Shown: in pieces, positions 1-64,000 of the stretch
How positions within the stretch are numbered: position 1 is the stretch's first letter
How the letters are laid out: each line of letters begins with the position of its first letter
Source: Methanosarcina acetivorans C2A
GTDB lineage: Archaea; Halobacteriota; Methanosarcinia; Methanosarcinales; Methanosarcinaceae
Assembly: GCF_000007345.1 (NCBI RefSeq)
Contig: NC_003552.1
Span: forward strand, 2,852,001 to 2,916,000
Reading direction: 5' to 3'
Length of the DNA stretch: 64,000 nucleotides
Translations under genes and position numbers: made by a program
The notes under the pieces: model-generated
Told to the model about the DNA's origin: nothing
Database searches by the model: none
What the model saw: only the letters and a program-made list of their open reading frames with translations

Positions 1-125
1 ATAAAGATTATAACAAGCCACTTTGCGATATTCATGGATAAGCCAGCAATCCCCCTTGCACCAAAAATATATGCAATCAGCGCCAGGATTAAAAATACTA
101 TTGCAAGTCCAATCAAATCTGGTAT
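1..125 (-). CDS. UPF0391/DUF1328 small membrane protein (cut by window edge)
   Basis: The minus-strand reading gives about 41 residues beginning [18 protein letters not shown], followed by [10 protein letters not shown] and an AKWLVIIF segment. This is the usual pattern of the roughly 54-residue UPF0391 (DUF1328) two-helix membrane proteins; their function is not established. The 3' end lies outside the window. A GGGGG ribosome binding site (134-138) stands 8 bases before an ATA codon at 125-123, exactly where the family's initiator Met belongs. The next usable start is TTG at 116, 17 bases from the ribosome binding site. Either ATA/TTG initiation is used or the start codon is mutated. Family assignment is from memory of the sequence pattern. 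Confidence 0.6.
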
Positions 126-143
126 ATTTTATTCCCCCTCTGG

Positions 144-716
144 TTGTTTAACCACTAAATTTATATTTAGATTAGAGGTATTTATAATTTAACAGTCGAA
201 TTAAATGACTTTTAAATAAGCTGGAATATTTTTGTTCATTTTTATTCCTTTTTTGGAATAAATTTACGGTATTAACATAAAAAATAATTAATCCCTGTTC
301 AATGTCAGTAAAAAAAAGTTATTCACCCCTGATTATATAGCTTAACAATACCGGACTTTGACTATACTGGACTCTGACAGTATCACGCTCTGATAGTTTT
401 TAATGCTGATAATTTTTCAAATGTCCGCGGATTTTAATAGAAAACAATTTGTAACTGTTTGCCTTTGTAAGCCAGATCCGGGTAAATTAGTTAGCAAGAA
501 AAAATTGAAAAATCAGTCAATTTTCGTAGATATGTTTCTCTAATTTCAAAACTATTCTTCGAATTAAGAGATATCACTTTTACATTATTCCGCGTTCTCC
601 GCAGAACCTGGTAACAATGGATACTTTGTTCCGCAGTTCGGACATTTCTTAAGAGCAGTTGAACTTCGCAAGTGACTGAAAAAAGAGAAAAATGGATGAA
701 AAAGCTGCCGGAAGAA
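144..716. other. Intergenic region without a supported gene
   Basis: AT-rich DNA between two minus-strand genes. It should hold the promoter of the UPF0391 gene at its left end. Short minus-strand frames near 491-772 overlap the 3' end of the DUF1015 gene and show no family pattern. I see no repeat or RNA gene here. Confidence 0.4.
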
Positions 717-1898
717 TTACTGCGTAATCCTTCTGGCTTCAATATAGTACCTTTTCTCGTTTTCCTTTCCAAGGGAAAAGGATTTTCTCGGGAGAATTCC
801 CTTCTTTTTTATGAGAGCAAAGAATTCGCTTCTCTTTAAGGCCGGGAGGAAAAAGCCAACACTTTCGGGCTCTTTACCGAGTTTCTCAACTACCTCTGGG
901 TCGTGTTCATATTCGACAGGATAAGCGTCAATAACCTCGTCAAGAGTCTCGACCTCCAGGTCGTGTTTCGGGTTATCAAATATCAGAAAGCCCCGCCTAT
1001 CTTTTGTTATAAAGCCAATTGAGTGGTTAGTATCTGAAGGCCAGATTGAATCCCGGGCTGAAGATTCTACAATCCTTGCATTGAACTTTTGTAGCAGTTC
1101 TTCAGGATCGACCCCTCGTACAAGCCTGTGAATAGGCTCAAAGGTAAGTCCCGGGTCATGGAGGTTTACAAGCTCGACAAGGGCATATCTGGCCGGGTAG
1201 TTATCCGGTACCGTTCCCTTAATTTTCTCCCAGAAACTCTTTGCTGCAGCAAGGCTGTGGTTTCCGTCCCCGACAAGGAGAGTTCCAAGCGCCTGAATTC
1301 TCTCGGAAATCCTCTCAATTGTCTTTTTGTCGCTGATCTTAAAGCCTCTGATATGACCGCCATCTTCCATCAGGTCAAAATCATAAACTTTATTTTCCTC
1401 ATAAACCGGATTAGCTGTACTTCCGGGAAGAACGGAAAAGTCCGGGTCATCATATAAAACAAGGACGTGTGTAAGTTCGAGTTCGGCATTTTCTCTTATC
1501 AGAACCCTTGCAGGAAGCCTTTCTTTGATTGTTTTTTCAGTTGGCCTGACGAAGGATTCGGATCCGTCATACTCATATCCTTCCAGATCGATTGCGACAA
1601 CAAGCCCTGTCCTTTCGCTCCCCGGGACAGCACGCTTTACAAGAATAAAGCAGGGACCGTGATCAACAAGAAAAGTCCTGTAATTGCGCATCGCTTCATG
1701 AATCTTATTTACTCTATTTTCATCTAAAGGGAGATAGATTTCAGGATAAATCAAATTGAGAGTGGAAGGGGTATCTCCAACAAATTCTTCTACTCTTGTC
1801 CAGTACTCCATATCCTGAGTATGCTGGTCACAGGCAATCACTGCCCATTCTTTCCAGTTAGCCTCTGGAAGAAGAATGTGAGGAACGTGCAATATCAT
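717..1898 (-). CDS. DUF1015 family protein
   Basis: A 393-residue protein that matches the DUF1015 (COG4198) family over its whole length. Recognisable blocks are VIACDQHTQDMEYW near residue 20, a QALGTLLVGDGNHSLAAA block near residue 210, and an ARYALVELVNLHDPGLTFEPIHRLV-type stretch around residue 240, given here only as a family cue. The length is normal for the family and there is no signal peptide or membrane segment, so it should be cytoplasmic. The biochemical role of DUF1015 is not known to me. The gene starts at ATG 1898 with no strong ribosome binding site, which suggests a leaderless or weakly led transcript. It stands alone between two minus-strand genes. Confidence 0.85.
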   Translation of the reverse strand: MILHVPHILLPEANWKEWAVIACDQHTQDMEYWTRVEEFVGDTPSTLNLIYPEIYLPLDENRVNKIHEAMRNYRTFLVDHGPCFILVKRAVPGSERTGLVVAIDLEGYEYDGSESFVRPTEKTIKERLPARVLIRENAELELTHVLVLYDDPDFSVLPGSTANPVYEENKVYDFDLMEDGGHIRGFKISDKKTIERISERIQALGTLLVGDGNHSLAAAKSFWEKIKGTVPDNYPARYALVELVNLHDPGLTFEPIHRLVRGVDPEELLQKFNARIVESSARDSIWPSDTNHSIGFITKDRRGFLIFDNPKHDLEVETLDEVIDAYPVEYEHDPEVVEKLGKEPESVGFFLPALKRSEFFALIKKKGILPRKSFSLGKENEKRYYIEARRITQ

Positions 1899-2166
1899 GG
1901 TTAATAAAAAAATAGAGAGGAGATATAAAGATTTCTAAACTCTTTATCTGAAAACTTCTCCGGGCAGATGCTCTAAGTAGAGAGTCCTGACTCAAATCCC
2001 GGGTATAGCTAGTGTTTCTGTTTCCATTTGCCGCACACGGACGGGTTCAGATGGCGTGAAGGCTGTGAAATATGATGGATTTTCTACTCAAATTGCCCCG
2101 GAAAAAACAAAAGATTCTCATTACTCCTCAACCAAAAACGAAAATAGGAATGAAAAGAGCATTTCC

Positions 2167-3540
2167 TTATTTTACGACTTCATACCCTGCGTTCTTCCAC
2201 GCAACCATGCTTCCAAGGACATTGTATATTTTCCTGTAACCGTGCTTTTTCAAAACCGAAGCCGCTATATTGGAACGCCGGGCACTGCCGCAATAGACAA
2301 CTATCGGACAATCTTTTGGAATTTCGTCCAGGTTCTCTTCCACATGTCCTACATATATGTGTCTGGCTCCTTCTATGTGTCCTTCTTCCCACTCCTCGTT
2401 GCTCCTTACATCCAGAATTACAATTTCCTCGTCTTTTTCAAGTTTGGATTTCAGGTCATGGACGGACAGGAGATTAAAACCGTCAATTTGCAGGGCTTCC
2501 ATATACCAGGCTGCAATTCCGCCGTTCAGAAAACCTCTCATATTGTCGTAACCCAGTCGGACCAGGTACCTGACAGCAGTTTCCAGCTGCTCTTTTTCCT
2601 CCAATACAAGAAGTATGGGTTTATCATAGGGGAGCATCCAGCCGGCAAAAGAGGGCAGGCCTTCCAGCCAGATGCTGTAAGAACCCTTAATAAGCGCCCC
2701 GCCAAACGAGTGGGGCATTCGGGTATCTACAACCACTGCTCCTTTCTCCATCTCGGCTTTAAACTCATCCGGAGAAAGCAGCTTCGGAATTGGCAGGCTC
2801 TGCAAGAGAGGAGGGCCCTGCAGATTATACTGCTCCATTTTCTTAAAGTATGGCGGAAATTCAAGCTTTTCTTCAAGCTTGAACTTTACAAACTCTTCTT
2901 TTTCAGTCTTCTTTAAAACAGGGTTCTGGACTTTTTCCAGCCCCAGTGTACTATATTCCCTATTGGAGATCGCGCCTCCGCAAAGTGAACCCGCTCCATG
3001 TGCAGGGCAGAGTATTACTCCGTCTCCAAGTGGGAGTATTTTGTTAAAAATGCTATCGTAAAGGTTTGCTGCCAGCCTGGGAACTTCTTCCGGGCCATAA
3101 AGATCGGTCCTTCCCACATCTCCAACAAACAGAGCATCGCCTGTAAAAACCATTATCGGTTCTTTGCCGGCATCAGGATCTGTGAGAACATAGGACATGC
3201 TTTCGTCGGTATGTCCAGGAGTATGCAAAGCGGTCAGTTTCAATGCCCCAAAAATGAATTCTTGCCTATCTTTTTTTAGAATGTTTCCGTATTTGAAATC
3301 TACTCCAGAACCGTGATAAATCCCTGCATCCGTGAGTTTTTCCAGTTCAAGAGAGCCTATTATATAGTCTTCGTTCCGATGGGTCTCAAAGATGTATTTT
3401 ATTTTCATTCCCTTGCTTCTGGCAAGATCGAAATAAACCTGACAGTCCCTTCGAGGATCGATAACAATGGCTTCATCTCCCGAACCGATGAGGTAGGAAA
3501 GATGAGCCAGCCCCTCAGACTTAATCCGCTCAAATATCAT
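2167..3540 (-). CDS. Metallo-beta-lactamase fold protein with two rhodanese domains (persulfide dioxygenase-like)
   Basis: 457 residues with an N-terminal metallo-beta-lactamase domain (about 1-235) and two rhodanese domains (about 255-350 and 360-457). Fusions of this kind belong to the ETHE1/persulfide dioxygenase group that oxidises glutathione or other persulfides. The classic HxHxDH metal motif is changed to HRNEDY (ETHRNEDYIIGS), but LHTPGHTDES and FTGDALF are intact. The three mono-iron ligands of ETHE1 (first His, later His, Asp) are therefore retained, while a second metal site would be lost. The second rhodanese has the active-site Cys (VVYCGSARRS). The first has no Cys at that place (ILLVLEEK) and is probably structural. 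Starts at ATG 3540 behind an AGAGGG site. Role in sulfur transfer or sulfide handling is inferred. Confidence 0.85.
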   Translation of the reverse strand: MIFERIKSEGLAHLSYLIGSGDEAIVIDPRRDCQVYFDLARSKGMKIKYIFETHRNEDYIIGSLELEKLTDAGIYHGSGVDFKYGNILKKDRQEFIFGALKLTALHTPGHTDESMSYVLTDPDAGKEPIMVFTGDALFVGDVGRTDLYGPEEVPRLAANLYDSIFNKILPLGDGVILCPAHGAGSLCGGAISNREYSTLGLEKVQNPVLKKTEKEEFVKFKLEEKLEFPPYFKKMEQYNLQGPPLLQSLPIPKLLSPDEFKAEMEKGAVVVDTRMPHSFGGALIKGSYSIWLEGLPSFAGWMLPYDKPILLVLEEKEQLETAVRYLVRLGYDNMRGFLNGGIAAWYMEALQIDGFNLLSVHDLKSKLEKDEEIVILDVRSNEEWEEGHIEGARHIYVGHVEENLDEIPKDCPIVVYCGSARRSNIAASVLKKHGYRKIYNVLGSMVAWKNAGYEVVK

Positions 3541-3787
3541 GTTTAACCCTCTGACTAAATTACAGAGTTTGATTTCCCCTTTACAGAGTTTAATTTCTCC
3601 TATTCAATGTATAACTGCATGTTTCATATGGCTTTCTCAGAAAAGGGACTGATAGACAAAGAACTTTCAAAAATCGAGGTAATTCACGGAACGAAGAGAA
3701 AGTTCTTTGAATATCCGGTCAATATGATTTAAAAAGGGGGGTTATTAACTCAAAAATATCGGATTTTCTAAATGGATACTGAACGGC

Positions 3788-4351
3788 TTGCTTTCCTTTG
3801 CTCTCCGGACAGGCAGGATTCTCGCAAAAATGCTTGACATCTGCTTTCTTCCGAAGCTTATGGACCTCTTCTGGCAGACAATAAAACCCGGCACAAGAAA
3901 GTTAACTACACTTGAGGAGCAGGAAGCCCGAATCGTATTTGGAGACAGCATCAATTACCGGCAGGTGCGCATCGATGAACATTCTCTAATTGCCTGGACC
4001 GGGGCAAAGATAAAAAATAGTTCGGGTATGGGGGTTGCCACTTTTCATACAATCAATTTCAATAAAAAGATTAAAACTGCTGCAGTCAATTCGGACATGA
4101 AGTGGCTTATTCATGAATTAGCCCACGTTTCACAGATGGAACATATCGGTTCTAAATATCTGATCGAAGCATTTTATGCCCAGGCAACAGAAGGATATGG
4201 ATACACTCCAGGGGAAAAGCCTCATTTCTGTGACTATAACCGCGAACAACAGGCTTCGATTGCTGCAGACTATTATAGCGCACGTATTTCGGGCAATTCA
4301 ACAACCCTCTATGAGATGTATATTGGAGAACTTCAGGCAGGAGAGTTTTAA
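3788..4351 (+). CDS. Zincin-like protein with HELAH motif (DUF4157-like)
   Basis: About 187 residues. The centre holds WLIHELAHVSQMEHIGS (about residues 106-122), an HExxH zinc-protease signature, preceded by ARIVFGDSINYRQVRI, a block often seen ahead of such domains in proteins of the DUF4157/eCIS-core or Vgr-associated type. Whether it is an active peptidase is unknown. No signal peptide is visible, though residues 1-30 are hydrophobic. The start is unclear. The open frame begins near 3749 with no ATG before 3830, TTG 3788 is the longest common-type start, and the GGGGGG site at 3736-3741 is about 47 bases away. An out-of-frame ATG lies at 3772, so the 5' end may carry a frameshift. Confidence 0.6.
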   Translation: MLSFALRTGRILAKMLDICFLPKLMDLFWQTIKPGTRKLTTLEEQEARIVFGDSINYRQVRIDEHSLIAWTGAKIKNSSGMGVATFHTINFNKKIKTAAVNSDMKWLIHELAHVSQMEHIGSKYLIEAFYAQATEGYGYTPGEKPHFCDYNREQQASIAADYYSARISGNSTTLYEMYIGELQAGEF

Positions 4352-5148
4352 ACGCAGGAGGGCAATCTTGCAGACAAGCTGACGGTGGCGTTTATGTTTC
4401 CCTGTGAATTGAAAACCGTCTCCCGGATGAGAAAAAGCATTCTCTCGGTTCTGGGGTTATTTACTTCAATATTTGCCTCTTTAATTGTATTGTCGCTGTG
4501 TAAAGGCTTTTTATCTGATTGGCAGGCTGTTCCAGGCCTTTTGCAGCTGCAGGCGGCAGCGGAAATGGCACCCTAACCTGCCTGACCGGCATGGAAAGAC
4601 TGTTTTTCCACTTTAGCCGAACCGAGCCGTTAGCCCTTGCAGAAGACTCTCTGTATCCGGTTTTCAGGTATTTTTTGATTTTTCAAAGTGCGTAAGTTCT
4701 ATAATTGATGTGTGCCCGCATATAAAATACTTGCTACTTTGACAAATCTTTGTGGCTTAATCGGAAAAATTTTAAAATTAAAGTATGTAAAAGGATTTTT
4801 GGCTGGATTAAACTATGAGATTTTTTCATTAAGACTGGTGAAGAGATCCAAAAAAAGTGAGTATCAGATTTCCAATAGATTTCCAATAGATTTCCAATAG
4901 ATTTCCAACAGATTTTAGCCCTGTAAGGATGCTAAAGTTGTGTTATTGTATAAGATACTTGTTTTTACACTATTGACCTTGAACCTCGATCCTTGAATTA
5001 TTGATCCCCGGATTTGTACTTATTCTTTACATCATTTTAATGGGGTCTTCTGAGAATATCTGCCCGGGATAAATTGCTTCACATAAGTATTCACATATAA
5101 TATTCAGGTATATCAGTGAAGAGAGCGTCGATTCACTTTGAGGTACTG
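4352..5148. other. Non-coding stretch between the zincin-like gene and the IS1-type fragment
   Basis: No convincing gene. A 63-codon frame at 4385-4576 with a hydrophobic stretch has no ribosome binding site and no family pattern. The only structured feature is the 11-base tandem repeat listed separately at 4866-4915. Confidence 0.35.
4866..4915 (+). repeat. 11-bp tandem repeat, about 4.5 copies
   Basis: The unit AGATTTCCAAT is repeated head to tail, the last copy reading AGATTTCCAAC. It lies in non-coding DNA and is likely a simple slippage repeat. Confidence 0.85.
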
Positions 5149-5580
5149 TTACCCGCTTCGAAGTGACTTTCGGGAAGCATTTTTTTTCTTTTCTAAAAGC
5201 ACCCATAACTTTTCACATTCAACATCTGTAAGCCCTATCTGATTGACCAGATACTCTTCTGTTTTTTCATTTTTTACCGTATCTTTTAGCAGATTACTTA
5301 CGGTATCCCTGTGGTGCCCGGTTATCCTCTCAATACTTCGTATCCCATTTTTTTCAAGGAAAAGCCGATATATCAGCGCGATTTTATCACTTGGCAGATG
5401 TTTGCGGTAAACAGCTGTACCAATCGTATCCATGAAAAATTTTTCGCAATGCTTGCAATAGTATCTCTGGTGGCCGGTCCTATATTTGCCACGTTTTATT
5501 ATGGCTTTTCCTTCCTCCTTGAGATAATATTTACATTCTGGGTTTGGACAGACAACTTCATCTGTTTTTCTGGTCATCAA
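5149..5580 (-). pseudogene. Orphan IS1-type transposase N-terminal part (zinc ribbon, InsA-like)
   Basis: 143 residues. It starts with a zinc ribbon (VVCPNPECKYY ... RYYCKHCEKFF, residues about 9-52), followed by a helix-turn-helix region (GIRSIERITGHHRDTVSNLL, about 78-97). That is the arrangement of InsA-like proteins and of the N-terminal half of IS1-family transposases. The frame then reads CEKLWVLLEKKKNASRKS and stops, where IS1 transposases normally continue into the catalytic DDE domain after a VDELW...KKK stretch. No DDE segment is visible downstream (below 5149) and no terminal inverted repeats were found. I read it as a remnant that may still make a DNA-binding protein. Confidence 0.7.
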
Positions 5581-6394
5581 TTTTCCTCCCTGAGTCCCGA
5601 TTTAATCAACTGATCCATTGTATATTTCCACAAATTTATAAATCTGGACACAAGATTCAGTGTGATTTTGTGGACTGATTTAATTTAATTAATAAGTTAT
5701 CGATCTATTGATATATCTATTTTACTTATTGCGACGTCTACCTGAAATAGATTTCTGAAAACTCAAACCCTCTCACAACTGAAAAAAAAGTAAAAATTTG
5801 TAAAAAATATTTTTAATGAAATCCCTTGCGTTCGGTTTCGCGGATCTCCTTTAAATAGTTTGAATTTCTGGTACATCACCTGGAAGCTAAAGTGGTATCA
5901 AAATGAATAAAATCTTCTTTCCTCCCATAAAGGAGTACCTTCAATGGGTTCAGAATTCCTGTTCCATTTGATCCTGAAATCCAAAGCAGACCTTAGAGTT
6001 ATTCAAAGGTGTCAATTGAATGCGAATTCAAGTTAATGCAGTAGTTACACCGGCAAAACGATCCGCATATATCTTCATAAAAAAAGTTTAAAAAAACATA
6101 AGCTTAAAAACGAGAGATATCGCGGCAGATTTAATTTCAATATACATGGAGTTTAATGTAAGCCAGGGAAAGGATCTTTAGCATAGGGCACGGCAGAGTT
6201 TAGCATGAAAATGTTTCCGGGATTTTTCATTTGTTTGTGCCTGTTATTCGAAGAATCTCATATTTACTTATTGTACAATTTATGGTAGAATATGTAGAAT
6301 ATTAATATGCAATTAAATTTATTAATATTCAGTGTTGCTTTCAGTATACGAGTTAAAGAAAAGGACTGGACTCAGTTTTCAGTAAGGGAGATAC
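5581..6394. other. 814-bp non-coding region
   Basis: AT-rich DNA upstream of the 313-residue gene. A short frame near 5902 (MNKIFFPPIKEYLQWVQ then stop) may be a scrap of a lost gene. No RNA gene or repeat was recognised. It probably carries the promoter for the gene at 6395 in its last 100 bases. Confidence 0.3.
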
Positions 6395-7336
6395 ATGATG
6401 TTTACTGTTGAAACAAGCGGACTCAAAGGGATAACGAGCTTTACCACTTATGATAATGGTGAACTGCATGAGTGCAAGCTTAATGAGTATAATTTGATCC
6501 GCACAAAATACGGTGACCTTGTCCCGCAGTACGGCGACCCCGGGATAAGGCGAAAGCAGCTAAAAGCTATGTCTTTCTACAAAAGCGGGAAAATCAAAAA
6601 CGTTTCTCTGGAGCAGCAAACTGAAATAAACACATCAATAGGCACATTCCCTGCAGAACTGGTCACTTTTTTTGAAAGCGGCTCTCTCAATAGTCTGTTC
6701 CCCTTAAACGGGCAGATAAGCGGTTTTTGGTCGGAAGAAGAGGAGGGTGTCCTGGCACAGAAATATGATTTTACCTTCCCGTTCGGGAGTTTCAGTACAA
6801 AAATAATTGGTCTGCGTTTTTATCCGGACGGAAAAGTCAGAAGCCTGATCCTGTGGCCTACCGAAAGAATCACAATAGACACCCCGGCAGGAAAAATTCC
6901 CATCCGAACAGGGTTCAAGATGTATGAAGACGGCAGAATAGAATCCGTAGAACCGGCAAAACCGATTCCCGTAGAAACTCCTATCGGTCTGATCAATGCG
7001 TATGATGCAACTGCACTGGGTATCGATGCTGATACAAATTCCCTGGGTTTTGACCGAAACGGCAGGTTAACCGCCCTTTCTACTTTCGATATCATCTCAG
7101 TCAAAACAGGCAGCGGTGAAAAGAGAGTCACCTTCCCGAAACTGAAGCCGGGCCTGACGGATGACTATGAAAAAGTGCCGATAAAACTGCGCTTTGGAGA
7201 AGATTCCGTAACCATCGATGACGGCAAGCAAACAAACGAATACAGGATCTCTGATACTACGTTCAAAATAACAGGTGGAGACTATACGGAAACAACAAGT
7301 TGCGACGATTGTTCGCAATGTAAGATTTGTTTTTAA
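6395..7336 (+). CDS. Conserved hypothetical protein with MORN-like strand repeats and a Cys-rich tail
   Basis: 313 residues, no signal peptide. The body is built of repeated short beta-hairpin units around phrases such as FYKSGKIKNVSL, FFESGSLNSLFPL, FYPDGKVRSLIL, MYEDGRIESVEP and FDRNGRLTALS. These resemble antitoxin-type or MORN-like 'G-x-hydrophobic' strand repeats alternating with ETPIG/DTPAGK turns. The last 12 residues contain four cysteines (CDDCSQCKIC), a likely metal site. The start ATG 6395 follows a GGGAGA site about 6 bases upstream. I do not know a function. It stands alone, with long non-coding DNA on both sides, which suggests its own promoter. Confidence 0.75.
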   Translation: MMFTVETSGLKGITSFTTYDNGELHECKLNEYNLIRTKYGDLVPQYGDPGIRRKQLKAMSFYKSGKIKNVSLEQQTEINTSIGTFPAELVTFFESGSLNSLFPLNGQISGFWSEEEEGVLAQKYDFTFPFGSFSTKIIGLRFYPDGKVRSLILWPTERITIDTPAGKIPIRTGFKMYEDGRIESVEPAKPIPVETPIGLINAYDATALGIDADTNSLGFDRNGRLTALSTFDIISVKTGSGEKRVTFPKLKPGLTDDYEKVPIKLRFGEDSVTIDDGKQTNEYRISDTTFKITGGDYTETTSCDDCSQCKICF

Positions 7337-7997
7337 CTTTATTTTGCTGCGTTTTTGAATTGGTGTAGTTCTGAAAAAACTATTCAATTCATTTCCATTT
7401 TTTCTTTAGCATCTGATTTTAATTCGTTTTTGGACGAATTCAAAAAGAAAAGCGGAGCAGACAGACTCTCTAGCTGGATAGAATCATGAAAAATAGGTAT
7501 TTCTAGGACATGAAATTAAAGAAATATCATGCCTGAGAGTTGCGATCTTAGCAGCAACACCGAGCTTAAATCAAGTTTTGAGATAAGCTCACAATTATAT
7601 TTTTTTCCTTTCGAGTAGTCTGCTCATACATGGTCCGATGCCGGCTTTGAAATTTTTGATCCAAAGGGATGTTTTGATACAATACAATTTTTTGTAGAAT
7701 TAATTTTAAGTAACTATAATACTACTATAATTTGAACTGGAAGAGATAGAGAAATAATCTCAGTTCAACTGCTTAAGTCTTATCATAACCGAAAATGGGG
7801 GTATGAAATGGAACACGAACTAGAAGAAGTTGAGAGAGATTTCATAGAATTTAGGAAAGAAATGGGTGAGTACTAACGATTGAGCAATCGTTAATGATGC
7901 GAATAAGAACTGCCTGGAAGATATTAGTTCCTGTGTTCGGGGGACATGGGAAGGAAACACAATTCTTTTGGGCTTTTCTCCAATCTTTTTTAATGTG
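7337..7997. other. Non-coding region upstream of yjbQ remnant
   Basis: About 660 bases without a supportable gene. A 22-codon frame at 7808-7876 (beginning MEHELEEVERDF) ends early and could be a scrap of a lost gene. Confidence 0.3.
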
Positions 7998-8070
7998 TTC
8001 TTATACATAAACTTCGATCGAATTGAAAAGGTAAGAAAATTTAGATGATGTTGATTTCCAGATTATCTCA
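7998..8070 (+). pseudogene. Decayed 3' fragment of a yjbQ-like gene
   Basis: The stretch reads TTATACATAAACTTCGATCG, then AATTGAAAAGGTAAGAAAA, then a degenerate CAGATTATC. This lines up with the end of the intact yjbQ-like gene (about 8542-8606: GTATACATAAATTTTGACAGG, ATTGAAAAGGTAAGAAAA, CAGATTATC). It encodes a broken version of IVYINFDRIEKVRKI. It sits about 120 bases before the intact copy, so it is the remnant of a tandem duplication. Confidence 0.65.
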
Positions 8071-8191
8071 TGGCTTTTTTGAGAGTTGTCGGTCCATAGG
8101 CTGATCTATGGGCTGGTTTATGAGTTAGTCTACAGGTACTACTTTTCAGGGATTGCAAGGATATATTAATCTGGCCTGCTAATATCGTTTT

Positions 8192-8614
8192 ATGCCTGTA
8201 GAAACAAGAGTAATTACAGTTACTGGAAAAGAAGACTGCGGAATTGTTGATATCACTGAAATGGTATCAGAGGAAGTCAAAAATTCAAAAATAAGAAACG
8301 GGACAGTTACGGTCTTCTGCATTGGGTCAACCGGAGCAATAAGCACAATGGAATTCGAGTCAAACCTTTCAAAAGACATTTCAGAAATGCTGGAAGAACT
8401 GATCCCTCTGAATAAGGACTATCATCACCACAAGACCTGGGGCGATTACAACGGCGGCTCTCATTTAAGATCATTCCTCGTCGGCCCGAGCCTTACTGTT
8501 CCTTTTATTGAAAAAGAATTGACACTTGGAACCTGGCAGCAGATTGTATACATAAATTTTGACAGGATTGAAAAGGTAAGAAAAATCGTGCTGCAGATTA
8601 TCGGGGACTTTTAA
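8192..8614 (+). CDS. yjbQ: YjbQ/UPF0047 family protein
   Basis: 140 residues covering the whole UPF0047 (YjbQ) fold. Characteristic pieces are GTVTVFCIGSTGAIS (residues about 43-57), the KDYHHHKTWGDYNGGSHLRS block (about 76-95, conserved His/Asp/Asn/Ser residues) and the C-terminal TWQQIVYINFDRI. Bacterial members have been described as having a secondary thiamine-phosphate synthase activity; the physiological role in archaea is unclear. The start ATG 8192 has no ribosome binding site and may be leaderless. The mRNA likely ends in the pyrimidine-rich tract downstream. Confidence 0.85.
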   Translation: MPVETRVITVTGKEDCGIVDITEMVSEEVKNSKIRNGTVTVFCIGSTGAISTMEFESNLSKDISEMLEELIPLNKDYHHHKTWGDYNGGSHLRSFLVGPSLTVPFIEKELTLGTWQQIVYINFDRIEKVRKIVLQIIGDF

Positions 8615-8665
8615 AAAGGCTTTGTTTTAAAAGAGCTTTATTTCTTGCTTGCTTCTTCATCTTCA

Positions 8666-8732
8666 CTTTTTATCTTCACCTTTTATTTTCACCTTTTATT
8701 TTCACCTTTTATTTTCACCTTTTACTTTTATC
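8666..8732 (+). repeat. 13-bp pyrimidine-rich tandem repeat downstream of yjbQ
   Basis: Repeats of TTTTATTTTCACC, three to four copies with small changes, start about 50 bases after the yjbQ stop codon. Runs of T in this place could serve as an archaeal terminator. A similar pyrimidine tract occurs at 17459-17522. Confidence 0.7.
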
Positions 8733-8945
8733 TTTTCTCTCTTTTTTGACTTGTTAAAGTTCTGGCAGAAAAATATTTGGTTTGAATGCCAAACTTAGGG
8801 AAATTGGAGGTAAACAAGTAGTTTTATAACTTCTCCTGCAAAATTTCGATCAAGTATGTTAAATTTTCGATTCGCTTTAAATAATGCCATCTACATATTT
8901 GTGGTGAGGGATTATTATTACTAGGGAAATATATGGGGTATGTGA

Positions 8946-11105
8946 ATGGTAGAATATCCAGAAACTCAAGTCTTAAAAGCTGACACAAAGGCTGATATGT
9001 CTCTATCTGAGAAGCTGCAACTGGTAGCGAGCATCTTCGCCAGCAAAGAGGTCACCGACGCCGTTATGGAGAAGATCAAGGAACTTCATCCCCAGAAGAT
9101 GAATGCCAGTAACGTCCTGATCCTAACCGGAGACGATAAGGACAAAGCCAATATCAACATCATTGGAATCTTTTCGACTTCAGGAAGGGATATAGCCGCG
9201 CTGGCTGAGCGTATTGCAGCAGGCCTGACTACAATCGCTGAAAAGTCGGTGAAGCCGCTAATCGAGAAGCGACAACTGGTGGCAGGAATCTTCGCCAGCA
9301 AGGCAGCTTCAGACGCTGCTATGGAGAAGATTAAGAGTCTTGGTCCCCAGCTTCAGAAGGTAAACGCCAGCAATATCCTGGTTCTCGCTAAGGATGATAA
9401 GGGCAAAGTCGACATCAACATCATTGATATCGGTTCGACTTCTAGAATGAATATAGCCGCGCTGGCTGAACGTATCGCAGAAGACATAATCACCGTTGCT
9501 AGTAAGCCGGTAGGCAGTCCGACTGAGCTGAATGTACAGGTGACTCATCTGGGTCATGCTCTAAATCCCGGCTCAGTGGCTATTGGTCTGTTCGTAGACC
9601 CGCAATATGCCGACAAGATCAAAGACGGCATCGAAAAGGCAGGCGCCCAGGTCCTCACGGCCGAGGATCTGAAACGCATCGGGGCAGGTCTGGGTGTGGT
9701 TGAGGGTACGAACGACTTGGCAGTCAAGGCAGCCGCTGCGCCACAGACAGAGCTACAGGCTGCTCCTGTAATCTTCGACTGGCAGGAGGAATACGCATAC
9801 TCGCTGGGCCTGCAGGCGTTCATATACGGTTTCCCGTATGTCTACAATGCTCTCACGCGCTATAAGTGGACAAACCTTCCGCAGGATCCAAAGCGTGTTC
9901 CTTATGCGCCCGTTAACCATTTCTGGCATGCCACTGAACTCATAGATGCCACATACCGCGACGGCGGCTGCCCGAACAACGACACACTGTACTCAATTGC
10001 CTGGGTAGATCTCAGCAAAGAGCCAGTTATTCTCTCCGTGCCTGAGATCCCGGCGGATCGCTACTGGACATTTGAACTAAGCACCTTTACCTCAGACAAC
10101 TTTGCCTATGTAGGCAAGAGGGTTGGCTCAAAGGCAGGCAATTATGCTCTTATTGGTCCTGATTGGCTTGGTGATCTCCCCGGGGATGTAACCGCCGTAA
10201 CGCCGTCTTCCCCGACACCGTGGATATTAATCCTTGGCCGCACTCTGGCGGATGGTGTCGATGACCTGCCATCTGTGCATGCTCTTCAGGCGCAGTACAG
10301 GCTGACACCCCTGAGTCTCTGGGGCAAACCCGAGGTAAAACTTCCCGAAAATCGTGACGTCTACAAGCCTGCCGTTGCTCTTGCAGGGTCCAAGGACCCA
10401 TTAGGGCCATGGAAGACGCTTAACGCCATGCTGGCTGAGAACCCGCCTGCAGCCCACCATGAAGTACTTCTCAAGCAGTTCGCAACAATCGGCATCGGGC
10501 CTGGCCTGGATATAGAGCAGCAGCCAGAGGTGGTGAAGAGGGCGCTACAGCGCGTGCTGGGAGTTGGCATACCGCTGCTCAGACAGCAGTTCATGAGTGG
10601 AGTCTGGGCAAAGTTTGTCAACGGCTGGCGTTACCCTCCATCCAATGAAGGCCGCTTTGGGGATGAGTTCCTGCTCCGCGCTGCAGATCAATCTCTGGCT
10701 GGAATTGTTGCCAACGACCCTATAGAGGCAGTCTACCTGGTCAACCTCACGGACAATTCAGGTGAGCCGCTGACGAGCGCTCACAGGTACGAGCTAACAT
10801 TTCCCGGGAATTTTGAGCCGCCTGTGGATGCTTTCTGGTCGGTAACAATCTATGGCACCGATAATAATTTAATCCCTAATCAGATTAATCGCTACTCTAT
10901 TGGCAACCGTAGCCCCGGAGTCAAGAAGAATGAGGATGGGGGGACGACTTTCTATCTCCAGAGCGAATCGCCTGATCCAGATAAGGAGTCAAACTGGCTG
11001 CCGACTGGCAATGGAGCGTGGTTCACCATTCTGCGTATGTACATCCCACACCCCGAGGTGGTAAATGCGGAATGGAAATGTCCTTCGATTGTAAAAGTAG
11101 ACTGA
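8946..11105 (+). CDS. DUF1254/DUF1214 protein with duplicated N-terminal domain
   Basis: 719 residues. Two copies of a roughly 85-residue unit come first (about 20-105 and 106-195; both read LVAxIFASKxxxDAxMEKIK ... NIxxLAxxDDKxK ... IAALAERIA), then a third related or linker unit (about 200-265). After these comes the DUF1254 domain (from about 285, EEYAYSLGLQAFIYGFPYV, with NHFWHATELID and CPNNDTLYSIAW) and the C-terminal DUF1214 domain (about 600-715, with FWSVTIYGTDNNLIPN and TGNGAWFTILRMY). DUF1254/DUF1214 pairs are common in bacteria and of unknown function, usually exported, but no signal peptide is seen here. The gene is visibly richer in G and C than its surroundings, consistent with transfer from bacteria. 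Its 3' end is duplicated at 15165-15301. Confidence 0.85.
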   Translation: MVEYPETQVLKADTKADMSLSEKLQLVASIFASKEVTDAVMEKIKELHPQKMNASNVLILTGDDKDKANINIIGIFSTSGRDIAALAERIAAGLTTIAEKSVKPLIEKRQLVAGIFASKAASDAAMEKIKSLGPQLQKVNASNILVLAKDDKGKVDINIIDIGSTSRMNIAALAERIAEDIITVASKPVGSPTELNVQVTHLGHALNPGSVAIGLFVDPQYADKIKDGIEKAGAQVLTAEDLKRIGAGLGVVEGTNDLAVKAAAAPQTELQAAPVIFDWQEEYAYSLGLQAFIYGFPYVYNALTRYKWTNLPQDPKRVPYAPVNHFWHATELIDATYRDGGCPNNDTLYSIAWVDLSKEPVILSVPEIPADRYWTFELSTFTSDNFAYVGKRVGSKAGNYALIGPDWLGDLPGDVTAVTPSSPTPWILILGRTLADGVDDLPSVHALQAQYRLTPLSLWGKPEVKLPENRDVYKPAVALAGSKDPLGPWKTLNAMLAENPPAAHHEVLLKQFATIGIGPGLDIEQQPEVVKRALQRVLGVGIPLLRQQFMSGVWAKFVNGWRYPPSNEGRFGDEFLLRAADQSLAGIVANDPIEAVYLVNLTDNSGEPLTSAHRYELTFPGNFEPPVDAFWSVTIYGTDNNLIPNQINRYSIGNRSPGVKKNEDGGTTFYLQSESPDPDKESNWLPTGNGAWFTILRMYIPHPEVVNAEWKCPSIVKVD

Positions 11106-11356
11106 AACGAACAAAAACCAATGTGATCAGCATTTGATTTGCTTCCGCTCCCTGAAGCGGAGGCCTTCCACCTGCTGGTATATCAAGCTTATGCTTGTAG
11201 CTGAATTATGTAACCTTCTTACTGCAATACGTTTTGGACGTATTGGGTTCATATGAATAAGTATTGCAATATTTATATAATATCTTTCCCCATCTATTTC
11301 TGATTAGTTTTATTCTAGCATAAAAAATAAAGCTAGAAATTGGGGGGTAAAATAAA

Positions 11357-12087
11357 TGAGATTAACTGTAAATGAGATTAACTGTAAAAGAAGAGGGTGA
11401 GTCGGGCTGCGATCTCATTATGAAGGATGGTGAGTCAGCCGAGCTTATGCACTTCGATAATCTACGTAACTTGCATTATTGTGAAATATTTCTTATGTGT
11501 GGCGATGCAGGGTCGGGCGTTTACAACACGACCGGCCTGAACAATGAGAAGAATCCTAAAGACACATGTCCTGATTCTATTATGGTTAACTTCTCAACCG
11601 AGGCGGTGAAGAAACAGTATGACGTTCCGGGTGTGTCCTTAAACCCTCCCCGTTACTTTTTGTTGGACTCAGTGGATATACCCACAGGAACGAAAGTGCG
11701 CGACTTTAGCGGCTTGAAGGCACGGTGGATGCTAACTTGCAACCGGGCGCCATATCGGGAAGGCAGCCTTACATCCCGGCGACGATTGAGCGCAAATCAA
11801 CATGGTTCTTTGAGAAAAACAAGCCCGTCTTCATTCTGGATGACACCGAAGGTACGTCCTGGGTCATGAAGTCTTACACTGACTTCGTGGACAAGAGCCT
11901 GAAGTATGAGAGCCTCGAGACGCTAGACAAGAAGCTCAAGCTGCCATTGGGGTGGAGTTACAGGGTCAGGGTTCTGGAACAGGATCTTATACTTCGACCT
12001 TTTAAAGGAATTGCGCGAATTGTTCAGGACGAATTACAAAACACTTATGATGCTCTCGATGAAGGGACTTGCAACTACCAGCCTTAA
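11357..12087 (+). pseudogene. Pseudogene copy of the 238-residue unknown family
   Basis: The DNA is a close copy of the intact gene at 15342-16058, including about 35 bases of leader (AATAAAGCTAGAAATT then GGGGG). Two lesions are visible. First, the start is tandemly duplicated: ATGAGATTAACTGTAA occurs twice at 11356-11387, so the ATG placed after the ribosome binding site reads into a stop after 14 codons while the correct frame begins at 11372. Second, a one-base deletion just after the WM codons near 11730 shifts the frame; the protein continues in another frame as LQPGAISGRQPYIP and ends DALDEGTCNYQP. The 35 bases between the matching codons replace 36 in the intact copy. It sits directly downstream of the DUF1254 gene. 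Confidence 0.85.
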
Positions 12088-12325
12088 TCGGGATTTTCCC
12101 CTCTGTGCAAGTGAGATTTAGGTCTTAGAGTTCTGCATCTACTAACTCATAAGGCTTTAAATATTATTTTTTTGAACTTATTTTTTATTGAATATGTTTT
12201 ATAATATATATACTATATTATTTTTAGTATAATTTTTCAAAAAAACGATTCAATCACATAAGTCCTACAGTAGAGAAAAAACGAGAAAACTCTATCTCCA
12301 TATATAAATGAATAGTGGTGAATAT

Positions 12326-13918
12326 ATGAACAACGAGGTTCTCGTATTATTATTTTGTCTCTGTATAGTGGGTATACCGATTGTCGGTTGTACTACCACA
12401 CCCAATGCAACTGATAATAAGATGCTCTATTCGAATCAGATAGAAGATAGCGGACCACTACCGGGGAATTATACAGTTGCATTCCAGGAAGCACAGTGCG
12501 CAGCTAAAGAAAATAATTCTCCGTGGTATCCAACACTCCTTAGCTATGAACACCATGACACTAATCGTTCAAAGTGTTATGGTTGTGCGCAATTCACCGG
12601 ATCGCTTACAGGTCCTAATACCGTGTATGCATATCAATCTCCCGATATCTATTATTCTGGGTCCATGATCGCGACCCGTGGAATGAATGAGATGTATGTA
12701 TACGGAGGAGCGTCTGGTGCTAATCCAATGCCATCGGGTGCATACGTCTCCCGTGTCGAACCAGGATCACTCAAAGAGCTCTGGCGTACAACGCTCATCA
12801 ACATAAATACTACCGGCGAATGGAGCGGAGCCGGTTCGATAGAATCATTTGATGGGGACCTCCTTGTCATAACAAATACAAAACTGTATAAAATCGATGG
12901 CACTACGGGAGCAGTCAAGGAATTTCTGTCCATACCAACCGGAGCAAGCGCCCCGAGGGATAGTTACTTTAACGGGTTGAGCGGCTGGCGTGATGGCACT
13001 CTGGTCATGAAGAATTTGGCTCGGCCACCTGGTTGCGATATACAAGGTTTTTTTGCCCTCGTAGATTGCCCAAACCTGAATGAGACACCTCCTTCGGTTG
13101 CGGTAGTAGTCGATCCCAAGACAATGACAGTTCTTGACACGGTGCAGCTTGAACAGATGATTGGAGGCCGCATTACCACTTCTCACTACAACGGCAAGGA
13201 CTATGCCTACCTGGCAGGTCAGACCAAACTGTACCGTTACGAGTGGAATGGCAAGAATCTTACTCTGGACACAAGCTGGGGACCTGTTGAATATCCTCTG
13301 CCAGGTCAGACAGCCGCATCAGCTGCTGGTATCATGGGTGACTGGGTTATTCTTATGACCAATGGAGGAGGCCCCACAAATGTCTCACTGAGCGTTGTAG
13401 CCATCAATCAGGCCAACGCGAGCATAGTGAAAAGGATAGACCCTATGCCATTGCAGCCTGGACAGACAAGCTACATCCCCTCGATGCCTTCATTTGATAT
13501 GGCCAATAGTCGGATATATGCAATGGATCCAGGTGCAGGAAAAGTTGTTGGTATCGATCTCGATCAGAAAACTGGTAACATGTCGCTTGCCTGGAGTGCC
13601 GACCAAAAGACATTAAGCTGGATGATACTCATAGGTCCACCTGACAAGCGTGTCCTTGTAGGGACGAACATTGCATCGGATGAAACGAATCCGGTTAAAT
13701 GGGATATCGGACCGGTGGGAGCTAACTATGAAGAACAGGTTCAGTGGCGAGATGCTGCAACAGGCAAGTTACTGGCAGCCTCCGATTTCTATGGCCCTAT
13801 GGTACCGGGCATGGAGGTATGGCCAGGGTATGGCGGACTTATATATGAATTGCGAACCGATGGTCGTCTCATGGCATTCCAGGTCTTACCGAATAACACA
13901 ACTTCGGGGTCAACATGA
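12326..13918 (+). CDS. Exported beta-propeller-like lipoprotein
   Basis: About 530 residues with a lipoprotein signal: hydrophobic VLVLLFCLCIVG followed by the lipobox IVGC (Cys at about residue 22 from ATG 12326). The mature part has repeated strands typical of PQQ-like/YVTN beta-propellers, such as LLVITNTKLYKIDGTTG, VAVVVDPKTMTVLDTVQ, YLAGQTKLYRYEW and RIYAMDPGAGKVVGIDLD. It has a CYGC motif near residue 84 that could bind metal or form a disulfide. ATG 12326 is preferred to ATG 12308 because GGTGA lies 7 bases before it. It lies between members of the 238-residue family, and a strong hairpin follows at 13996. Ligand or enzymatic activity unknown. Confidence 0.75.
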   Translation: MNNEVLVLLFCLCIVGIPIVGCTTTPNATDNKMLYSNQIEDSGPLPGNYTVAFQEAQCAAKENNSPWYPTLLSYEHHDTNRSKCYGCAQFTGSLTGPNTVYAYQSPDIYYSGSMIATRGMNEMYVYGGASGANPMPSGAYVSRVEPGSLKELWRTTLININTTGEWSGAGSIESFDGDLLVITNTKLYKIDGTTGAVKEFLSIPTGASAPRDSYFNGLSGWRDGTLVMKNLARPPGCDIQGFFALVDCPNLNETPPSVAVVVDPKTMTVLDTVQLEQMIGGRITTSHYNGKDYAYLAGQTKLYRYEWNGKNLTLDTSWGPVEYPLPGQTAASAAGIMGDWVILMTNGGGPTNVSLSVVAINQANASIVKRIDPMPLQPGQTSYIPSMPSFDMANSRIYAMDPGAGKVVGIDLDQKTGNMSLAWSADQKTLSWMILIGPPDKRVLVGTNIASDETNPVKWDIGPVGANYEEQVQWRDAATGKLLAASDFYGPMVPGMEVWPGYGGLIYELRTDGRLMAFQVLPNNTTSGST

Positions 13919-13995
13919 AATGATGTCGAATTCACTATATTCTTTGTATCAAAAACGAAACATCTGAAGAAATGTGATACAAAAAATTCCACTGC

Positions 13996-14032
13996 AAAAT
14001 AGCTACCTTTATAGATAAAAGGTAGCTATTTT
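13996..14032 (+). terminator. Perfect 15-bp hairpin downstream of the propeller gene
   Basis: AAAATAGCTACCTTT pairs perfectly with AAAGGTAGCTATTTT across a 7-base loop, followed by a T-rich stretch. It lies 78 bases after the stop codon and 89 bases before the next start. It could be a transcription terminator or mRNA 3' structure. Confidence 0.65.
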
Positions 14033-14120
14033 CTTGATTTTGGCTTAAAATTTAGTTTAATAAATCGGATATTTAACCTGGTATATTAAATACACGATAG
14101 AAATTGGGGGTTGAAATGAA

Positions 14121-15065
14121 ATGAGATCAATTGGGAAGCTGGTTAGAGGAAACACTACTCCAAAGATCTGGAGATTACTCTTCGTCGTTGGCTTGATAAT
14201 CGCGGTTTCGCTATTTGCGGGCTGCGCCTCTACCCCAGAAGAGGGTGAGACGAATGCCACCACTTCTCAGGCAGTAGGTGAGCCGAGCTCTAGTTCCGTA
14301 CAGAGTAAATCGGCCTCTCTTTTCCAGAAAAGCTGTCCGGACTGCAAATGTCCTGATGTCCTGGATGATAAAAATAACACTGAGCAAGTTCATTTCGATG
14401 ATTTGCGTGATTATCGCTATGCTGAAATACTTTTGAGTTGCCCCGATGCCGGGACTGGCATCTTCAACACAATCGGCCTGAATATCAGGGAGAATCCCAG
14501 GGACTCGCTCCCCGCAGACCTCTTTGCAAACTTCTCAGAGACAGATGTGGAGGAACATTACGATTCATCTATGGTGTGGATGAACGGACCCAGTAACTGG
14601 ACGATGGACGCAATGGATGTATTAATAGCAATCAGGGTGCGTAATTTAGACGGCTTGGACACACGGTGGGGAGCCGACATTGTAGTTCCGGAAGGCGCCA
14701 ACCTTAGTGAGGCTGAAAACGTTTACATGGCGATGCCTGTTCAGTGCAATAGAACATGGCATTTTGATAAAGGCAAACCCGTCTTCATTCTGGAAGACTC
14801 CAACAACAACACAACCTATGTCATGCAGTCCTACTGTCAGATCATAGACAAGAACCTGACGTATGAGGATCTCCAGACACTTGACACGAGGCTCGAGTTG
14901 CCTCCAGGGTGGAGCTATAGAGTTGAGGTTCTGCCTGAGGATCTTGAAATGAATGGTATTGGTACTAACGGTACTGATTGGCAGGTCACTCAAGACAGCC
15001 TGCAAAACACATATAGCGCGTGTTTGGAAAGAAATGGTGAGAAGACTTGTAATTACCATCCATAA
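14121..15065 (+). CDS. Lipoprotein paralogue of the 238-residue unknown family
   Basis: 314 residues. After a basic N-terminus, a hydrophobic segment (LLFVVGLIIAVSLFAGC) ends in a clear lipobox with Cys at about residue 35. A Ser/Thr-rich linker follows, then a domain related to the genes at 11357 and 15342. Shared phrases are VHFDDLRDYRYAEILL, CPDAGTGIFNTIGLN, FDKGKPVFILED, LDTRLELPPGWSYRVEVL and the ending TCNYHP. A CPDCKCPD cluster just before this domain could bind metal. The family is unknown to me. The lipid anchor suggests the domain works at the outer face of the membrane, while the 15342 paralogue has no export signal. GGGGG lies 10 bases before the start. Confidence 0.75.
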   Translation: MRSIGKLVRGNTTPKIWRLLFVVGLIIAVSLFAGCASTPEEGETNATTSQAVGEPSSSSVQSKSASLFQKSCPDCKCPDVLDDKNNTEQVHFDDLRDYRYAEILLSCPDAGTGIFNTIGLNIRENPRDSLPADLFANFSETDVEEHYDSSMVWMNGPSNWTMDAMDVLIAIRVRNLDGLDTRWGADIVVPEGANLSEAENVYMAMPVQCNRTWHFDKGKPVFILEDSNNNTTYVMQSYCQIIDKNLTYEDLQTLDTRLELPPGWSYRVEVLPEDLEMNGIGTNGTDWQVTQDSLQNTYSACLERNGEKTCNYHP

Positions 15066-15162
15066 CCGGGGTTTAGTCCTGCTGCCAGTGAGACGATCGA
15101 CTGCATAATAGCGGTGTGCTTTTGACGCGGGGGGTGGCAATAGTACCTGAATTGCTGTCCCG
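15061..15162 (+). repeat. Direct repeat, copy 1 (3' flank of the 14121 gene)
   Basis: About 102 bases starting at the stop region (CATAACCGG) and running through TAATAGCGGTGTGCTTTTGA and CGCGG to GAATTGCTGTCCCG. It matches 16054-16154, the same position behind the 15342 gene. The paralogous genes were therefore duplicated together with their 3' flanks. Confidence 0.85.
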
Positions 15163-15164
15163 AT

Positions 15165-15301
15165 CAAACTGGTTGCCAGCTGGCAGTGGAGAGATGGTTT
15201 CTCAGTTCTCGCATGTATATCCCACACCCCAAAGTGATCAATGCGGAAAGGGAATTGCCGCCGATTCTAAAGGTAGGCTGAAATGGGCAAAACCGACATG
15301 A
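15165..15301 (+). pseudogene. Remnant of a second DUF1254/DUF1214 gene (3' end only)
   Basis: These bases match the last about 120 bases of the intact DUF1254/DUF1214 gene and its flank (10987-11125): TCAAACTGG, TTGCCAGCTGGCAGTGGAG, TATATCCCACACCCCAAAG, and AATGCGGAAAGG. They carry small indels. The remnant sits before the intact 238-residue gene, just as the intact DUF1254 gene sits before the pseudogene at 11357, so the pair was once a two-gene unit that was duplicated. Confidence 0.8.
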
Positions 15302-15341
15302 TTAATGAAAAAATAAAGCTAGAAATTAGGGGGTAAAATAG

Positions 15342-16058
15342 ATGAGATTGACTGTAAAAGAAGAGAATAAGTCCGGCTGTGACCTTGTTATAAAAGACGG
15401 TGAGGAGGCTGAGATCATGCACTTTGACAATCTGCGTGGTCTGCGCTATTGTGAGGTATTTCTGATGTGCGGCGACGCCGGGTCGGGCTTCTACAACACA
15501 ATGGGCCTGAACAACGAGGAGGATCCCAGAGACACCTGTCCTGATTCAATTATGGCTAACTTCTCAACCGAGGCGGTGAAGGAGCAGTATAACGTTCCGG
15601 GAGTAGCCTTAAATCCTCCCCGCTACTTTGTGCTTGATTCGGGGGACATACCTGTAGCACCTACAATGCGCGACTTCGACGGCTTGAAGGCACGGTGGAT
15701 GGGTACCGTGCAGGCAGGCGCTGCTTTTGGCAAGGAGCCTTACATGCCGACGAAGGTTGATCGCAAATCGGAGATATTCTTTGATAAAGGCAAACCCGTC
15801 TTTATTCTGGATGACCCCGACGGTACGCCCTGGGTCATGAAGTCCTACACTGATTTCGTGGACAAGAACCTGACATATGAGGACCTCAATACACTCGACA
15901 AGAAGCTCAAGCTGCCGTCGGGGTGGAGTTATCGAGTCAAGGTTCTGGATGAGGATCTTATACTTCGACCCTTTAAAGGCACTGCAAGAATCACTCAAGA
16001 CGACCTGCAAAACGTGTATGATGCTCTCGATGTGGGGACTGCCAACTACAAGCCATAA
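15342..16058 (+). CDS. Unknown-family protein, intact 238-residue member
   Basis: 238 residues, no signal peptide or membrane segment, so probably cytoplasmic. Sequence features are MHFDNLRGLRYCEVFLMCGD (about 29-48), AGSGFYNTMGLNN, a DTCPDSIMANFS block, FFDKGKPVFILDDPDG and the C-terminal LPSGWSYRVKVLDEDL. It is the intact reference for the pseudogene at 11357 and a paralogue of the lipoprotein at 14121. GGGGG lies 8-9 bases before ATG 15342, and the leader is shared with the pseudogene. I do not recognise the fold or role. Its repeated pairing with DUF1254/DUF1214 suggests a functional link. Confidence 0.8.
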   Translation: MRLTVKEENKSGCDLVIKDGEEAEIMHFDNLRGLRYCEVFLMCGDAGSGFYNTMGLNNEEDPRDTCPDSIMANFSTEAVKEQYNVPGVALNPPRYFVLDSGDIPVAPTMRDFDGLKARWMGTVQAGAAFGKEPYMPTKVDRKSEIFFDKGKPVFILDDPDGTPWVMKSYTDFVDKNLTYEDLNTLDKKLKLPSGWSYRVKVLDEDLILRPFKGTARITQDDLQNVYDALDVGTANYKP

Positions 16059-16154
16059 CCGGTTTTTTCCCTGATGCTATTGAGGCGGTAGACTGTGTAA
16101 TAGCGGTGTGCTTTTGACGCGGAGGCGGCAATCGTACCTGGAATTGCTGTCCCG
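16054..16154 (+). repeat. Direct repeat, copy 2 (3' flank of the 15342 gene)
   Basis: Counterpart of 15061-15162, with the shared core TAATAGCGGTGTGCTTTTGA then CGCGG and the end ATTGCTGTCCCG. The homology stops sharply at the CCCG, after which copy 1 runs into the DUF1254 remnant and this copy into unrelated sequence. Confidence 0.85.
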
Positions 16155-16823
16155 TAAAAATGACTACCTACGTCAGACTTATGCTTCGGGTCTGAAAGGT
16201 CTGAATTATGTAGCCTTCCAGCTATTACATGTTGAAGGTATTGGATTGCAGAACAGGTGTGAAGTATTCCAGCATCAGCTCTCATGGTGAAACTGACAAT
16301 GGTGCGCTGCATTCTGCGGGTTATTCGTTAAAAACAAACCTGTTTAAAAACTTCTCCATAACTTTTTCTCGGTACAGGATAATTAAGGAGGAAATTCAAT
16401 CCACTCATGGCTGCAAGAGCTCTGGAAATATATTGATTATGGGATAGTGAATTCACATCAGGGCACGATACAGCCAGGGTATCCCATAAATTGCCTGATA
16501 AATCATACGATCTCAAAACTCTGTTTTTCTCAGAATGTGGAAATAATATGACCAATATTTAGCTTCTAATAAATGTTTGAGTTGAATTCTTTTTTATAAT
16601 AATAATCATATAATGCCCTATGGTGGGTGACAACTTAATTGGGAAAGGCAACTGATATCTGAATCCGGGAGATGAACTCCTCAGTAGAAGTTTAAACCGG
16701 AGAGGAGTTTATATACTGGAGATCATAGGAGTTCTTAAGGTTCTTCTGGACAGAAATAAGGCAACACTTGATGTTAGAAAGAATTCTACAGCAAATAGAA
16801 CCAAAACATGGGGGATAAAATAA
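16155..16823. other. Non-coding region upstream of the DUF2795 gene
   Basis: No supportable gene. A stretch near 16170-16220 (CTTATGCTT ... CTGAATTATGTAGCCTTC) resembles 11185-11218 behind the first DUF1254 gene, another trace of the segmental duplication. Confidence 0.35.
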
Positions 16824-17219
16824 ATGCAAGCAAGTTCTGCTGCTGAAGTTCAGAGTTCGATGCAGGAAGCTGTACAGGCTTTCCGGGAGATAAGATATCC
16901 TGTAACAAAGAATCAACTTATCGAGAAAGCTAAAAGTATGAATGCCCGCAGCGAAGTGATCCAGGCTATTGAGGGTATTCCAGATAGGGAATACAACAAC
17001 GCTGCTGATGTCCTCAAGCAATTCGAAGGCATTCAAAGGGCTATAGAGGCGCTCAGGGAGCTGAAATATCCTTCAACGAAGAGTCAACTTATCGAACATG
17101 CTAAAAAGCACGATGCCCGTAGCGAAGTTATTAGAGCTCTTGAGAAGTTTCCAGATAGGGAATACAATAATACTGCAGATGTTCTTATGGAATTCAGAGG
17201 TAAATTCCAGAGCCAATAA
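16824..17219 (+). CDS. Double DUF2795 domain protein
   Basis: 131 residues made of two DUF2795 repeats (about 14-65 and 72-124). Both follow the family pattern: (I/L)xxYPxTKxQLIExAK, then ARSEVIxAIxxxPDREYNxxADVL. DUF2795 proteins are small alpha-helical proteins of unknown role, usually with one or two copies. ATG 16824 follows GGGGGAT by 8 bases. The gene is monocistronic, and a strong hairpin at 17290-17316 follows it. Confidence 0.85.
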   Translation: MQASSAAEVQSSMQEAVQAFREIRYPVTKNQLIEKAKSMNARSEVIQAIEGIPDREYNNAADVLKQFEGIQRAIEALRELKYPSTKSQLIEHAKKHDARSEVIRALEKFPDREYNNTADVLMEFRGKFQSQ

Positions 17220-17289
17220 CTGCATTTCAGAGTAACCAGCCAGAAACGCAAAGCAAGAAAAAGAAGTGACATCAGCTTAAAAACCAAGG

Positions 17290-17316
17290 TTTTGAGGGCC
17301 AAAATTTCCCTCAAAA
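17290..17316 (+). terminator. Hairpin downstream of the DUF2795 gene
   Basis: TTTTGAGGG pairs perfectly with CCCTCAAAA over a 9-base loop, about 70 bases after the stop codon and ahead of convergent minus-strand genes. Confidence 0.55.
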
Positions 17317-17511
17317 AAGTTGGCATCCACTGGTTATGTACTATATGATTAAGGAGAGGAGAGAAAAGGGAGGCTTAAATCAAGCCTTCTTTTTTGATTT
17401 TCCGACATATCGCTTTTACAGATCAGACTTGTTTTAAAAGAACTTGTTTCTTAAATCTCTGTTTCATCTTTATCCTTCATCTTTCATCCTTCAACTTTCA
17501 TTCTTCAATTT

Positions 17512-18009
17512 TCATCCTCCACTTCGTTGTCCTTCCAGGCTGCTTATAATACTGGAAGAAATTGCAATTCCCATGCAGGTATCCAGCGTTATCGAGGAAA
17601 TGATCCCTATTACCTTTCCCGCCTGCAGAATAGGAGAACCGCTGTCTCCAGGTTCGGGCATGTTATAGCACTGGAAGCCCAGAAAAAGAAGTGAGGTACC
17701 GGCACTAACCACCCTGCATTTAATAGCATGGATATCATTAACAAGTACAGCCTGCTCCAGTTCAGCTGCACTGCCAAGCTCGGTGATTTCAAACGTGCAG
17801 ACGGGAGGAAGCTCTATCAGAGCTAAATCAAAGGCTTTCAAAATGCTCGTCACAGTGAGTTTTCTTCCGTCAACTGTTAAATGGTCTCCTTCCCCACGCC
17901 GAAATACATGAGAAACCGTAACCATGTAAGGCAGGCCCTTGAGCAAGATGACAGCCCCGATAGTACAGCGTTCTCCCTTATAATAAAAAGAACCACCAGA
18001 TTTTATCAT
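17512..18009 (-). CDS. Small trypsin-fold serine protease, no signal peptide
   Basis: 165 residues that fit a compact chymotrypsin-like (S1-type) protease. The catalytic triad can be read in order: His in MVTVSHVF (about residue 34), Asp in AFDLALIELP (about 61), and Ser in EPGDSGSPIL (about 123), with oxyanion Gly-Asp-Ser-Gly. GKVIGIISSITLDTCMGIAI would form the last strands. No export signal, no propeptide and no PDZ domain is present, so it would act in the cytoplasm on an unknown target. ATG 18009 follows an AAGGAG site by about 6 bases. Such short intracellular trypsin-like proteins are uncommon in methanogens. The 3' end overlaps a pyrimidine-rich tract (17459-17522). Confidence 0.75.
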   Translation of the reverse strand: MIKSGGSFYYKGERCTIGAVILLKGLPYMVTVSHVFRRGEGDHLTVDGRKLTVTSILKAFDLALIELPPVCTFEITELGSAAELEQAVLVNDIHAIKCRVVSAGTSLLFLGFQCYNMPEPGDSGSPILQAGKVIGIISSITLDTCMGIAISSSIISSLEGQRSGG

Positions 18010-18234
18010 AAGCTAAATCTCCTTGTTAGTTAGCCCAAACCTGGTTTATGGGTTTCTGGTATTTAGTGCTATTTCCAGTGTTTAAGTTAAATTTTGTTTT
18101 GATTTATATTTATTACAATGCATTTATATATTAATTCGCTTGTTTCCTGAAAGAGGGAGCAAAAAATGGATTTTACTATACCTGAAATCCTTGAAAATGT
18201 CCCTGTTCATTGATTTTACACTCATCTACATCCT

Positions 18235-19047
18235 TTAGTTCGGTTTTGTTGCAATTGCAAAAAGCGTAATATTTCCAAAACCAGTGCCTTCCGGAGTATG
18301 GGCTTTTCTGAATTCTTCAGTAATCTCCTTTCTGATCTTTTTTCTGATCTCTTCTGGAATGTCTTTCAATACTCCCTCGGGGCTGTCTTTCTCTTCCAGG
18401 TGCTGCAAAAACTCTCCTGGAGAATTATACTTCCGCTGGACGGCCCTTGGCTCGATTGAGATTCCGGTAAAACCGGTGCCTGAAAGCAAATCGTGGAGTT
18501 CCGGTGCAGTTACTTTTTTCATGCCCCTGTGCCATTCGTGACGTTTTTCAATGTTATATTTTGCAAGAACGGGGTCTACAAGTGCTCTCATCTTGTTAGG
18601 GCTGTTCCTATCAAGAGTCGTCATGCCAACCCTGCCCTCTGGCAGAAGTACCCGGTATATTTCATTAAGGGCGGTTTTCTTGTCATCAACCCAGTGGAAT
18701 GAGGAGCAGAAATAAGCATGGTTTATCGAGTTATCCGGCACGGCTCTGAGGTTCTCGGCTTGCCCTACCAGAAAACGGACATTTCCGGGGGAACCTTCCA
18801 CAAATTTCTTTCGTGCAAGCTCAATGCGGTATGAGGAAGGATCGATACCCGTGAGCTGGCCAGCCGGCCCGATAATTTCAGCGACGTTCAGAGCCTGTCT
18901 CCCGGTCCCGCAGCCGACATCAAGCACGAAATCCCCTTTTTTTATTCCCATCATTTCTACCAGTACCTGTCCTTTCTGAAACTGATGGTCGCAGTTTCGG
19001 TCATACTTTTCGGCACCTTTGGGGGAGTCCCAGTCAATTTCACTCAT
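18235..19047 (-). CDS. Class I SAM-dependent methyltransferase
   Basis: 270 residues. Motif I is VLDVGCGTGRQALNVAE (about 37-53), the acidic end of strand 2 is TGIDPSS (about 64-70), and the motif IV region is NHAYFCSSFHWVDDKK. This is the Methyltransf_11 group of small-molecule methyltransferases. The substrate cannot be told. It is cytoplasmic, starts at ATG 19047, and has no evident operon partner. Confidence 0.85.
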   Translation of the reverse strand: MSEIDWDSPKGAEKYDRNCDHQFQKGQVLVEMMGIKKGDFVLDVGCGTGRQALNVAEIIGPAGQLTGIDPSSYRIELARKKFVEGSPGNVRFLVGQAENLRAVPDNSINHAYFCSSFHWVDDKKTALNEIYRVLLPEGRVGMTTLDRNSPNKMRALVDPVLAKYNIEKRHEWHRGMKKVTAPELHDLLSGTGFTGISIEPRAVQRKYNSPGEFLQHLEEKDSPEGVLKDIPEEIRKKIRKEITEEFRKAHTPEGTGFGNITLFAIATKPN

Positions 19048-19567
19048 TTTCGTTCACCTTATTGAATCTTAACAGACATTTCGATGGAGATAAATCATGA
19101 TCAGTATAACCTGAGGTTCCTCTGATTCTTAAATATGAAGGGGTTAATCCCCCGTTTTACAGGAAAAACAAAGAACCTGATTTTTCGAGCTGAAGTATGA
19201 AATTAATATTTTTGATTCTTACTAAATGAAGCAAAATTTATAAATATTTCTTATTTTTTTGGAAAAACCAGGTTTTTCTAAGAAAAGCCTGTATTGCAAG
19301 CGATAGAATGTTAAGGCAGGTTTACCTTTTAATTGCCGGGAAGAAACGTAACCGGAAAAGTACCTGGAAGCGTATACGATGTGGATGTGAGATGACTACT
19401 TGTGGAAAGATAATGTTATTTTGAGTCTTCACTCAAGCGAACTAAAAAGATATTTTGCCCCTTACAACTTCTTTATTCACTTTATTCTGTCGTTCCTGAG
19501 AGCAGAAGTTGTCTTTTACCCACCGGTAAATTCCCCGTACATTCAGGAGGCTGCTTTGGGGGAATAT
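19048..19567. other. Non-coding region, part 1
   Basis: Contains the methyltransferase promoter (reading left) and a short GGGGTTAATCCCC hairpin at 19140-19152. No gene supported. Confidence 0.3.
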
Positions 19568-19800
19568 TCAGTTCGGGGGCCGGGAACTTATTTTAAACCT
19601 GTGAAGGGTGTCCGGAAAAGCTCTGGGGCAGTTATTGAAGCAATCAACTGTCCACCGATCATCAGCCAGCGCCAGGGAGAAAGTATTACATAGAGCACCG
19701 GGCCCGGGTTTTTGTAGAACAGATATATAAGCGGTGATATTGTTACAAATGCGATCAGACTGTATATCGGTAGATACAATGTTTCCGCCCTTGAACCCAA
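19568..19800 (-). pseudogene. Fragment of a multi-span membrane protein (NnrU/isoprenylcysteine methyltransferase-like?)
   Basis: A minus-strand frame encodes about 70 residues with two hydrophobic helices, reading YLPIYSLIAFVTISPLIYL, YKNPGPVLYV and WRWLMIGGQLIASITAPEL. The pattern resembles the middle of NnrU-like or isoprenylcysteine methyltransferase-like membrane proteins. It has no good start codon and stops after FRTPFTGLK, so it is a fragment. The family name is a guess; the membrane-protein character is clear. Confidence 0.4.
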
Positions 19801-20603
19801 AGTTCACATGAAGAAACGTTTGAAAGTGGGCTTACCGTAAGTCCGTGAATAGCCTCAGATGCCACCAGTTAAAAAACAAGGATAATTGGGGATGAAACTA
19901 ATACCAATACTCTTCTTGTTTTATTTAAAAAAATTTAGGTTTATCTTTGAGTTTTGAGAGGGCTGTCAAATTTTCTGGTATTACTTAATTTCCCAAAAAT
20001 TCCCAAAATAGTGTCCAACGGTCTTTCCTCACAGGCCCTGATAAATATTCGAAATTTACGCGATATAAAACAAACAACACAGGAAAACAAAAATTAGGCT
20101 CTCTAAAAAACTTTTGAGATAAACCGTTCCTTGATTTAAACCAACCGTCACACTATGTTCTATATATTTCTACTTATTTTTTAGTCTATTTGTTTATTTG
20201 GGTAACTTTTCTAGAAATCTCATAATTCTTATAATTATGGTCAGGTATGAAGGCAACCTGAACAAGGCTTACTTAAGCATAAATATTTTAATGTAGTATA
20301 CGTTACTATATGATAATATTTCTATTGTTGGAGGCGAGACTCTTTATCATAATCCGGGGATGTACATATAATTAGGCTTTCTATTCTGGATATTGAATAG
20401 GTTTGAATATTTAATGTCCAATTACGAGATTCATGCCAGTTACACACTCTAATCATGACACTAAATTTGCAGCAAAAGAAAAAGGAAAATTTTTGTTTGA
20501 CTTCCAAAAAGAAAAATTTTCCTCATTGAAACAGTAAGAGGGGGTTTTTAACCAGTTTGCAAATAAATGGTTAAGCTTGTCTCAATAGAGGGGTCTGATC
20601 GCG
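19801..20603. other. Non-coding region upstream of the deacetylase gene
   Basis: About 800 bases with no supported gene. It holds the promoter and long leader of the exported deacetylase gene; a GAGGGG site stands at 20587-20592. Confidence 0.35.
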
Positions 20604-23003
20604 ATGAAACTTATTAGGTTTAAACCATATGTAAAATACGGACTATTTCTCATATTTGCAATTAGTCTAGCCAGTCCTGCATGTGCAGATACTGATCAAT
20701 TTTTGTATAACAACTGGTCAGAAGACAGCGGAAATACCACAGTTAACAATTCAGAACACGGCAATAACGGCGCAAATAACGACAGTACAACCTTTAGTCC
20801 CAACAACTTAAAGAGCTTCAGTAGACCAGGAGGCATTGCCTTATCATGGGACGATACAGGAAATACTCAGACCTGTTATCAATATTTGCCAATATTTCAG
20901 AAGTATAACGCCAAGTGCACTATGAACATAAATAAAGTAAGTAACAGCAAGATCCCACGTGAGACTCTGTTATATGAAATGAATGCACTGCATGAAGCTG
21001 GGTGGGAAATAGCTGCACATGGATACAATCACACAAATTCAGTTACGTTTCTAAGTACTTACACTCCTGCAGAGTGGCTCGATCAGGAAATCTTCCCGAA
21101 CATTGTAGAACTCACCCGATGTGGTTATCCGGTTTCGACTTTCGCATATCCCTATTCGGATAGAAATCCAACTACCGATGCAATAGTAGCTCCATATTTC
21201 CGGACACTTAGAACTGGAGTCCCCGATGTTATAAATGATAATGTTAATCAAACACCTCTGGCTTACTACGATTGGGACGATGATCAACTTTTGTATGGTG
21301 TTGAAATAGATGATCACACCGATACAAGCTTACAGTCTATACAATATGGAATTGACCGCGCAATAGAAGATGGAACCGTACTGGTATTATACGGGCACAC
21401 AATTACTGAAAGTGTTACCGGACGATACCAAACTTCAACCGCAAGACTGGATGCAATTCTAAACTATACAAGTAGTAATGGCGGAGTTTTTTATCGCATG
21501 GGAGAGCTGGGAAATACCTCCTGGGTGCAGCTCCCCAGATTTTCGAATGTGACTGCAAATTTCACGGTTTCTACAAATATTATATTCGCCGGGAAGAACG
21601 TGACCTTTACGGATTACAGTATCAACCAGACAACCGAACTATTTGATTTTGGGGACGGTTCGCCTGCAAGTAATACTGCAAATGTCGTACATACGTATAC
21701 AACCCCGGGAACCTATACGGTCAATTTGACGGTAACAAACGACGTTTCCAGCGATTCGATGCTCCAGACGATTACGGTTGTTGAGCCGGCAACTCCGGTT
21801 GCTAATTTCACCAGCAACTGCACAACCGGACACCAGCCTTTGAGCGTAGCGTTCAAGGATACGTCAACCGGAGTTAGAACATCCTGGGCATGGGACTTTG
21901 GGGACGGAAATACCTCAACAAGGCAGAATCCGGTCCATGAATATTCCAAGGTCGGAAATTACTCTGTTAGATTGACTGTGGAAAACGATGAAGGATCTAA
22001 TTCCACTCAAAAAATAAATTACATAACAGTACTGCCACAACCTCCCTCGGCTAATTTCTACTCAAATGTAACATCCGGAAATGTCCCGTTAACGGTCCAG
22101 TTTTGTGACAGCAGTACAGGAACTCCGGCTTCCTGGAACTGGGACTTCGGAGACGGATATACTTCAACCGAGCAGAACCCGGTTCATACTTACTGCACGG
22201 CAGGAACTTTTAACATTTGCCTTGCAGTGAGCAACGCAGGCGGAACATCTTCAAAAGCGGCCTCAATAACCGTGATGGAGGAAAGCAGTTCCGAAGGGAG
22301 CAATAGTGGAGGAAGCAGTCACAGTAGCAGTAGCAGAAGCAGTGGCGGAGGTGGGGGCTCTCCCGAACCTGCAAAAAATGTTGAGGTCAAGGAACTTTCC
22401 CAGGTCTTCATTACAAATGATAACCCTGCAAAGTTTAATTTCCCAAAGAACGCCACTGCTATTGTTTATTTGAGTTTTGATTCAAAGAAGACGGTCGGCA
22501 AGACAACGACCATTGTTGAGATGCTGAAAAACAAATCGACGCTTACCCCGGAAACACCTGAAGGCGAGGTCTACAATTATCTCAATATCTGGGTTGGGAA
22601 CAGCGGGTACGCAACTGAAAAGAATATAGAAAACCCAGTCGTCTGTTTCAGGGTTGAAAAAGGCTGGATACAGGACAAAGGGATTGATCAGGCTTCAGTT
22701 GTTCTGAACAGGTACGGTGAAAAGAAATGGAACGAACTTCCGGGCACTCTGCTCAGGGAAGACGACGAGTATCTGTATTTCACAGCCGAAACCCCGGGAT
22801 TCTCACCCTTTGCAATCACGGGCAAGCTTACAGCCCAGGAAGATGTGATTGAAATCCTGCCCGAACCCGAAGCTCAGGTTCCTGAACAAAACGAAAGTAT
22901 GGAATCCGACATTGAAGAGAAACCAGAGAAGACTATGCCTGGGTTTGAAAGTATTTATTGTATTATCGGGCTTTTGGGAGTTTTCCTGTGGAGAAGGGGA
23001 TAA
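20604..23003 (+). CDS. Exported polysaccharide deacetylase with three PKD domains and PGF-CTERM anchor
   Basis: 799 residues. A signal peptide (about 1-28, ending SLASPACA) is followed by a NodB-type deacetylase domain (about 70-300). Its metal Asp pair is in LSWDDTG, the two His are in AAHGYNHTN, and motif 3 is STFAYPYSDRN. Three PKD domains follow (about 315-395, 400-478, 485-560; FDFGDGSPAS, WDFGDGNTST and WDFGDGYTST). A Ser/Gly linker leads to the PGF-pre-PGF domain (about 590-745), and the C-terminus carries a PGF-CTERM signal (MPGFESIYCIIGLLG, then WRR). Such proteins are processed by archaeosortase A and stay on the cell surface. Probably trims N-acetyl groups of envelope or matrix polysaccharide (methanochondroitin is a candidate, inferred). 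It shares its C-terminal half with the next gene. Confidence 0.85.
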   Translation: MKLIRFKPYVKYGLFLIFAISLASPACADTDQFLYNNWSEDSGNTTVNNSEHGNNGANNDSTTFSPNNLKSFSRPGGIALSWDDTGNTQTCYQYLPIFQKYNAKCTMNINKVSNSKIPRETLLYEMNALHEAGWEIAAHGYNHTNSVTFLSTYTPAEWLDQEIFPNIVELTRCGYPVSTFAYPYSDRNPTTDAIVAPYFRTLRTGVPDVINDNVNQTPLAYYDWDDDQLLYGVEIDDHTDTSLQSIQYGIDRAIEDGTVLVLYGHTITESVTGRYQTSTARLDAILNYTSSNGGVFYRMGELGNTSWVQLPRFSNVTANFTVSTNIIFAGKNVTFTDYSINQTTELFDFGDGSPASNTANVVHTYTTPGTYTVNLTVTNDVSSDSMLQTITVVEPATPVANFTSNCTTGHQPLSVAFKDTSTGVRTSWAWDFGDGNTSTRQNPVHEYSKVGNYSVRLTVENDEGSNSTQKINYITVLPQPPSANFYSNVTSGNVPLTVQFCDSSTGTPASWNWDFGDGYTSTEQNPVHTYCTAGTFNICLAVSNAGGTSSKAASITVMEESSSEGSNSGGSSHSSSSRSSGGGGGSPEPAKNVEVKELSQVFITNDNPAKFNFPKNATAIVYLSFDSKKTVGKTTTIVEMLKNKSTLTPETPEGEVYNYLNIWVGNSGYATEKNIENPVVCFRVEKGWIQDKGIDQASVVLNRYGEKKWNELPGTLLREDDEYLYFTAETPGFSPFAITGKLTAQEDVIEILPEPEAQVPEQNESMESDIEEKPEKTMPGFESIYCIIGLLGVFLWRRG

Positions 23004-23238
23004 ACGGAAAAGGGAATAAATGCAGTAGATGACAGGAATAATTGATCCCTGTTATCTAATTTTTCCCTCTTATAGAAGTCTATGTTTGTGGTCCAATTCC
23101 CATTTAAATCTGAGATTTTTCAGGATTTTCGCAGTTGAACCAAAGAACAAGTAAAAAGCGAATCCATGGAATGTGAATCCGTAGAATATGAATCCGTAGA
23201 ATATGAACAAGCTGCAGAGAATTTACAGGTGACAGATA

Positions 23239-25587
23239 TTGAATCAAATGTTCAAAAAATTTTTACTTGCTGGCATCCTCCTTACAGGCTTACTTCTTAC
23301 AAGCTTCCTTCTTACAGGCTTTTTTATACTTGCAGGCGTTCCTGCAGCTTTATACACGAGTTCAGCACCAATAGTCTACGTTGCGGGAGATGGAAGTGGA
23401 GATTTCAACTGTGACGGAACGGATGACCATGTCCAGATCAATCAGGCTCTTAACTTCGTGGCAGAAAATCCTGGATATACAACTGTCTATCTCAAAGGGC
23501 CGTTTACTTACTTTGTTGACGACACCCTCCTTATAGGCAGCAGTACGAGCTTTGAAGGAGATTCGGATGCAAAAATCAAGCTTGTCAGTAATGCTAAATG
23601 GTCAAACTCCAAGCCGATGATTAAAGAAAATAATTCTGGAAGCCACAACATTACAATTTGCGGTTTTATTATTGACGGAAATAGGGAAGGAAATACAAAT
23701 GTGATCAGTGGAAAAGGCTATTACAATCTGATCCACCTGAATGATTGTCAGAACATAAGTGTGTATAATATGTATCTGACAAATAACCATGGAGATGGCT
23801 TAAAGGCTGAAAACTGTTCGAACGTAAAATTCTACAATAATGAAGCATACTTACTGGGCCACGATGTTCTATATGCCATTATCTGTTCGGATGTGGAAGC
23901 CTATAACAACACAATAACCTGCAGAACAAACAGCGGTCTGCGATTATACAATACAAACAAAGCCAGTTTCCATGACAATAATATCAGGTCCGAAGGTTCC
24001 GGTGGGGCAGGAATCGAGGTCCAGAAAGAAGGACCTGATCACACAATGGATGATATTGAGGTCTGTAATAACGTAATCTACAACACTGCTCTTTCGGGAA
24101 TTCTGGTATTCGGGTCCGGAAATTATTCCACGGCCTCAGCAAATGTGCACATTCACCATAACCAGATCTACAATACCGGAATTAGCTTAAGCAGCGAAGT
24201 AACAGGTGGAGTCTTAGCCGAGGGGTTTAACGGGCTTATTGAAAATAATGTGATTGATGGGGCATACGGAGCCGGTATTGTGCAGGACAGGGCATACTAT
24301 TCGGCTCCGGACGGTTCAGGGTATGTGATTACAGTAAGAAACAACATTATAACAAATACTTATATGTCTCCGGCAGGAGAAGGGTATGGAATATGTAACC
24401 TTCTTACGGACACCCACTCTTTTGTCCTGCAAAATAACTCCTTCTATAACAACGCGGGCGGCGATTACACAGGTGTTGAAGCCTCACCTTCGAATATAAA
24501 TTCAGATCCTCAATACGCAGACAGGGATAAACACGACTACCACTTGAAGTCAAAAGCAGGTCGTTGGAATGGGAGCAGCTGGGTGAACGACAATATTAGT
24601 TCTCCATGTATCGATGCCGGATACTCTTTATCGAATTATTTTGATGAACCCGAACCCAATGGAGACAGGATCAACATAGGTCTGTATGGAAATACGCGAT
24701 ATGCCTCCAAATCAGAATTTGACATGTCAAACAATAGTAGTGACAATAGCAGTGATGGCATCGATGCCGGGGAAAGCAATGACGAATACAATGGAGGAAG
24801 TAGTGAAGAAGGCAGTGGAGGAAGCAGTCACAGTAGCAGTGGCAGTAGCGGTAGTGGTGGTAGTGCAGGGGGCTCTCCCGAGCCTGCAAAAAACGTTGAA
24901 GTAAAGGAACTTTCCCAGGTCTTCATTACAAACGGCAAGGCTGTCAGGTTTGACTTCACAAAGAACGTAACCTGTGTCGTATACATCAGCTTTGATGCAA
25001 AAAAGACAGTAGGTAAGACATCAGCCATTGTGGAGATGCTGAAAAATGAATCTGCTCTGGTTTCAGAGCTACCTTCAGATGATATATATAAGTTCTTTAA
25101 TCTCTGGATTGGAAACGGTGGATATGGAACCTCGGATACCATCAAAAATCCGGTAGTATGTTTCAAGGTTGAAAAAGCCTGGATACAGGCTGAAGAGATC
25201 GATCGGGTTTCTATCACCCTGAAAAGGTACCATGATAAAGAATGGAATCCGCTTTTAACCAAGATATCAGGGGAAGATGACACATATCTATATTTCACAG
25301 CCGAAACCCCTGGATTCTCGCCTTTTGCAATAACAGGCAAGGTTACAACAAAGGAAACTGTAACTGAAATCGAAACTGTAACTGAAATCCTGTCTGAACC
25401 TGACACACAGGTTCCTGAACAAAACAATGAAAGTACGGGATCTGAAGTTCAAGCGAAACCCGAGCAGAATGGTAACCAGACCGGAAATACAAGTTTTTCT
25501 GGAAACGAGAACGTAATTATGCCTGGATTTGAAATTATTTACTGTTTTGTCGGGCTGTTTGGAGTTTTCCTGTGGAGAAGGGGATAA
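23239..25587 (+). CDS. Exported right-handed beta-helix protein with PGF-CTERM anchor
   Basis: 782 residues. A signal peptide (FLLAGILLTGLLLTSFLL, residues about 7-24) is followed by a parallel beta-helix (about 45-480) rich in Asn-ladder turns such as NCSNVKFYNNEAY, VEAYNNTITC and VEVCNNVIYNTALSGILV-type rungs (pectate lyase/NosD-like). A Ser/Gly/Glu linker (about 505-545), a PGF-pre-PGF domain (about 550-700) and a PGF-CTERM end (IMPGFEIIYCFVGLFG, then WRRG) complete it. TTG 23239 is preceded by GGTGA at a normal distance; ATG 23248 is the alternative. The C-terminal domain is nearly the same as in the upstream deacetylase, so the pair probably acts on the same surface polysaccharide. Confidence 0.82.
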   Translation: MNQMFKKFLLAGILLTGLLLTSFLLTGFFILAGVPAALYTSSAPIVYVAGDGSGDFNCDGTDDHVQINQALNFVAENPGYTTVYLKGPFTYFVDDTLLIGSSTSFEGDSDAKIKLVSNAKWSNSKPMIKENNSGSHNITICGFIIDGNREGNTNVISGKGYYNLIHLNDCQNISVYNMYLTNNHGDGLKAENCSNVKFYNNEAYLLGHDVLYAIICSDVEAYNNTITCRTNSGLRLYNTNKASFHDNNIRSEGSGGAGIEVQKEGPDHTMDDIEVCNNVIYNTALSGILVFGSGNYSTASANVHIHHNQIYNTGISLSSEVTGGVLAEGFNGLIENNVIDGAYGAGIVQDRAYYSAPDGSGYVITVRNNIITNTYMSPAGEGYGICNLLTDTHSFVLQNNSFYNNAGGDYTGVEASPSNINSDPQYADRDKHDYHLKSKAGRWNGSSWVNDNISSPCIDAGYSLSNYFDEPEPNGDRINIGLYGNTRYASKSEFDMSNNSSDNSSDGIDAGESNDEYNGGSSEEGSGGSSHSSSGSSGSGGSAGGSPEPAKNVEVKELSQVFITNGKAVRFDFTKNVTCVVYISFDAKKTVGKTSAIVEMLKNESALVSELPSDDIYKFFNLWIGNGGYGTSDTIKNPVVCFKVEKAWIQAEEIDRVSITLKRYHDKEWNPLLTKISGEDDTYLYFTAETPGFSPFAITGKVTTKETVTEIETVTEILSEPDTQVPEQNNESTGSEVQAKPEQNGNQTGNTSFSGNENVIMPGFEIIYCFVGLFGVFLWRRG

Positions 25588-26229
25588 ATTTTTGTTGCTG
25601 ATTTGAATAAACCTGGCTTATTGAGATCCCCTTGACCCATTTAACTTGTAGCCTACAGAAAACAGCTTTCTGGCATTCCTAAGTGAGTTTTAATAAAATA
25701 TTTTTAAAAAAAATATTTTTAGAAGTTAGCGATTCTCCCTTAATCAAATTCTATTATTATTCTACTGGTCTAACATTTTTCATATTATTGATAAATTCTC
25801 CATTTATGGAGTCAATTCTACAATTAATCCAGGAAGTAATCGGAGATAATCGAAAGCTACTGAAGTTATGTTATCTTTTTGAAGATAATTTTAAAATACT
25901 TCTCTAAAGGTATAAAGAGGAGCAACGAGTAAAAATACTGCAACATATCTTATAAAATTTATTAAGTTCGTACCTGGCTGACAATATATTATAAAATTTA
26001 TTAAGTCCGTATCTGGCTGACAGTTACTTATCATTCACCAGGAAACAAAGCAACAAAAAGTGAGGAAATGATTGTATAAGTATAAAAGCAGTTCAAACTC
26101 GATGAGATTCTGGGTATAATTTTAATTGGTGTAGAAAATCAAAGGTAGAAAATCAAGCACGACTGAACATAAGCAAAAATCAGGAAACCAGTTATCAGGA
26201 TAGGAACATACGATTAAGGAGTTGGGTTT
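25588..26229. other. Non-coding region with a tandem duplication
   Basis: No gene is supported; a 74-codon hydrophobic frame at 25683 lacks a ribosome binding site. The tandem duplication is listed separately. An AAGGAG site at 26216-26221 serves the GNAT gene. Confidence 0.35.
25948..26023 (+). repeat. Imperfect 38-bp tandem duplication
   Basis: TATAAAATTTATTAAGT(T/C)C, then GTA(C/T)CTGGCTGACA, occurs twice head to tail with three differences. No coding potential. Confidence 0.75.
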
Positions 26230-26715
26230 ATTAACGACATAAACGAGCAGGAACTTAATGTTCGATTAATCCAGAAAAACGAAGAAAATATAGAGGCAAT
26301 TTTTAAAATTGATTGTGATGCGTTCCACGAGAATTTACTCAGTAACTGGTCCCTGGTTCCTTTTATCCGATTCGGACACGTTTTCGGGCTCTTTGACCGC
26401 AATTCTTTGAAGGGTTTTTCTATATTCATAAGAGGATGGGACAATCCCGGACTTGCTTATATGGTGGAAATAGCAGTCGAAGGAGAATGTCAGGGAAAAG
26501 GATACGGATCTTATCTCTTATTACAGTCCCTGCTCTACCTGAAAAAGAACGAAATTTCTATTGTTACTTTAACTGTCGATCCGAATAATTTACGGGCTCA
26601 GCATCTTTATTGTGATAAGTTTGGATTTGAGTTTGTAGAATACCGAAAGGATGAGTATGGACAGGGGCGTGACAGATTGTTCCTGAAATTAGACATGGAG
26701 AACTGGAAGCAGTAA
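26230..26715 (+). CDS. GNAT family N-acetyltransferase (start codon ATT?)
   Basis: 161 residues from ATT 26230. The GNAT acetyl-CoA loop is seen as VEGECQGKGYGSYLL (about 84-98, Q-x-x-G-x-G), followed by VTLTVDPNNLRAQHLYCDKFG (given as a family cue) and a C-terminal strand. The substrate is unknown; the layout resembles RimI-like enzymes. The full GNAT fold needs the residues from 26230 on. The first standard start (TTG 26407) would remove the first third of the domain. A perfect AAGGAG (26216-26221) stands 8 bases before ATT 26230 and an in-frame stop lies at 26215, so translation from ATT is implied unless the start has mutated. See findings. Confidence 0.7.
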   Translation: MNDINEQELNVRLIQKNEENIEAIFKIDCDAFHENLLSNWSLVPFIRFGHVFGLFDRNSLKGFSIFIRGWDNPGLAYMVEIAVEGECQGKGYGSYLLLQSLLYLKKNEISIVTLTVDPNNLRAQHLYCDKFGFEFVEYRKDEYGQGRDRLFLKLDMENWKQ

Positions 26716-26772
26716 TTTTCTTATTTATCCATAACTACAAGCAAAAAGGAAAAACCGGATTTAAACTGTGGC

Positions 26773-27501
26773 TTATACTTGTTCTGTCATCCTTTCCGGT
26801 AGTTTAGCACCTTTCAACAAAAGCCACAGGGTAAGCGACAATTCCCCGATAACCCCGGGTACGACAACAATCAACATGAAGATTGTTTCGTAGTCGGCAT
26901 AGTCGGGTAAAAGAAAATTTGCAAAACTATCAATCAGGTAGCCTAAAGATGCAATCATCAACAGGACGCCAAGAATTCCCGGAATGCAACCCGACCTGAG
27001 AATCAAATAACCAAGGACAAACAAATGAAAGCCAAAAAATATCAATCCAATTAACCAGGTATAGTTAAACGCACTGAGAAATAACATCACCTGAGTTTGC
27101 AACTGACTTATTTCAAATACTGCCAGATAGTTAGCATCACCTAAAAGTTGCAAAACGCTGAAGAGATTATACAGGGCGATTCCAAAAATAGTTGCGTTCA
27201 CCAGCCTGAACCAGGCAGCAAGCAACGAGAGACTCCTGTTTACCGGTTTAAGTAAAACATAAAGTGCCCAGGCCACTACCACATCAAAAATAACCATGAT
27301 AATAAAGCCCAGAATACCCAGGCGAAATTGCCACTCATTAGCCATAATATTATTTACAGTTGCTGCAGCATCTTCCGGCACAATCAGATTCTGGAGAACA
27401 AAAAAATTAGCGATTATCCCCAGTAAAAATATAATTAGATACCCAAACCCTGCGACTATTGCAGCCTGGCGTAGTGATATATCGGCGGTATGGTTTGCCA
27501 T
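26773..27501 (-). CDS. DUF4386-type integral membrane protein
   Basis: 242 residues with six to seven hydrophobic helices. The sequence SLRQAAIVAGFGYLIIF near the N-terminus, then NFFVLQNLIVPEDAAATVNNI and LAAWFRLVNATIFGIAL (each cited as a motif), match the DUF4386 family. The function is not known. It starts at ATG 27501, and the upstream bases contain AGGAGA. It lies tail to tail with the GNAT gene. Confidence 0.8.
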   Translation of the reverse strand: MANHTADISLRQAAIVAGFGYLIIFLLGIIANFFVLQNLIVPEDAAATVNNIMANEWQFRLGILGFIIMVIFDVVVAWALYVLLKPVNRSLSLLAAWFRLVNATIFGIALYNLFSVLQLLGDANYLAVFEISQLQTQVMLFLSAFNYTWLIGLIFFGFHLFVLGYLILRSGCIPGILGVLLMIASLGYLIDSFANFLLPDYADYETIFMLIVVVPGVIGELSLTLWLLLKGAKLPERMTEQV

Positions 27502-27752
27502 TATATTCTCCTCATATTTATTTTTCCATACCCTTATTTATACATTACTTGGAGGTAATTTTTATTTTAAGCCTGAGGGCAAATATGAACAGCTTTACCA
27601 ATACTTTAGTCCTAACATTGTTTTGTAGAATTGGGATTATAATAATAATAAGCAATTAAACCCTGTATATTCAACTAAGTATTTATATCGAAAACCCAGT
27701 CATTAGGATATTTCACTTTTCACCTTATTTTATATTTCATAGGAGTGATTTG

Positions 27753-28343
27753 ATGAGGACGAAAATTGCGATTGCATTGATGTCTGTTATTTTCATGCTT
27801 GCGGTCGCAATTATATCCAACATGTTCTATTTGCTGCCTGGTAGCAATGAATCCGTCCTTGTGGAATTAATGAGCACTATCTCTTTTTTCGGCTCTTTAA
27901 TTTTCTTATCAGATGCAAGGAAAGTACTGCCCAGATGGTATCTGGCAGTCCCGTTTTGTATTTCACTATTTTTACTGGTCATCGTAAGTTTTTGGGAAGT
28001 TAGCGGTGAAGAACTTCTCAGTGACTATAGGTACCTTGTAACACCTATCATGATAACACTTCTTGCGTTACTGTCCCCATTTTCGTTACTGGTCTTTTTA
28101 TCTCTGCACAGGCATCCAGACTCGATGAAAGCATATCTTGCAGTTTCATCTGTAGCGAGTATTATCTCCGTATTTTCCCTTTTCTTTGCAGTCTGGGAAA
28201 TCTCGTTAAGGCATTCACACGAAGTGTCTTTTAGTGACGGTCTCATAGCAATTTATTTACTTTACTGGCTAGTTGTGATGCCAATTACAGGATTAAGTTT
28301 TATTCACTATGCACTAAAGCAAAGGAATACCAAGATTCCATAA
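27753..28343 (+). CDS. Six-helix membrane protein of unknown function
   Basis: 196 residues with about six transmembrane helices (IAIALMSVIFMLAVAI at the N-terminus, FGSLIFL, LAVPFCISLFLLVIV, MITLLALLSPFSLLVFL, SVASIISVFSLFFAVW, AIYLLYWLVVMPITGL). ATG 27753 follows AGGAG by 7 bases, better than TTG 27750. It is divergent from the DUF4386 gene. No family recognised. Confidence 0.7.
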   Translation: MRTKIAIALMSVIFMLAVAIISNMFYLLPGSNESVLVELMSTISFFGSLIFLSDARKVLPRWYLAVPFCISLFLLVIVSFWEVSGEELLSDYRYLVTPIMITLLALLSPFSLLVFLSLHRHPDSMKAYLAVSSVASIISVFSLFFAVWEISLRHSHEVSFSDGLIAIYLLYWLVVMPITGLSFIHYALKQRNTKIP

Positions 28344-28398
28344 CGCAAAATGCCAGGTCGGAGAAACCGTTTATTAAGCAAAGTCCGGTCGGGCCTTA

Positions 28399-28968
28399 CT
28401 AACGACAGGCAGCCAGACCTTTCCAGTCTTCCATGTCGAGCTCCGGTTTTTCAGCCCGATATTTCGCATACAATGCTATCCCCACAGGGTCTTCAAGGAT
28501 ATCGACTTTGACACCCTTCTCGTGCAGCATCTGTTCATTACCCGAGGCGTTCGTAACATCCCCGACTACCACGCGGTCGAACTGGCGCATATATATCAAC
28601 GTGGCGCAAACGTCACAGGGGCTGAGCGTGGTGAAAATAGTGGTGTTGCTGAAATCCTGCCGCCCCGCATCGCGTATGGCTGAAGTTTCCCCGTGGTTGT
28701 AAGGGTCGTTATCCTGCACGAGCGTATTATGCCCTTTGCCCACAATCCGGCGCGTGTTATTATCGATTATGACGCCTCCGATGGGGCAGCCGCCTTCATC
28801 ATAGCTTTTTTGAGCAAGTAAAACGGCTATCCGCATAAAATTGCGGTCGCTCAGTTTAACGAAGAATTCATCTTCAACTATCGCAGGAAGACTCTTCGTA
28901 GGCAAATGGGCGATGACATTAAGTGTCTCATCCGTGACAGGCGTGTCTTTTGTAATGAAATGTTTCAT
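28399..28968 (-). CDS. Cytosine/nucleoside deaminase-like zinc enzyme
   Basis: 189 residues. The zinc-binding deaminase motifs are complete: NHGETSAI (His-x-Glu, about residues 92-99) and TTLSPCDVCATLI (PCxxC, about 112-124), with GCPIGGVIIDNN ahead of them. The arrangement and the wording of these motifs are close to yeast-type cytosine deaminase, so deamination of cytosine or a related base is likely. Some tRNA/nucleoside deaminases share the motifs, and substrate specificity is not certain. The N-terminal about 45 residues are extra compared with the yeast enzyme. ATG 28968 follows an AGGGGAGC site. Confidence 0.85.
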   Translation of the reverse strand: MKHFITKDTPVTDETLNVIAHLPTKSLPAIVEDEFFVKLSDRNFMRIAVLLAQKSYDEGGCPIGGVIIDNNTRRIVGKGHNTLVQDNDPYNHGETSAIRDAGRQDFSNTTIFTTLSPCDVCATLIYMRQFDRVVVGDVTNASGNEQMLHEKGVKVDILEDPVGIALYAKYRAEKPELDMEDWKGLAACR

Positions 28969-29142
28969 ATGCTCCCCTTTTCAAATTAAGCTAGGATTAT
29001 TTTCGGCATCATTAAAAAATTTAAGATTGATTAATTTGATGCGGTTTACCACATTAAATCGCATTAACAATTAGAAAGTAAATTTCTATCCATCTTTATA
29101 ATTTTTTTTATTTAATCTGGAGAATAAAAAAAGCAGAAGCAA

Positions 29143-29706
29143 TTACTCATCCCCAAAGCGGTGGCGAATCGAATCGATAGGTTCGATTTCAAACTTCTCC
29201 GCACCAACAAGACAGGACCCTTCAAAATCACATGTCCAGATAGGGTAAGTTGAAGAATATTTCTCCACAGATTCTTTGTGGAACTCCCTAACCGGAAGTG
29301 CTCGAAGGTTAACATATTTATCCAGTTTTAGATCCAGGGTATCGTAAATAATTTCGGTTAATTCGTTCAGTAAATTTAACAGTACTATGGTTCGCTGGAA
29401 TTCCGGATTCCATAACTCTATTCTTTCTACAATCTCTTTAACCTTTATATACTGCTCATACTCCCACACTTCAAGTATATCATTATTGAAATGCCTGGAC
29501 ACCACATCATAAACGTCTGGAATGCTAACTATTGATTGAAGAGTTTCCTCGTTAAGAAGTGTATCGTTATTGAAATATTTGGATACTATTTCAGAAACAC
29601 CCGAAATCTTAACTATTGACTGAAGAGTTTCCTCATTAAGACGTGTGTAAAGAATTCTGTCAAAATCGTCCTTTGTCATTTTGCTATAGTTCATGCATCT
29701 CGCCAT
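29143..29706 (-). CDS. Hypothetical protein with an internal 29-residue repeat
   Basis: 187 residues, soluble and acidic. Two neighbouring repeats are seen at about 23-50 and 51-80 (both LNEETLQSIVxIxxVxxxVSxxFNND), followed by a helical region and a C-terminal part ending HRFGDE. A third, weaker repeat may lie at the N-terminus (DFDRILYTR). ATG 29706 or the in-frame ATG 29694 may be used; neither has a strong ribosome binding site. The family is unknown to me. It lies beside decayed genes and a MITE, so it may be an accessory gene. Confidence 0.6.
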   Translation of the reverse strand: MARCMNYSKMTKDDFDRILYTRLNEETLQSIVKISGVSEIVSKYFNNDTLLNEETLQSIVSIPDVYDVVSRHFNNDILEVWEYEQYIKVKEIVERIELWNPEFQRTIVLLNLLNELTEIIYDTLDLKLDKYVNLRALPVREFHKESVEKYSSTYPIWTCDFEGSCLVGAEKFEIEPIDSIRHRFGDE

Positions 29707-29769
29707 TGTTTATTGCGTAAAAATCCTAAAGAAAAGAAGGAGGTTGATTTCTAATGAAGCTTCCGCTTT

Positions 29770-29986
29770 TGAACGGTCATGACACAATATAACAGTTTAA
29801 CCATGACCTTCAGGAGCCTTTTGGATTCCTTGTGGATCTGGCATTTATGAATGGGCTCTCAAGTTCAATTTGCTCCTCTTTCTTTCCGGCGCAGAGGATG
29901 ATCCCAAGTGGGGACTCTTCTCCTGGCTGCTTTTCATATTTATCCAGCCAGCGGAGTAGAGTTCCATCTGGCCTTTATAGTATGCC
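29770..29986 (-). pseudogene. Remnant of a DUF1016 (YhcG-type) PD-(D/E)XK nuclease gene
   Basis: The minus strand encodes YKGQMELY, then after a frameshift RWLDKYEKQPGEESPLGIIL, CAGKKEEQIELE and an early stop. This is the conserved C-terminal nuclease segment of DUF1016/YhcG proteins. The missing N-terminal part would lie to the right, where the MITE at 29997 is inserted; nothing further was recognised beyond it. DUF1016 genes usually belong to accessory or defence loci. Confidence 0.7.
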
Positions 29987-29996
29987 AATTGATATT

Positions 29997-30185
29997 CATT
30001 GATCATCGGTTAAGGAATTTTCTTGCCTGAAGGATATCGATTTTGCACCAAAAGTCGCCTTAAATTTTGTCCTTTTTACATGAAATCGATACCCAGTTCC
30101 AACTCTCAATGGGATACAGTTTTTGAGAACTGTTACGAAAATGGAGGCAATTTATCATGATTCCTCACTTAACCGAAGACGCATG
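29997..30185 (+). mobile_element. 189-bp MITE, copy 1, with 10-bp target duplication
   Basis: The element runs from CATTGATCATCGGTTAAGG to GACGCATG and is flanked by AATTGATATT on both sides (29987-29996, 30186-30195). The ends form an imperfect inverted repeat: CATTGATCATCGGTTAAG against CATGCGTCTTCGGTTAAG. It has no coding capacity. Near-identical copies lie at 51845 and 53251. A 10-bp target duplication and CAT...TTAAG ends suggest mobilisation by an IS4-family (IS231-like) transposase; this is inference. Confidence 0.9.
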
Positions 30186-30417
30186 AATTGATATTGCATC
30201 AACAGTGGACTTTGTAGTAAACCATTGATATTGATTGCTAATTTGAAGTAGTGTTAATAAACAAATTTCGTTTGCCAATTGCGTTTGAGGAAAAACGTAT
30301 CAAATTAAAAGGAAAAGGCGATCTAACTTGATAATCTCTATTCAACGCAGCACACTTATCAATATGTTCATCTAAAATAGGCCATAAAAGAAAATGGGGA
30401 AATGTATGGGAGGAAGT

Positions 30418-31667
30418 ATGAAAGCTCAAACAAAAAAGGCAGTAGTCAACGGTATCGAACTCAATTACGTGGAACAGGGAGAAGGTGATCCTGTTATTTT
30501 TGTGCATGGAACTTTAGATGATTACCGCATACGGGGTTCACAGATTGAGTTTTTTTCGAAATATTATCATGTTATTGCTTATAGCCGGCGTTATCATCAT
30601 CCAAATGTCTGGGTTGGTGATGGAATGGATTACTCTGCCACTCTTCATGCAAAAGATCTTGCAGAATTAATCAAAAAGATCGGGTTCAAGTCAGCTCATG
30701 TTATAGGACATTCTTATGGAGCTTATACATCTCTAGTATTCGTATGTGAGCATCCGAAATTAGTTCGTTCGTTGATCCTTTGCGAACCACCGTTACTTCC
30801 ATGGCTTCTGAATATTCCGGGAGGAGATACGCTCTTAGCAGCTTATATCACCAATGCCTGGGAGCCTGCACGGCAGGCATTCCAGCGAGGAGATCTGGAA
30901 CAGGGTGTGCGACGTTTGTCAGTGGGATCTTAGGAGAAGGCGTTTTTGATAAACTTCCTCAAGTAGTTCGCAGCAACGTAATGGACAATGCTCTTGAGTT
31001 GAAAGCAGAGACAATGGCATCAGACTATCTTCCCCTTTTCTCCTGTAAGGACGCACAAACTATAAAGGCTCCAACTCTTTTGGTGAAGGGTGAATTGAGT
31101 TCTAAATTTTTTCATCTGAGGTTCTGCCAAAATTGATATAAATGCTTTAAAATAAAAAAAATGGGTCAAAATCACGTATTTTGACAAAAAATTCCCTTTA
31201 AAGCCTCTAAAATAATACTTCAAAATGCCTTTAAATACGAATTAAGCTCAAAAACTGATATAATATTACATTTACTTTAAAAATTAGAATTTATTGCAAC
31301 TTATTTCAATAAATCACATAAAAATATAAATATTTATCATGTTTTGAAAGTTCAAAAGAAGTTTATTTCCAAATTAATGAGTTATTTATTACTCCAATAT
31401 TAATTATAGATACAAATAACGAATTAAATAGATTTTAAGTTGTTATTAGGTAAATTTTTCACAAAATAAACTACGTTGTTAAATATAAGCGGAAATAAAG
31501 GGATTATGTGAAAAATGGCAAAACCTCATCTAATAATAGATAAGCTTGAACAATGCCTCCCAAATAAAGAAAGTGCGATAATTCCTGATTCTCCGCATTT
31601 AATGCATAATGTAAACCCACAGGCGTTCAACAAGACTGTGCTTGCATTCCTGCAAAACATTGACTAA
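30418..31667 (+). pseudogene. Alpha/beta hydrolase gene broken by a frameshift and a 410-bp insertion
   Basis: ATG 30418 follows GGGAGG. The first 170 codons show a standard alpha/beta hydrolase: PVIFVHGTLDDYR, the nucleophile elbow VIGHSYGAYTS, and LILCEPPLLPW. A one-base deletion near 30913 (GTGCGACGTTTGTC, where GTGCGAACG would restore the frame) shifts reading into the frame that continues VSGILGEGVFDKLP to TLLVKGELSSKFFHL. The frame is then interrupted by the element at 31118-31527. Past it the protein resumes as IIDKLEQCLPNKES and HLMHNVNPQAFNKTVLAFL, with the catalytic His, and stops at 31667. Joining the parts across one copy of ATCT restores the frame exactly (FFHL-IIDKLE). Confidence 0.85.
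31118..31527 (+). mobile_element. 410-bp non-coding insertion with inverted repeats
   Basis: The left end GAGGTTCTGCCAAAATT and the right end (reverse complement GAGGTTTTGCCATTTTT) form a 12-13 bp inverted repeat. ATCT occurs directly on both sides (31114-31117 and 31528-31531), consistent with a 4-5 bp target duplication. The inside is very AT-rich without an open frame, so it is a MITE or an internally deleted IS. The interrupted hydrolase gene proves that it is an insertion. Confidence 0.85.
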
Positions 31668-31809
31668 GTAAAAACAATTTTATTTTTTCAAGTATGTATA
31701 TTATGCAAGTTATGAAACTTTGTTTTCGATTTAAATATCTTAGTTGTTGCTTTTTTGTAAAATGATTGGAAATCGGACAGGGGAGATAGCAGAGTTTCAA
31801 TAACTTGGA

Positions 31810-32176
31810 TCAAGGATACCTTGTAGGATACTTGTTAAAGATCACTGTGAATCTTTCCCAGTAACCGTGTAGGCAGCCCGGAGCATATACTCCCTTTAGG
31901 TAAGGTGGCCGCACGAATTTGATTTTATCTTCTTCTATCCTTTCAGGGCCTATTCCTCATATTCTTCCAAGAATATAGTACCCAATCAATTGATGTATAT
32001 GCTCTTGCCTGATCGAAAGTTCTTTGACTGTTTTTATTTCGATCAAATAATCATCCATTACCAGGTCCGCATCTGCTCCACTCACTGATTGCGTTTTTGG
32101 TTTCTTATGCAATCTGAAAACAGGCCTTTTGACCCATGCCAGGACAGAACCCTGATATTGGTCACATACCGATAGG
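31810..32176 (-). pseudogene. Remnant of a PD-(D/E)XK nuclease-like gene with an in-frame stop
   Basis: One minus-strand frame reads SGADADLVMDDYLIEIKTVK, HQLIGYYILGRI, a TGA stop, GIGPERIEEDKIKFVRPPYL and GYWERFTVIFNKYPTRYP. The string DADLVxDDxLIEIKTxK is the catalytic D...ExK signature of a PD-(D/E)XK family common in archaeal and viral accessory genes. There is no start codon or complete N-terminus, so only a decayed C-terminal half is left. Confidence 0.7.
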
Positions 32177-32193
32177 ACTATTTTTTTTCTGTT

Positions 32194-32363
32194 GTCACTA
32201 TATAGTTTAAGGAGATAATCTATATATATCTCTTATTCCACAAATATAACATGTCGGTCAAGAACCGCGACCAGCTGTAAAACAGGAAAAGCCTGTTCCT
32301 TCCGCACACACAGTCTCGTCGGCTGCAGACATCTAGTCCTCTGTAGCTGTGGAGTACTTTTTT
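32194..32363 (+). ncRNA. Candidate small RNA gene, family copy A
   Basis: An upstream block CACTATATAG and a TATA box (32221-32229) are followed by hairpin 1 (GGTC at 32256-32259 with GACC at 32269-32272), then hairpin 2 (CGGCTGCAGA at 32320-32329 pairing with TCTGTAGCTG at 32340-32349) and T6 at 32358-32363. The order and spacing match copies B-E. An extra AACAGG...CCTGTT hairpin in the middle (about 32280-32297) is special to this copy. Predicted transcript is about 32247-32363. It is the most divergent copy in the middle part. Confidence 0.55.
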
Positions 32364-32560
32364 AAACCTCCAACATAGACAAAAACAATGGGCAAAACCT
32401 CTAAAGCAGCAACCCAAGGATGTCCATGCATGGTTTGAGAACCGAAAAGACCTTCTACTTTCAAGGTCAGGAACAAAATCCCAGGGATATCCTTGGCTCT
32501 AATTTTCAATTTTGTAATTCTTCGAGCTCTTTTTCCATCACGTGGGCATTGTCGAAGCTA
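32364..32560 (-). pseudogene. Fragment of a membrane protein gene
   Basis: A minus-strand frame without a start codon encodes ITKLKIRAKDIPGILFLTLK, VEGLFGSQTMHGHPWVAALE and VLPIVFVYVGGLKK, where it meets the 3' end of the candidate RNA gene A. The text has the flow of a real membrane protein, but I cannot name the family. It was probably truncated by the event that placed copy A here. Confidence 0.4.
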
Positions 32561-32611
32561 CCCTGGTACTCTCATTAGATATGATAAGGGTATCAGGAGT
32601 CCGTAAAACAA

Positions 32612-33592
32612 CTACGTTTTCTCTATTGCTTCCAGACAGTTCTTTGCTTCTCTCAGGAGATAATGCCTGTATTTTGCGTTCCATTTTAGTATGGCAATTC
32701 TCAGCAGGCCATAAGCCATATAAAAAGGAATCACTTTAGTTATTTTACGAAACTCTTCTTCATTTCTGCTGTAATGCCACAGGAAATGACTAATATATGG
32801 CTCTGCCCTCCGACCTGACCCTTTCCGCGCAAAGTAGTGCTTCAGTGCGGCGCAAAGTACCCCTAAGTCACATGCGAAATGTCCATGCCTGGATGCCAGC
32901 TCTAAATCGAGAAGAAACGGTCTTCCTCTATGGGATACATAGTTAACAGGAGTGGCATCGTTGTGGATCATACAGCCTTTTTCCCTATCCAGAAGAGAAC
33001 TGTGCCACCATTTCCCAAGCAGATGTTTATAGTTTTCTTTTTCACGCCGGTTAATTTCGAGGTGCTTCAATACATAATTAAATTTTGAAAACTCTTTTTC
33101 TTTATCGTAATACGTCTGCGTATTATCATGAAACTTTCTGAGCATATCTGCTACGAGTTCTAACTTTTCCTCAAGTTTTCTCCTGTGATTAAAATACCAG
33201 AATAAAGATCTGCCAGATACGTATTTGCAGACAAGGACACAACTGAAATTTTTATTTATTGCAATCGGTTCCGGGACATCAATTATTTTTCCAGCTTTTT
33301 TAAGGTATTCATATTCTTTTTTCATCAAAGCGTAACTATTGTATTTTTTTATCATCCCCGTGGGTATTCCGAAAAATTTAACTATAACACTGAATCCTTC
33401 CCCTTTGAATTCGTATCTGCATATCTTGTGTGACGCATGACTGAGTTTAAAGACACGAACTTCGCAGTCTTTATCCTGTATTCTAGCCCCGAGCACTTCG
33501 ACAAGCCAGTCCCTGAAAGTATCACCTGACTTAACCGTCCTGACATATTCAAAGTATGCTATAAGTCCTCCTCCCTTCGTTCTTGAAAACAA
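32612..33592 (-). CDS. APH-like kinase, copy 1
   Basis: 326 residues in the open frame. It belongs to the aminoglycoside phosphotransferase/choline kinase-like fold (PF01636-type). The catalytic loop is GCMIHNDATPVNYV (about 215-228, HxD...N) and the metal-binding DFG-equivalent is FLLDLELAS (about 235-243). A Lys in VIVKFFG is the ATP-binding candidate. The substrate is unknown (small molecule, sugar or lipid headgroup). About half its residues match the kinase at 37363. Start: TTG 33592 is the longest, but the ribosome binding site GGAGGAGG lies inside that frame. The codon suitably spaced behind it is ATA 33562, so the true protein may begin IAYFEYV. Confidence 0.75.
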   Translation of the reverse strand: MFSRTKGGGLIAYFEYVRTVKSGDTFRDWLVEVLGARIQDKDCEVRVFKLSHASHKICRYEFKGEGFSVIVKFFGIPTGMIKKYNSYALMKKEYEYLKKAGKIIDVPEPIAINKNFSCVLVCKYVSGRSLFWYFNHRRKLEEKLELVADMLRKFHDNTQTYYDKEKEFSKFNYVLKHLEINRREKENYKHLLGKWWHSSLLDREKGCMIHNDATPVNYVSHRGRPFLLDLELASRHGHFACDLGVLCAALKHYFARKGSGRRAEPYISHFLWHYSRNEEEFRKITKVIPFYMAYGLLRIAILKWNAKYRHYLLREAKNCLEAIEKT

Positions 33593-34135
33593 CTTAAACT
33601 TTCCTAAGAACCAACTTAAACTCCCCGAAGACTATACGCGGTCAAACCGATAAATCGATAGTATTAAACTCTCAACTGTATTGAGCATCAATTTAATCAA
33701 CTCAACCATAACCTGATTATATACCGCAAATACTTATAGACCCATAGGTCGTGTCGTACCGCTAGCTGGTTGATATTTCATCTTTGACTGAAACAAATGG
33801 ATATATATAAAGAGCTAGGAATATTATTATTAGTCTGGAAATCAAAATCGAACAGGTTATCAAATTCTATTTTTTGGGGAGGGAGAAATGAGAAAAGGCC
33901 AGTTATTAACAGCTTTTTATTAGCTTATTTTAGGTAATATAATGCACAGGTAAGGCAAGATATTTGGAGCTAGAATTGATAATTTTTTAACATGTTTGAC
34001 TGTAATATTCCGTAGATTCTAACGTAGATTATAAAAAAGAATCAATCTGGACCTTGATACCTGTGCAGCCGTAGGGATTGACTTTTAAGCCTGTAATCTT
34101 TCAAATAAACAATCATAAAGCATGTATTCGTCAAA
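33593..34135. other. Non-coding region between divergent kinase and glycosyltransferase genes
   Basis: AT-rich and without a gene. A promoter-like AAATGGATATATATAAAG lies at about 33796-33813 on the plus strand. The 70-nt repeat at 34136 follows. Confidence 0.35.
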
Positions 34136-34205
34136 AAACACACATGATATTCTTCGAATAGCAGGCACAAATAATGAAAGTACTTTCAATTACTTTCATA
34201 CCAAA
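34136..34205 (+). repeat. 70-nt conserved repeat, copy 1
   Basis: Begins AAACACACATGATATTC, passes through AATAGCAGGCACAAATAATG and ends GAAAGTACTTTC-AATTACTTTCATACCAA. It matches 37236-37305 (plus) and 50031-50102 (minus). The 3' half carries the palindrome GAAAGTACTTTC. It lies 110 bases before the glycosyltransferase start. Confidence 0.9.
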
Positions 34206-34315
34206 GTACTAAAAGCAAATACTATAACTGCTACTGCTCGATTGACCCTTGGATGAAAGACGTTGTCAAAATGAAATAAAGACTTTAGGAAAGTTTGACA
34301 AAAAGGAGTAAGTCT

Positions 34316-35479
34316 ATGAGAAGTATCCAGATAGGAATGTTTTCCTGGGAAAGCTTGCATTCTATACGCATAGGAGGAATTTCGCCCCATGTATCTGAAC
34401 TCTCTGAAGCCCTTGCTGCAAAAGGGCATAGGGTTCACCTATTTACACGAGGATATGAAAATAGTGATGAAATAATCAATGGTGTCAACTATCATAGAAT
34501 CGCCTGCGATCAAAATGGGGATATAGTGGAACAGATGAATCGGATGTGCAATAGTATGTACTTCCGTTTCCTGGAGGTAAGAGAACGAGCAGGTGAGTTT
34601 GATATCTTACATGGGCATGACTGGCATCCCGTAAACGTTCTCTGCAGGCTAAAAGCACAGTTAGGGCTTCCCTTTGTCCTGACCTTCCACAGTACAGAAT
34701 GGGGACGCAATGGAAACAGACATGAACACTGGTGGGAGGCAAAGGAAATATCGCATAGAGAATGGCTTGGCGGATATGAAGCCTCTGAGGTGATCACTAC
34801 CTCGACCGTACTGAAGAATGAAATCCAGCGTATTTATCAAATTCCCGACTATAAAATCTGGGAGATTCCTAATGGCATAAATGTGGGAAAAATAAAAAGA
34901 AAAATTGACCCCGGAAAAGTGAAAAAGCACTATGGTATTCATCCATCTCTTCCAGTTGTGCTTTTTACGGGAAGGATGTCTTATCAGAAGGGCCCGGATC
35001 TGCTGGTTGAAGCTGCAGCAAAAGTCCTGAGGAAAAGGGATGCCCATTTCATGCTCATAGGAGAAGGGGATATGCGGGCTCAATGTGAACATCGAGCTCA
35101 AAAACTTGGCATTGGCAATTCCTGCAATTTTCTCGGTTATGCTCCGGACAATACTGTCATAGACTGGTTCAATGTCTGTGACCTTGTATGCGTCCCGAGC
35201 CGCAACGAACCCTTCGGAATAGTCGTGCTTGAAGCCTGGGATGTAAAAAAGCCTGTAGTGGCAAGCGATGCGGTCGCACTTGTGGAGAATTTCAAAACAG
35301 GCGTTATTTCTTACAAAAAGCCCTCTTCCATCGCCTGGGGCCTTAATTATGTTCTTGAAGGGCTTGGGAATAATAGGATGGGGAAAAAAGGTCATGATCT
35401 TCTCAAAGAGAAATATAACTGGAAAAGAATAGCTGAAAAGACTCTTGAAACGTATGAACATGTGATTGATAAAAAATAA
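34316..35479 (+). CDS. GT4-type glycosyltransferase
   Basis: 387 residues from ATG 34316 (AAGGAG 7 bases upstream; the frame is open back to 34295). GT-B fold: the N-terminal domain has GGISPHVSELSEALAAKGH (about 20-38) and ILHGHDWHPV, and the C-terminal domain has VVLFTGRMSYQKGPDLLVEA (about 215-234) and the donor-binding E-x7-E motif NEPFGIVVLEAWD (about 295-307). This is the family of glycogen synthase-like and sucrose-phosphate-synthase-like retaining enzymes using NDP-sugars. Acceptor unknown. No membrane segment is present. It lies between two APH-like kinases and upstream of an AbrB-PhoU gene. Confidence 0.88.
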   Translation: MRSIQIGMFSWESLHSIRIGGISPHVSELSEALAAKGHRVHLFTRGYENSDEIINGVNYHRIACDQNGDIVEQMNRMCNSMYFRFLEVRERAGEFDILHGHDWHPVNVLCRLKAQLGLPFVLTFHSTEWGRNGNRHEHWWEAKEISHREWLGGYEASEVITTSTVLKNEIQRIYQIPDYKIWEIPNGINVGKIKRKIDPGKVKKHYGIHPSLPVVLFTGRMSYQKGPDLLVEAAAKVLRKRDAHFMLIGEGDMRAQCEHRAQKLGIGNSCNFLGYAPDNTVIDWFNVCDLVCVPSRNEPFGIVVLEAWDVKKPVVASDAVALVENFKTGVISYKKPSSIAWGLNYVLEGLGNNRMGKKGHDLLKEKYNWKRIAEKTLETYEHVIDKK

Positions 35480-35540
35480 AAGGCAGGAAAAAGTAGTTGA
35501 AAAGCAGGGGTTCCGGGCAAAGGTTCAGACAAAAAAGCAC

Positions 35541-35579
35541 CTAACAAAGTTTTGAAATTTGAGTTTTTTTGTTTGTTAG
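35541..35579 (+). terminator. Hairpin and T-tract behind the glycosyltransferase gene
   Basis: CTAACAAA (35541-35548) pairs with TTTGTTAG (35572-35579), and a T-run follows. It stands 60 bases after the stop codon. Confidence 0.5.
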
Positions 35580-35742
35580 TTTTTTATTGGTCCTTAATAT
35601 CTCGACTTTAGACGTGAAAAGGAAATGTGACACCTTGAAGTTTTCACATGTTCTACTCCATAAGTTATTGCGGGCATACCGAAGTATTTCCATAGCTTGT
35701 AAACTTCAAAACAAAATACTTGAGAAATAATTAAACTACTTA

Positions 35743-35872
35743 GAGCCTATCCGAAAAGTGTTGTGACCTACTGTAACTTACCATTAGCAATATGCAAAAC
35801 CGAAGAGGAAGCCCTGCTATTATAGACCTGCTGTAACTTTTCGATCGCATTACCGACTTTTCGGATAGGCAC
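35743..35872 (+). mobile_element. 130-bp MITE with IS5-type ends
   Basis: The ends GAGCCTATCCGAAAAGT and its inverted partner ACTTTTCGGATAGGCAC form a 17-bp repeat with one mismatch. TTA flanks both sides (35740-35742, 35873-35875), a 3-bp target duplication. The right end of the IS5-type element at 55382-56202 carries the same terminal sequence, so this MITE was probably moved by that transposase. No coding capacity. Confidence 0.85.
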
Positions 35873-35928
35873 TTAATATCAAACACAAAAGAAATAAAAA
35901 AGAGTCTTGAAACCCAAAATTTTCAGGT

Positions 35929-36933
35929 TCAGATCTTCTTTACATTCATATTGATTGAAACTTCTGCGATATCGGCACTATATTCGGCTACCCTGCGCAG
36001 ACTTTCCAGAATCATGCTAAGCGCGATATTACGGGAACTTCCATCACCCCGTGACTCCAGGGAAACTCCAAACTGGGAAACTTTTTTTGCATCCACAACA
36101 ATTTTGTTGATAGCCTGCAGGTCATCTTCTGCCATTGAGCCTATAGAACTTGCGAAAACCTTTCGTGAGAGTTCGGCCATTTTAAAGATAGGGTCATCAT
36201 CACTTATTCCCGCATCCATTTTTAAGACATTTGAAGCTATCTTGACTGCATGATCTCCTATGCGCTCGACACTTTTTATAATAAGCCTGTATCCCAGGCA
36301 ATCTCGCGGACTTCTAATCCCTATTTTTTCAGCTAGTTCTACATCATCAAGTGACGCCTTGAGCTGGCGGACAGCAAGCAGATAAAAGCGATCGACGTCA
36401 TCGTCTCTCTGGATCACGTCCTCTGCAATTTCCATATTGTGGTTGCGAAGAGCTGTCATGGAGTCCAGAAGCATGGACAGCGCAAGTCCGTACATGTTTT
36501 TGATTACCTTGGCAAGGGGAAGGTCAGTGTAATTAAGTAAACACAAAAAGACAAGTTCATTCCTGGATTCTTCCACAAGTTCGAGACCTATCAATTTCTG
36601 ACGCACTGAATCTTTGATAAACTTTCGGTCATCAGCACTAAAACCTTTACTGGTAGTCAGTTTAAGAGAATCGTAACCCGCAAGATAATGAGAAATAATA
36701 ATTCTGAGGTTGTTTTCTGCACTTTCGGTGTGGAGATAATCTATAGATGCCTTAAGGGCAGAGCGTTCATTTGGGACCACATTTGAGGAGACCATCAGGG
36801 TTTTGTTAGGCATGGATGTAAGATTCAGCGTATCTCCCGGCTTAAGCCCTATATCCCGGACCCATTTTATGGGAAGGGACACTATATAGGTAGAATTTCC
36901 GGTAAACTGTATTTTTCTTCTATCTTTGGTAAT
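35929..36933 (-). CDS. AbrB-PhoU transcriptional regulator-like protein (start codon ATT?)
   Basis: 334 residues from ATT 36933. N-terminal SpoVT/AbrB-like DNA-binding domain (TKDRRKIQFTGNSTYIVSLP, then IKWVRDIGLKPGDTLNL) followed by two PhoU-type helical domains (about 110-330) with VERIGDHAVKIASNVL, the acidic metal-binding PhoU motif. Such archaeal proteins are thought to regulate phosphate uptake. AGGAGG (36941-36946) is 7 bases before ATT 36933, exactly where Met should start the AbrB domain. GTG 36882 would delete its first strand, so ATT initiation is implied. PstS at 41206 and the polyphosphate genes support a role in phosphate control. Confidence 0.8.
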   Translation of the reverse strand: MTKDRRKIQFTGNSTYIVSLPIKWVRDIGLKPGDTLNLTSMPNKTLMVSSNVVPNERSALKASIDYLHTESAENNLRIIISHYLAGYDSLKLTTSKGFSADDRKFIKDSVRQKLIGLELVEESRNELVFLCLLNYTDLPLAKVIKNMYGLALSMLLDSMTALRNHNMEIAEDVIQRDDDVDRFYLLAVRQLKASLDDVELAEKIGIRSPRDCLGYRLIIKSVERIGDHAVKIASNVLKMDAGISDDDPIFKMAELSRKVFASSIGSMAEDDLQAINKIVVDAKKVSQFGVSLESRGDGSSRNIALSMILESLRRVAEYSADIAEVSINMNVKKI

Positions 36934-37235
36934 AAATAATCCTCCTGAAGAGATCCTAATGAGTTTAGCAAGATCTATATAGAGGGTAAGTATATATCAA
37001 GTTATCTACATAAAAATATCCCCAAAGTCTGTAGTTTTAGATCTTCTTCATTTTCTAAACTAATTTTTTGCAAATGAAAATCTAATCAAAATTAGAGAGC
37101 AGGAAATAAGATCCTCAAAATTAAACATCAGCAGTAATATATATCCACTATATGTTAATATATAGTATCAATGTTTACAGGTCATAAGAAACAAAAAGTG
37201 AAATTAACTTTTTCATGATAGTGAAAGTTTCAGAA

Positions 37236-37305
37236 AAACACACATGGTATTCTTCAAATAGCAGGCACAAATAATGAAAGCAATTGAAAGTACTTTCATA
37301 CCAAA
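37236..37305 (+). repeat. 70-nt conserved repeat, copy 2
   Basis: AAACACACATGGTATTCTTC, AATAGCAGGCACAAATAATG and GAAAGCAATTGAAAGTACTT then TCATACCAAA. The GAAAGTACTTTC element is present, but its order with the AATT spacer is reversed relative to copy 1. It lies 58 bases upstream of the second kinase, so it overlaps the promoter region. The rest of 36934-37341 holds no gene. Confidence 0.9.
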
Positions 37306-37362
37306 TAATCTGGATAAAGAACATAATTACTGGAATATTTATTGAAACGGGGGTCATTTGAG

Positions 37363-38310
37363 GTGGAATATCGCCATGTTAATACTTTAAGCCCTGGGGA
37401 TCCTTTCAGGGACTGGCTTGTTAAGAAAGTTACAGGATGTCGACTTCAGAATAAGGAATGTCTGGTTAACGTCTTCAAACATAATTCTTCCCACACTGTC
37501 TGCAAGTATCAGTTCGAGGGTGAAAACTTCAGCGTAATGGCAAAATTTTTTTCCGAACCTACCGGCCGATTGAAAGACTATAACCCCTACAAAGGTATGA
37601 TGAATGAATACAGGAACCTGAAGCATGCGGCTTCCATAATAAATGTTGCAAAGCCCCTTGCGGTACATAAAAAATACAACTGTGTTCTTGTAACCGAATA
37701 TATACCTGGAAAATCTTTGGGCTGGTACATAAAACGTGAAGAAAAACTCTATGAACGGCTTGCTGCCGTGGCGCATATGCTTCGACAGCTTCATGAAAAT
37801 ACGAAATCCTCTTACAATAAGGAAAAAGAATTCAAAAATTACCACGAGGTACTGGATCATCTAAAACTGGATCATGATACCAGGAAGACTTTCAATAAAT
37901 TGCTTGGAAAATGGTGGTATAGCTCTTTGCTCGATAGGGAGTACGGTTGTATGGTTCACAGGGACGTTACTCCTTCCAATTATATTTTTTATAAAGGTAA
38001 GCCCTACGCAATTGATTTTGAAAGCTCCTGGTTCCAGGCGCATCCTGTAAGAGATATCGGGATCCTTACTGCAGAACTTAAAAAAGAATTCGAATTGCAT
38101 AAAGGCGGAAGCTGGAGAGCCGAACCATATATAGGAAATTTTCTCTGGGAGTATAGCAGGGACGAGAAGGACTTCACCAGCATTACCGGCGTTTTGCCTT
38201 TTTTCATGAGTATAGGGTTACTTCGTTCGGCACGGATTCATAGGGGCGATAACAGAAACTACTTGATAAAAGAAGCATGCGAGTGCTTAAAGGCGATTAA
38301 CAGAAGTTAA
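37363..38310 (+). CDS. APH-like kinase, copy 2
   Basis: 315 residues from GTG 37363. Paralogue of the kinase at 32612 along the whole length. The catalytic loop is GCMVHRDVTPSNYIF (HRD with Asn, closer to the standard than the HND of copy 1), and the metal site is YAIDFESSW. Shared phrases include GDPFRDWLV, KLLGKWWYSSLLDRE and RAEPYIGNFLWEYSR. GTG 37363 is chosen because CGGGGG (37347-37352) lies about 10 bases before it; TTG 37342 lies ahead of that site. Substrate unknown. It is followed by the candidate RNA gene B. Confidence 0.78.
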   Translation: MEYRHVNTLSPGDPFRDWLVKKVTGCRLQNKECLVNVFKHNSSHTVCKYQFEGENFSVMAKFFSEPTGRLKDYNPYKGMMNEYRNLKHAASIINVAKPLAVHKKYNCVLVTEYIPGKSLGWYIKREEKLYERLAAVAHMLRQLHENTKSSYNKEKEFKNYHEVLDHLKLDHDTRKTFNKLLGKWWYSSLLDREYGCMVHRDVTPSNYIFYKGKPYAIDFESSWFQAHPVRDIGILTAELKKEFELHKGGSWRAEPYIGNFLWEYSRDEKDFTSITGVLPFFMSIGLLRSARIHRGDNRNYLIKEACECLKAINRS

Positions 38311-38426
38311 ATGATTCCAATATGCCGTTCTCATGGAGAAAAATAATATGTTGCAATATGATTTGCGGAGAAACAATTCAACAACGTAAACCCTCTACCT
38401 TTATGTTTGCTCTTTAGTTCTGGTAG

Positions 38427-38625
38427 TACTATTTAGAATATGTTCAATAGATATATATAAGCCCATGTCTATTAATTAAGTGAAGGTCATACTCGTGACC
38501 TCTCCGAACAAATCCTGTGTAAAGTGGCTTAATGAGTATAAGTCTGAAGTGCGAAAGCATAAACCTCTGGACCTACAGTCTCTCCAGGCTGCAGTCACTA
38601 CTCCTGCAGCCTAAAACCCATTTTT
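38427..38625 (+). ncRNA. Candidate small RNA gene, family copy B
   Basis: Upstream block TACTATTTAGAATA (38427-38440), TATA box ATATATATA (38451-38459), hairpin 1 GGTCA (38485-38489) with TGACC (38496-38500), the conserved GAAGTGCGAAAGCAT middle, hairpin 2 AGGCTGCAG (38586-38594) with CTGCAGCCT (38604-38612, perfect) and T5 at 38621-38625. Predicted transcript from about 38478. A further 150 bases downstream are also related to the region behind copy C. Confidence 0.65.
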
Positions 38626-38775
38626 GATGCTTTCTGTAAATGGCAAGCGCTATGTCTGTTTCATAATATGTTGAAAAGACGGTCTATGTTGTTTGCTTTT
38701 ATCTGACCGCTTTCCTCTGTGATGGAAGATCCTGAATTAGTCTTTGCGATTTGTTGCAGGTTGCATAAACAAAAA
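38626..38775 (+). repeat. Extended homology behind RNA copy B (shared with copy C)
   Basis: ATGTCTGTTT (38653), GATCCTGAATTAGTCTTTGC (38728), GATTTGTTGCAG and AAACAAA recur in the same order at 42815-42962 behind copy C. It ends shortly before the histidine kinase gene. No frame is open. Confidence 0.6.
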
Positions 38776-38872
38776 ACTATTTTCAAACTTTCCATAAAAA
38801 TGTTAGGAAGAAAATCTTTCGGACAAGAAATGAAAAGATACCTTTTACTTCTAACTGATTTATTGTAGAAAT

Positions 38873-41050
38873 TTACTTCCTGTCATAATTTTTCAGGGGA
38901 ATCATGCAGATAAATTCGCTGCCTATTCCGGGTTGGCTGAAGACACAGATCTCTCCTCCCATGAGTTGTACCATCTGGTCCACCAGGGCAAGCCCGAGTC
39001 CCGTCCCTTCGTATTGTCTGGTAGAAAAAGAATCAACCTGTACAAAAGGATGAAAAATTTTCATAAGATCTTCTTCAGTGATTCCAATTCCTGTATCTTT
39101 TACGGAGAGCTGGAGCATGTCTCCGTTTTTTCTGGCACTTACTTTTACAAAGCCGCCTTCTTCTGTGAACTTGATTGCATTGCTTACCAGGTTATAGAGA
39201 ACCTGTACAAACTTCCCCTCATCTGAATAGATGGTTGTAATCCCGTCTCCGATTTCAAACTCAATCCTTATTTTTTTCTTTGAAAAAACCGGGAAAAGAA
39301 TGTCTTTGATTTCGTCAAATTTTTCCTTAACAGAGAACTCCGTGCATTTGAATTCCATTTTTCCGGCTTCGATTTTCGATAGGTCGAGGATTTCGTTTAT
39401 CAGCTTGAGAAGATGTTTTCCGCTGGTGGAAATGTTGCCTACGAACCTCTTTTGCTTTTTATTGAGGGGACCAAAACCCTCCTCATTCAATATGTCGGCA
39501 AAACCTATTACTGCATTGAGAGGAGTCCGGAGTTCATGACTCATGTTTGACAGGAACTCACTCTTGCTTCTATTTGAATTTTCGGCCAGGATTTTTGCCT
39601 GAAGCATTTTTTCTTCGGATTTTTTGACCTCCGTAATGTCAAGGATTGACTCTATGGTTCCGATAAGCTTTCCATCTCTGTCCCTGACCGAACCAATAGT
39701 TACAGACCAGATCTCTCCAGTCCAGCTGTCTTTATCGCTTACATTGATTTCAAAAGATTGGGTTTTTCCGTTATTCAGAGCTTTTCTAACGAATGGGGCC
39801 AGAATAGGATTTTTATCGCCCCAGAGCTCGTGGTGTGTCCGGCCTGTGATCGCTTCAGTTTTCTCTCCGAAATATTCGCTTACCTTGTTATTTGTCCAGG
39901 CAATCTTGAGCTCGGAATCAAGGTAAATTAGAACTTCTATAAGGGAATTCAGAAGAGCATGCTTTTCACTTTCCCTGTGCATGACTTCCTTTTGGGAAAG
40001 CTCCAGGTCCTGAAGCATGCTGTTTATCCCTCCAGAGAGCCGGATAAACTCGTCTCCTCCCTTGATTTCCAGCCTCTTTGAGAGGTTATTCTCTTCTCCG
40101 ATGTCAGTAACGAATCTTTCGATTTCTGTTAGGTTAGAAATGATGAGACGTTTAAGCAGGTAATTTGTTGCGATTGCCACGATAATGCATGCCAGGCTGA
40201 AGATTATTATGAAGAAAACCAGGTTGTGTTTCCCCTGGGCATAAAGGGTTCTTGGAGAATTTACTTTTATGAGAATTCCTGGCTCTTCTTCGAGGTCATT
40301 TAGACGGATATAACCAGCAATCCATTTTTCGTCTATTACTTCTATGTGCTGTCCGTCTATCTCAGTGTCCGGGTTCCTAGATGGTAAATCTTCAAAGTAA
40401 GAAGCAGGTTCAGATCCCAAAATCTCCACATCCTCAAGTGTTATTTGGATTCCCTGAATTCCGGCAATTTCATTCAAAAAGGATTCTGTGACATACCTGC
40501 CCATGATAAGGGTTCCCCCAACGGGTCCGGAATCCGTACTCGTAAGTATAGGCCTGGAACTGATAATAAGGGGACCGTTTCCAGTCCGAATTAGCCCGCT
40601 TTTCTGATCCCCGGGGTGCAGGGCAAGCAGGCTTCCGTTCTCGTGGACTACTCTCCGGAGTTCAGAGGGTATTTGAAGTGTTTCTCCTGTTTCGGGATCT
40701 ATAACTTTCTCATAAACAATTTCCCCTGAATTGTTCACATAGAGCACGAGGTTGATTCCTGCTTCAGAAAATATCTCATCCGTAAGGTAAGAATTTATAT
40801 ATGTTTGACTTCCGTTTTCCATAAACTCGAAGGTTTTATCCCATGAAGCCCAATCATGGTTAAGGGAGGATATCCTTGAAACTTCACTCTGAAAGTTGCT
40901 TTCTACAAGCTCAAGCTTTTCACTGATATCCTGTTCCTCCAGATCCAGGTAACCTGATAGCAGGATGGTTCTGGAAGCGCCTCCGGAAATAGCAATCAAG
41001 GATGCAAATATAAGGCAAATTATGATTAAGGTTTTATCACTAACATTCAT
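38873..41050 (-). CDS. Membrane sensor histidine kinase (CHASE4-HAMP-PAS-HisKA-HATPase)
   Basis: 725 residues. TM helix 1 at about 8-30, an external CHASE4-type domain (about 50-265, with HDWASWDKTFEF), TM helix 2 (about 278-298), HAMP (about 300-350), PAS (about 365-480), HisKA with the phospho-acceptor His in SNMSHELRTPLNAV (about 500-513), and HATPase_c with N box NLVSNAIKF, G1 DTGIGI and G2 GTGLGLAL. All catalytic boxes are intact. No receiver domain is attached and no response regulator gene is next to it. ATG 41050 is preceded by a long leader toward pstS. CHASE4 senses an unknown extracellular signal. The placement beside PstS and polyphosphate genes suggests, but does not show, a link to phosphate status. 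Confidence 0.9.
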   Translation of the reverse strand: MNVSDKTLIIICLIFASLIAISGGASRTILLSGYLDLEEQDISEKLELVESNFQSEVSRISSLNHDWASWDKTFEFMENGSQTYINSYLTDEIFSEAGINLVLYVNNSGEIVYEKVIDPETGETLQIPSELRRVVHENGSLLALHPGDQKSGLIRTGNGPLIISSRPILTSTDSGPVGGTLIMGRYVTESFLNEIAGIQGIQITLEDVEILGSEPASYFEDLPSRNPDTEIDGQHIEVIDEKWIAGYIRLNDLEEEPGILIKVNSPRTLYAQGKHNLVFFIIIFSLACIIVAIATNYLLKRLIISNLTEIERFVTDIGEENNLSKRLEIKGGDEFIRLSGGINSMLQDLELSQKEVMHRESEKHALLNSLIEVLIYLDSELKIAWTNNKVSEYFGEKTEAITGRTHHELWGDKNPILAPFVRKALNNGKTQSFEINVSDKDSWTGEIWSVTIGSVRDRDGKLIGTIESILDITEVKKSEEKMLQAKILAENSNRSKSEFLSNMSHELRTPLNAVIGFADILNEEGFGPLNKKQKRFVGNISTSGKHLLKLINEILDLSKIEAGKMEFKCTEFSVKEKFDEIKDILFPVFSKKKIRIEFEIGDGITTIYSDEGKFVQVLYNLVSNAIKFTEEGGFVKVSARKNGDMLQLSVKDTGIGITEEDLMKIFHPFVQVDSFSTRQYEGTGLGLALVDQMVQLMGGEICVFSQPGIGSEFICMIPLKNYDRK

Positions 41051-41205
41051 AATTACAGCTCAAAAATCCCAGTGTAAAGCTTAATACTCAATGCTAATTT
41101 TTTCGGGTGGAGAGGCTGTCTTTTCTCAGAGCAGATTCTTCTCTCGGGACAAAATCTCAGTTTGTAAAGATATTTTTTCATAAAATGTCGCGTAAAGCTC
41201 ACCTT

Positions 41206-42222
41206 TCAGTTAATTTCCCTGATTGAAAAGTACCCACATTCCTTGAAAATGTAGACCGAATCTTGAGACCTGGCAAAATCGATAAACGCCTGTTCGAGAG
41301 AGTCGGGTTTTCCTTTGGTAAGGTAGTTCAGAGACCTTGTGAGAGTAGAGTTTTCGGATGGAAACGGCTTTGCAGTGCCCGCAAGAGCGGCTTTTATGCT
41401 TTTATCCGTTATCTCTGTATTTTTGTAAGACTCTATCCCGGCAATGGAGACCTTCTTACTCCTTTCCGCAAAACCAAAATCAACAAAAGCGATGGAATTG
41501 GAAGTATTTTCAACGGCTGCAAGCACTCCATCATTTCCCAGTCTGCCCTCAGCTCCGTATCCGTCAAGGTTTTTTCCAAGTCCGAGGTAGCTTGCAAAAG
41601 TTTCTTCAGTACCGCTTTCATCTGATCTCTGGAATACCTGAAAACTGGTGCCAGTCTTGTTTACGTGGATTTCCCCATTTTTTTCGTCGAGAACAAGATC
41701 AACTTGACCATCGGAATCGCTAAAAGCCTTAATAAGCTCATTTTTGTCCGTGAAATCGCCCTCTATCCCGTTCAGGATCACCACGACAGCACTCTCCCCT
41801 ATTTTGTGGGTCTGGAGGTCAGGATATTTCAGGAGTTCTTCATCGGTTACAGCTCTTGAAGCCGAACCTATGTTTACAATTCCTGTACCAGCAGATGAAA
41901 TCCCTGCCCCTGACCCTCCTCCGGTTACGCTTACAATGCAGTTTTCATGGGTTTCCATAAAAGCTTCTGCCAGGAGGTCCGACACAGGCTTTACTGTAGT
42001 ACTGCCTGAAAGAGTAAGTTCGGAATAAGGAAGAAGTTCAGCTTCCGTAGATTCCGTAAGATCTGTTTCTTCAACTGGATAAAAAAAAGAAAAAGGATCT
42101 TCAACCATCCCGATGGCTGCAAATGCTGCGACAACTACGATCAGAAGAGCTATCACCGCTACAGGAAAAGAGTCTGCTTTTAAACAGGCAGAAATCTTTT
42201 TAGGTGAGTTATCGGGGTTCAT
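41206..42222 (-). CDS. pstS: Phosphate-binding protein PstS-like, membrane-anchored
   Basis: 338 residues. One N-terminal transmembrane helix (PVAVIALLIVVVAAFAAIG, about 25-43) without a lipobox serves as anchor or uncleaved signal. The periplasmic-binding domain shows the phosphate-site loops LTLSGSTTVKPVSD (about 70-83), VTGGGSGAGISS (about 99-110) and RSDESGTEETF (about 200-210). It binds phosphate outside the cell for the Pst ABC transporter. The pstCAB genes are not adjacent, so it may be an orphan receptor or serve a transporter elsewhere. It lies upstream of, and in the same direction as, the histidine kinase, with 155 bases between them. Confidence 0.85.
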   Translation of the reverse strand: MNPDNSPKKISACLKADSFPVAVIALLIVVVAAFAAIGMVEDPFSFFYPVEETDLTESTEAELLPYSELTLSGSTTVKPVSDLLAEAFMETHENCIVSVTGGGSGAGISSAGTGIVNIGSASRAVTDEELLKYPDLQTHKIGESAVVVILNGIEGDFTDKNELIKAFSDSDGQVDLVLDEKNGEIHVNKTGTSFQVFQRSDESGTEETFASYLGLGKNLDGYGAEGRLGNDGVLAAVENTSNSIAFVDFGFAERSKKVSIAGIESYKNTEITDKSIKAALAGTAKPFPSENSTLTRSLNYLTKGKPDSLEQAFIDFARSQDSVYIFKECGYFSIREIN

Positions 42223-42590
42223 GTTTTTGACTCCATTTTTTATGGGGTTTCAAAGAAAAATATATTTTTTTCTTGAAAAGTATTTTTTCCTATACTTTTA
42301 AGAGAACCTATTTAATATTTCCAGCGATATGATTATCTTTTCGTGTCAGACAGAGATTTTTCATATTTATTGTAATGTGACTTTTGTTTACATCAAAGAG
42401 ATTTTTATACATAGCATGATTAGTATATATAGTGTTTAAGAAATTTCTTCTTATATAATCTTTAGGTGATCCATTAATATTCGGTTTATATTAGTGCAGA
42501 TCTGTATGGTACCTCGATGAATGACACAGATGTATAGTAATGCCTATTCTATCAGATTCACCTGAAAAATTACTTTTTAGCTCTAAATTG
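42223..42590. other. Non-coding region between pstS and RNA copy C
   Basis: Contains the pstS promoter (reading left). No gene or repeat was recognised. Confidence 0.35.
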
Positions 42591-42790
42591 TACTATATAG
42601 AATACCTGCGAAAGATATATATGTCCCATATATACTAATGAGTGTCGGTCAGATCCGTGACTGCTCTGCTTGGGATATCAGTTGGGCGGAGAGTAGTCAT
42701 GTATTTGAATGTGAGAGTCCCCACAGCTCTTCAATCATACCAGCGCTTCTGGGCTACAGGTACAACTCCCGCACAGTCTGGATTTTATAT
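42591..42790 (+). ncRNA. Candidate small RNA gene, family copy C
   Basis: TACTATATAGAATACC (42591-42606), CGAAAGATATATAT (TATA box, about 42609-42622), hairpin 1 GGTCA (42647-42651) with TGACT (42658-42662), the GAATGTGAGAG middle, then GGGCTACAGG (42751-42760) opposite CCCGCACAGTCTGG and a TTTT run (42783-42786). Hairpin 2 is clearly weaker here than in B, D and E, so this copy may be decaying. Frames that read through it (42638-42967) are not genes. Confidence 0.55.
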
Positions 42791-43197
42791 TCTATACTTT
42801 CCGCAGGCAAACATCATGTCTGTTTTTCAGGACTATACATTATATGTCCCGATCTGTTTACTGAAGCAGCCGATGCTTTTTTGTTTTTGTCTGGTTTCCA
42901 ACATTTTTGGCTACAAGATCCAGAATCAGTCCTTGTGATTAGTTGCAGCTACACAAACAAACGATAAATTTAAAAAAAGGTTTGTGGAAGTCATATTTTT
43001 TTGTCAGACTATAATAGTGCTTCAGGCTCTTTCCTTTGAGTTCCATCCATTCTCTTTTCCAACCGGAAAACAATCATGGAAAATTCTGGTTAGCAAGAAC
43101 AGGGAGTTTTGGGATTAACTCTTTAACAGAAGTGCGGATATAATAAGAAATGACATATTTTTTATTATAATCTGTGCTGTAATATTGTGGGAGAAAC
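42791..43197 (+). repeat. Extended homology behind RNA copy C and leader of the CYTH-CHAD gene
   Basis: 42795-42962 matches the region behind copy B (ATGTCTGTTT, GATCCAGAATCAGTCCTTGT, TTGCAG, AAACAAA). TACTTTCCGCAGGCAAAC (about 42795) is also seen behind copy D. The rest is the leader of the gene at 43198. Confidence 0.5.
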
Positions 43198-45783
43198 ATG
43201 GAAATCGAATCAAAGTTTCTGGTACTGGATGAAGCAGACATTCAAAATCTTGAAACGCTATCGCAACTGGGAGACTATTCTCTTTCCGAAGGTACGGTAC
43301 AGGTTATCGAAGATATCTTCCTGGACACGACAAAAATGGTTTTAATGTCCGAGGGTTATTTTCTGCGGCTACGGAAAGAGACCGGAAAAAAAGGTCAGTG
43401 GTTGACCATCAAGAGCCTTGGAGGATTCGAAGCCGGGGTGCACAAGAGAGAGGAATATGTCAGTTTCCTACCGGAAGAGGGCTCTGTCCTTGAATGCCCG
43501 GATATCAAGATCAGGAACAGAATTTTTGAACTTAGTTCCGGTTTTGACCTGATCCCTGTAATGAAACTTAAACAAAAAAGGCTTGTACGCCAGGTAAAAC
43601 TGGGAGAAACGCAGGTAGCTGAATTATCTCTTGACCGTGTGAGCCTCAAAAGTGAAACAAAGGAAAAGTTGTACAGTGAACTTGAAATCGAATTGAAAGC
43701 TGAAGGAACCCTTCAAGATTTACAAGCTATTACGGAATACCTGCTGGAAAATTACAACCTTGGAGAAAATCCTTTTTCCAAATTCGAAAGAGCTATTTTC
43801 TTCAAAAATAATTTTCCTGAAAAAACCCTTTTGAACTTCAGGGAAAGAGCTTTTTGCATGCAGCTTGAAGACCAGGAAAATGTTTATGGAAAGCAGGCTA
43901 GAATTCTTCTCTCACTTGATAAGGGTTTGAATACATCGGAATTGAGTCTTTTCCTTAAAGTCCCGGAATCAGAGATCGAAACCCTGCGCTCCGGATTTGA
44001 AAAAGAAAGACTTGCCGTTTTCCCTTTTAGCTCTGAAATTAATGCGTCCGGAGAGTTTCACTTTCAGGCTGGGCACTGTGCTCCTGACAAAAACGGGGAA
44101 AATATCAGCTTTGAAAAGGGGTGGACTCTTGAAACTCTTTTTGAGCTCTATGGAGTAAATAAAACCAGGGCAGAAAAGATCAGGGATAACACACTCATAC
44201 TTTTTGATGGACTTTTCCCTTATCACAGGTTAGGGAAGGAAGAACGAGAAATGCTGAGTTTTGCAGCTCTACTTCAGGACATCGGAACTTCTGTTTCTCC
44301 AGAAGAAAAATTCAAGATGGGAAAGGAAATTCTCCTGACCCACCCTCTGAAAGGTTTAAAGCTCCACGAACTCAGGATGCTTGCTCTAATTATGGAACTT
44401 CAGTCCCCCGGAATCAGCGTGAAGAATCTGTCTTCAGCCTTTGAAGAATCGCATATTGCGCTGCCTCCAGAAATCAAGAACAAAGCCTTAATTCTCGCAT
44501 CGTTTATCCGGATTGCGGATCTCCTTAAAAAAGGAGATTTGAAGTTCCTGCCAGGCAGGATCAGGCAGATAGAAGGGGCAGTTGAAGTAGAAATTTTCGG
44601 GCAAGATGCGGATAAAGCTGTAAAAAGAGCAGAAAAAAGAAGCGAACTCTGGGAATACCTTTTTGGTACAAAACTCCTCTTCACACCAGGCAAAGAGACG
44701 AATGAAGCTGAAATTATTAACAAAAAGGTAGAAGAATCCGGAGAGGCCAAAGGGAAGGAGGAAAGTAAAAAAGAGAACAAGGGCCTGAAATTCGTAGTCA
44801 GACCCGAAAACTCCATGGCTATGGTAGCTCAGAAAGTTTTTTCCCAGCAGTTTGCAAGAATGCTTGCCCATGAGAAAGGAACACGAAAGGGAGAGGATAT
44901 AGAAGAACTCCACGATATGAGAGTTTCAATCCGCAGAATGAGGGCTGCTGCAAAGGTCTTTGAAGCGTACCTGGATTCCAAAAAGCTTGGACCTCACCTG
45001 AAAGGACTTAAAAGTACCCTTGGAGCACTCGGGGATGTAAGGGATCTGGACGTTTTTAGAGAAAAAGCTGAAGGGTATCTGAAAAAACTGCCTCCTGAGA
45101 AGGAACATGACCTTGATCCCTTATTTGCCGTACTTGCCGAAGAGAGAGAAAAATCCCGGAAAAACATGCTTATCTACCTGGAAAGCGAGAAGTACTCCAG
45201 TTTCAAAAAAGAGTTCTCAGAAGATCTTGCCGATTACGAATTTTGGGCTCTGCCAGCTACAACCAAAAAACATGATGCTTTGCCGCATAGAATAAGGGAT
45301 GTGCTTCCTTCTATTCTTTATGCCCGTTTTGCAGACATCAGTGCCTATTCCGAATGGGTCGAAGGACCACATGTCTATGTGGAGAGGTTACACAGGCTCA
45401 GGATTGCAGCCAAAGGGCTCCGCTACACACTTGAGTTCTTTGGAGAGGTGCTGGGGAAAGAAGTAGAACCAATGATAGAGGAATTCAAAGCCCTGCAGAA
45501 CCACCTTGGAGACCTGCACGACGCCGTGCTTGCAATCGACCTGCTTGATAATTATCTGCAGACCGGAGAATGGGGCCTTTCAGAAGGGAGAAAAAATTTT
45601 GGAGAAAAGGGAATACCCAAAGGCTTGAAAGGGGTAGAAGCTTACAGAGTGTACAGAGAAGAAGAACTCCAGACTCTACTCGACACCTTCCCGGAAGCCT
45701 GGGCAAAAGTCCAGAGCGAGGAGTTTAGACAGAGAATTGGAAACGCAATCAATAACATGTATAAAGCGGCCACATCTTCATGA
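43198..45783 (+). CDS. CYTH - degenerate HD-like - CHAD fusion protein
   Basis: 861 residues. CYTH domain at 1-205: ExExK signature in MEIESKF and paired acidic strands ELEIELKAE, the fold of triphosphate/polyphosphate-handling enzymes. A short winged-helix-like part follows (about 215-290), then an HD-like helical domain (about 305-500) resembling the C-terminal domain of the Ppx protein encoded at 45863. The expected catalytic HD is QD (LLQDIG), so it is probably inactive. CHAD domain at about 555-855: conserved ELHDMRVSIRRMRAAAKVF and RLRIAAKGLRYTLEFFGEVL, basic helices that bind polyphosphate. The whole protein should bind and possibly hydrolyse polyphosphate or inorganic triphosphate. 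GGGAG lies 7 bases upstream of ATG 43198. Convergent with ppx. Confidence 0.85.
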   Translation: MEIESKFLVLDEADIQNLETLSQLGDYSLSEGTVQVIEDIFLDTTKMVLMSEGYFLRLRKETGKKGQWLTIKSLGGFEAGVHKREEYVSFLPEEGSVLECPDIKIRNRIFELSSGFDLIPVMKLKQKRLVRQVKLGETQVAELSLDRVSLKSETKEKLYSELEIELKAEGTLQDLQAITEYLLENYNLGENPFSKFERAIFFKNNFPEKTLLNFRERAFCMQLEDQENVYGKQARILLSLDKGLNTSELSLFLKVPESEIETLRSGFEKERLAVFPFSSEINASGEFHFQAGHCAPDKNGENISFEKGWTLETLFELYGVNKTRAEKIRDNTLILFDGLFPYHRLGKEEREMLSFAALLQDIGTSVSPEEKFKMGKEILLTHPLKGLKLHELRMLALIMELQSPGISVKNLSSAFEESHIALPPEIKNKALILASFIRIADLLKKGDLKFLPGRIRQIEGAVEVEIFGQDADKAVKRAEKRSELWEYLFGTKLLFTPGKETNEAEIINKKVEESGEAKGKEESKKENKGLKFVVRPENSMAMVAQKVFSQQFARMLAHEKGTRKGEDIEELHDMRVSIRRMRAAAKVFEAYLDSKKLGPHLKGLKSTLGALGDVRDLDVFREKAEGYLKKLPPEKEHDLDPLFAVLAEEREKSRKNMLIYLESEKYSSFKKEFSEDLADYEFWALPATTKKHDALPHRIRDVLPSILYARFADISAYSEWVEGPHVYVERLHRLRIAAKGLRYTLEFFGEVLGKEVEPMIEEFKALQNHLGDLHDAVLAIDLLDNYLQTGEWGLSEGRKNFGEKGIPKGLKGVEAYRVYREEELQTLLDTFPEAWAKVQSEEFRQRIGNAINNMYKAATSS

Positions 45784-45862
45784 AGGAAAGTATGAATTAT
45801 TTAACTTAAATTGATTGAAAGATTTTTCATAGCATTTTCAGTCTCAGGTAATTTCCTCAAAT

Positions 45863-47467
45863 TCAGAATGTATAAAGAACCGGCAGGGTCTCTACTCCTT
45901 GATCTACAATAACTTTGGACTGGAAATTGTACCCGAATATTTTTTTGAAATATTTTTTCTGCTTCTCGACTTCCCAGAGCTCGAGCTGGCACTCCCATTG
46001 TGCATGGATTTCAAGCACAAGACTTCTGGTTGAGGCAATGTAGAAGCGGACATGGGAAATAATTCCGTTATGAGAGCGGTCAAGACTTTCAGCAATGCGG
46101 AGCAGAGCACTCAGAACTCTGATGCTTTTCACTGTATCGTTGTTAAGCCCGGTAAGATTGGAATGTTTCTTTTTAGGCATGTTTTTTCTGTGAAAATAGG
46201 CAAGATTTGCAATAATTTCGATTTCTTCAGGCTGGAATCCAGGGAGGCTGCTTTCCCGGATCAGATGGTAGGCGTGAGACTGGTGAGTATCATAGGAAAG
46301 AAACATCCCTATATCATGCAGTGTAGCCCCGTATTCCAGAAGCTCTCGCTCTTCTTCCCGAAACTCATAGATACCCAGGGCCTGGATACTGTCAAGGAGT
46401 TCAAGGGCAAGCCTGGTAACTATATGGGCGTGTTCCTCATCGAAATTACAGGCTAAACCCAGCTGCATAATGCTGCGCTTTCGGACTGACATCTGGTTTA
46501 TCAGATGGGAAAATTCGCTTTTAGAGAGGTAGTCTACAAGAAGTCCTTCCCTTAGCCCGGATTTGCTTATCTTTATCTCGGAAATTTCAAGCTTCTCCAT
46601 AAAAGTCTCTATAATGGCAGCCCCGGCAATAATGATGTCTGCTCTCTGAGCATTGATTCCCGGGAATTTTCGTCTTTCTTCCAGGGACAGTGCGCACATA
46701 TCCCTTACTATCTTTTTCAGGTCTTCATAACCGAGTTTGTCATAGTTTCCGCTGGATGTCCGGTGAAGATAGACAAAGGCTATCTTGGCGAGATTCTCAA
46801 GTGTCCCAGAACTCCCAATCGTGCAACCTATCCTGTACCGTGAAAGCTCTTTTACTACTTCTGCAGCCTTGTACCGAATATATGCCTTAATCTTTTCGTA
46901 GCGTTCTAACGAAACCGGCCCGGTCTCATCAGGGAGAAACATGTTTGTCAATCGTATTGTTCCGAGGTCGAAGGAGTGGAGAAAAAAGTACTGCTTCTGA
47001 TCCCCTATCGATACTTCGGTACTCCCTCCTCCGATATCAATAAAGAGGGCTTTGGAATGACCCAGCCTGAACTCGTTTGAGACTCCCAGATAGATCAAAC
47101 GGGCTTCTTCGTTTCCTGAAATCGTGCAGACTTCCAGATGTGCTTCTTTTTTCAACATTTCAAGAAACTGAACCTTATTACTCGCATCTCGTGTAGCCGA
47201 GGTAGCAACTGCTATGACTTCTTCTGCCTTATAGGCCCGGGCAAGTTCCATGAACTTTTTACAGACGATAACTGCGCGCTCCATAGCCTTAAGCTGCAAA
47301 ATCTTATCTATGAATCCCTTGTCGCCAAGCCGGACAGCTTCCTTCTGCTTGGTCAGGGGCAGGTAAGACCCATTGGGGTTAATCCGAACCAGGAGGAGAC
47401 GGATCGAATTAGTCCCTATATCAAGAAATGCAACAACTCTGCTCTCAGAAGTTTTATTGAGTTCCAT
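45863..47467 (-). CDS. ppx: Ppx/GppA exopolyphosphatase
   Basis: 534 residues. Actin-like N-terminal domains carry phosphate loop 1 FLDIGTNSIRLLLVRI (about 14-29), AVATSATRDASN, loop 2 FIDIGGGSTEVSIG (about 140-153), the catalytic Glu region ARLIYLG, and a Gly-rich SSGTLENLAKI. The C-terminal HD-type domain (about 320-510) has an intact TLHDIGMFLSYDTHQSHAY. It releases phosphate from polyphosphate chain ends or acts on (p)ppGpp-like ligands; the family does both. ATG 47467 is followed by a conserved N-terminus. It faces the CYTH-CHAD gene tail to tail, and the ppk1 remnant is behind its promoter. Confidence 0.9.
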   Translation of the reverse strand: MELNKTSESRVVAFLDIGTNSIRLLLVRINPNGSYLPLTKQKEAVRLGDKGFIDKILQLKAMERAVIVCKKFMELARAYKAEEVIAVATSATRDASNKVQFLEMLKKEAHLEVCTISGNEEARLIYLGVSNEFRLGHSKALFIDIGGGSTEVSIGDQKQYFFLHSFDLGTIRLTNMFLPDETGPVSLERYEKIKAYIRYKAAEVVKELSRYRIGCTIGSSGTLENLAKIAFVYLHRTSSGNYDKLGYEDLKKIVRDMCALSLEERRKFPGINAQRADIIIAGAAIIETFMEKLEISEIKISKSGLREGLLVDYLSKSEFSHLINQMSVRKRSIMQLGLACNFDEEHAHIVTRLALELLDSIQALGIYEFREEERELLEYGATLHDIGMFLSYDTHQSHAYHLIRESSLPGFQPEEIEIIANLAYFHRKNMPKKKHSNLTGLNNDTVKSIRVLSALLRIAESLDRSHNGIISHVRFYIASTRSLVLEIHAQWECQLELWEVEKQKKYFKKIFGYNFQSKVIVDQGVETLPVLYTF

Positions 47468-48062
47468 TGACTACCATCTAAATATCCTGTTCATTATGTT
47501 TCTAAGAATACGGATAGTCCCAAATCAGCTTAGCAATCGGACTTCAGCATAGAACATACCTGATTTGCAAAAAATGGAAAGTCTACCATAAATTGTAATT
47601 TAAGCAGTTTAATTAAAGAGCTGACCCCAAAACGCTAAATTTCCTTCCATAATCTCGAATTTGGAATAATCAACCACTCTTCTGGTAATAAACCGGTTAT
47701 GGGCCTCTTATTGATGTGGAAATAAAATTGGTTTTGGGATGAGATCAAACAATAATTACAAATTAAAGGAGAAAATATATAAAAATTCTCCATATACTAT
47801 ACATGGGGCTATATATGAGATGAGCATCTAAGATATACCAGTCTAATATATATAATATATAGAAATACATGCCCTATATATAACTATGCAAATTCTGCAA
47901 AAGTAAAGGAGATGAATTTTACTTAGATTCATCAACAACTCCCTACAAGACCAGAAATTAAAGGATAATAAAGAGGTTAAAGATAGAAGTAGATAAAACA
48001 GAATAAAATAAATTAGAAGTAATTGAAAAGTAAAACTATATCTAATCTTGATCGTACTCCCT
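47468..48062. other. Non-coding region between ppx and the ppk1 remnant
   Basis: About 600 bases without a gene. A stretch at 47620-47675 is repeated at 48063-48118 (listed separately). Several ATATATA tracts at 47780-47885 look like promoter or curved DNA. Confidence 0.35.
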
Positions 48063-48118
48063 AACTGATCTCAAAATACTGAATTTCCTTCCCTTATCTC
48101 GATTTTGAAATAATCAAT
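48063..48118 (+). repeat. 56-bp direct repeat next to the ppk1 remnant (other copy 47620-47675)
   Basis: Both copies read CTGA(T/C)C(T/C)CAAAA, AATTTCCTTCC, ATCTCGA(A/T)TTTG and AATAATCAA with about 80 percent identity by eye. This copy abuts the point where the ppk1 coding sequence is cut off, so the pair may mark the deletion end point or a lost element. Confidence 0.6.
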
Positions 48119-48122
48119 AGAG

Positions 48123-48752
48123 CTATAGATCAGAAAAGTATTTATGAAATTCCTGTGGATATGGGACAAAAATGGGATAGGCTCCGTATGACATGGTAGG
48201 GATTTTGACCCTGGCAAAGCGCTCCCCGTATTTCGGATTATCAATAAGTACTGCCAGGTTAAGACTAAGGTTCGAAATGTGGGGAAAAGGATGTCCCGAA
48301 TCAAAACCCAGAGGAGTAAGTAAAGGGAAAATATTCCTTTCAAAGTAGTCTCTGAGCCTTTTTCTCTCCTCTCCGGAAAGTTCGAAGTAGTTCAGGACTT
48401 TAATTCCCTTTTTCCTTAGGGCAGGCTCAGGAATTTTATTCCAGCATTTGTCGTTGAGAGGAAGCTGTCTGAGAAGCTCTTCGCGTATGACATGAAGTTG
48501 CCGTTGAGCCAGCTCATCAATCCGTTTGCCCTTAACTCCTTCCACGATTCTTTTTTAAACCCCGGAAACTCTAACCATGAAAAATTCATCAAGATTACTT
48601 CCAATAATGGAAAAGAACTTGACTCGCTCAAGAAGAGGATTGCACTCATCGAAGGCTTCTTCGAGCACTCTGTAATTGAAATGGAACCAGCTGTATTCGT
48701 GATCCGTATACGAACAGGGATCGCTCAGGTCAGGTATTCTAGATTTTTCTGT
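48123..48752 (-). pseudogene. ppk1: Polyphosphate kinase 1 remnant (N-terminal about 210 codons)
   Basis: The minus strand encodes [57 protein letters not shown], an in-frame TAA at the next codon, KRIVEGVKGKRIDELAQRQL and, further on, LTPLGFDSGHPFPHISNLSL. These are the N-terminal and head-domain blocks of Ppk1. The sequence stops after HKYFSDL at 48123, about a third into the normal roughly 690-residue protein; the ATP-binding and catalytic His domains are absent. No start codon is in frame ahead of IPDLSDP. The remnant lies head-on behind ppx and the CYTH-CHAD gene, so the locus was a complete polyphosphate cluster. Confidence 0.88.
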
Positions 48753-49237
48753 CGGAACTCCACGATATTATTCATAACTAGCCTATCAAAATCTGTAGCT
48801 ATACGTGTATGGATTTTCGAAGTAAGTATCCTCAATTTTTTATAGTTAGATCTAAATTTAGGAGTTAATATTATTTACCCTTCAAAAACAAAAAGATATA
48901 CGCTAAAAGAGTCACAGAATTTATGTTATCGATTAATTATATAGATCTCATTTCACTTTGTTACTGTAGCCAACTTAAGGTGATGAAGACTTTACAAAAC
49001 AGTATATCTGTTTCCTCATTGTAAAATTTACTTTTCAGTGATTGCCAAAGCATATGTTTTTTTAGATAAATCTCATAAAAGAATCTGGCGTACTCCAAAT
49101 TTTTTAGAGACATGTAAAAAATCAATGACTTTACCCTTTTTATTACCAATTTACTTCAATATTTTTTAGTAAAGAGGACACATCAATGGCTCTCTAATTG
49201 GGAAGCTATATTACTCACAAGAGTCTTTTTCTTTTAC
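48753..49237. other. Non-coding region upstream of the coiled-coil gene
   Basis: No supported gene; short minus-strand frames here have no family pattern. The promoter of the gene at 49238 should be in the last 100 bases. Confidence 0.35.
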
Positions 49238-49909
49238 ATGCATACTGAGGAATGGCAGAAAATAAAAACAAAAGTACCTTTGGATCTATGGAGAAAAGTA
49301 GAGATTCTGGGCTTTGACAGTTCTGACAAAGCAGTTATTAATGCTCTAGAAAAACTTGTATCTGATCCAGAACTGAATATCTATGGAAAAGAACAAAAAA
49401 TTAGGATACAAGAATTGAAAAATGGACTTGAAAATGAACAAAGGCATAATAAAGAATTGCAGAATAAGGCACAAGAATTAGAAACGCTACTTGTGGATGA
49501 ACAAAGGCATAATAAGGAATCACAGAGTAAGATATTGGAATTAGAAACGCTACTTGTGGATGAACAAAGGCATAATAAGGAATCACAGAGTAAGATATTG
49601 GAATTAGAAACGCTACTTGTGGATGAACAAAGGCATAATAAGGAATCACAGAGTAAGATATTGGAATTAGAAACGCTACTTGTGGACGAACAAAGGAATA
49701 ATAAGGAATTACAAAGAGAACTTGAAATAAGGATGGAAGAGTCACAGAATCAAACTAAAGACTTACAAAAAGAGCTTGAAAAAGCGGAGAGAAGGGAATT
49801 ATACTTTGAAGAAATGCATAATAATTACATGATGCAAATGCAAACTTTGATTAATCAAAAGCAGATTACTACACCTGGAGCAAAGAAACCATGGTGGAGA
49901 TTCTGGTAA
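49238..49909 (+). CDS. Coiled-coil repeat protein with a ribbon-helix-helix-like N-terminus
   Basis: 223 residues. The first about 50 (WQKIKTKVPLDLWRKVEILG, FDSSDKAVINALEKLV) look like a CopG-type ribbon-helix-helix segment. Residues about 55-195 form a long coiled coil that contains three identical 21-residue units and two diverged ones (unit DEQRHNKESQSKILELETLLV). 21 residues are exactly three heptads, so copies can be gained or lost without breaking the coil. The tail ends KKPWWRFW, a Trp-rich motif that might touch membrane or a partner. The function is unknown; DNA binding plus a variable-length coil is an inference. ATG 49238 has no clear ribosome binding site. Confidence 0.7.
   Translation: MHTEEWQKIKTKVPLDLWRKVEILGFDSSDKAVINALEKLVSDPELNIYGKEQKIRIQELKNGLENEQRHNKELQNKAQELETLLVDEQRHNKESQSKILELETLLVDEQRHNKESQSKILELETLLVDEQRHNKESQSKILELETLLVDEQRNNKELQRELEIRMEESQNQTKDLQKELEKAERRELYFEEMHNNYMMQMQTLINQKQITTPGAKKPWWRFW
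49496..49684 (+). repeat. Three 63-bp tandem repeats inside the coiled-coil gene
   Basis: Units at 49496-49558, 49559-49621 and 49622-49684 are identical by eye; diverged units flank them on both sides. Identity at the DNA level points to recent expansion. Confidence 0.92.
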
Positions 49910-50030
49910 TATCGAATTTTGATGATGTTATAGCTTCTTAATCAACAAATTACATTTTCTATTTATGGGTGGGATTTTTCCATCCGTTTCCCTGCAAATT
50001 ATGGTGATTTCTCCACACTCACAATTTCAT
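49910..50030. other. Short spacer behind the coiled-coil gene
   Basis: No gene. Together with the 70-nt repeat and the spacer to 50429 it forms a 520-base non-coding region. Confidence 0.3.
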
Positions 50031-50102
50031 TTGGTATGAAAGTAATTGAAAGTACTTTCATTATTTGTGCCTGCTATTCAAAGAATATCATGTGTGTTTT
50101 TT
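50031..50102 (-). repeat. 70-nt conserved repeat, copy 3 (inverted)
   Basis: On the minus strand it reads AAACACACATGATATTCTTT, AATAGCAGGCACAAATAATG and GAAAGTACTTTCAATTAC then TTTCATACCAA, nearly identical to copy 1. Unlike copies 1 and 2 it does not stand upstream of a gene in its own orientation, so the repeat is mobile or was duplicated with other DNA. Confidence 0.9.
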
Positions 50103-50429
50103 ATAATATTTCTCAAATGTCCTCTTGATTCAATAAATCTAACAGACAATTCCCTTTTTATTTTTTTCTACAAATTCTGCAGGATTAGATTATTGAATAA
50201 GGTGATAGTAACACAAGTATTATTTCAGTTGTACATATAAAAGATATCAGTATATAGAAAAGTAAAAAATAGTGTACTGAATATATTAATCTTGAAGTAA
50301 TTTTAGAACAATTACAAAGCAATCAAAAACAATCATTCAAGAAGGATGCAGTGACAGATAGCTTCGATATGTCAGGATCACGAATACCCTTCTTAAGGTC
50401 GGAGATGAAGTGAACCTTTGCCTCTTTGT

Positions 50430-51443
50430 TTATTCTAATGGTATTTCAAAAAGAGCCGGATACTCCTCTTTCAATGGTATCAGAAGTTCTTCGTCCAGTT
50501 TTGCGTTATGAAGTGTTTTCGTTTTAGAAAGCTGGTCAATTGATAAATTATGGGCAGCTATAAGTTTAGTCTCCTCAAGGTTAGCTTCTTTAAGATTAGC
50601 GTCTTTAAGGTTAGTCTTTTTAAGGTTAGTCTTTTTAAGGTTAGCCTCTTTAAGGTCAGCTTTTATAAGATTAGCTTTTATAAGATTCGCCTTTGTCAAG
50701 TCAACTCCTTGAAGGTTGGCTCCTTTTAGATTTGCATTAATAAATATAGCTTCTTCAAGATTAGCTCCTTCAAGATTAGCTTTTTTAAGTTTAGCCTCTT
50801 CAAGATTAGCTTTTTTCAGGTTAGTTGCTTTAAGGTTTGCTTCTTTAAACTTGGCTCCATAAAGATTAGCTTCACAAAGGTTAGCTCCTTCAAGTTTAGT
50901 CTCTTTTAGGGTGGCTTTTATAATGTTAGCTCCTTTGAGATTAGCCTTTTCAAGGTCTGCTTCGCAAAGGTTAGCTTCTTGAAGGTCAGCTCCTTCGAGG
51001 TCAGCCCCTTTGAGGTTAGCCTTTTCAAGGTCTGCTTCGCAAAGGTTAGCTCCCTGAAGGTCAACTTTCTGGAGGTTAGTCTCTTGAAGGTCAGCTCTTA
51101 GAAGGATAGCCTCTTTAAAATTAGCTCCCATAAGATTAGCTCCTTGGAGGTTAGCTCCTATAAGGTCAGCTCCACAAAGGTTAGCGCCACAAAGATTAGC
51201 TTCTTGAAGATCGGCTCCAAAGAGATTAGCTCCCTGAAGATCAGCCTCCTGAAGGTTAGCTCCATAAAGGTTAGCCATTTGAAGGACAGCTCCCATCAGC
51301 GTAGCTTTTTCAAGGTTTGCCTCTTGAAGATTAAATCCAAATAGATTAGCTCCTTGAAGGTTAACCTCTTGAAGGTTAGCTCCCTGAGAATTAGCCTCAA
51401 AAAGATCAGCTTCCTGAACACGTTTTTTCTCAGAAATAGTCAT
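50430..51443 (-). CDS. Pentapeptide repeat protein
   Basis: 337 residues, of which about 15-300 are A(N/D)L-x-x repeats (for example LQGANLFGADLQEANLCGAN), enough for a long right-handed quadrilateral beta-helix of about 14 coils. The C-terminus (LSIDQLSKTKTLHNAKLDEE) is a common cap of such proteins. It has no signal or membrane segment. The target of pentapeptide-repeat proteins varies (some mimic DNA and bind gyrase); nothing here points to one. ATG 51443 has no strong ribosome binding site nearby. The gene stands alone in accessory DNA. Confidence 0.9.
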   Translation of the reverse strand: MTISEKKRVQEADLFEANSQGANLQEVNLQGANLFGFNLQEANLEKATLMGAVLQMANLYGANLQEADLQGANLFGADLQEANLCGANLCGADLIGANLQGANLMGANFKEAILLRADLQETNLQKVDLQGANLCEADLEKANLKGADLEGADLQEANLCEADLEKANLKGANIIKATLKETKLEGANLCEANLYGAKFKEANLKATNLKKANLEEAKLKKANLEGANLEEAIFINANLKGANLQGVDLTKANLIKANLIKADLKEANLKKTNLKKTNLKDANLKEANLEETKLIAAHNLSIDQLSKTKTLHNAKLDEELLIPLKEEYPALFEIPLE

Positions 51444-51834
51444 TTCAACTCACCCAACTGTTGCTTGTATTTCAGTTGCATTGACACTATTAACTGATAT
51501 ATCAGGCGTTACAGCAGAGCCCTGAATATCATTTTTCCTTACTTATAATAGTGTTACAATGAATTAAAGTCATATCTTATTTTAACTATAGGGTTTACAT
51601 AAATAATTCAAACAAGTTGATCCATAAATTCAAATTATGCATTAGAGTTTCTTATTCCAAAGGAAGGCAGTTGCAATATTTCACGTGACATGCTGAAGTG
51701 ACATGCTGAAATTTGATTTTGTCCGCCGGGTTCATTTAATTCCTGGGCGATAACATATTTTTGAAGCTTCTTTTCCTTGATGGGGAAAAATCCAGAAACA
51801 GATAACGAAAGCTGCATTCAGGTCAGAAAAAGAA
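51444..51834. other. Non-coding region upstream of the pentapeptide gene
   Basis: AT-rich, with a 60-codon frame (51635-51817) that lacks support. A short direct repeat GACATGCTGAA-GT occurs at about 51688-51710. Confidence 0.3.
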
Positions 51835-51844
51835 AAGTCATTTT

Positions 51845-52033
51845 CATTGGTCATCGGTTAAGGAATTTTCTTGCCTGAAGGATATCGATTTTGCACCAAA
51901 AGTCGCCTTAAATTTTGTCCTTTTTACATGAAATCGATATCCAGTTCCAATCACCAATGGGATACAGTTTTTGAGAACTGTTACGAAAATGGAGGCAATT
52001 TATCATGATTCCTCACTTAACCGAAGACGCATG
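51845..52033 (+). mobile_element. 189-bp MITE, copy 2, with 10-bp target duplication
   Basis: Same element as at 29997. It is flanked by perfect AAGTCATTTT (51835-51844 and 52034-52043). Differs from copy 1 at only a few positions (for example ATATCC for ATACCC, and TCACCAATGG for CTCTCAATGG). Confidence 0.92.
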
Positions 52034-52130
52034 AAGTCATTTTTGATTAAATGCTGTTTTACATACTTCTTATGAGGTAGCTTTCTACCAAATTTATCCC
52101 ACAAATAACTCTTTAGTTACATGTAGTGAT

Positions 52131-52329
52131 ATATAGAATACCTTCAAAAGACATATATAACTCCATGGTTGTAAGTAAATATAGGTCAGATCCGTGACCT
52201 CTAAGCAAATTTTAGAACAAACTGGCTTGGTAAAATTAGAGATCTAAAGCGCGAAAACATGAATCTTCGAATATACCATCTTTCCAGGCTGCAGGTATCA
52301 CTTCCCTGCAGCTTAGAAGATCTATTTTT
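52131..52329 (+). ncRNA. Candidate small RNA gene, family copy D
   Basis: ATATAGAATACC (52131-52142), CAAAAGACATATATAA (TATA box 52152-52160), hairpin 1 GGTCA (52184-52188) with TGACC (52195-52199, loop GATCCG), the AAAGCGCGAAAACAT middle, hairpin 2 AGGCTGCAGG (52286-52295) with CCTGCAGCTT (52305-52314) and T5 (52325-52329). This is the best-preserved copy with B. It lies between a MITE and a truncated arsC-like gene. Confidence 0.65.
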
Positions 52330-52402
52330 ATGTCTTACAGTAGAATTTTGATTTTAATATACTCCGCAGGTAAACTTTTAAAAACAGCTTGCAGGAATTA
52401 TC

Positions 52403-52543
52403 ATGTACAATAATAGTAAGATGATATCAAATGCAGGATCGCAAGAAAAGAAAAAGGTTATCTTTCTGTGCACTCACAACTCAGCCAGGCCCCAGATGGC
52501 GGAGGGTCTTTTAAGGGCTATTTATGGAGATCTGCCCTTGTGA
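52403..52543 (+). pseudogene. Truncated low-molecular-weight phosphatase/arsenate reductase-like gene
   Basis: 46 codons from ATG 52403 (GCAGGA upstream). It encodes [20 protein letters not shown] then [10 protein letters not shown] and stops. CTHNSAR is the CX5R phosphate loop of the LMW-PTP/ArsC fold and the strand before it is normal. About 90 further residues with the second catalytic Asp are missing, and nothing like them follows. A position normally Ser/Thr after the Arg is Pro. Loss of the 3' part makes it non-functional. Confidence 0.75.
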
Positions 52544-52897
52544 ACATTTTCATGGCGGTTTATACTATCATATCCGCGAGTTCCTACTAACATGGAATGA
52601 ACCGATTAGTGGAAAAACTGAGAGTTTCACGGGAAGAAAGTGCTCAGATACATATGTATCGATGTATGGAATCGGTAGAAAAATAATCGAAGCATTGTGA
52701 AATGAACCGGAAAATGAAATAGATTGGTCGTGGAAGGGTATGTTTTAGTGAATCCAGCCCAATCCGATTCATGCAGTATGTAATAACATAATGTAAACCT
52801 AATACAATTAGCAGAACAAAAACATGGTAAATGGATTTGAAATTACAGTTATTCCTTCATGTATACAAAAATTGATAAGGTCTATTCAGGACTAAAA
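52544..52897. other. Non-coding region behind the arsC-like fragment
   Basis: A 34-codon frame at 52597-52701 (MNRLVEKLRVSREES...) may be a gene scrap; otherwise nothing is seen. Confidence 0.3.
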
Positions 52898-53242
52898 TTA
52901 TTCAATTTTTGTTAGTTTATATTTTATAGGCTTCTCAACAATTTCCAACTTTGCCACTTTAACTTCATTCTTGTCAATCCATTCATGAAGATAATTCATT
53001 CCTTTCTTTTTATCATTATCATAAGCTGTTCGTAAATGCCTACATTTAGAAAAAAAGGAATTGGGCAAATGAGAATAATAGGTATTTCCATCAATTTCAA
53101 TTTCTATATCTCTACTATTTTCATCGAAAAAACGATTTACATCTTTTCCGATTTCGACCTGATACCTTTTATTTGGACCGTGCCAGCTTGTCCCACATTC
53201 ACGAAACATTCTAATCCCCCTATTTTTAATCATCTCATTCAA
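52898..53242 (-). CDS. Small hypothetical protein, MITE-adjacent
   Basis: 114 residues, basic, without signal or membrane segments. It contains FFDENSRDIEIEIDGNTYYS and HLPNSFFSKCRHLRTAYD, a strand-rich first half followed by a helix, and ends EKPIKYKLTKIE. The family is not known to me. MITE copy 3 begins 9 bases upstream of ATG 53242, so the original promoter and any ribosome binding site have been displaced. GTAATTAATTGA now precedes the start and no Shine-Dalgarno is seen. In-frame ATG codons at 53233 and 53209 are alternatives. Confidence 0.6.
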   Translation of the reverse strand: MNEMIKNRGIRMFRECGTSWHGPNKRYQVEIGKDVNRFFDENSRDIEIEIDGNTYYSHLPNSFFSKCRHLRTAYDNDKKKGMNYLHEWIDKNEVKVAKLEIVEKPIKYKLTKIE

Positions 53243-53250
53243 TTAATTAC

Positions 53251-53437
53251 CATTGGTCATCGGTTAAGGAATTTTCTTGCCTGAAGGATATCGATTTTGC
53301 ACCAAAAGTCCTTAAATTTTGTCCTTTTTACATGAAATCGATACCCAGTTCCAACTCCCGATGGGATACAGTTTTTGAGAACTGTTACGAAAATGGAGGC
53401 AATTTATCATGATTCCTCACTTAACCGAAGACGCATG
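53251..53437 (+). mobile_element. 187-bp MITE, copy 3, with 10-bp target duplication
   Basis: Same element as at 29997 and 51845, lacking GC in the AAAAGTCGCCTTAAA stretch. Flanked by AATTAATTAC on both sides (53241-53250 and 53438-53447). It sits directly upstream of the start of the 114-residue gene. Confidence 0.92.
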
Positions 53438-53523
53438 AATTAATTACTAATTGTTATGACTGACCATTAAGAAATAAACCAAAAAATAGTAACAATTCTT
53501 CAGGCAAAACTCAACTATTTTAT

Positions 53524-53700
53524 TTATTCGTTCAAGTTAAATGATTTGATCATCTTAAATCTAGGACAACATGGAAAATTTTCTCCTATACAATATTTAG
53601 ATTTATCTTCATCAGTTGGTTCAAAATTGCAGGGTTTAGCTTCACATCTATATGTTTCAGTGTTTCCTGTGCCAGTTTTATTTAAAAAGTTACATTGCAT
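53524..53700 (-). CDS. Small cysteine-rich protein, 58 residues
   Basis: From ATG 53700 the protein reads MQCNFLNKTGTG, then YRCEAKPCNFEPTDEDKSKY, CIGENFPCCPRFK and FNLNE. Six cysteines in a C-x(15-16)-C-x4-C-x(14)-C-x6-CC pattern could form one or two metal sites. GGTGA is 5 bases ahead of this ATG, so the longer frame to 53763 is not needed. Function unknown; probably a small zinc or Fe-S protein. The pattern looks conserved rather than random. Confidence 0.6.
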   Translation of the reverse strand: MQCNFLNKTGTGNTETYRCEAKPCNFEPTDEDKSKYCIGENFPCCPRFKMIKSFNLNE

Positions 53701-53871
53701 AATGTCACCTAATAAGATTGTAAGATATCTATATAATTTGCTAATAAATAAGTCTTTTTGCAATTAATTATTTTCCTTCAAAGTAAGTTATTTATTTTTC
53801 AAACTTTTCTTTTATACTGCAGACTACTCTCTTTCAGTACAACTTTCCTGAAGATCTGGAGAAAGACTTGA

Positions 53872-54181
53872 AAGAACAGATTAAGTCTTAAGTTCTTCCT
53901 TGTTAGGTTCCAGGTAATTGTAAAAAATGATAAGGTGGTTAAGCCTCTGGCTCCGTTTACTAAAGATTATCAGAAGATAGTTTATGAGTCATTTATTGAT
54001 TATGAAACAGGAGAAGTTAAGGAAGGATCAGTGTACAGGGACTGAATGAAGACGTATTTTAAGATCACGGGATTCGCCAGATCGCAAAAGAGAAGAGAAG
54101 TACAAGGAAAAGGCTCAAAACAGGTTGTTTTCGATTAAATAGTGTTCTGCACCTTGATTATGAAGGGGCTCCTATACAGGT
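53872..54181 (+). pseudogene. Unidentified decayed coding remnant
   Basis: One frame encodes LVRFQVIVKNDKVVKPLAPF, TKDYQKIVYESFIDYETGEV and KEGSVYRD before a stop at 54045. Pieces in other frames before it (LFQYNFPEDLEKDLKEQIKS) and after it (DRKREEKYKEKAQNRLFSIK) look like parts of the same protein separated by frameshifts. I cannot name the family. The residue composition is that of a real soluble protein. Confidence 0.5.
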
Positions 54182-54214
54182 CTACCTTAAAGAGTACTCT
54201 TTAGTATGGACTGT

Positions 54215-54415
54215 TACTATTTAGAATATTTGCGAAAACTATATATGATTCCGTATATAGTAAGTATTGGTTAGACCTTTGACTGCTTTACTATGAAAAT
54301 GAATTAAGCGACTTAGTGCAGTTATATGTCTGAATGTGAAAACAAGCCTCAGTTCTCAACCACACAAGCTCTTCTAGGTTGCAGGTATGAATTCCTGTAG
54401 CCTGGATTCTTTTTT
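54215..54415 (+). ncRNA. Candidate small RNA gene, family copy E
   Basis: TACTATTTAGAATA (54215-54228), GCGAAAACTATATATG (TATA box about 54240-54246), hairpin 1 GGTTA (54269-54273) with TGACT (54280-54284, wobble pairs), GAATGTGAAAACA, hairpin 2 AGGTTGCAGG (54376-54385) with CCTGTAGCCT (54394-54403) and T6 (54410-54415). Relative to B, changes in hairpin 2 (C to T, and C to T on the other arm) keep pairing as wobble pairs. Confidence 0.62.
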
Positions 54416-54550
54416 AATGCTTTTCCTTCACTTACGGCGAACTGGACAGCCCGAGAAAAAATGTTGTCGAGCTATTGAATAAGGTGAAGCATTAAAATAA
54501 GAAGTTGTAAATTGATTGAATCCAGAAAAAAGGATAGTAAATAAATTCAA

Positions 54551-54877
54551 TCAATACTCTTTTTTATTAGTTACGCAATGCCTCGATATGAACATGTTAA
54601 TTGCTTTTCTCACAGCTCCCCTCAAACTGCCGTGGTTTCCAGCAGTAGCCAGGAGACAGATATTCTCAGTCAACTCTTCGAATTCTGATTTTTCGAACAT
54701 ACTCCACTTATCAAGAAGTTTTTTTAGTTCGGATGATGCCGGGGTGCCACCATACAAACAGTGATGAACGTCGTCGTGTAGATCAAGAAGCAGTTTAATC
54801 GATTCGTTTGCGCTCAATTCATCACCGAGAGATTCCAGTCGATCCATGTTATCATCACTTACAAGTATCGGTTTCAT
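54551..54877 (-). CDS. Hypothetical protein, 108 residues, helical
   Basis: 108 residues, acidic and helical (DNMDRLESLGDELSANESIK, LLLDLHDDVHHCLYGG, KKLLDKWSMFEKSEFEEL, ending HCVTNKKEY). No family recognised. A GGAGG site (54884-54888) stands about 6 bases before ATG 54877. The frameshifted reading frame upstream ends about 30 bases before it, so both were probably one operon. Size and pairing would fit an antitoxin or phage-type accessory gene, but there is no direct evidence. Confidence 0.6.
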   Translation of the reverse strand: MKPILVSDDNMDRLESLGDELSANESIKLLLDLHDDVHHCLYGGTPASSELKKLLDKWSMFEKSEFEELTENICLLATAGNHGSLRGAVRKAINMFISRHCVTNKKEY

Positions 54878-54908
54878 TCACTGGCCTCCATTTTTACCCA
54901 ACAAGGCG

Positions 54909-55113
54909 TCACTTTCTCTGGGTACTCTGTTTCGATGTGCTCTTCTGGTTTCTGGTATCGTGTCGAATTTTATCCGCAGTAGGAAAAAAGAATGTTCTCA
55001 TGATATTTCGACGGCATACTTCCATATTTGCAAGCCATCGGTTAGTTTTCCTCCCAAAACTTCATGAAGTCCTGTTCCATTTCGTGACACGGATTATCAG
55101 TTTCATTCTGCAT
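54909..55113 (-). pseudogene. Frameshifted small gene upstream of the 108-residue gene
   Basis: From ATG 55113 the frame reads MQNETDNPCHEMEQDFMKFW then EEN and a stop. One base over, it continues NRWLANMEVCRRNIMRTFFF and PTADKIRHDTRNQKS to a TGA at 54909. The second part has the look of a coding continuation. A second frame (YQKPEEHIETEYPEKVTPCW) in the same stretch is also plausible, so the original reading is uncertain. Confidence 0.4.
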
Positions 55114-55381
55114 TCGCCAACCTCGTTGCGTTGTCCATACATTCGCACTCTATTTTCTTTTTTACACTTTCTGATCTAATCGATATCTGATCTATTTAAA
55201 TGTATGTGTAGAAAATCAGTATATGCATAGATAACGCTATTATATATGTATATTTTTCTTATTTCTACATTTTGTTGGAATTTATGTTGGAGTGGAAACA
55301 AAGGGGTAGATCCTTGACAAAATATTAAGATTCATTGAATGGGGGTCAAATTAGATTGGTATCGGATTGATACATGGACTT

Positions 55382-56202
55382 GAAAACTATCCGAAAAGTC
55401 CTGCTGCTCTGAATGTTATCCATGCACATGCGAAATGAAGCATAGTAAGGTAATTCTCAATTTTCTTTTCCCATCTTATAAGGGGTCTTCTGAATCTGTT
55501 TATCCATGAATGTGTCCTTTCCACAACCATCCTCTTGCCCTAAAACCTTGTATCTGTATTCTTATGTTTTCCTCTCCACGATTTTTGATATGGCAGTATA
55601 CCCATATTCTTTAACCAATTCTCTGATATCAGGAAAATCGTATCCCTTATCCATACATATATTCTGAATCACATCATCTTGAGACGGTCTTTCAAAAATA
55701 ATGGTGTCTAAAGTTTCTTTTACAAGCTTTTTACTGTGACAATTCGCTCCATCAACCGTTACTGAAAGTGGTATACCTTTACCATCTGTTTAAATGCTCC
55801 TTTTTGTACCTTTTTTGCCATGATCAGTTAGATTAGCTCCTGTTCCAGTTCCCCCTAATGGTGTTTTTGTCATAGCGCCATCAATTGTTAGCCATTCCCA
55901 CCCTAATCCGTTTTTACTATCGTACTCCCGTAGACCAGCTCGCCACATTTTTTCAAACTCCATAAAACCGGGGCAAAGATTTCCACTGGCAACCAGTACG
56001 AAGGAGATTAAAAATGTCACTCAGTATTATCTTTTCATCTTTTCGAGGTCTTCCTACCTTCTTTTTCGGTTTAGGAAGAGGTAATAATGGTTTGAGTTTA
56101 CTCCAGAAGTCCTCAGAAATCTCATAGTCATGTACCGTTTTTCGTTTTGTCAATACCACATATTACCCTGAATCGGAATCAAAATACTTTTCGGATAGGC
56201 TC
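55382..56202 (-). mobile_element. Decayed IS5-type insertion sequence, about 820 bp
   Basis: The right end carries GAGCCTATCCGAAAAGT (reverse complement, 56186-56202). The left end reads GAAAACTATCCGAAAAGT (55382-55399), a degraded partner. Between them the minus strand encodes the pieces of one DDE transposase: LPKPKKKVGRPRKDEK, WEWLTIDGAMTKTPLGG with the first Asp, TVDGANCHSKKLVKET with the second Asp, ICMDKGYDFPDIRELV, and VERTHSWINRFRRPLIRW with the catalytic Glu. Frameshifts split it into at least four frames, so it is inactive. Length, ends and motif wording fit the IS5 family, IS427-like group. Confidence 0.85.
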
Positions 56203-56248
56203 TAAATCCTAGTACCTTTGTAGCTACAATAAAAAAGGCGAATCCTAT

Positions 56249-56338
56249 TACAAATGAGTTAGACTGTTCTTCATTAATCTTTATATTATTCTGTACAAAT
56301 GAGTTAGACTGTTCTTCATTAATCTTTATATTATTCTG
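56249..56338 (+). repeat. Perfect 45-bp tandem duplication
   Basis: The 45-base unit starting TACAAATGAGTTAGACTG (56249-56293) is repeated exactly at 56294-56338. It lies just outside the IS5-type element. The remaining bases to 56646 hold no gene and include the helicase promoter. Confidence 0.95.
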
Positions 56339-56646
56339 GCAATGCCGCAAGGCTCGCTTCTAAAGGACCTATTTCTATTTCTTGTTATCCTAAGAATTTA
56401 ATTTCATATACACCTTAGAAACTGAAAATTTGAAACTCTCATAAGTCTCAATATTTTTCATGAATATATATAAAATACTGGTCAAAATAAATAAAAAGAA
56501 AAACTCTAATAAACTATGTGATCTGACTGAATTTGGCGGTTAAAAATCCTGAATAAGCAGGCATTTTTCTTCGAAAAGAGCCTATTTTTTATGGATGTTT
56601 CGCTTTCTGGCACGCAAAATAAAGTAAACTGTCTTAGGGTATTTCC

Positions 56647-59600
56647 ATGTTAGAAGAACTCCTCACAACCCTCACTTCCAGGCAAAGAGATGCAGTTAAA
56701 CATGTTTCAGGCCCCCTGTTGATTCTTGCAGGGGCAGGTACAGGTAAGACCACAACAATCACTGGTAAAATTGCTTGCATGATCAAAGTACGTGGAATTA
56801 AGCCGGAAAAAATTCTTGCCCTTACTTTCTCAAGGGAAGCTGCCAGAAATATGGAAAAGAAAATTTCTGAACTTCTGGGGCAGGGGACCAATGTAAAGGT
56901 GAGTACTTTTCACTCTTTCTGTGCCGAATTGATAAGAGATAATTCTGAAAAGTGCGGGGTCTCGGAGCAATTTACTATTTTTGAGGAAATCGATACAGCT
57001 ATCCTGATTTATAAGGAACTGGGAATAACTTCGAGAAATGCTACTTTATATTCCAGCACAATCGCAAAGGCAAAAGACCTGAACATTTCTATTGATAAAT
57101 TCAACGATTATCTTAAAACAAAAAAGGAATCGCTACTTATTTTTGCTGAAGAAAGTATATTTGAGCAATTCTATACCGAGTGTAAGATCAACCTGAACAC
57201 GTTTCATTTAAAGGACAAAACGCAGCAAAAAACCCTGAAAGATGAAAAGAAAAAATGGCAGGAATTTATTGGACTTTATGATGAATACCGTAAATATACT
57301 GATTTCATCCACGCCTGGGAAACCTATGAAGAGAGAAAGAAAACCCTAAATTGCCTTGATTACGGGGACCTTAACAGGATTGCCCTTGATTTCCTTAACA
57401 CCTATGGCACGGCAGAGTTGAATGATACCTATACCCACATTATTGTTGACGAGTTTCAGGACACAAATTACGTGCAGTTCGAACTTATCAAGCACCTGAC
57501 TGCAGGAGAGCAAAATATTACAGTGGTTGCGGATGCAAACCAGAGCATCTATGCCTTTCGGGGAGCCTACTCAAACAATATTGAGGAATTCAAAAAGCAG
57601 TTCGGGATTTCAGAAAAAGACGTTTTATCCCTTGATACGAGTTTCAGGTCAACAAATAAGATCTTAAGGGTTGCTCACAGGCTGATTTCACATAACTATC
57701 CTGAAGATCGAAAAAGCGAGTGTCTCCTCCTCAAAAACTGCGATGCCAACGAGGGCAAAAATGTAGTCGTCCAGGAAACAAAGGATGAGGGGGAAGAGGC
57801 AAGAAAAATTGCCGAACAGATCGAATCCTATATCAAAAAGGGCATTCCCCTGAAAGAAATTGCAGTCCTTTACCGGACCCATACCCAGGGAAGACAGATC
57901 CGGCAGGTTCTACAGCGGCGCGAAATCCCCGTGCTTGTGAAAGATGATGCGGATTATCTGAAACAGCCCGAAATCAAGACCGTACTTTCCTATCTCTATG
58001 TACTGAATAACCTCAATGACCCCACTCCCAGAGGAACCGAGGCATGGTGGCGGCTTTTTCATTACAATAACAGTCTCGAAGACAGTGATTCCGTTCGGAT
58101 AGGAGAGTACGTTAAGAAAAACAAAATTTCTTTTCAGGAAGCCATCTACCACCGTCTTGACAAGATAGGGTTAAGTGAAAACGGGTGCATTACCGTTAAA
58201 AATGTAAAGAAAACAATCATGGTCCTCAGTGAGAAAAAAGTGCTGGACGTATCCGAGCTCCTGCTTGAGATTTACGAGCTTAGCGGAATTGTAAGGCATC
58301 TTTCCCGGCTGGATACCATGAAAACCAGGGAAGCTTTCTTGAACCTCCGAAACCTGCACGAAATGGCAAAGCATTTTGAGCAGTTTCATAACAGGGAGCT
58401 TTTTGGCTTCATCGATTACCTTGAGGTTCTTGACGAGATGGGCGGCAACCCGCACCTGCAAGGATCACGGAAGAAGATGCGGTAAGCCTGATGAGCATCC
58501 ACGCAGCAAAAGGACTCGAATTCAGAGTTGTTTTTGTAACCAATATGGCAAAGGATAAGTTCCCTCTTTTAAGGGGTGGGCAAGATTTTCTGATTCCGCT
58601 GGAAATGATGGAACAGTACCGTGACCTTTTCTCAGCGAAGTTAAGTGAAGCAGAGCTTGAGAAGGCAATAAAGGAGCGGAAAAAAGAAATCAGATTCGAA
58701 GAAGAACGCAGGCTCTGTTACGTGGCCTTTACGAGGGCAAAAGAAGACCTCATACTTACGCGTTCTCAGGAATATGGCGGCAAAGAGCGGGAACCATCCG
58801 AGTTTTTAATGGAAATCGGATACGACCACTGGAGAGACCTGGATATTGCTGCAGAAGGGGGTACAGCCGGCAGTGTGGAAAAAGAGTTCATCTTTGATGA
58901 GCTGAACCTGTCTTATCGCAGGGATCTTGAGGTTAAGACTGCCGGCCTTGTAAAGGACAACGAACTTGAGCGGGAGAAAAATCGGTGTATACAACTGCTT
59001 ATTGAATCCCTCGATAAGGACCTTGAGGAAGCCGTACACTACCTGATGGTATACAGAGCCCTCAGGGATGGAGACTGCGGAAATTATCTCAAGGAAATTC
59101 AGCAAAAATGGAGCCTGATAGACCCTGCTATGAAAGCAGGAGAGATCCTATCAAAAATGAAGACCAAAAGTAATGGATTAAGGTTTAATCCGGAAACCTT
59201 TAGTTTCAGCTTTTCCGCTTTGAAGGTATATGAAACCTGTCCGAAACAGTATGAATTGCAAGAAATCCTGCGCATGCCAAGCCGGAAGAACGCAGACTCC
59301 ACAGGCGCCATGACAAAGGGGAGTTTCGTACATAAGGTACTTGAAACCGCAGTTAAAGAAAGGGTTGCAGAAAAGCGGGCACTATATGAGATAGCTGAAA
59401 CTCTTCATAAAAAGCCCGAATGGATGTATGCAGATCTTGAATCTACCCTTCCTCTTTTTGAAGTATTCTGGCTCCGAAACAAAGACCGGATTTCGAATAA
59501 TCTCATGGTTGAGAAGTGGTTTTCAGTCATTATAGACGGCTTCGTTTTCAAGGGTATTATTGATAGAATTGATTTGCTTGACCCCTCCAAAAAAGAGGTT

Positions 59601-59954
59601 GAGATCATCGATTACAAGACCGGGAAGTATGATGTGAATCCAGAAGACCGTTCAAGGCAGCTCCTGCTCTACGCAAAAGGTTTTGAACACATGTATCCCG
59701 GATACACGGCGAAAAAGCTTACATTTGACATGCTGGCTATGGAAAAACCCAGGAGTTTTGAGCTGCAGGAGAACGGAGAGTACAGAGGTACTGAAGGCAG
59801 AGTAAGTCCACTTGATAGAGAAGCAATAGATTCTATGCTGGTGACTGCACGAAGGATTGCTTATGATTATGAGCATGAGTTTGAAAAGACCGCGGATCTG
59901 GAAGTCTGCAAGGAATGCGAGTTCAGACTATACTGTGATGGAGTAGATCTATGA
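56647..59954 (+). pseudogene. UvrD-type helicase with Fe-S PD-(D/E)XK nuclease domain, split by one frameshift
   Basis: Two frames, 56647-58485 and 58491-59954, form one protein of about 1100 residues. Helicase motifs: Walker A GAGTGKTTTI (about 28-37), VDEFQDTN (motif II), VVADANQSIYAFRGA (III), DTSFRST (IV), then after the shift SIHAAKGLEFRVVF (V) and LCYVAFTRAKEDLIL (VI). The C-terminal nuclease has KGSFVHKVLE and EIIDYKTGKY (D...ExxxYK-type site). Four Cys (YETCPKQYE and CKECEFRLYC) give an AddB/Cas4-like 4Fe-4S site. The frame breaks at about 58450: AACCCGCACC, where AACCCGGCACC would give PAPARITEEDAVSLMSIHAA. All motifs are otherwise intact, so a sequencing error or a very recent mutation is likely. 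A role in DNA end processing or defence is inferred. Confidence 0.85.
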
Positions 59955-59981
59955 AAGATATTGGAAGCTGGAGCCGGTAGA

Positions 59982-60896
59982 ATGACTTTTTCCGAAATAC
60001 ACAGTAAGCTGACAACTGTAGATTCAGAGGACTTGCTTACATCCGATATTTTCGGGTGTTGCTCTTTTTTAAACTACAATGATCTCCTTGAGCATGTTTT
60101 AAGGGAATCTGTGCATTTCAATTCTAAGGATAATCTCTGTATTCCTAAAACTGTGATTTCGGAAGAATATCTCTTCTGGCCCAGGTTTCGTACAGGAAGA
60201 TCTCAAACGGAACCTGACGTATTGATAATGCTCAGACACCCGGGAAACCAATGTACACTTGTTTTAATCGAAGCAAAATTCAATTCTGATAAGTCCTCTG
60301 AGGCTGATTACACATCAGAAGATGTGACTGACCAGCTGGCCAGGGAGCTAATGATTATTGAGAATCAGGGAGTATGTGGCCAGAGTCTTTCCCTGGAGGG
60401 GTTTGAGATCGCGTCAAAAGCTCTCATCTACGTAACCGCACATGATGTTATCCCTGAAAAGGCGCTTGAAGCTTCTTCTTTTGAATTTTTTGAGAAGACA
60501 AGATGTCTCGAGAATGCAAGTTATGAAGATGCATCTGAACTTCCCCTCTACTGGTTGCCCTGGTGGAAGATTGAACAACTCATATCTAGAAACAACTTTT
60601 TTAGTGCTGAAGAAACCGCAAAAGACAGGATTATAAAACATGTCCAGGAAGTGTTGAGGGTAAAGAAGCTCTGCAGGTTTTATGGATTGAATCCCTTAAA
60701 CTTCAACTCAATTGCATATTCCTATTCATCTACAGTTAAAGCTCGGTTCGAATCTGATAGGTATGCAAAGTCTTACACTTTTGATACAATGTTTCCTAAA
60801 ATCCCATTCCGATATCAAATTTCTGGAAAAGAAAGGAGCTACAATTTCGGACTGGTAATTCCTAAAATCTGTTCCAATTATCAACTGGAGGAATAA
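59982..60896 (+). CDS. Candidate PD-(D/E)XK nuclease in the helicase operon
   Basis: 304 residues from ATG 59982 (GGAG 9 bases upstream; the frame is open to 59961). The core QTEPDVLIML ... TLVLIEAKFNSDKSS (about 78-107) has the order PD-(x)n-ExK of PD-(D/E)XK nucleases; the rest is mixed alpha/beta. The protein family is not known to me. It starts 27 bases after the helicase-nuclease stop codon and ends 2 bases before the next start, so the three are one operon. Role inferred: DNA cleavage or binding together with the helicase. Confidence 0.65.
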   Translation: MTFSEIHSKLTTVDSEDLLTSDIFGCCSFLNYNDLLEHVLRESVHFNSKDNLCIPKTVISEEYLFWPRFRTGRSQTEPDVLIMLRHPGNQCTLVLIEAKFNSDKSSEADYTSEDVTDQLARELMIIENQGVCGQSLSLEGFEIASKALIYVTAHDVIPEKALEASSFEFFEKTRCLENASYEDASELPLYWLPWWKIEQLISRNNFFSAEETAKDRIIKHVQEVLRVKKLCRFYGLNPLNFNSIAYSYSSTVKARFESDRYAKSYTFDTMFPKIPFRYQISGKERSYNFGLVIPKICSNYQLEE

Positions 60897-60898
60897 AT

Positions 60899-61531
60899 AT
60901 GAACAGCTCGGAATTTTCTGAAAAGCTGGATCAATCTTTTATAAATATTACTTCTTTTTTTCAGGAGGTTGCATCCCTTTTGAGGGATTGTGACCGCCTC
61001 ATGGGAGAAGAAGGGTACACGACTTTCAATGGGAATACAGCTGTATATGAACAGAGTAGATCGGTACTTAATCCAGAAGCTTGGTTTCCGGCATATCTTA
61101 GTAGGGCTTATGTATCTGAAGAAGAGGCAGAGGAAAGATCCTTTAATCGTGTCCAATTCATAAGTTTGTATCTCAGATACGGGGAAGGAGGTTGCCATGA
61201 TGTTAAAATGATAGGCAATATCCCACTTCTCGTAGCTGGAATAATAATCCCAGCGAATCCTAAATCATTCAGATTTGAAGGCTGGCTAACAAAAAGGTGG
61301 TTCTGGGTTGAAGAATCTGAGAAAATTAATGCTTTGAGTGGAGATATTCCGAAAATCAGAGTTTTCGATGTCAAAAAAGGAGAGTACAACAACTCAAAGT
61401 CAATAAAAACATTTGCATATCCGCTTGAACAGGTTCAGGGAACAGCTGATTTGAAAAGTAAAATAATTGAAAAGCTGCTAGAAACTACAGAAAACAATCC
61501 GGATACAGACGATCCTGAAATTCTGGCGTAA
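60899..61531 (+). CDS. Unknown partner protein of the helicase operon
   Basis: 210 residues, soluble, with SFINITSFFQEVASLLRDCD near the N-terminus and WFPAYLSRAYVSEEEAEERS and FEGWLTKRWFWVEE further on. GGAGG (60885-60890) is inside the 3' end of the previous gene and 2 bases separate stop and start, so translational coupling is likely. No domain recognised. The pairing with a PD-(D/E)XK candidate and a helicase-nuclease is the only clue to its role. Confidence 0.65.
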   Translation: MNSSEFSEKLDQSFINITSFFQEVASLLRDCDRLMGEEGYTTFNGNTAVYEQSRSVLNPEAWFPAYLSRAYVSEEEAEERSFNRVQFISLYLRYGEGGCHDVKMIGNIPLLVAGIIIPANPKSFRFEGWLTKRWFWVEESEKINALSGDIPKIRVFDVKKGEYNNSKSIKTFAYPLEQVQGTADLKSKIIEKLLETTENNPDTDDPEILA

Positions 61532-61776
61532 TGCATAATTCGTGAAATGAGGAAGGAGCTTTTTTCTTCTTCCTTCCCAATGCTGATTATTTTGAAAATG
61601 CTGAATCGTATTCTTCTTGAAGTTCTTTGTCAAATAAAAAATATAGTATTCAGGAGCCTGGGAAGATTCCGGTTCCTTTGTGAAATATTTCCACCGTAAT
61701 TTATGCAAAGCATTTTTGTTTCAATTATTCTTGTCCAACTCTTTTTCGCGTAATTCTCTTACCTTTAACTTTCTCA

Positions 61777-63999
61777 TTACACCGCATCAAGGTCTACAAC
61801 CCGAGCTTCCGGGAACCTTCCTGCAAGCATCTCTACGGTTTCGGGATGGCAGGTGAAATAAAAGAGCTGGTTGCCCGGGACAAGGTCCTTTATGGCTTCA
61901 CAGGTGCTTTTGCAGCGTTCGGGGTCGAAGTTCACCAGCACGTCATCAAATACGATGGGAAGGGATTCCGAGTGCCTCCCGAATTCCCTGATAAAGCCGA
62001 AACGCAGGGAGAGATAAAGCTGTTCGGCTGTTCCCCGGCTGAGTTCCTGGACGGTCTTCTGGCGGCCTTCCCGGTCTTCAACGTAGATTTCGGAAGAGTT
62101 AAGCGGGGAATAAATCCGCGTGTACCTGCCTGCGGTAATTTTTGTGAAAAAAGTCTGAGCTTCCACAATAACTGCAGGCTGCCTCTCCTTTTCATAGACT
62201 TCAATGGCTTTGGCAAGGACTTTCCGGGCCAGGACCAGGGATGCCCATTTCCTTGACTTTTCGTGAAGGTCTTCAAGCAGGCTTTCTTGCATTACCCTTG
62301 CCAGGGAACCTTCACTTCCGTGTTCGAGCTGTTCTATCTGGTTTCCTATCGCTCCGCGTCTGTCCAGGTTCTCGGAGGTCTCCTGTTCAAGGGTTTCCAG
62401 GCATTCCTCCAGCTTGCGGTTTTCTTCTTCCAGGCCCAGGGGATCGGAGGCTTGCAGTTCTTCTACGAAAAGCTCATACTTTTTCCCGTCACCGGAAACC
62501 CTCCTTATCTGCTGTTCAGCTTCCCTCACCCTGTTTTCGAGCTCAGTTCGCTGAGCCCAGTGCCGTGCATTTTCACGGAACTCATCTTCCGTTGCTGCGG
62601 AACCGGACTCAAGAAGGTCTGCAAGCTCTTTTTCAGCTGCTTCAGACTTTTCCCGGGCTGCCTGAAGTTCTATCTCGAGTTCTTTTGATCTTGTTTTCAG
62701 CTGCTGCAGGCTCCTTGCCTCCTCGGATGCTTCTTCAAGGTCCGAACGGAGCTTTTCAACCTGGGTATCGAAAGAAAGTCCGGAAAACGGACGTTCGCAT
62801 TCCTGCAGGACTCCGGCCACCTTTGCTTCATAGGCTTCTATCGAAGTTTTGCCGGAAGCTATCAGTTCCTCAAGGTTCCGGATCGCCCGCTGCCTGTCAA
62901 AACATCTTCCGATTATCGAAAATATTTCAAGCACGCTTTCCACGGAAAGCGAGGGATCAAGCCCGTAAGTTCCAAGCCAGCTGGTCCACTTTTCGGAAAG
63001 AGCATCCCTTTGCGTTCTTTCCTCAAGGAGCCGGGCTTCGAGATCTTCTTTTTTGTGCTCAAGGCTTTCGGATTCAAGTTCAAGAGTCCTCATTCTTTCA
63101 GCCTGGTTAAATGCAAAACTTACGTCCTCCCTGAGCTTTTCTATTTCACCGTCGAGTTTGATTCCCGAAACAGATCTTTCGCAGGCTTCCAGAACGCTAA
63201 GGGCTTCTTCTTCGTACTTTTTAACAGTAGCTTCCCTGAACTTTACCTGTTTTTCCAGTTCTTTGACATTTTTTTGCTTTTCCAGGCAGGCTTTGATCGC
63301 GGAAAGGAGGTCAAGCACATGCTCGGGAGAAAGTTCCGGGTCGAGTCCTGAAGAAAGAAGCCATTCTTTCCATTCCTGGCGAACCTCTTCCTGTCCATCT
63401 TCTCCGGTTTTCAGCTTACCTTCAAGTTCCTTGTAAGCTGCATCTAACTTATCCAGCTTCTTCCGGAGCTTGTCCTTTCCCTGGCGCAGTTCCCCGGCAG
63501 CTTTCAAATCAAGCAGAACCCTCTGCAGTTCATCGGCTTTCTGCTCCCGTATCGAGGGCTCGGGGATGTCTTCAAACCCACACTTTTTTGCCCGGGTTTT
63601 CATGTCTTCTTTCAGGGCGGCAATCTCTCCGGACAGATTTTCCTTTGATTCCTGAGCTTTCTGTTTCCGGGCTTCGGTTCCTTTCAGGTGCTTCTCGCCG
63701 GCAGGAGGACTTGACGGCTGACTTGAGGGCTTTTTCCTAGCTTTCAGGAAGTATATGGCAGAAGTAGCAAAAAGGAGGAAAAATATGCCAAGTCCGGGGA
63801 GCAGGGCGTCGTTTATGTACTCGTAAGCTAGGCCTATACTGCCTGCAAGCAGGAGCATTCCTGCAGGCCAGAGGGGAAGCCCTTCCTCATGTTCGGTTTC
63901 CCGGGACCTGAAGGCTGCAAAAAGCATCTCTTCCTTTTCCAGGTCTTTTTCCAGGTTTTTGAGTTCGCTTTCCTTTTCCCTGAGGAGAGGCTGCTTCAC
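61777..63999 (-). CDS. YhaN/SbcC-like SMC-type ATPase, C-terminal 740 residues (cut by window edge)
   Basis: Open to the window end, so the N-terminus with Walker A is missing. Visible are two transmembrane helices (WPAGMLLLAGSIGLAYEY and LPGLGIFFLLFATSAIYFL), a very long coiled coil (about 90-560 of this part) with two similar halves, and the C-terminal ATPase lobe with signature motif LSRGTAEQLYLSLRFG, Walker B LPIVFDDVLVNFDP and the D-loop/switch FYFTCHPETVEML. Membrane hairpin plus SMC-like ATPase is typical of YhaN, which works with an SbcD-like nuclease in bacteria. Convergent with the helicase operon. Confidence 0.85.
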   Translation of the reverse strand: MKQPLLREKESELKNLEKDLEKEEMLFAAFRSRETEHEEGLPLWPAGMLLLAGSIGLAYEYINDALLPGLGIFFLLFATSAIYFLKARKKPSSQPSSPPAGEKHLKGTEARKQKAQESKENLSGEIAALKEDMKTRAKKCGFEDIPEPSIREQKADELQRVLLDLKAAGELRQGKDKLRKKLDKLDAAYKELEGKLKTGEDGQEEVRQEWKEWLLSSGLDPELSPEHVLDLLSAIKACLEKQKNVKELEKQVKFREATVKKYEEEALSVLEACERSVSGIKLDGEIEKLREDVSFAFNQAERMRTLELESESLEHKKEDLEARLLEERTQRDALSEKWTSWLGTYGLDPSLSVESVLEIFSIIGRCFDRQRAIRNLEELIASGKTSIEAYEAKVAGVLQECERPFSGLSFDTQVEKLRSDLEEASEEARSLQQLKTRSKELEIELQAAREKSEAAEKELADLLESGSAATEDEFRENARHWAQRTELENRVREAEQQIRRVSGDGKKYELFVEELQASDPLGLEEENRKLEECLETLEQETSENLDRRGAIGNQIEQLEHGSEGSLARVMQESLLEDLHEKSRKWASLVLARKVLAKAIEVYEKERQPAVIVEAQTFFTKITAGRYTRIYSPLNSSEIYVEDREGRQKTVQELSRGTAEQLYLSLRFGFIREFGRHSESLPIVFDDVLVNFDPERCKSTCEAIKDLVPGNQLFYFTCHPETVEMLAGRFPEARVVDLDAV

Positions 64000-64000
64000 C

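What the first reader, a model, noticed from the sequence alone, without database searches (positions are those of the whole stretch)
56647..61531. Possible undescribed DNA-processing or defence operon
A UvrD helicase fused to an Fe-S PD-(D/E)XK nuclease is followed, 27 and 2 bases apart, by a second PD-(D/E)XK candidate (PD...EAK) and an unknown 210-residue protein, facing a YhaN-type SMC ATPase. Tight spacing suggests co-function. I do not know this four-part set as a named system.
Basis: inference. Interest (0 to 1): 0.6.

Follow-up and report, generated by a model that had tools for sequence, protein, structure and literature searches.

The report
Two-gene nuclease cassette behind a helicase
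In a methane-producing archaeon, two small genes that always travel together (a DNA-cutting enzyme and an unknown helper) sit behind a DNA-unwinding gene in a virus-defence neighbourhood; relatives show the pair is a self-contained unit and the helicase locus a place where different defence genes are plugged in, so this is not one fixed four-part machine.

Summary

The 304-residue (A) and 210-residue (B) proteins form a genuine two-gene module. They occur together in all 10 Methanosarcinaceae genomes that carry a full copy (of 112 searched), and distant homologues are paired on a Niallia plasmid. A is a PD-(D/E)XK nuclease with weak similarity to PADLOC's unvalidated candidate PDC-M15A. B matches no library.

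The four-part reading fails. YhaN/YhaO is a separate convergent unit. Five of the 10 pair-bearing genomes lack the helicase. The helicase stands in front of other cassettes (DdmDE, McrBC, Wadjet, type III restriction, PbeA-like, TmtA) and, outside the family, mostly beside non-defence genes. Yet helicase-A-B is a recurrent order, intact in two helicase subfamilies and as remnants in three Methanosarcina genomes, often near BREX.

Most likely A-B is a swappable nuclease defence cassette and the helicase-nuclease locus a plug-in site, perhaps also degrading DNA that cassettes cut. Function is inferred, not shown.

The parts
56647..58485 (+). N-terminal part of a UvrD/REP helicase-nuclease gene, ended by a frame change
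   Evidence: PF00580 4.4e-65; orthologues in relatives are single open frames through this point
58434..58485 (+). stretch in which the reading frame of the helicase gene changes (both frames open here)
   Evidence: frame 1 ends at 58485 while the second frame is open from 58434; protein comparison places the change near 58450
58491..59954 (+). C-terminal part of the same gene: helicase motifs plus PD-(D/E)XK nuclease domain with four cysteines
   Evidence: PF13361, PF12705 1.5e-27; cysteines listed
59982..60896 (+). gene A: 304-aa PD-(D/E)XK nuclease, PDC-M15A-like
   Evidence: PADLOC PDC-M15A 6.3e-8; invariant E-P-D/E-x-K/Q-L; fold neighbours almost all PD-(D/E)XK nucleases; dN/dS 0.21
60899..61531 (+). 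gene B: 210-aa partner protein of unknown family, always behind A
   Evidence: paired with A in all 10 genomes holding a full copy; no Pfam, NCBIfam, PADLOC or PHROGs match; dN/dS 0.13
61777..63999 (-). 3' part of a YhaN-type SMC ATPase gene (runs out of the window); conserved flank, not part of the module
   Evidence: also flanks the locus in G081, G083 and G094; weak LmuB similarity 2.7e-12

Best explanation
A-B is a self-contained two-gene defence cassette: A is a PD-(D/E)XK endonuclease that cuts invading DNA, and B is a small obligate partner that folds, restrains or activates A (shown: paired occurrence and conserved catalytic motif; inferred: activity and role of B). The cassette was installed behind a RecB-like UvrD-nuclease gene, a locus that in Methanosarcinaceae repeatedly receives DNA-attacking defence cassettes, often near BREX. 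Where the helicase is intact, the likely division of labour is cut and chew: the cassette makes the break and the helicase-nuclease degrades from the ends (inferred). In this genome the helicase frame is broken, so A-B either works alone, or relies on a split or residual helicase, or the frame change is a sequencing error.
For: A and B are found together in 10 of 112 family genomes, in the same order, mostly with few or overlapping bases between them; in two draft genomes the pair is only split by a contig end. Profile searches in both directions link the divergent A and B groups and the Niallia plasmid pair (B 5.1e-8, A 7.3e-14). Purifying selection on both. PDC-M15A match. A's fold neighbours are FokI, LmuA, Nt.BspD6I, Avs4, Can2, Shedu and Cap4. 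Defence context: BREX genes beside the locus. Cassette exchange: 13 of 41 helicase loci have a recognised defence gene as first co-directional downstream gene; detached helicase tails lie next to cassettes in G094, G035 and G045; 60-base A remnants follow the helicase in G081 and G083.
Against: No activity data exist. PDC-M15 itself is an unvalidated candidate, and B does not match PDC-M15B. In Methanolobus the pair lies outside any defence island recognisable here. Model confidence for A is low (pLDDT 45). Outside the family the helicase has mostly ordinary neighbours, so the plug-in habit may be local. The cut-and-chew step rests on analogy with RecBCD, not on data here.
Confidence: 0.6

Rival explanations
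1. Helicase-A-B is one three-part defence system: the helicase-nuclease unwinds and degrades, A cuts, B couples them. Copies without the helicase use another host helicase.
For: Same order with 21-39 base gaps in G037 with a different helicase subfamily; same order in G000; remnants show it was ancestral in G081, G083 and G094. In 4 of the 5 genomes holding both, they lie within about 6.5 kb on one strand.
Against: No co-occurrence at genome level (helicase in 5 of 10 pair genomes, about 40 of 102 others). Helicase used in front of many other cassettes. Helicase broken in this genome while A and B are conserved.
Confidence: 0.2
2. A-B is a toxin-antitoxin or stabilisation pair: A a nuclease toxin, B a chaperone-like antitoxin, kept because its loss is harmful.
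For: Two small tightly spaced genes, patchy distribution, a plasmid-borne homologue; model of B resembles type III secretion chaperones and YbjN (Z 5-7).
Against: Nuclease gene precedes the partner, whereas antitoxins often come first (general knowledge); clean losses in G081 and G083; chaperone-like score is at background level for this method.
Confidence: 0.17
3. The genes serve DNA repair rather than defence.
For: Helicase-nuclease is RecB/AddA-like and often sits among ordinary genes outside the family; YhaN/YhaO nearby is SbcCD-like (inference from sequence).
Against: Patchy distribution of A-B (10 of 112), PDC-M15A similarity, BREX and other defence cassettes at the same site.
Confidence: 0.1

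Closest known systems
PADLOC candidate PDC-M15 (A+B), one of the PDC set from a guilt-by-embedding screen; unvalidated
   Same: nuclease A matches the PDC-M15A profiles (6.3e-8, residues 21-116); partner genes of about the same length (PDC-M15B model 211 positions, B 210 aa)
   Different: B gives no match to PDC-M15B or any other PADLOC model; the A match covers only the N-terminal third
RecB/AddA/AdnB-type helicase-nucleases
   Same: UvrD core plus PD-(D/E)XK domain with four cysteines
   Different: single polypeptide of about 1020-1100 aa; far below every NCBIfam equivalog cut-off; no AddB partner seen; frame broken here
BREX
   Same: BREX core genes (BrxB, BrxC, PglX, PglZ, BrxL) beside the locus in this genome and others
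   Different: pair and helicase occur with and without BREX; not BREX components
Lamassu LmuA, Cap4, Avs4, Shedu nuclease domains
   Same: PD-(D/E)XK fold neighbours of A (Z 5-7)
   Different: no sensor, cyclic-nucleotide or SMC domain attached to A

Membership tests
PDC-M15 | nuclease subunit matches PDC-M15A | tested here: met
   E 6.3e-8, 30.7 bits, profile positions 29-123 of 243; also G029, G094, G110, G037, G007 and Niallia
PDC-M15 | second subunit matches PDC-M15B | tested here: not met
   no match of PDLC04460 in this genome at E 1 or in 393 genomes at E 0.001 (that search had no positive control); no PDC-M15B match for 7 B proteins at E 10
PD-(D/E)XK nuclease superfamily (gene A) | conserved acidic/lysine catalytic set on the alpha-beta-beta-beta-alpha-beta core | tested here: met
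   invariant E-P-D, E-x-K, Q-L in the first alignment; E-x-D, E-x-K, Q-L kept across 7 diverged members; core order in the model (low confidence); fold neighbours
PD-(D/E)XK nuclease superfamily (gene A) | metal-dependent DNA cleavage | not testable with these tools
   needs purified protein
Type III secretion chaperone / YbjN (TY-chaperone) fold (gene B) | matching fold | tested here: inconclusive
   best Z 7.0 to the FP domain of Fbxo7 and 5-6.7 to several T3S chaperones and YbjN; method background is 7-8; no Pfam match
Gabija | GajB helicase paired with a GajA OLD nuclease | tested here: not met
   GajB profiles hit only the common UvrD core; the protein has a fused PDDEXK domain, and A and B match no GajA profile
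BREX component | present with BREX core genes across BREX loci | tested here: not met
   BREX without the pair in G082, G083, G053, G031, G040, G044, G059; pair without BREX genes in the stretches read from G047, G063, G065, G110
AddA/RecB equivalogs (helicase) | score above the curated cut-off | tested here: not met
   best NCBIfam scores 294.8 (PcrA, cut-off 911) and 128.8 (AddA, cut-off 708), scored on the broken halves

The most novel reading that the evidence does not exclude
The 3' end of this RecB-like helicase-nuclease gene is a recombination anchor where DNA-attacking defence cassettes (A-B, DdmDE, McrBC, Wadjet, type III restriction, PbeA-like, TmtA) are exchanged between archaea, leaving detached helicase tails behind; the helicase is a shared degradation engine for whatever cutter is plugged in behind it.
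Probability: 0.3. Interest if true: 0.65.

Novelty: new variant of a known kind. Interest (0 to 1): 0.45.

Why it matters
It defines an apparently undescribed two-gene nuclease module, with a partner protein of no known family, in a genetically tractable archaeon. It also points to a helicase-nuclease locus as a modular plug-in site for defence cassettes in methanogens, which would explain how unrelated DNA-cutting systems come to share one degradation enzyme and would give a handle for finding further cassettes.

Tried and rejected
Viral contigs: three scans with A and B alignments found no relatives. Plasmids: the window A and B find nothing, only the G110 A finds one Niallia plasmid. PDB by sequence: nothing for A; for B only designed helical proteins matching the long helix. 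Foldseek for B: no significant match, antibody chains on top, discarded as noise. A weak PbeC match of one B protein (E 0.024) was judged chance. Pyrrolysine read-through (TAG) was considered for the helicase break and rejected: the frame changes and the stop is TAA. No paper in the library names PDC-M15. Genome-level co-occurrence of helicase and pair was tested and not seen (5 of 10 versus about 40 of 102).

Full report
What is in the window. The genome holding the window is a single 5,751,492-base contig; PDC-M15A rings among the named controls only in Methanosarcina acetivorans, so the window is taken to be that species (inference). The region reads, left to right on the + strand: a UvrD helicase part (56647-58485), a second helicase part with a PD-(D/E)XK domain (58491-59954), gene A (59982-60896, 304 aa) and gene B (60899-61531, 210 aa), then on the - strand a YhaN-type SMC ATPase whose stop is 245 bases away.

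The helicase is broken. The two parts lie in different frames that overlap in 58434-58485. In four Methanosarcina relatives (G081, G082, G083, G094) the gene is one open frame of 1101-1103 codons and reads straight through this point. Both halves show strong purifying selection in every comparison that includes this genome (dN/dS 0.09-0.15 against the near relatives), so the lesion is recent, or is a sequencing error; nothing here tells which.

A and B are a pair. A search with profiles of the diverged families finds A and B together in 10 of 112 Methanosarcinaceae genomes, plus a B fragment in one more. In G007 and G051 the pair is split only by contig ends, in the orientation expected for A-B. 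The groups are diverged (about 20% identity between extremes), but profile searches in both directions, with other neighbourhood proteins and shuffled sequences as background, link them: the G000-type B model finds the G037 type at 3e-5 and the reverse at 1e-4, and the joint model finds the Niallia plasmid B at 5.1e-8; A gives 4.3e-14 and 7.3e-14. The Niallia pair is annotated as two overlapping hypothetical proteins. A and B are conserved at the protein level against the nearest relative (dN/dS 0.21 and 0.13).

What A and B are. A has the PD-(D/E)XK signature, a weak PADLOC PDC-M15A match, and a low-confidence model (pLDDT 45) whose nearest solved folds are almost all PD-(D/E)XK enzymes such as FokI, LmuA, Nt.BspD6I, Avs4, Can2, Shedu and Cap4. 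B has no family match. Its model is fair (pLDDT 70, pTM 0.72): one long N-terminal helix, a sheet and a C-terminal helix; the nearest solved folds are the FP domain and type III secretion chaperones/YbjN at Z 5-7, which is at the level expected by chance for this method. Such chaperone folds have been predicted in other conflict systems (PMC9503650), so it is a lead, not a finding.

Is the helicase part of it? For: the order helicase-A-B is present here and in G037, where the helicase belongs to another subfamily (about 25% identity over the C-terminal part) and the gaps are 21 and 39 bases. In G081 and G083 the first 60 bases or so of A follow the helicase, so A-B was there and was lost. In G094 a DdmD-DdmE-138-aa cassette lies between an intact helicase and A-B, and 26 codons of a helicase end stand directly before A; over the last 39 bases this orphan end is closer to the helicase of this genome (3 differences) than to G094's own (8), though over 78 bases it is equally far from both. 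Against: the helicase is absent from 5 of the 10 genomes with the pair and present in about 40 of the 102 without it. Three Methanolobus genomes carry the pair alone.

What the helicase locus is. In 41 helicase loci of the family, 13 have a recognised defence gene as the first downstream gene on the same strand: A-B (2), DdmD (2), McrBC genes (2), Wadjet JetA, an HKD-Snf2 protein before a type III restriction system (2), PbeA-like (2), TmtA and PDC-S02. Fourteen have BREX genes in the stretch read. Orphan helicase tails were found in G094, G035 and G045, with a weak case in G008; the G035 tail keeps 70 codons. Twenty loci outside the family show mostly ordinary neighbours, with a BREX-like operon in one and TmtA-like genes in another. 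So the gene looks like an ordinary helicase-nuclease that in this family sits in defence islands and whose 3' end is where cassettes come and go. The control for chance is weak: no matched set of other genes was examined.

YhaN/YhaO. It flanks the locus in G000, G081, G083 and G094, on the opposite strand, and is missing from that place in G082. It has a weak LmuB match (2.7e-12). It belongs to the island, not to the module.

Mechanism. Shown: pairing, conserved catalytic motif, selection, defence neighbourhood, cassette turnover. Inferred: A cuts invading DNA; B keeps A folded, inactive or targeted; a RecB-like enzyme, where intact, digests the broken DNA, as RecBCD loads on and degrades from double-strand breaks in bacteria (PMC12904381). 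That division of labour would account for DNA-attacking cassettes collecting behind this gene, but simple co-location in a defence island accounts for it too.

Novelty. PDC-M15 exists as an unvalidated candidate in PADLOC and is not named in the papers held. The B partner and the helicase-led plug-in site do not appear in the libraries searched, which cannot exclude descriptions elsewhere. Rated as a new variant of a known kind.

Noticed in passing
L043:5697-11678 (G094, Methanosarcina sp. DH2): DdmD (5.8e-51) and DdmE (5.8e-5) with a third 138-aa gene behind them; G039 (L081:9178-14711) has a related DdmD-DdmE pair behind its helicase.
   Followed up: partly
L102:12834-13043 (G035) and L116:9055-9147 (G045): Detached 3' ends of the helicase gene: in G035 beyond McrBC-like genes, in G045 between the intact helicase and a PDC-S02 gene.
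   Followed up: partly
L130:416-1339 (G051): A PDC-S18 nuclease gene (4.3e-147) stands 28 bases upstream of A instead of the helicase.
   Followed up: no
L050:485-14744 (G082): Helicase flanked by a Wadjet JetC3-type gene upstream and McrBC-like genes downstream, then BREX genes: a dense defence island.
   Followed up: no
56254-56342: A direct repeat of about 45 bases, two copies head to tail, upstream of the helicase; read by eye only.
   Followed up: no
61777-63999 (continues in L042:8777-12679): The YhaN-type ATPase has a weak similarity to Lamassu LmuB (2.7e-12).
   Followed up: no
50430-51443: Pentapeptide-repeat protein (PF00805 4.6e-90).
   Followed up: no
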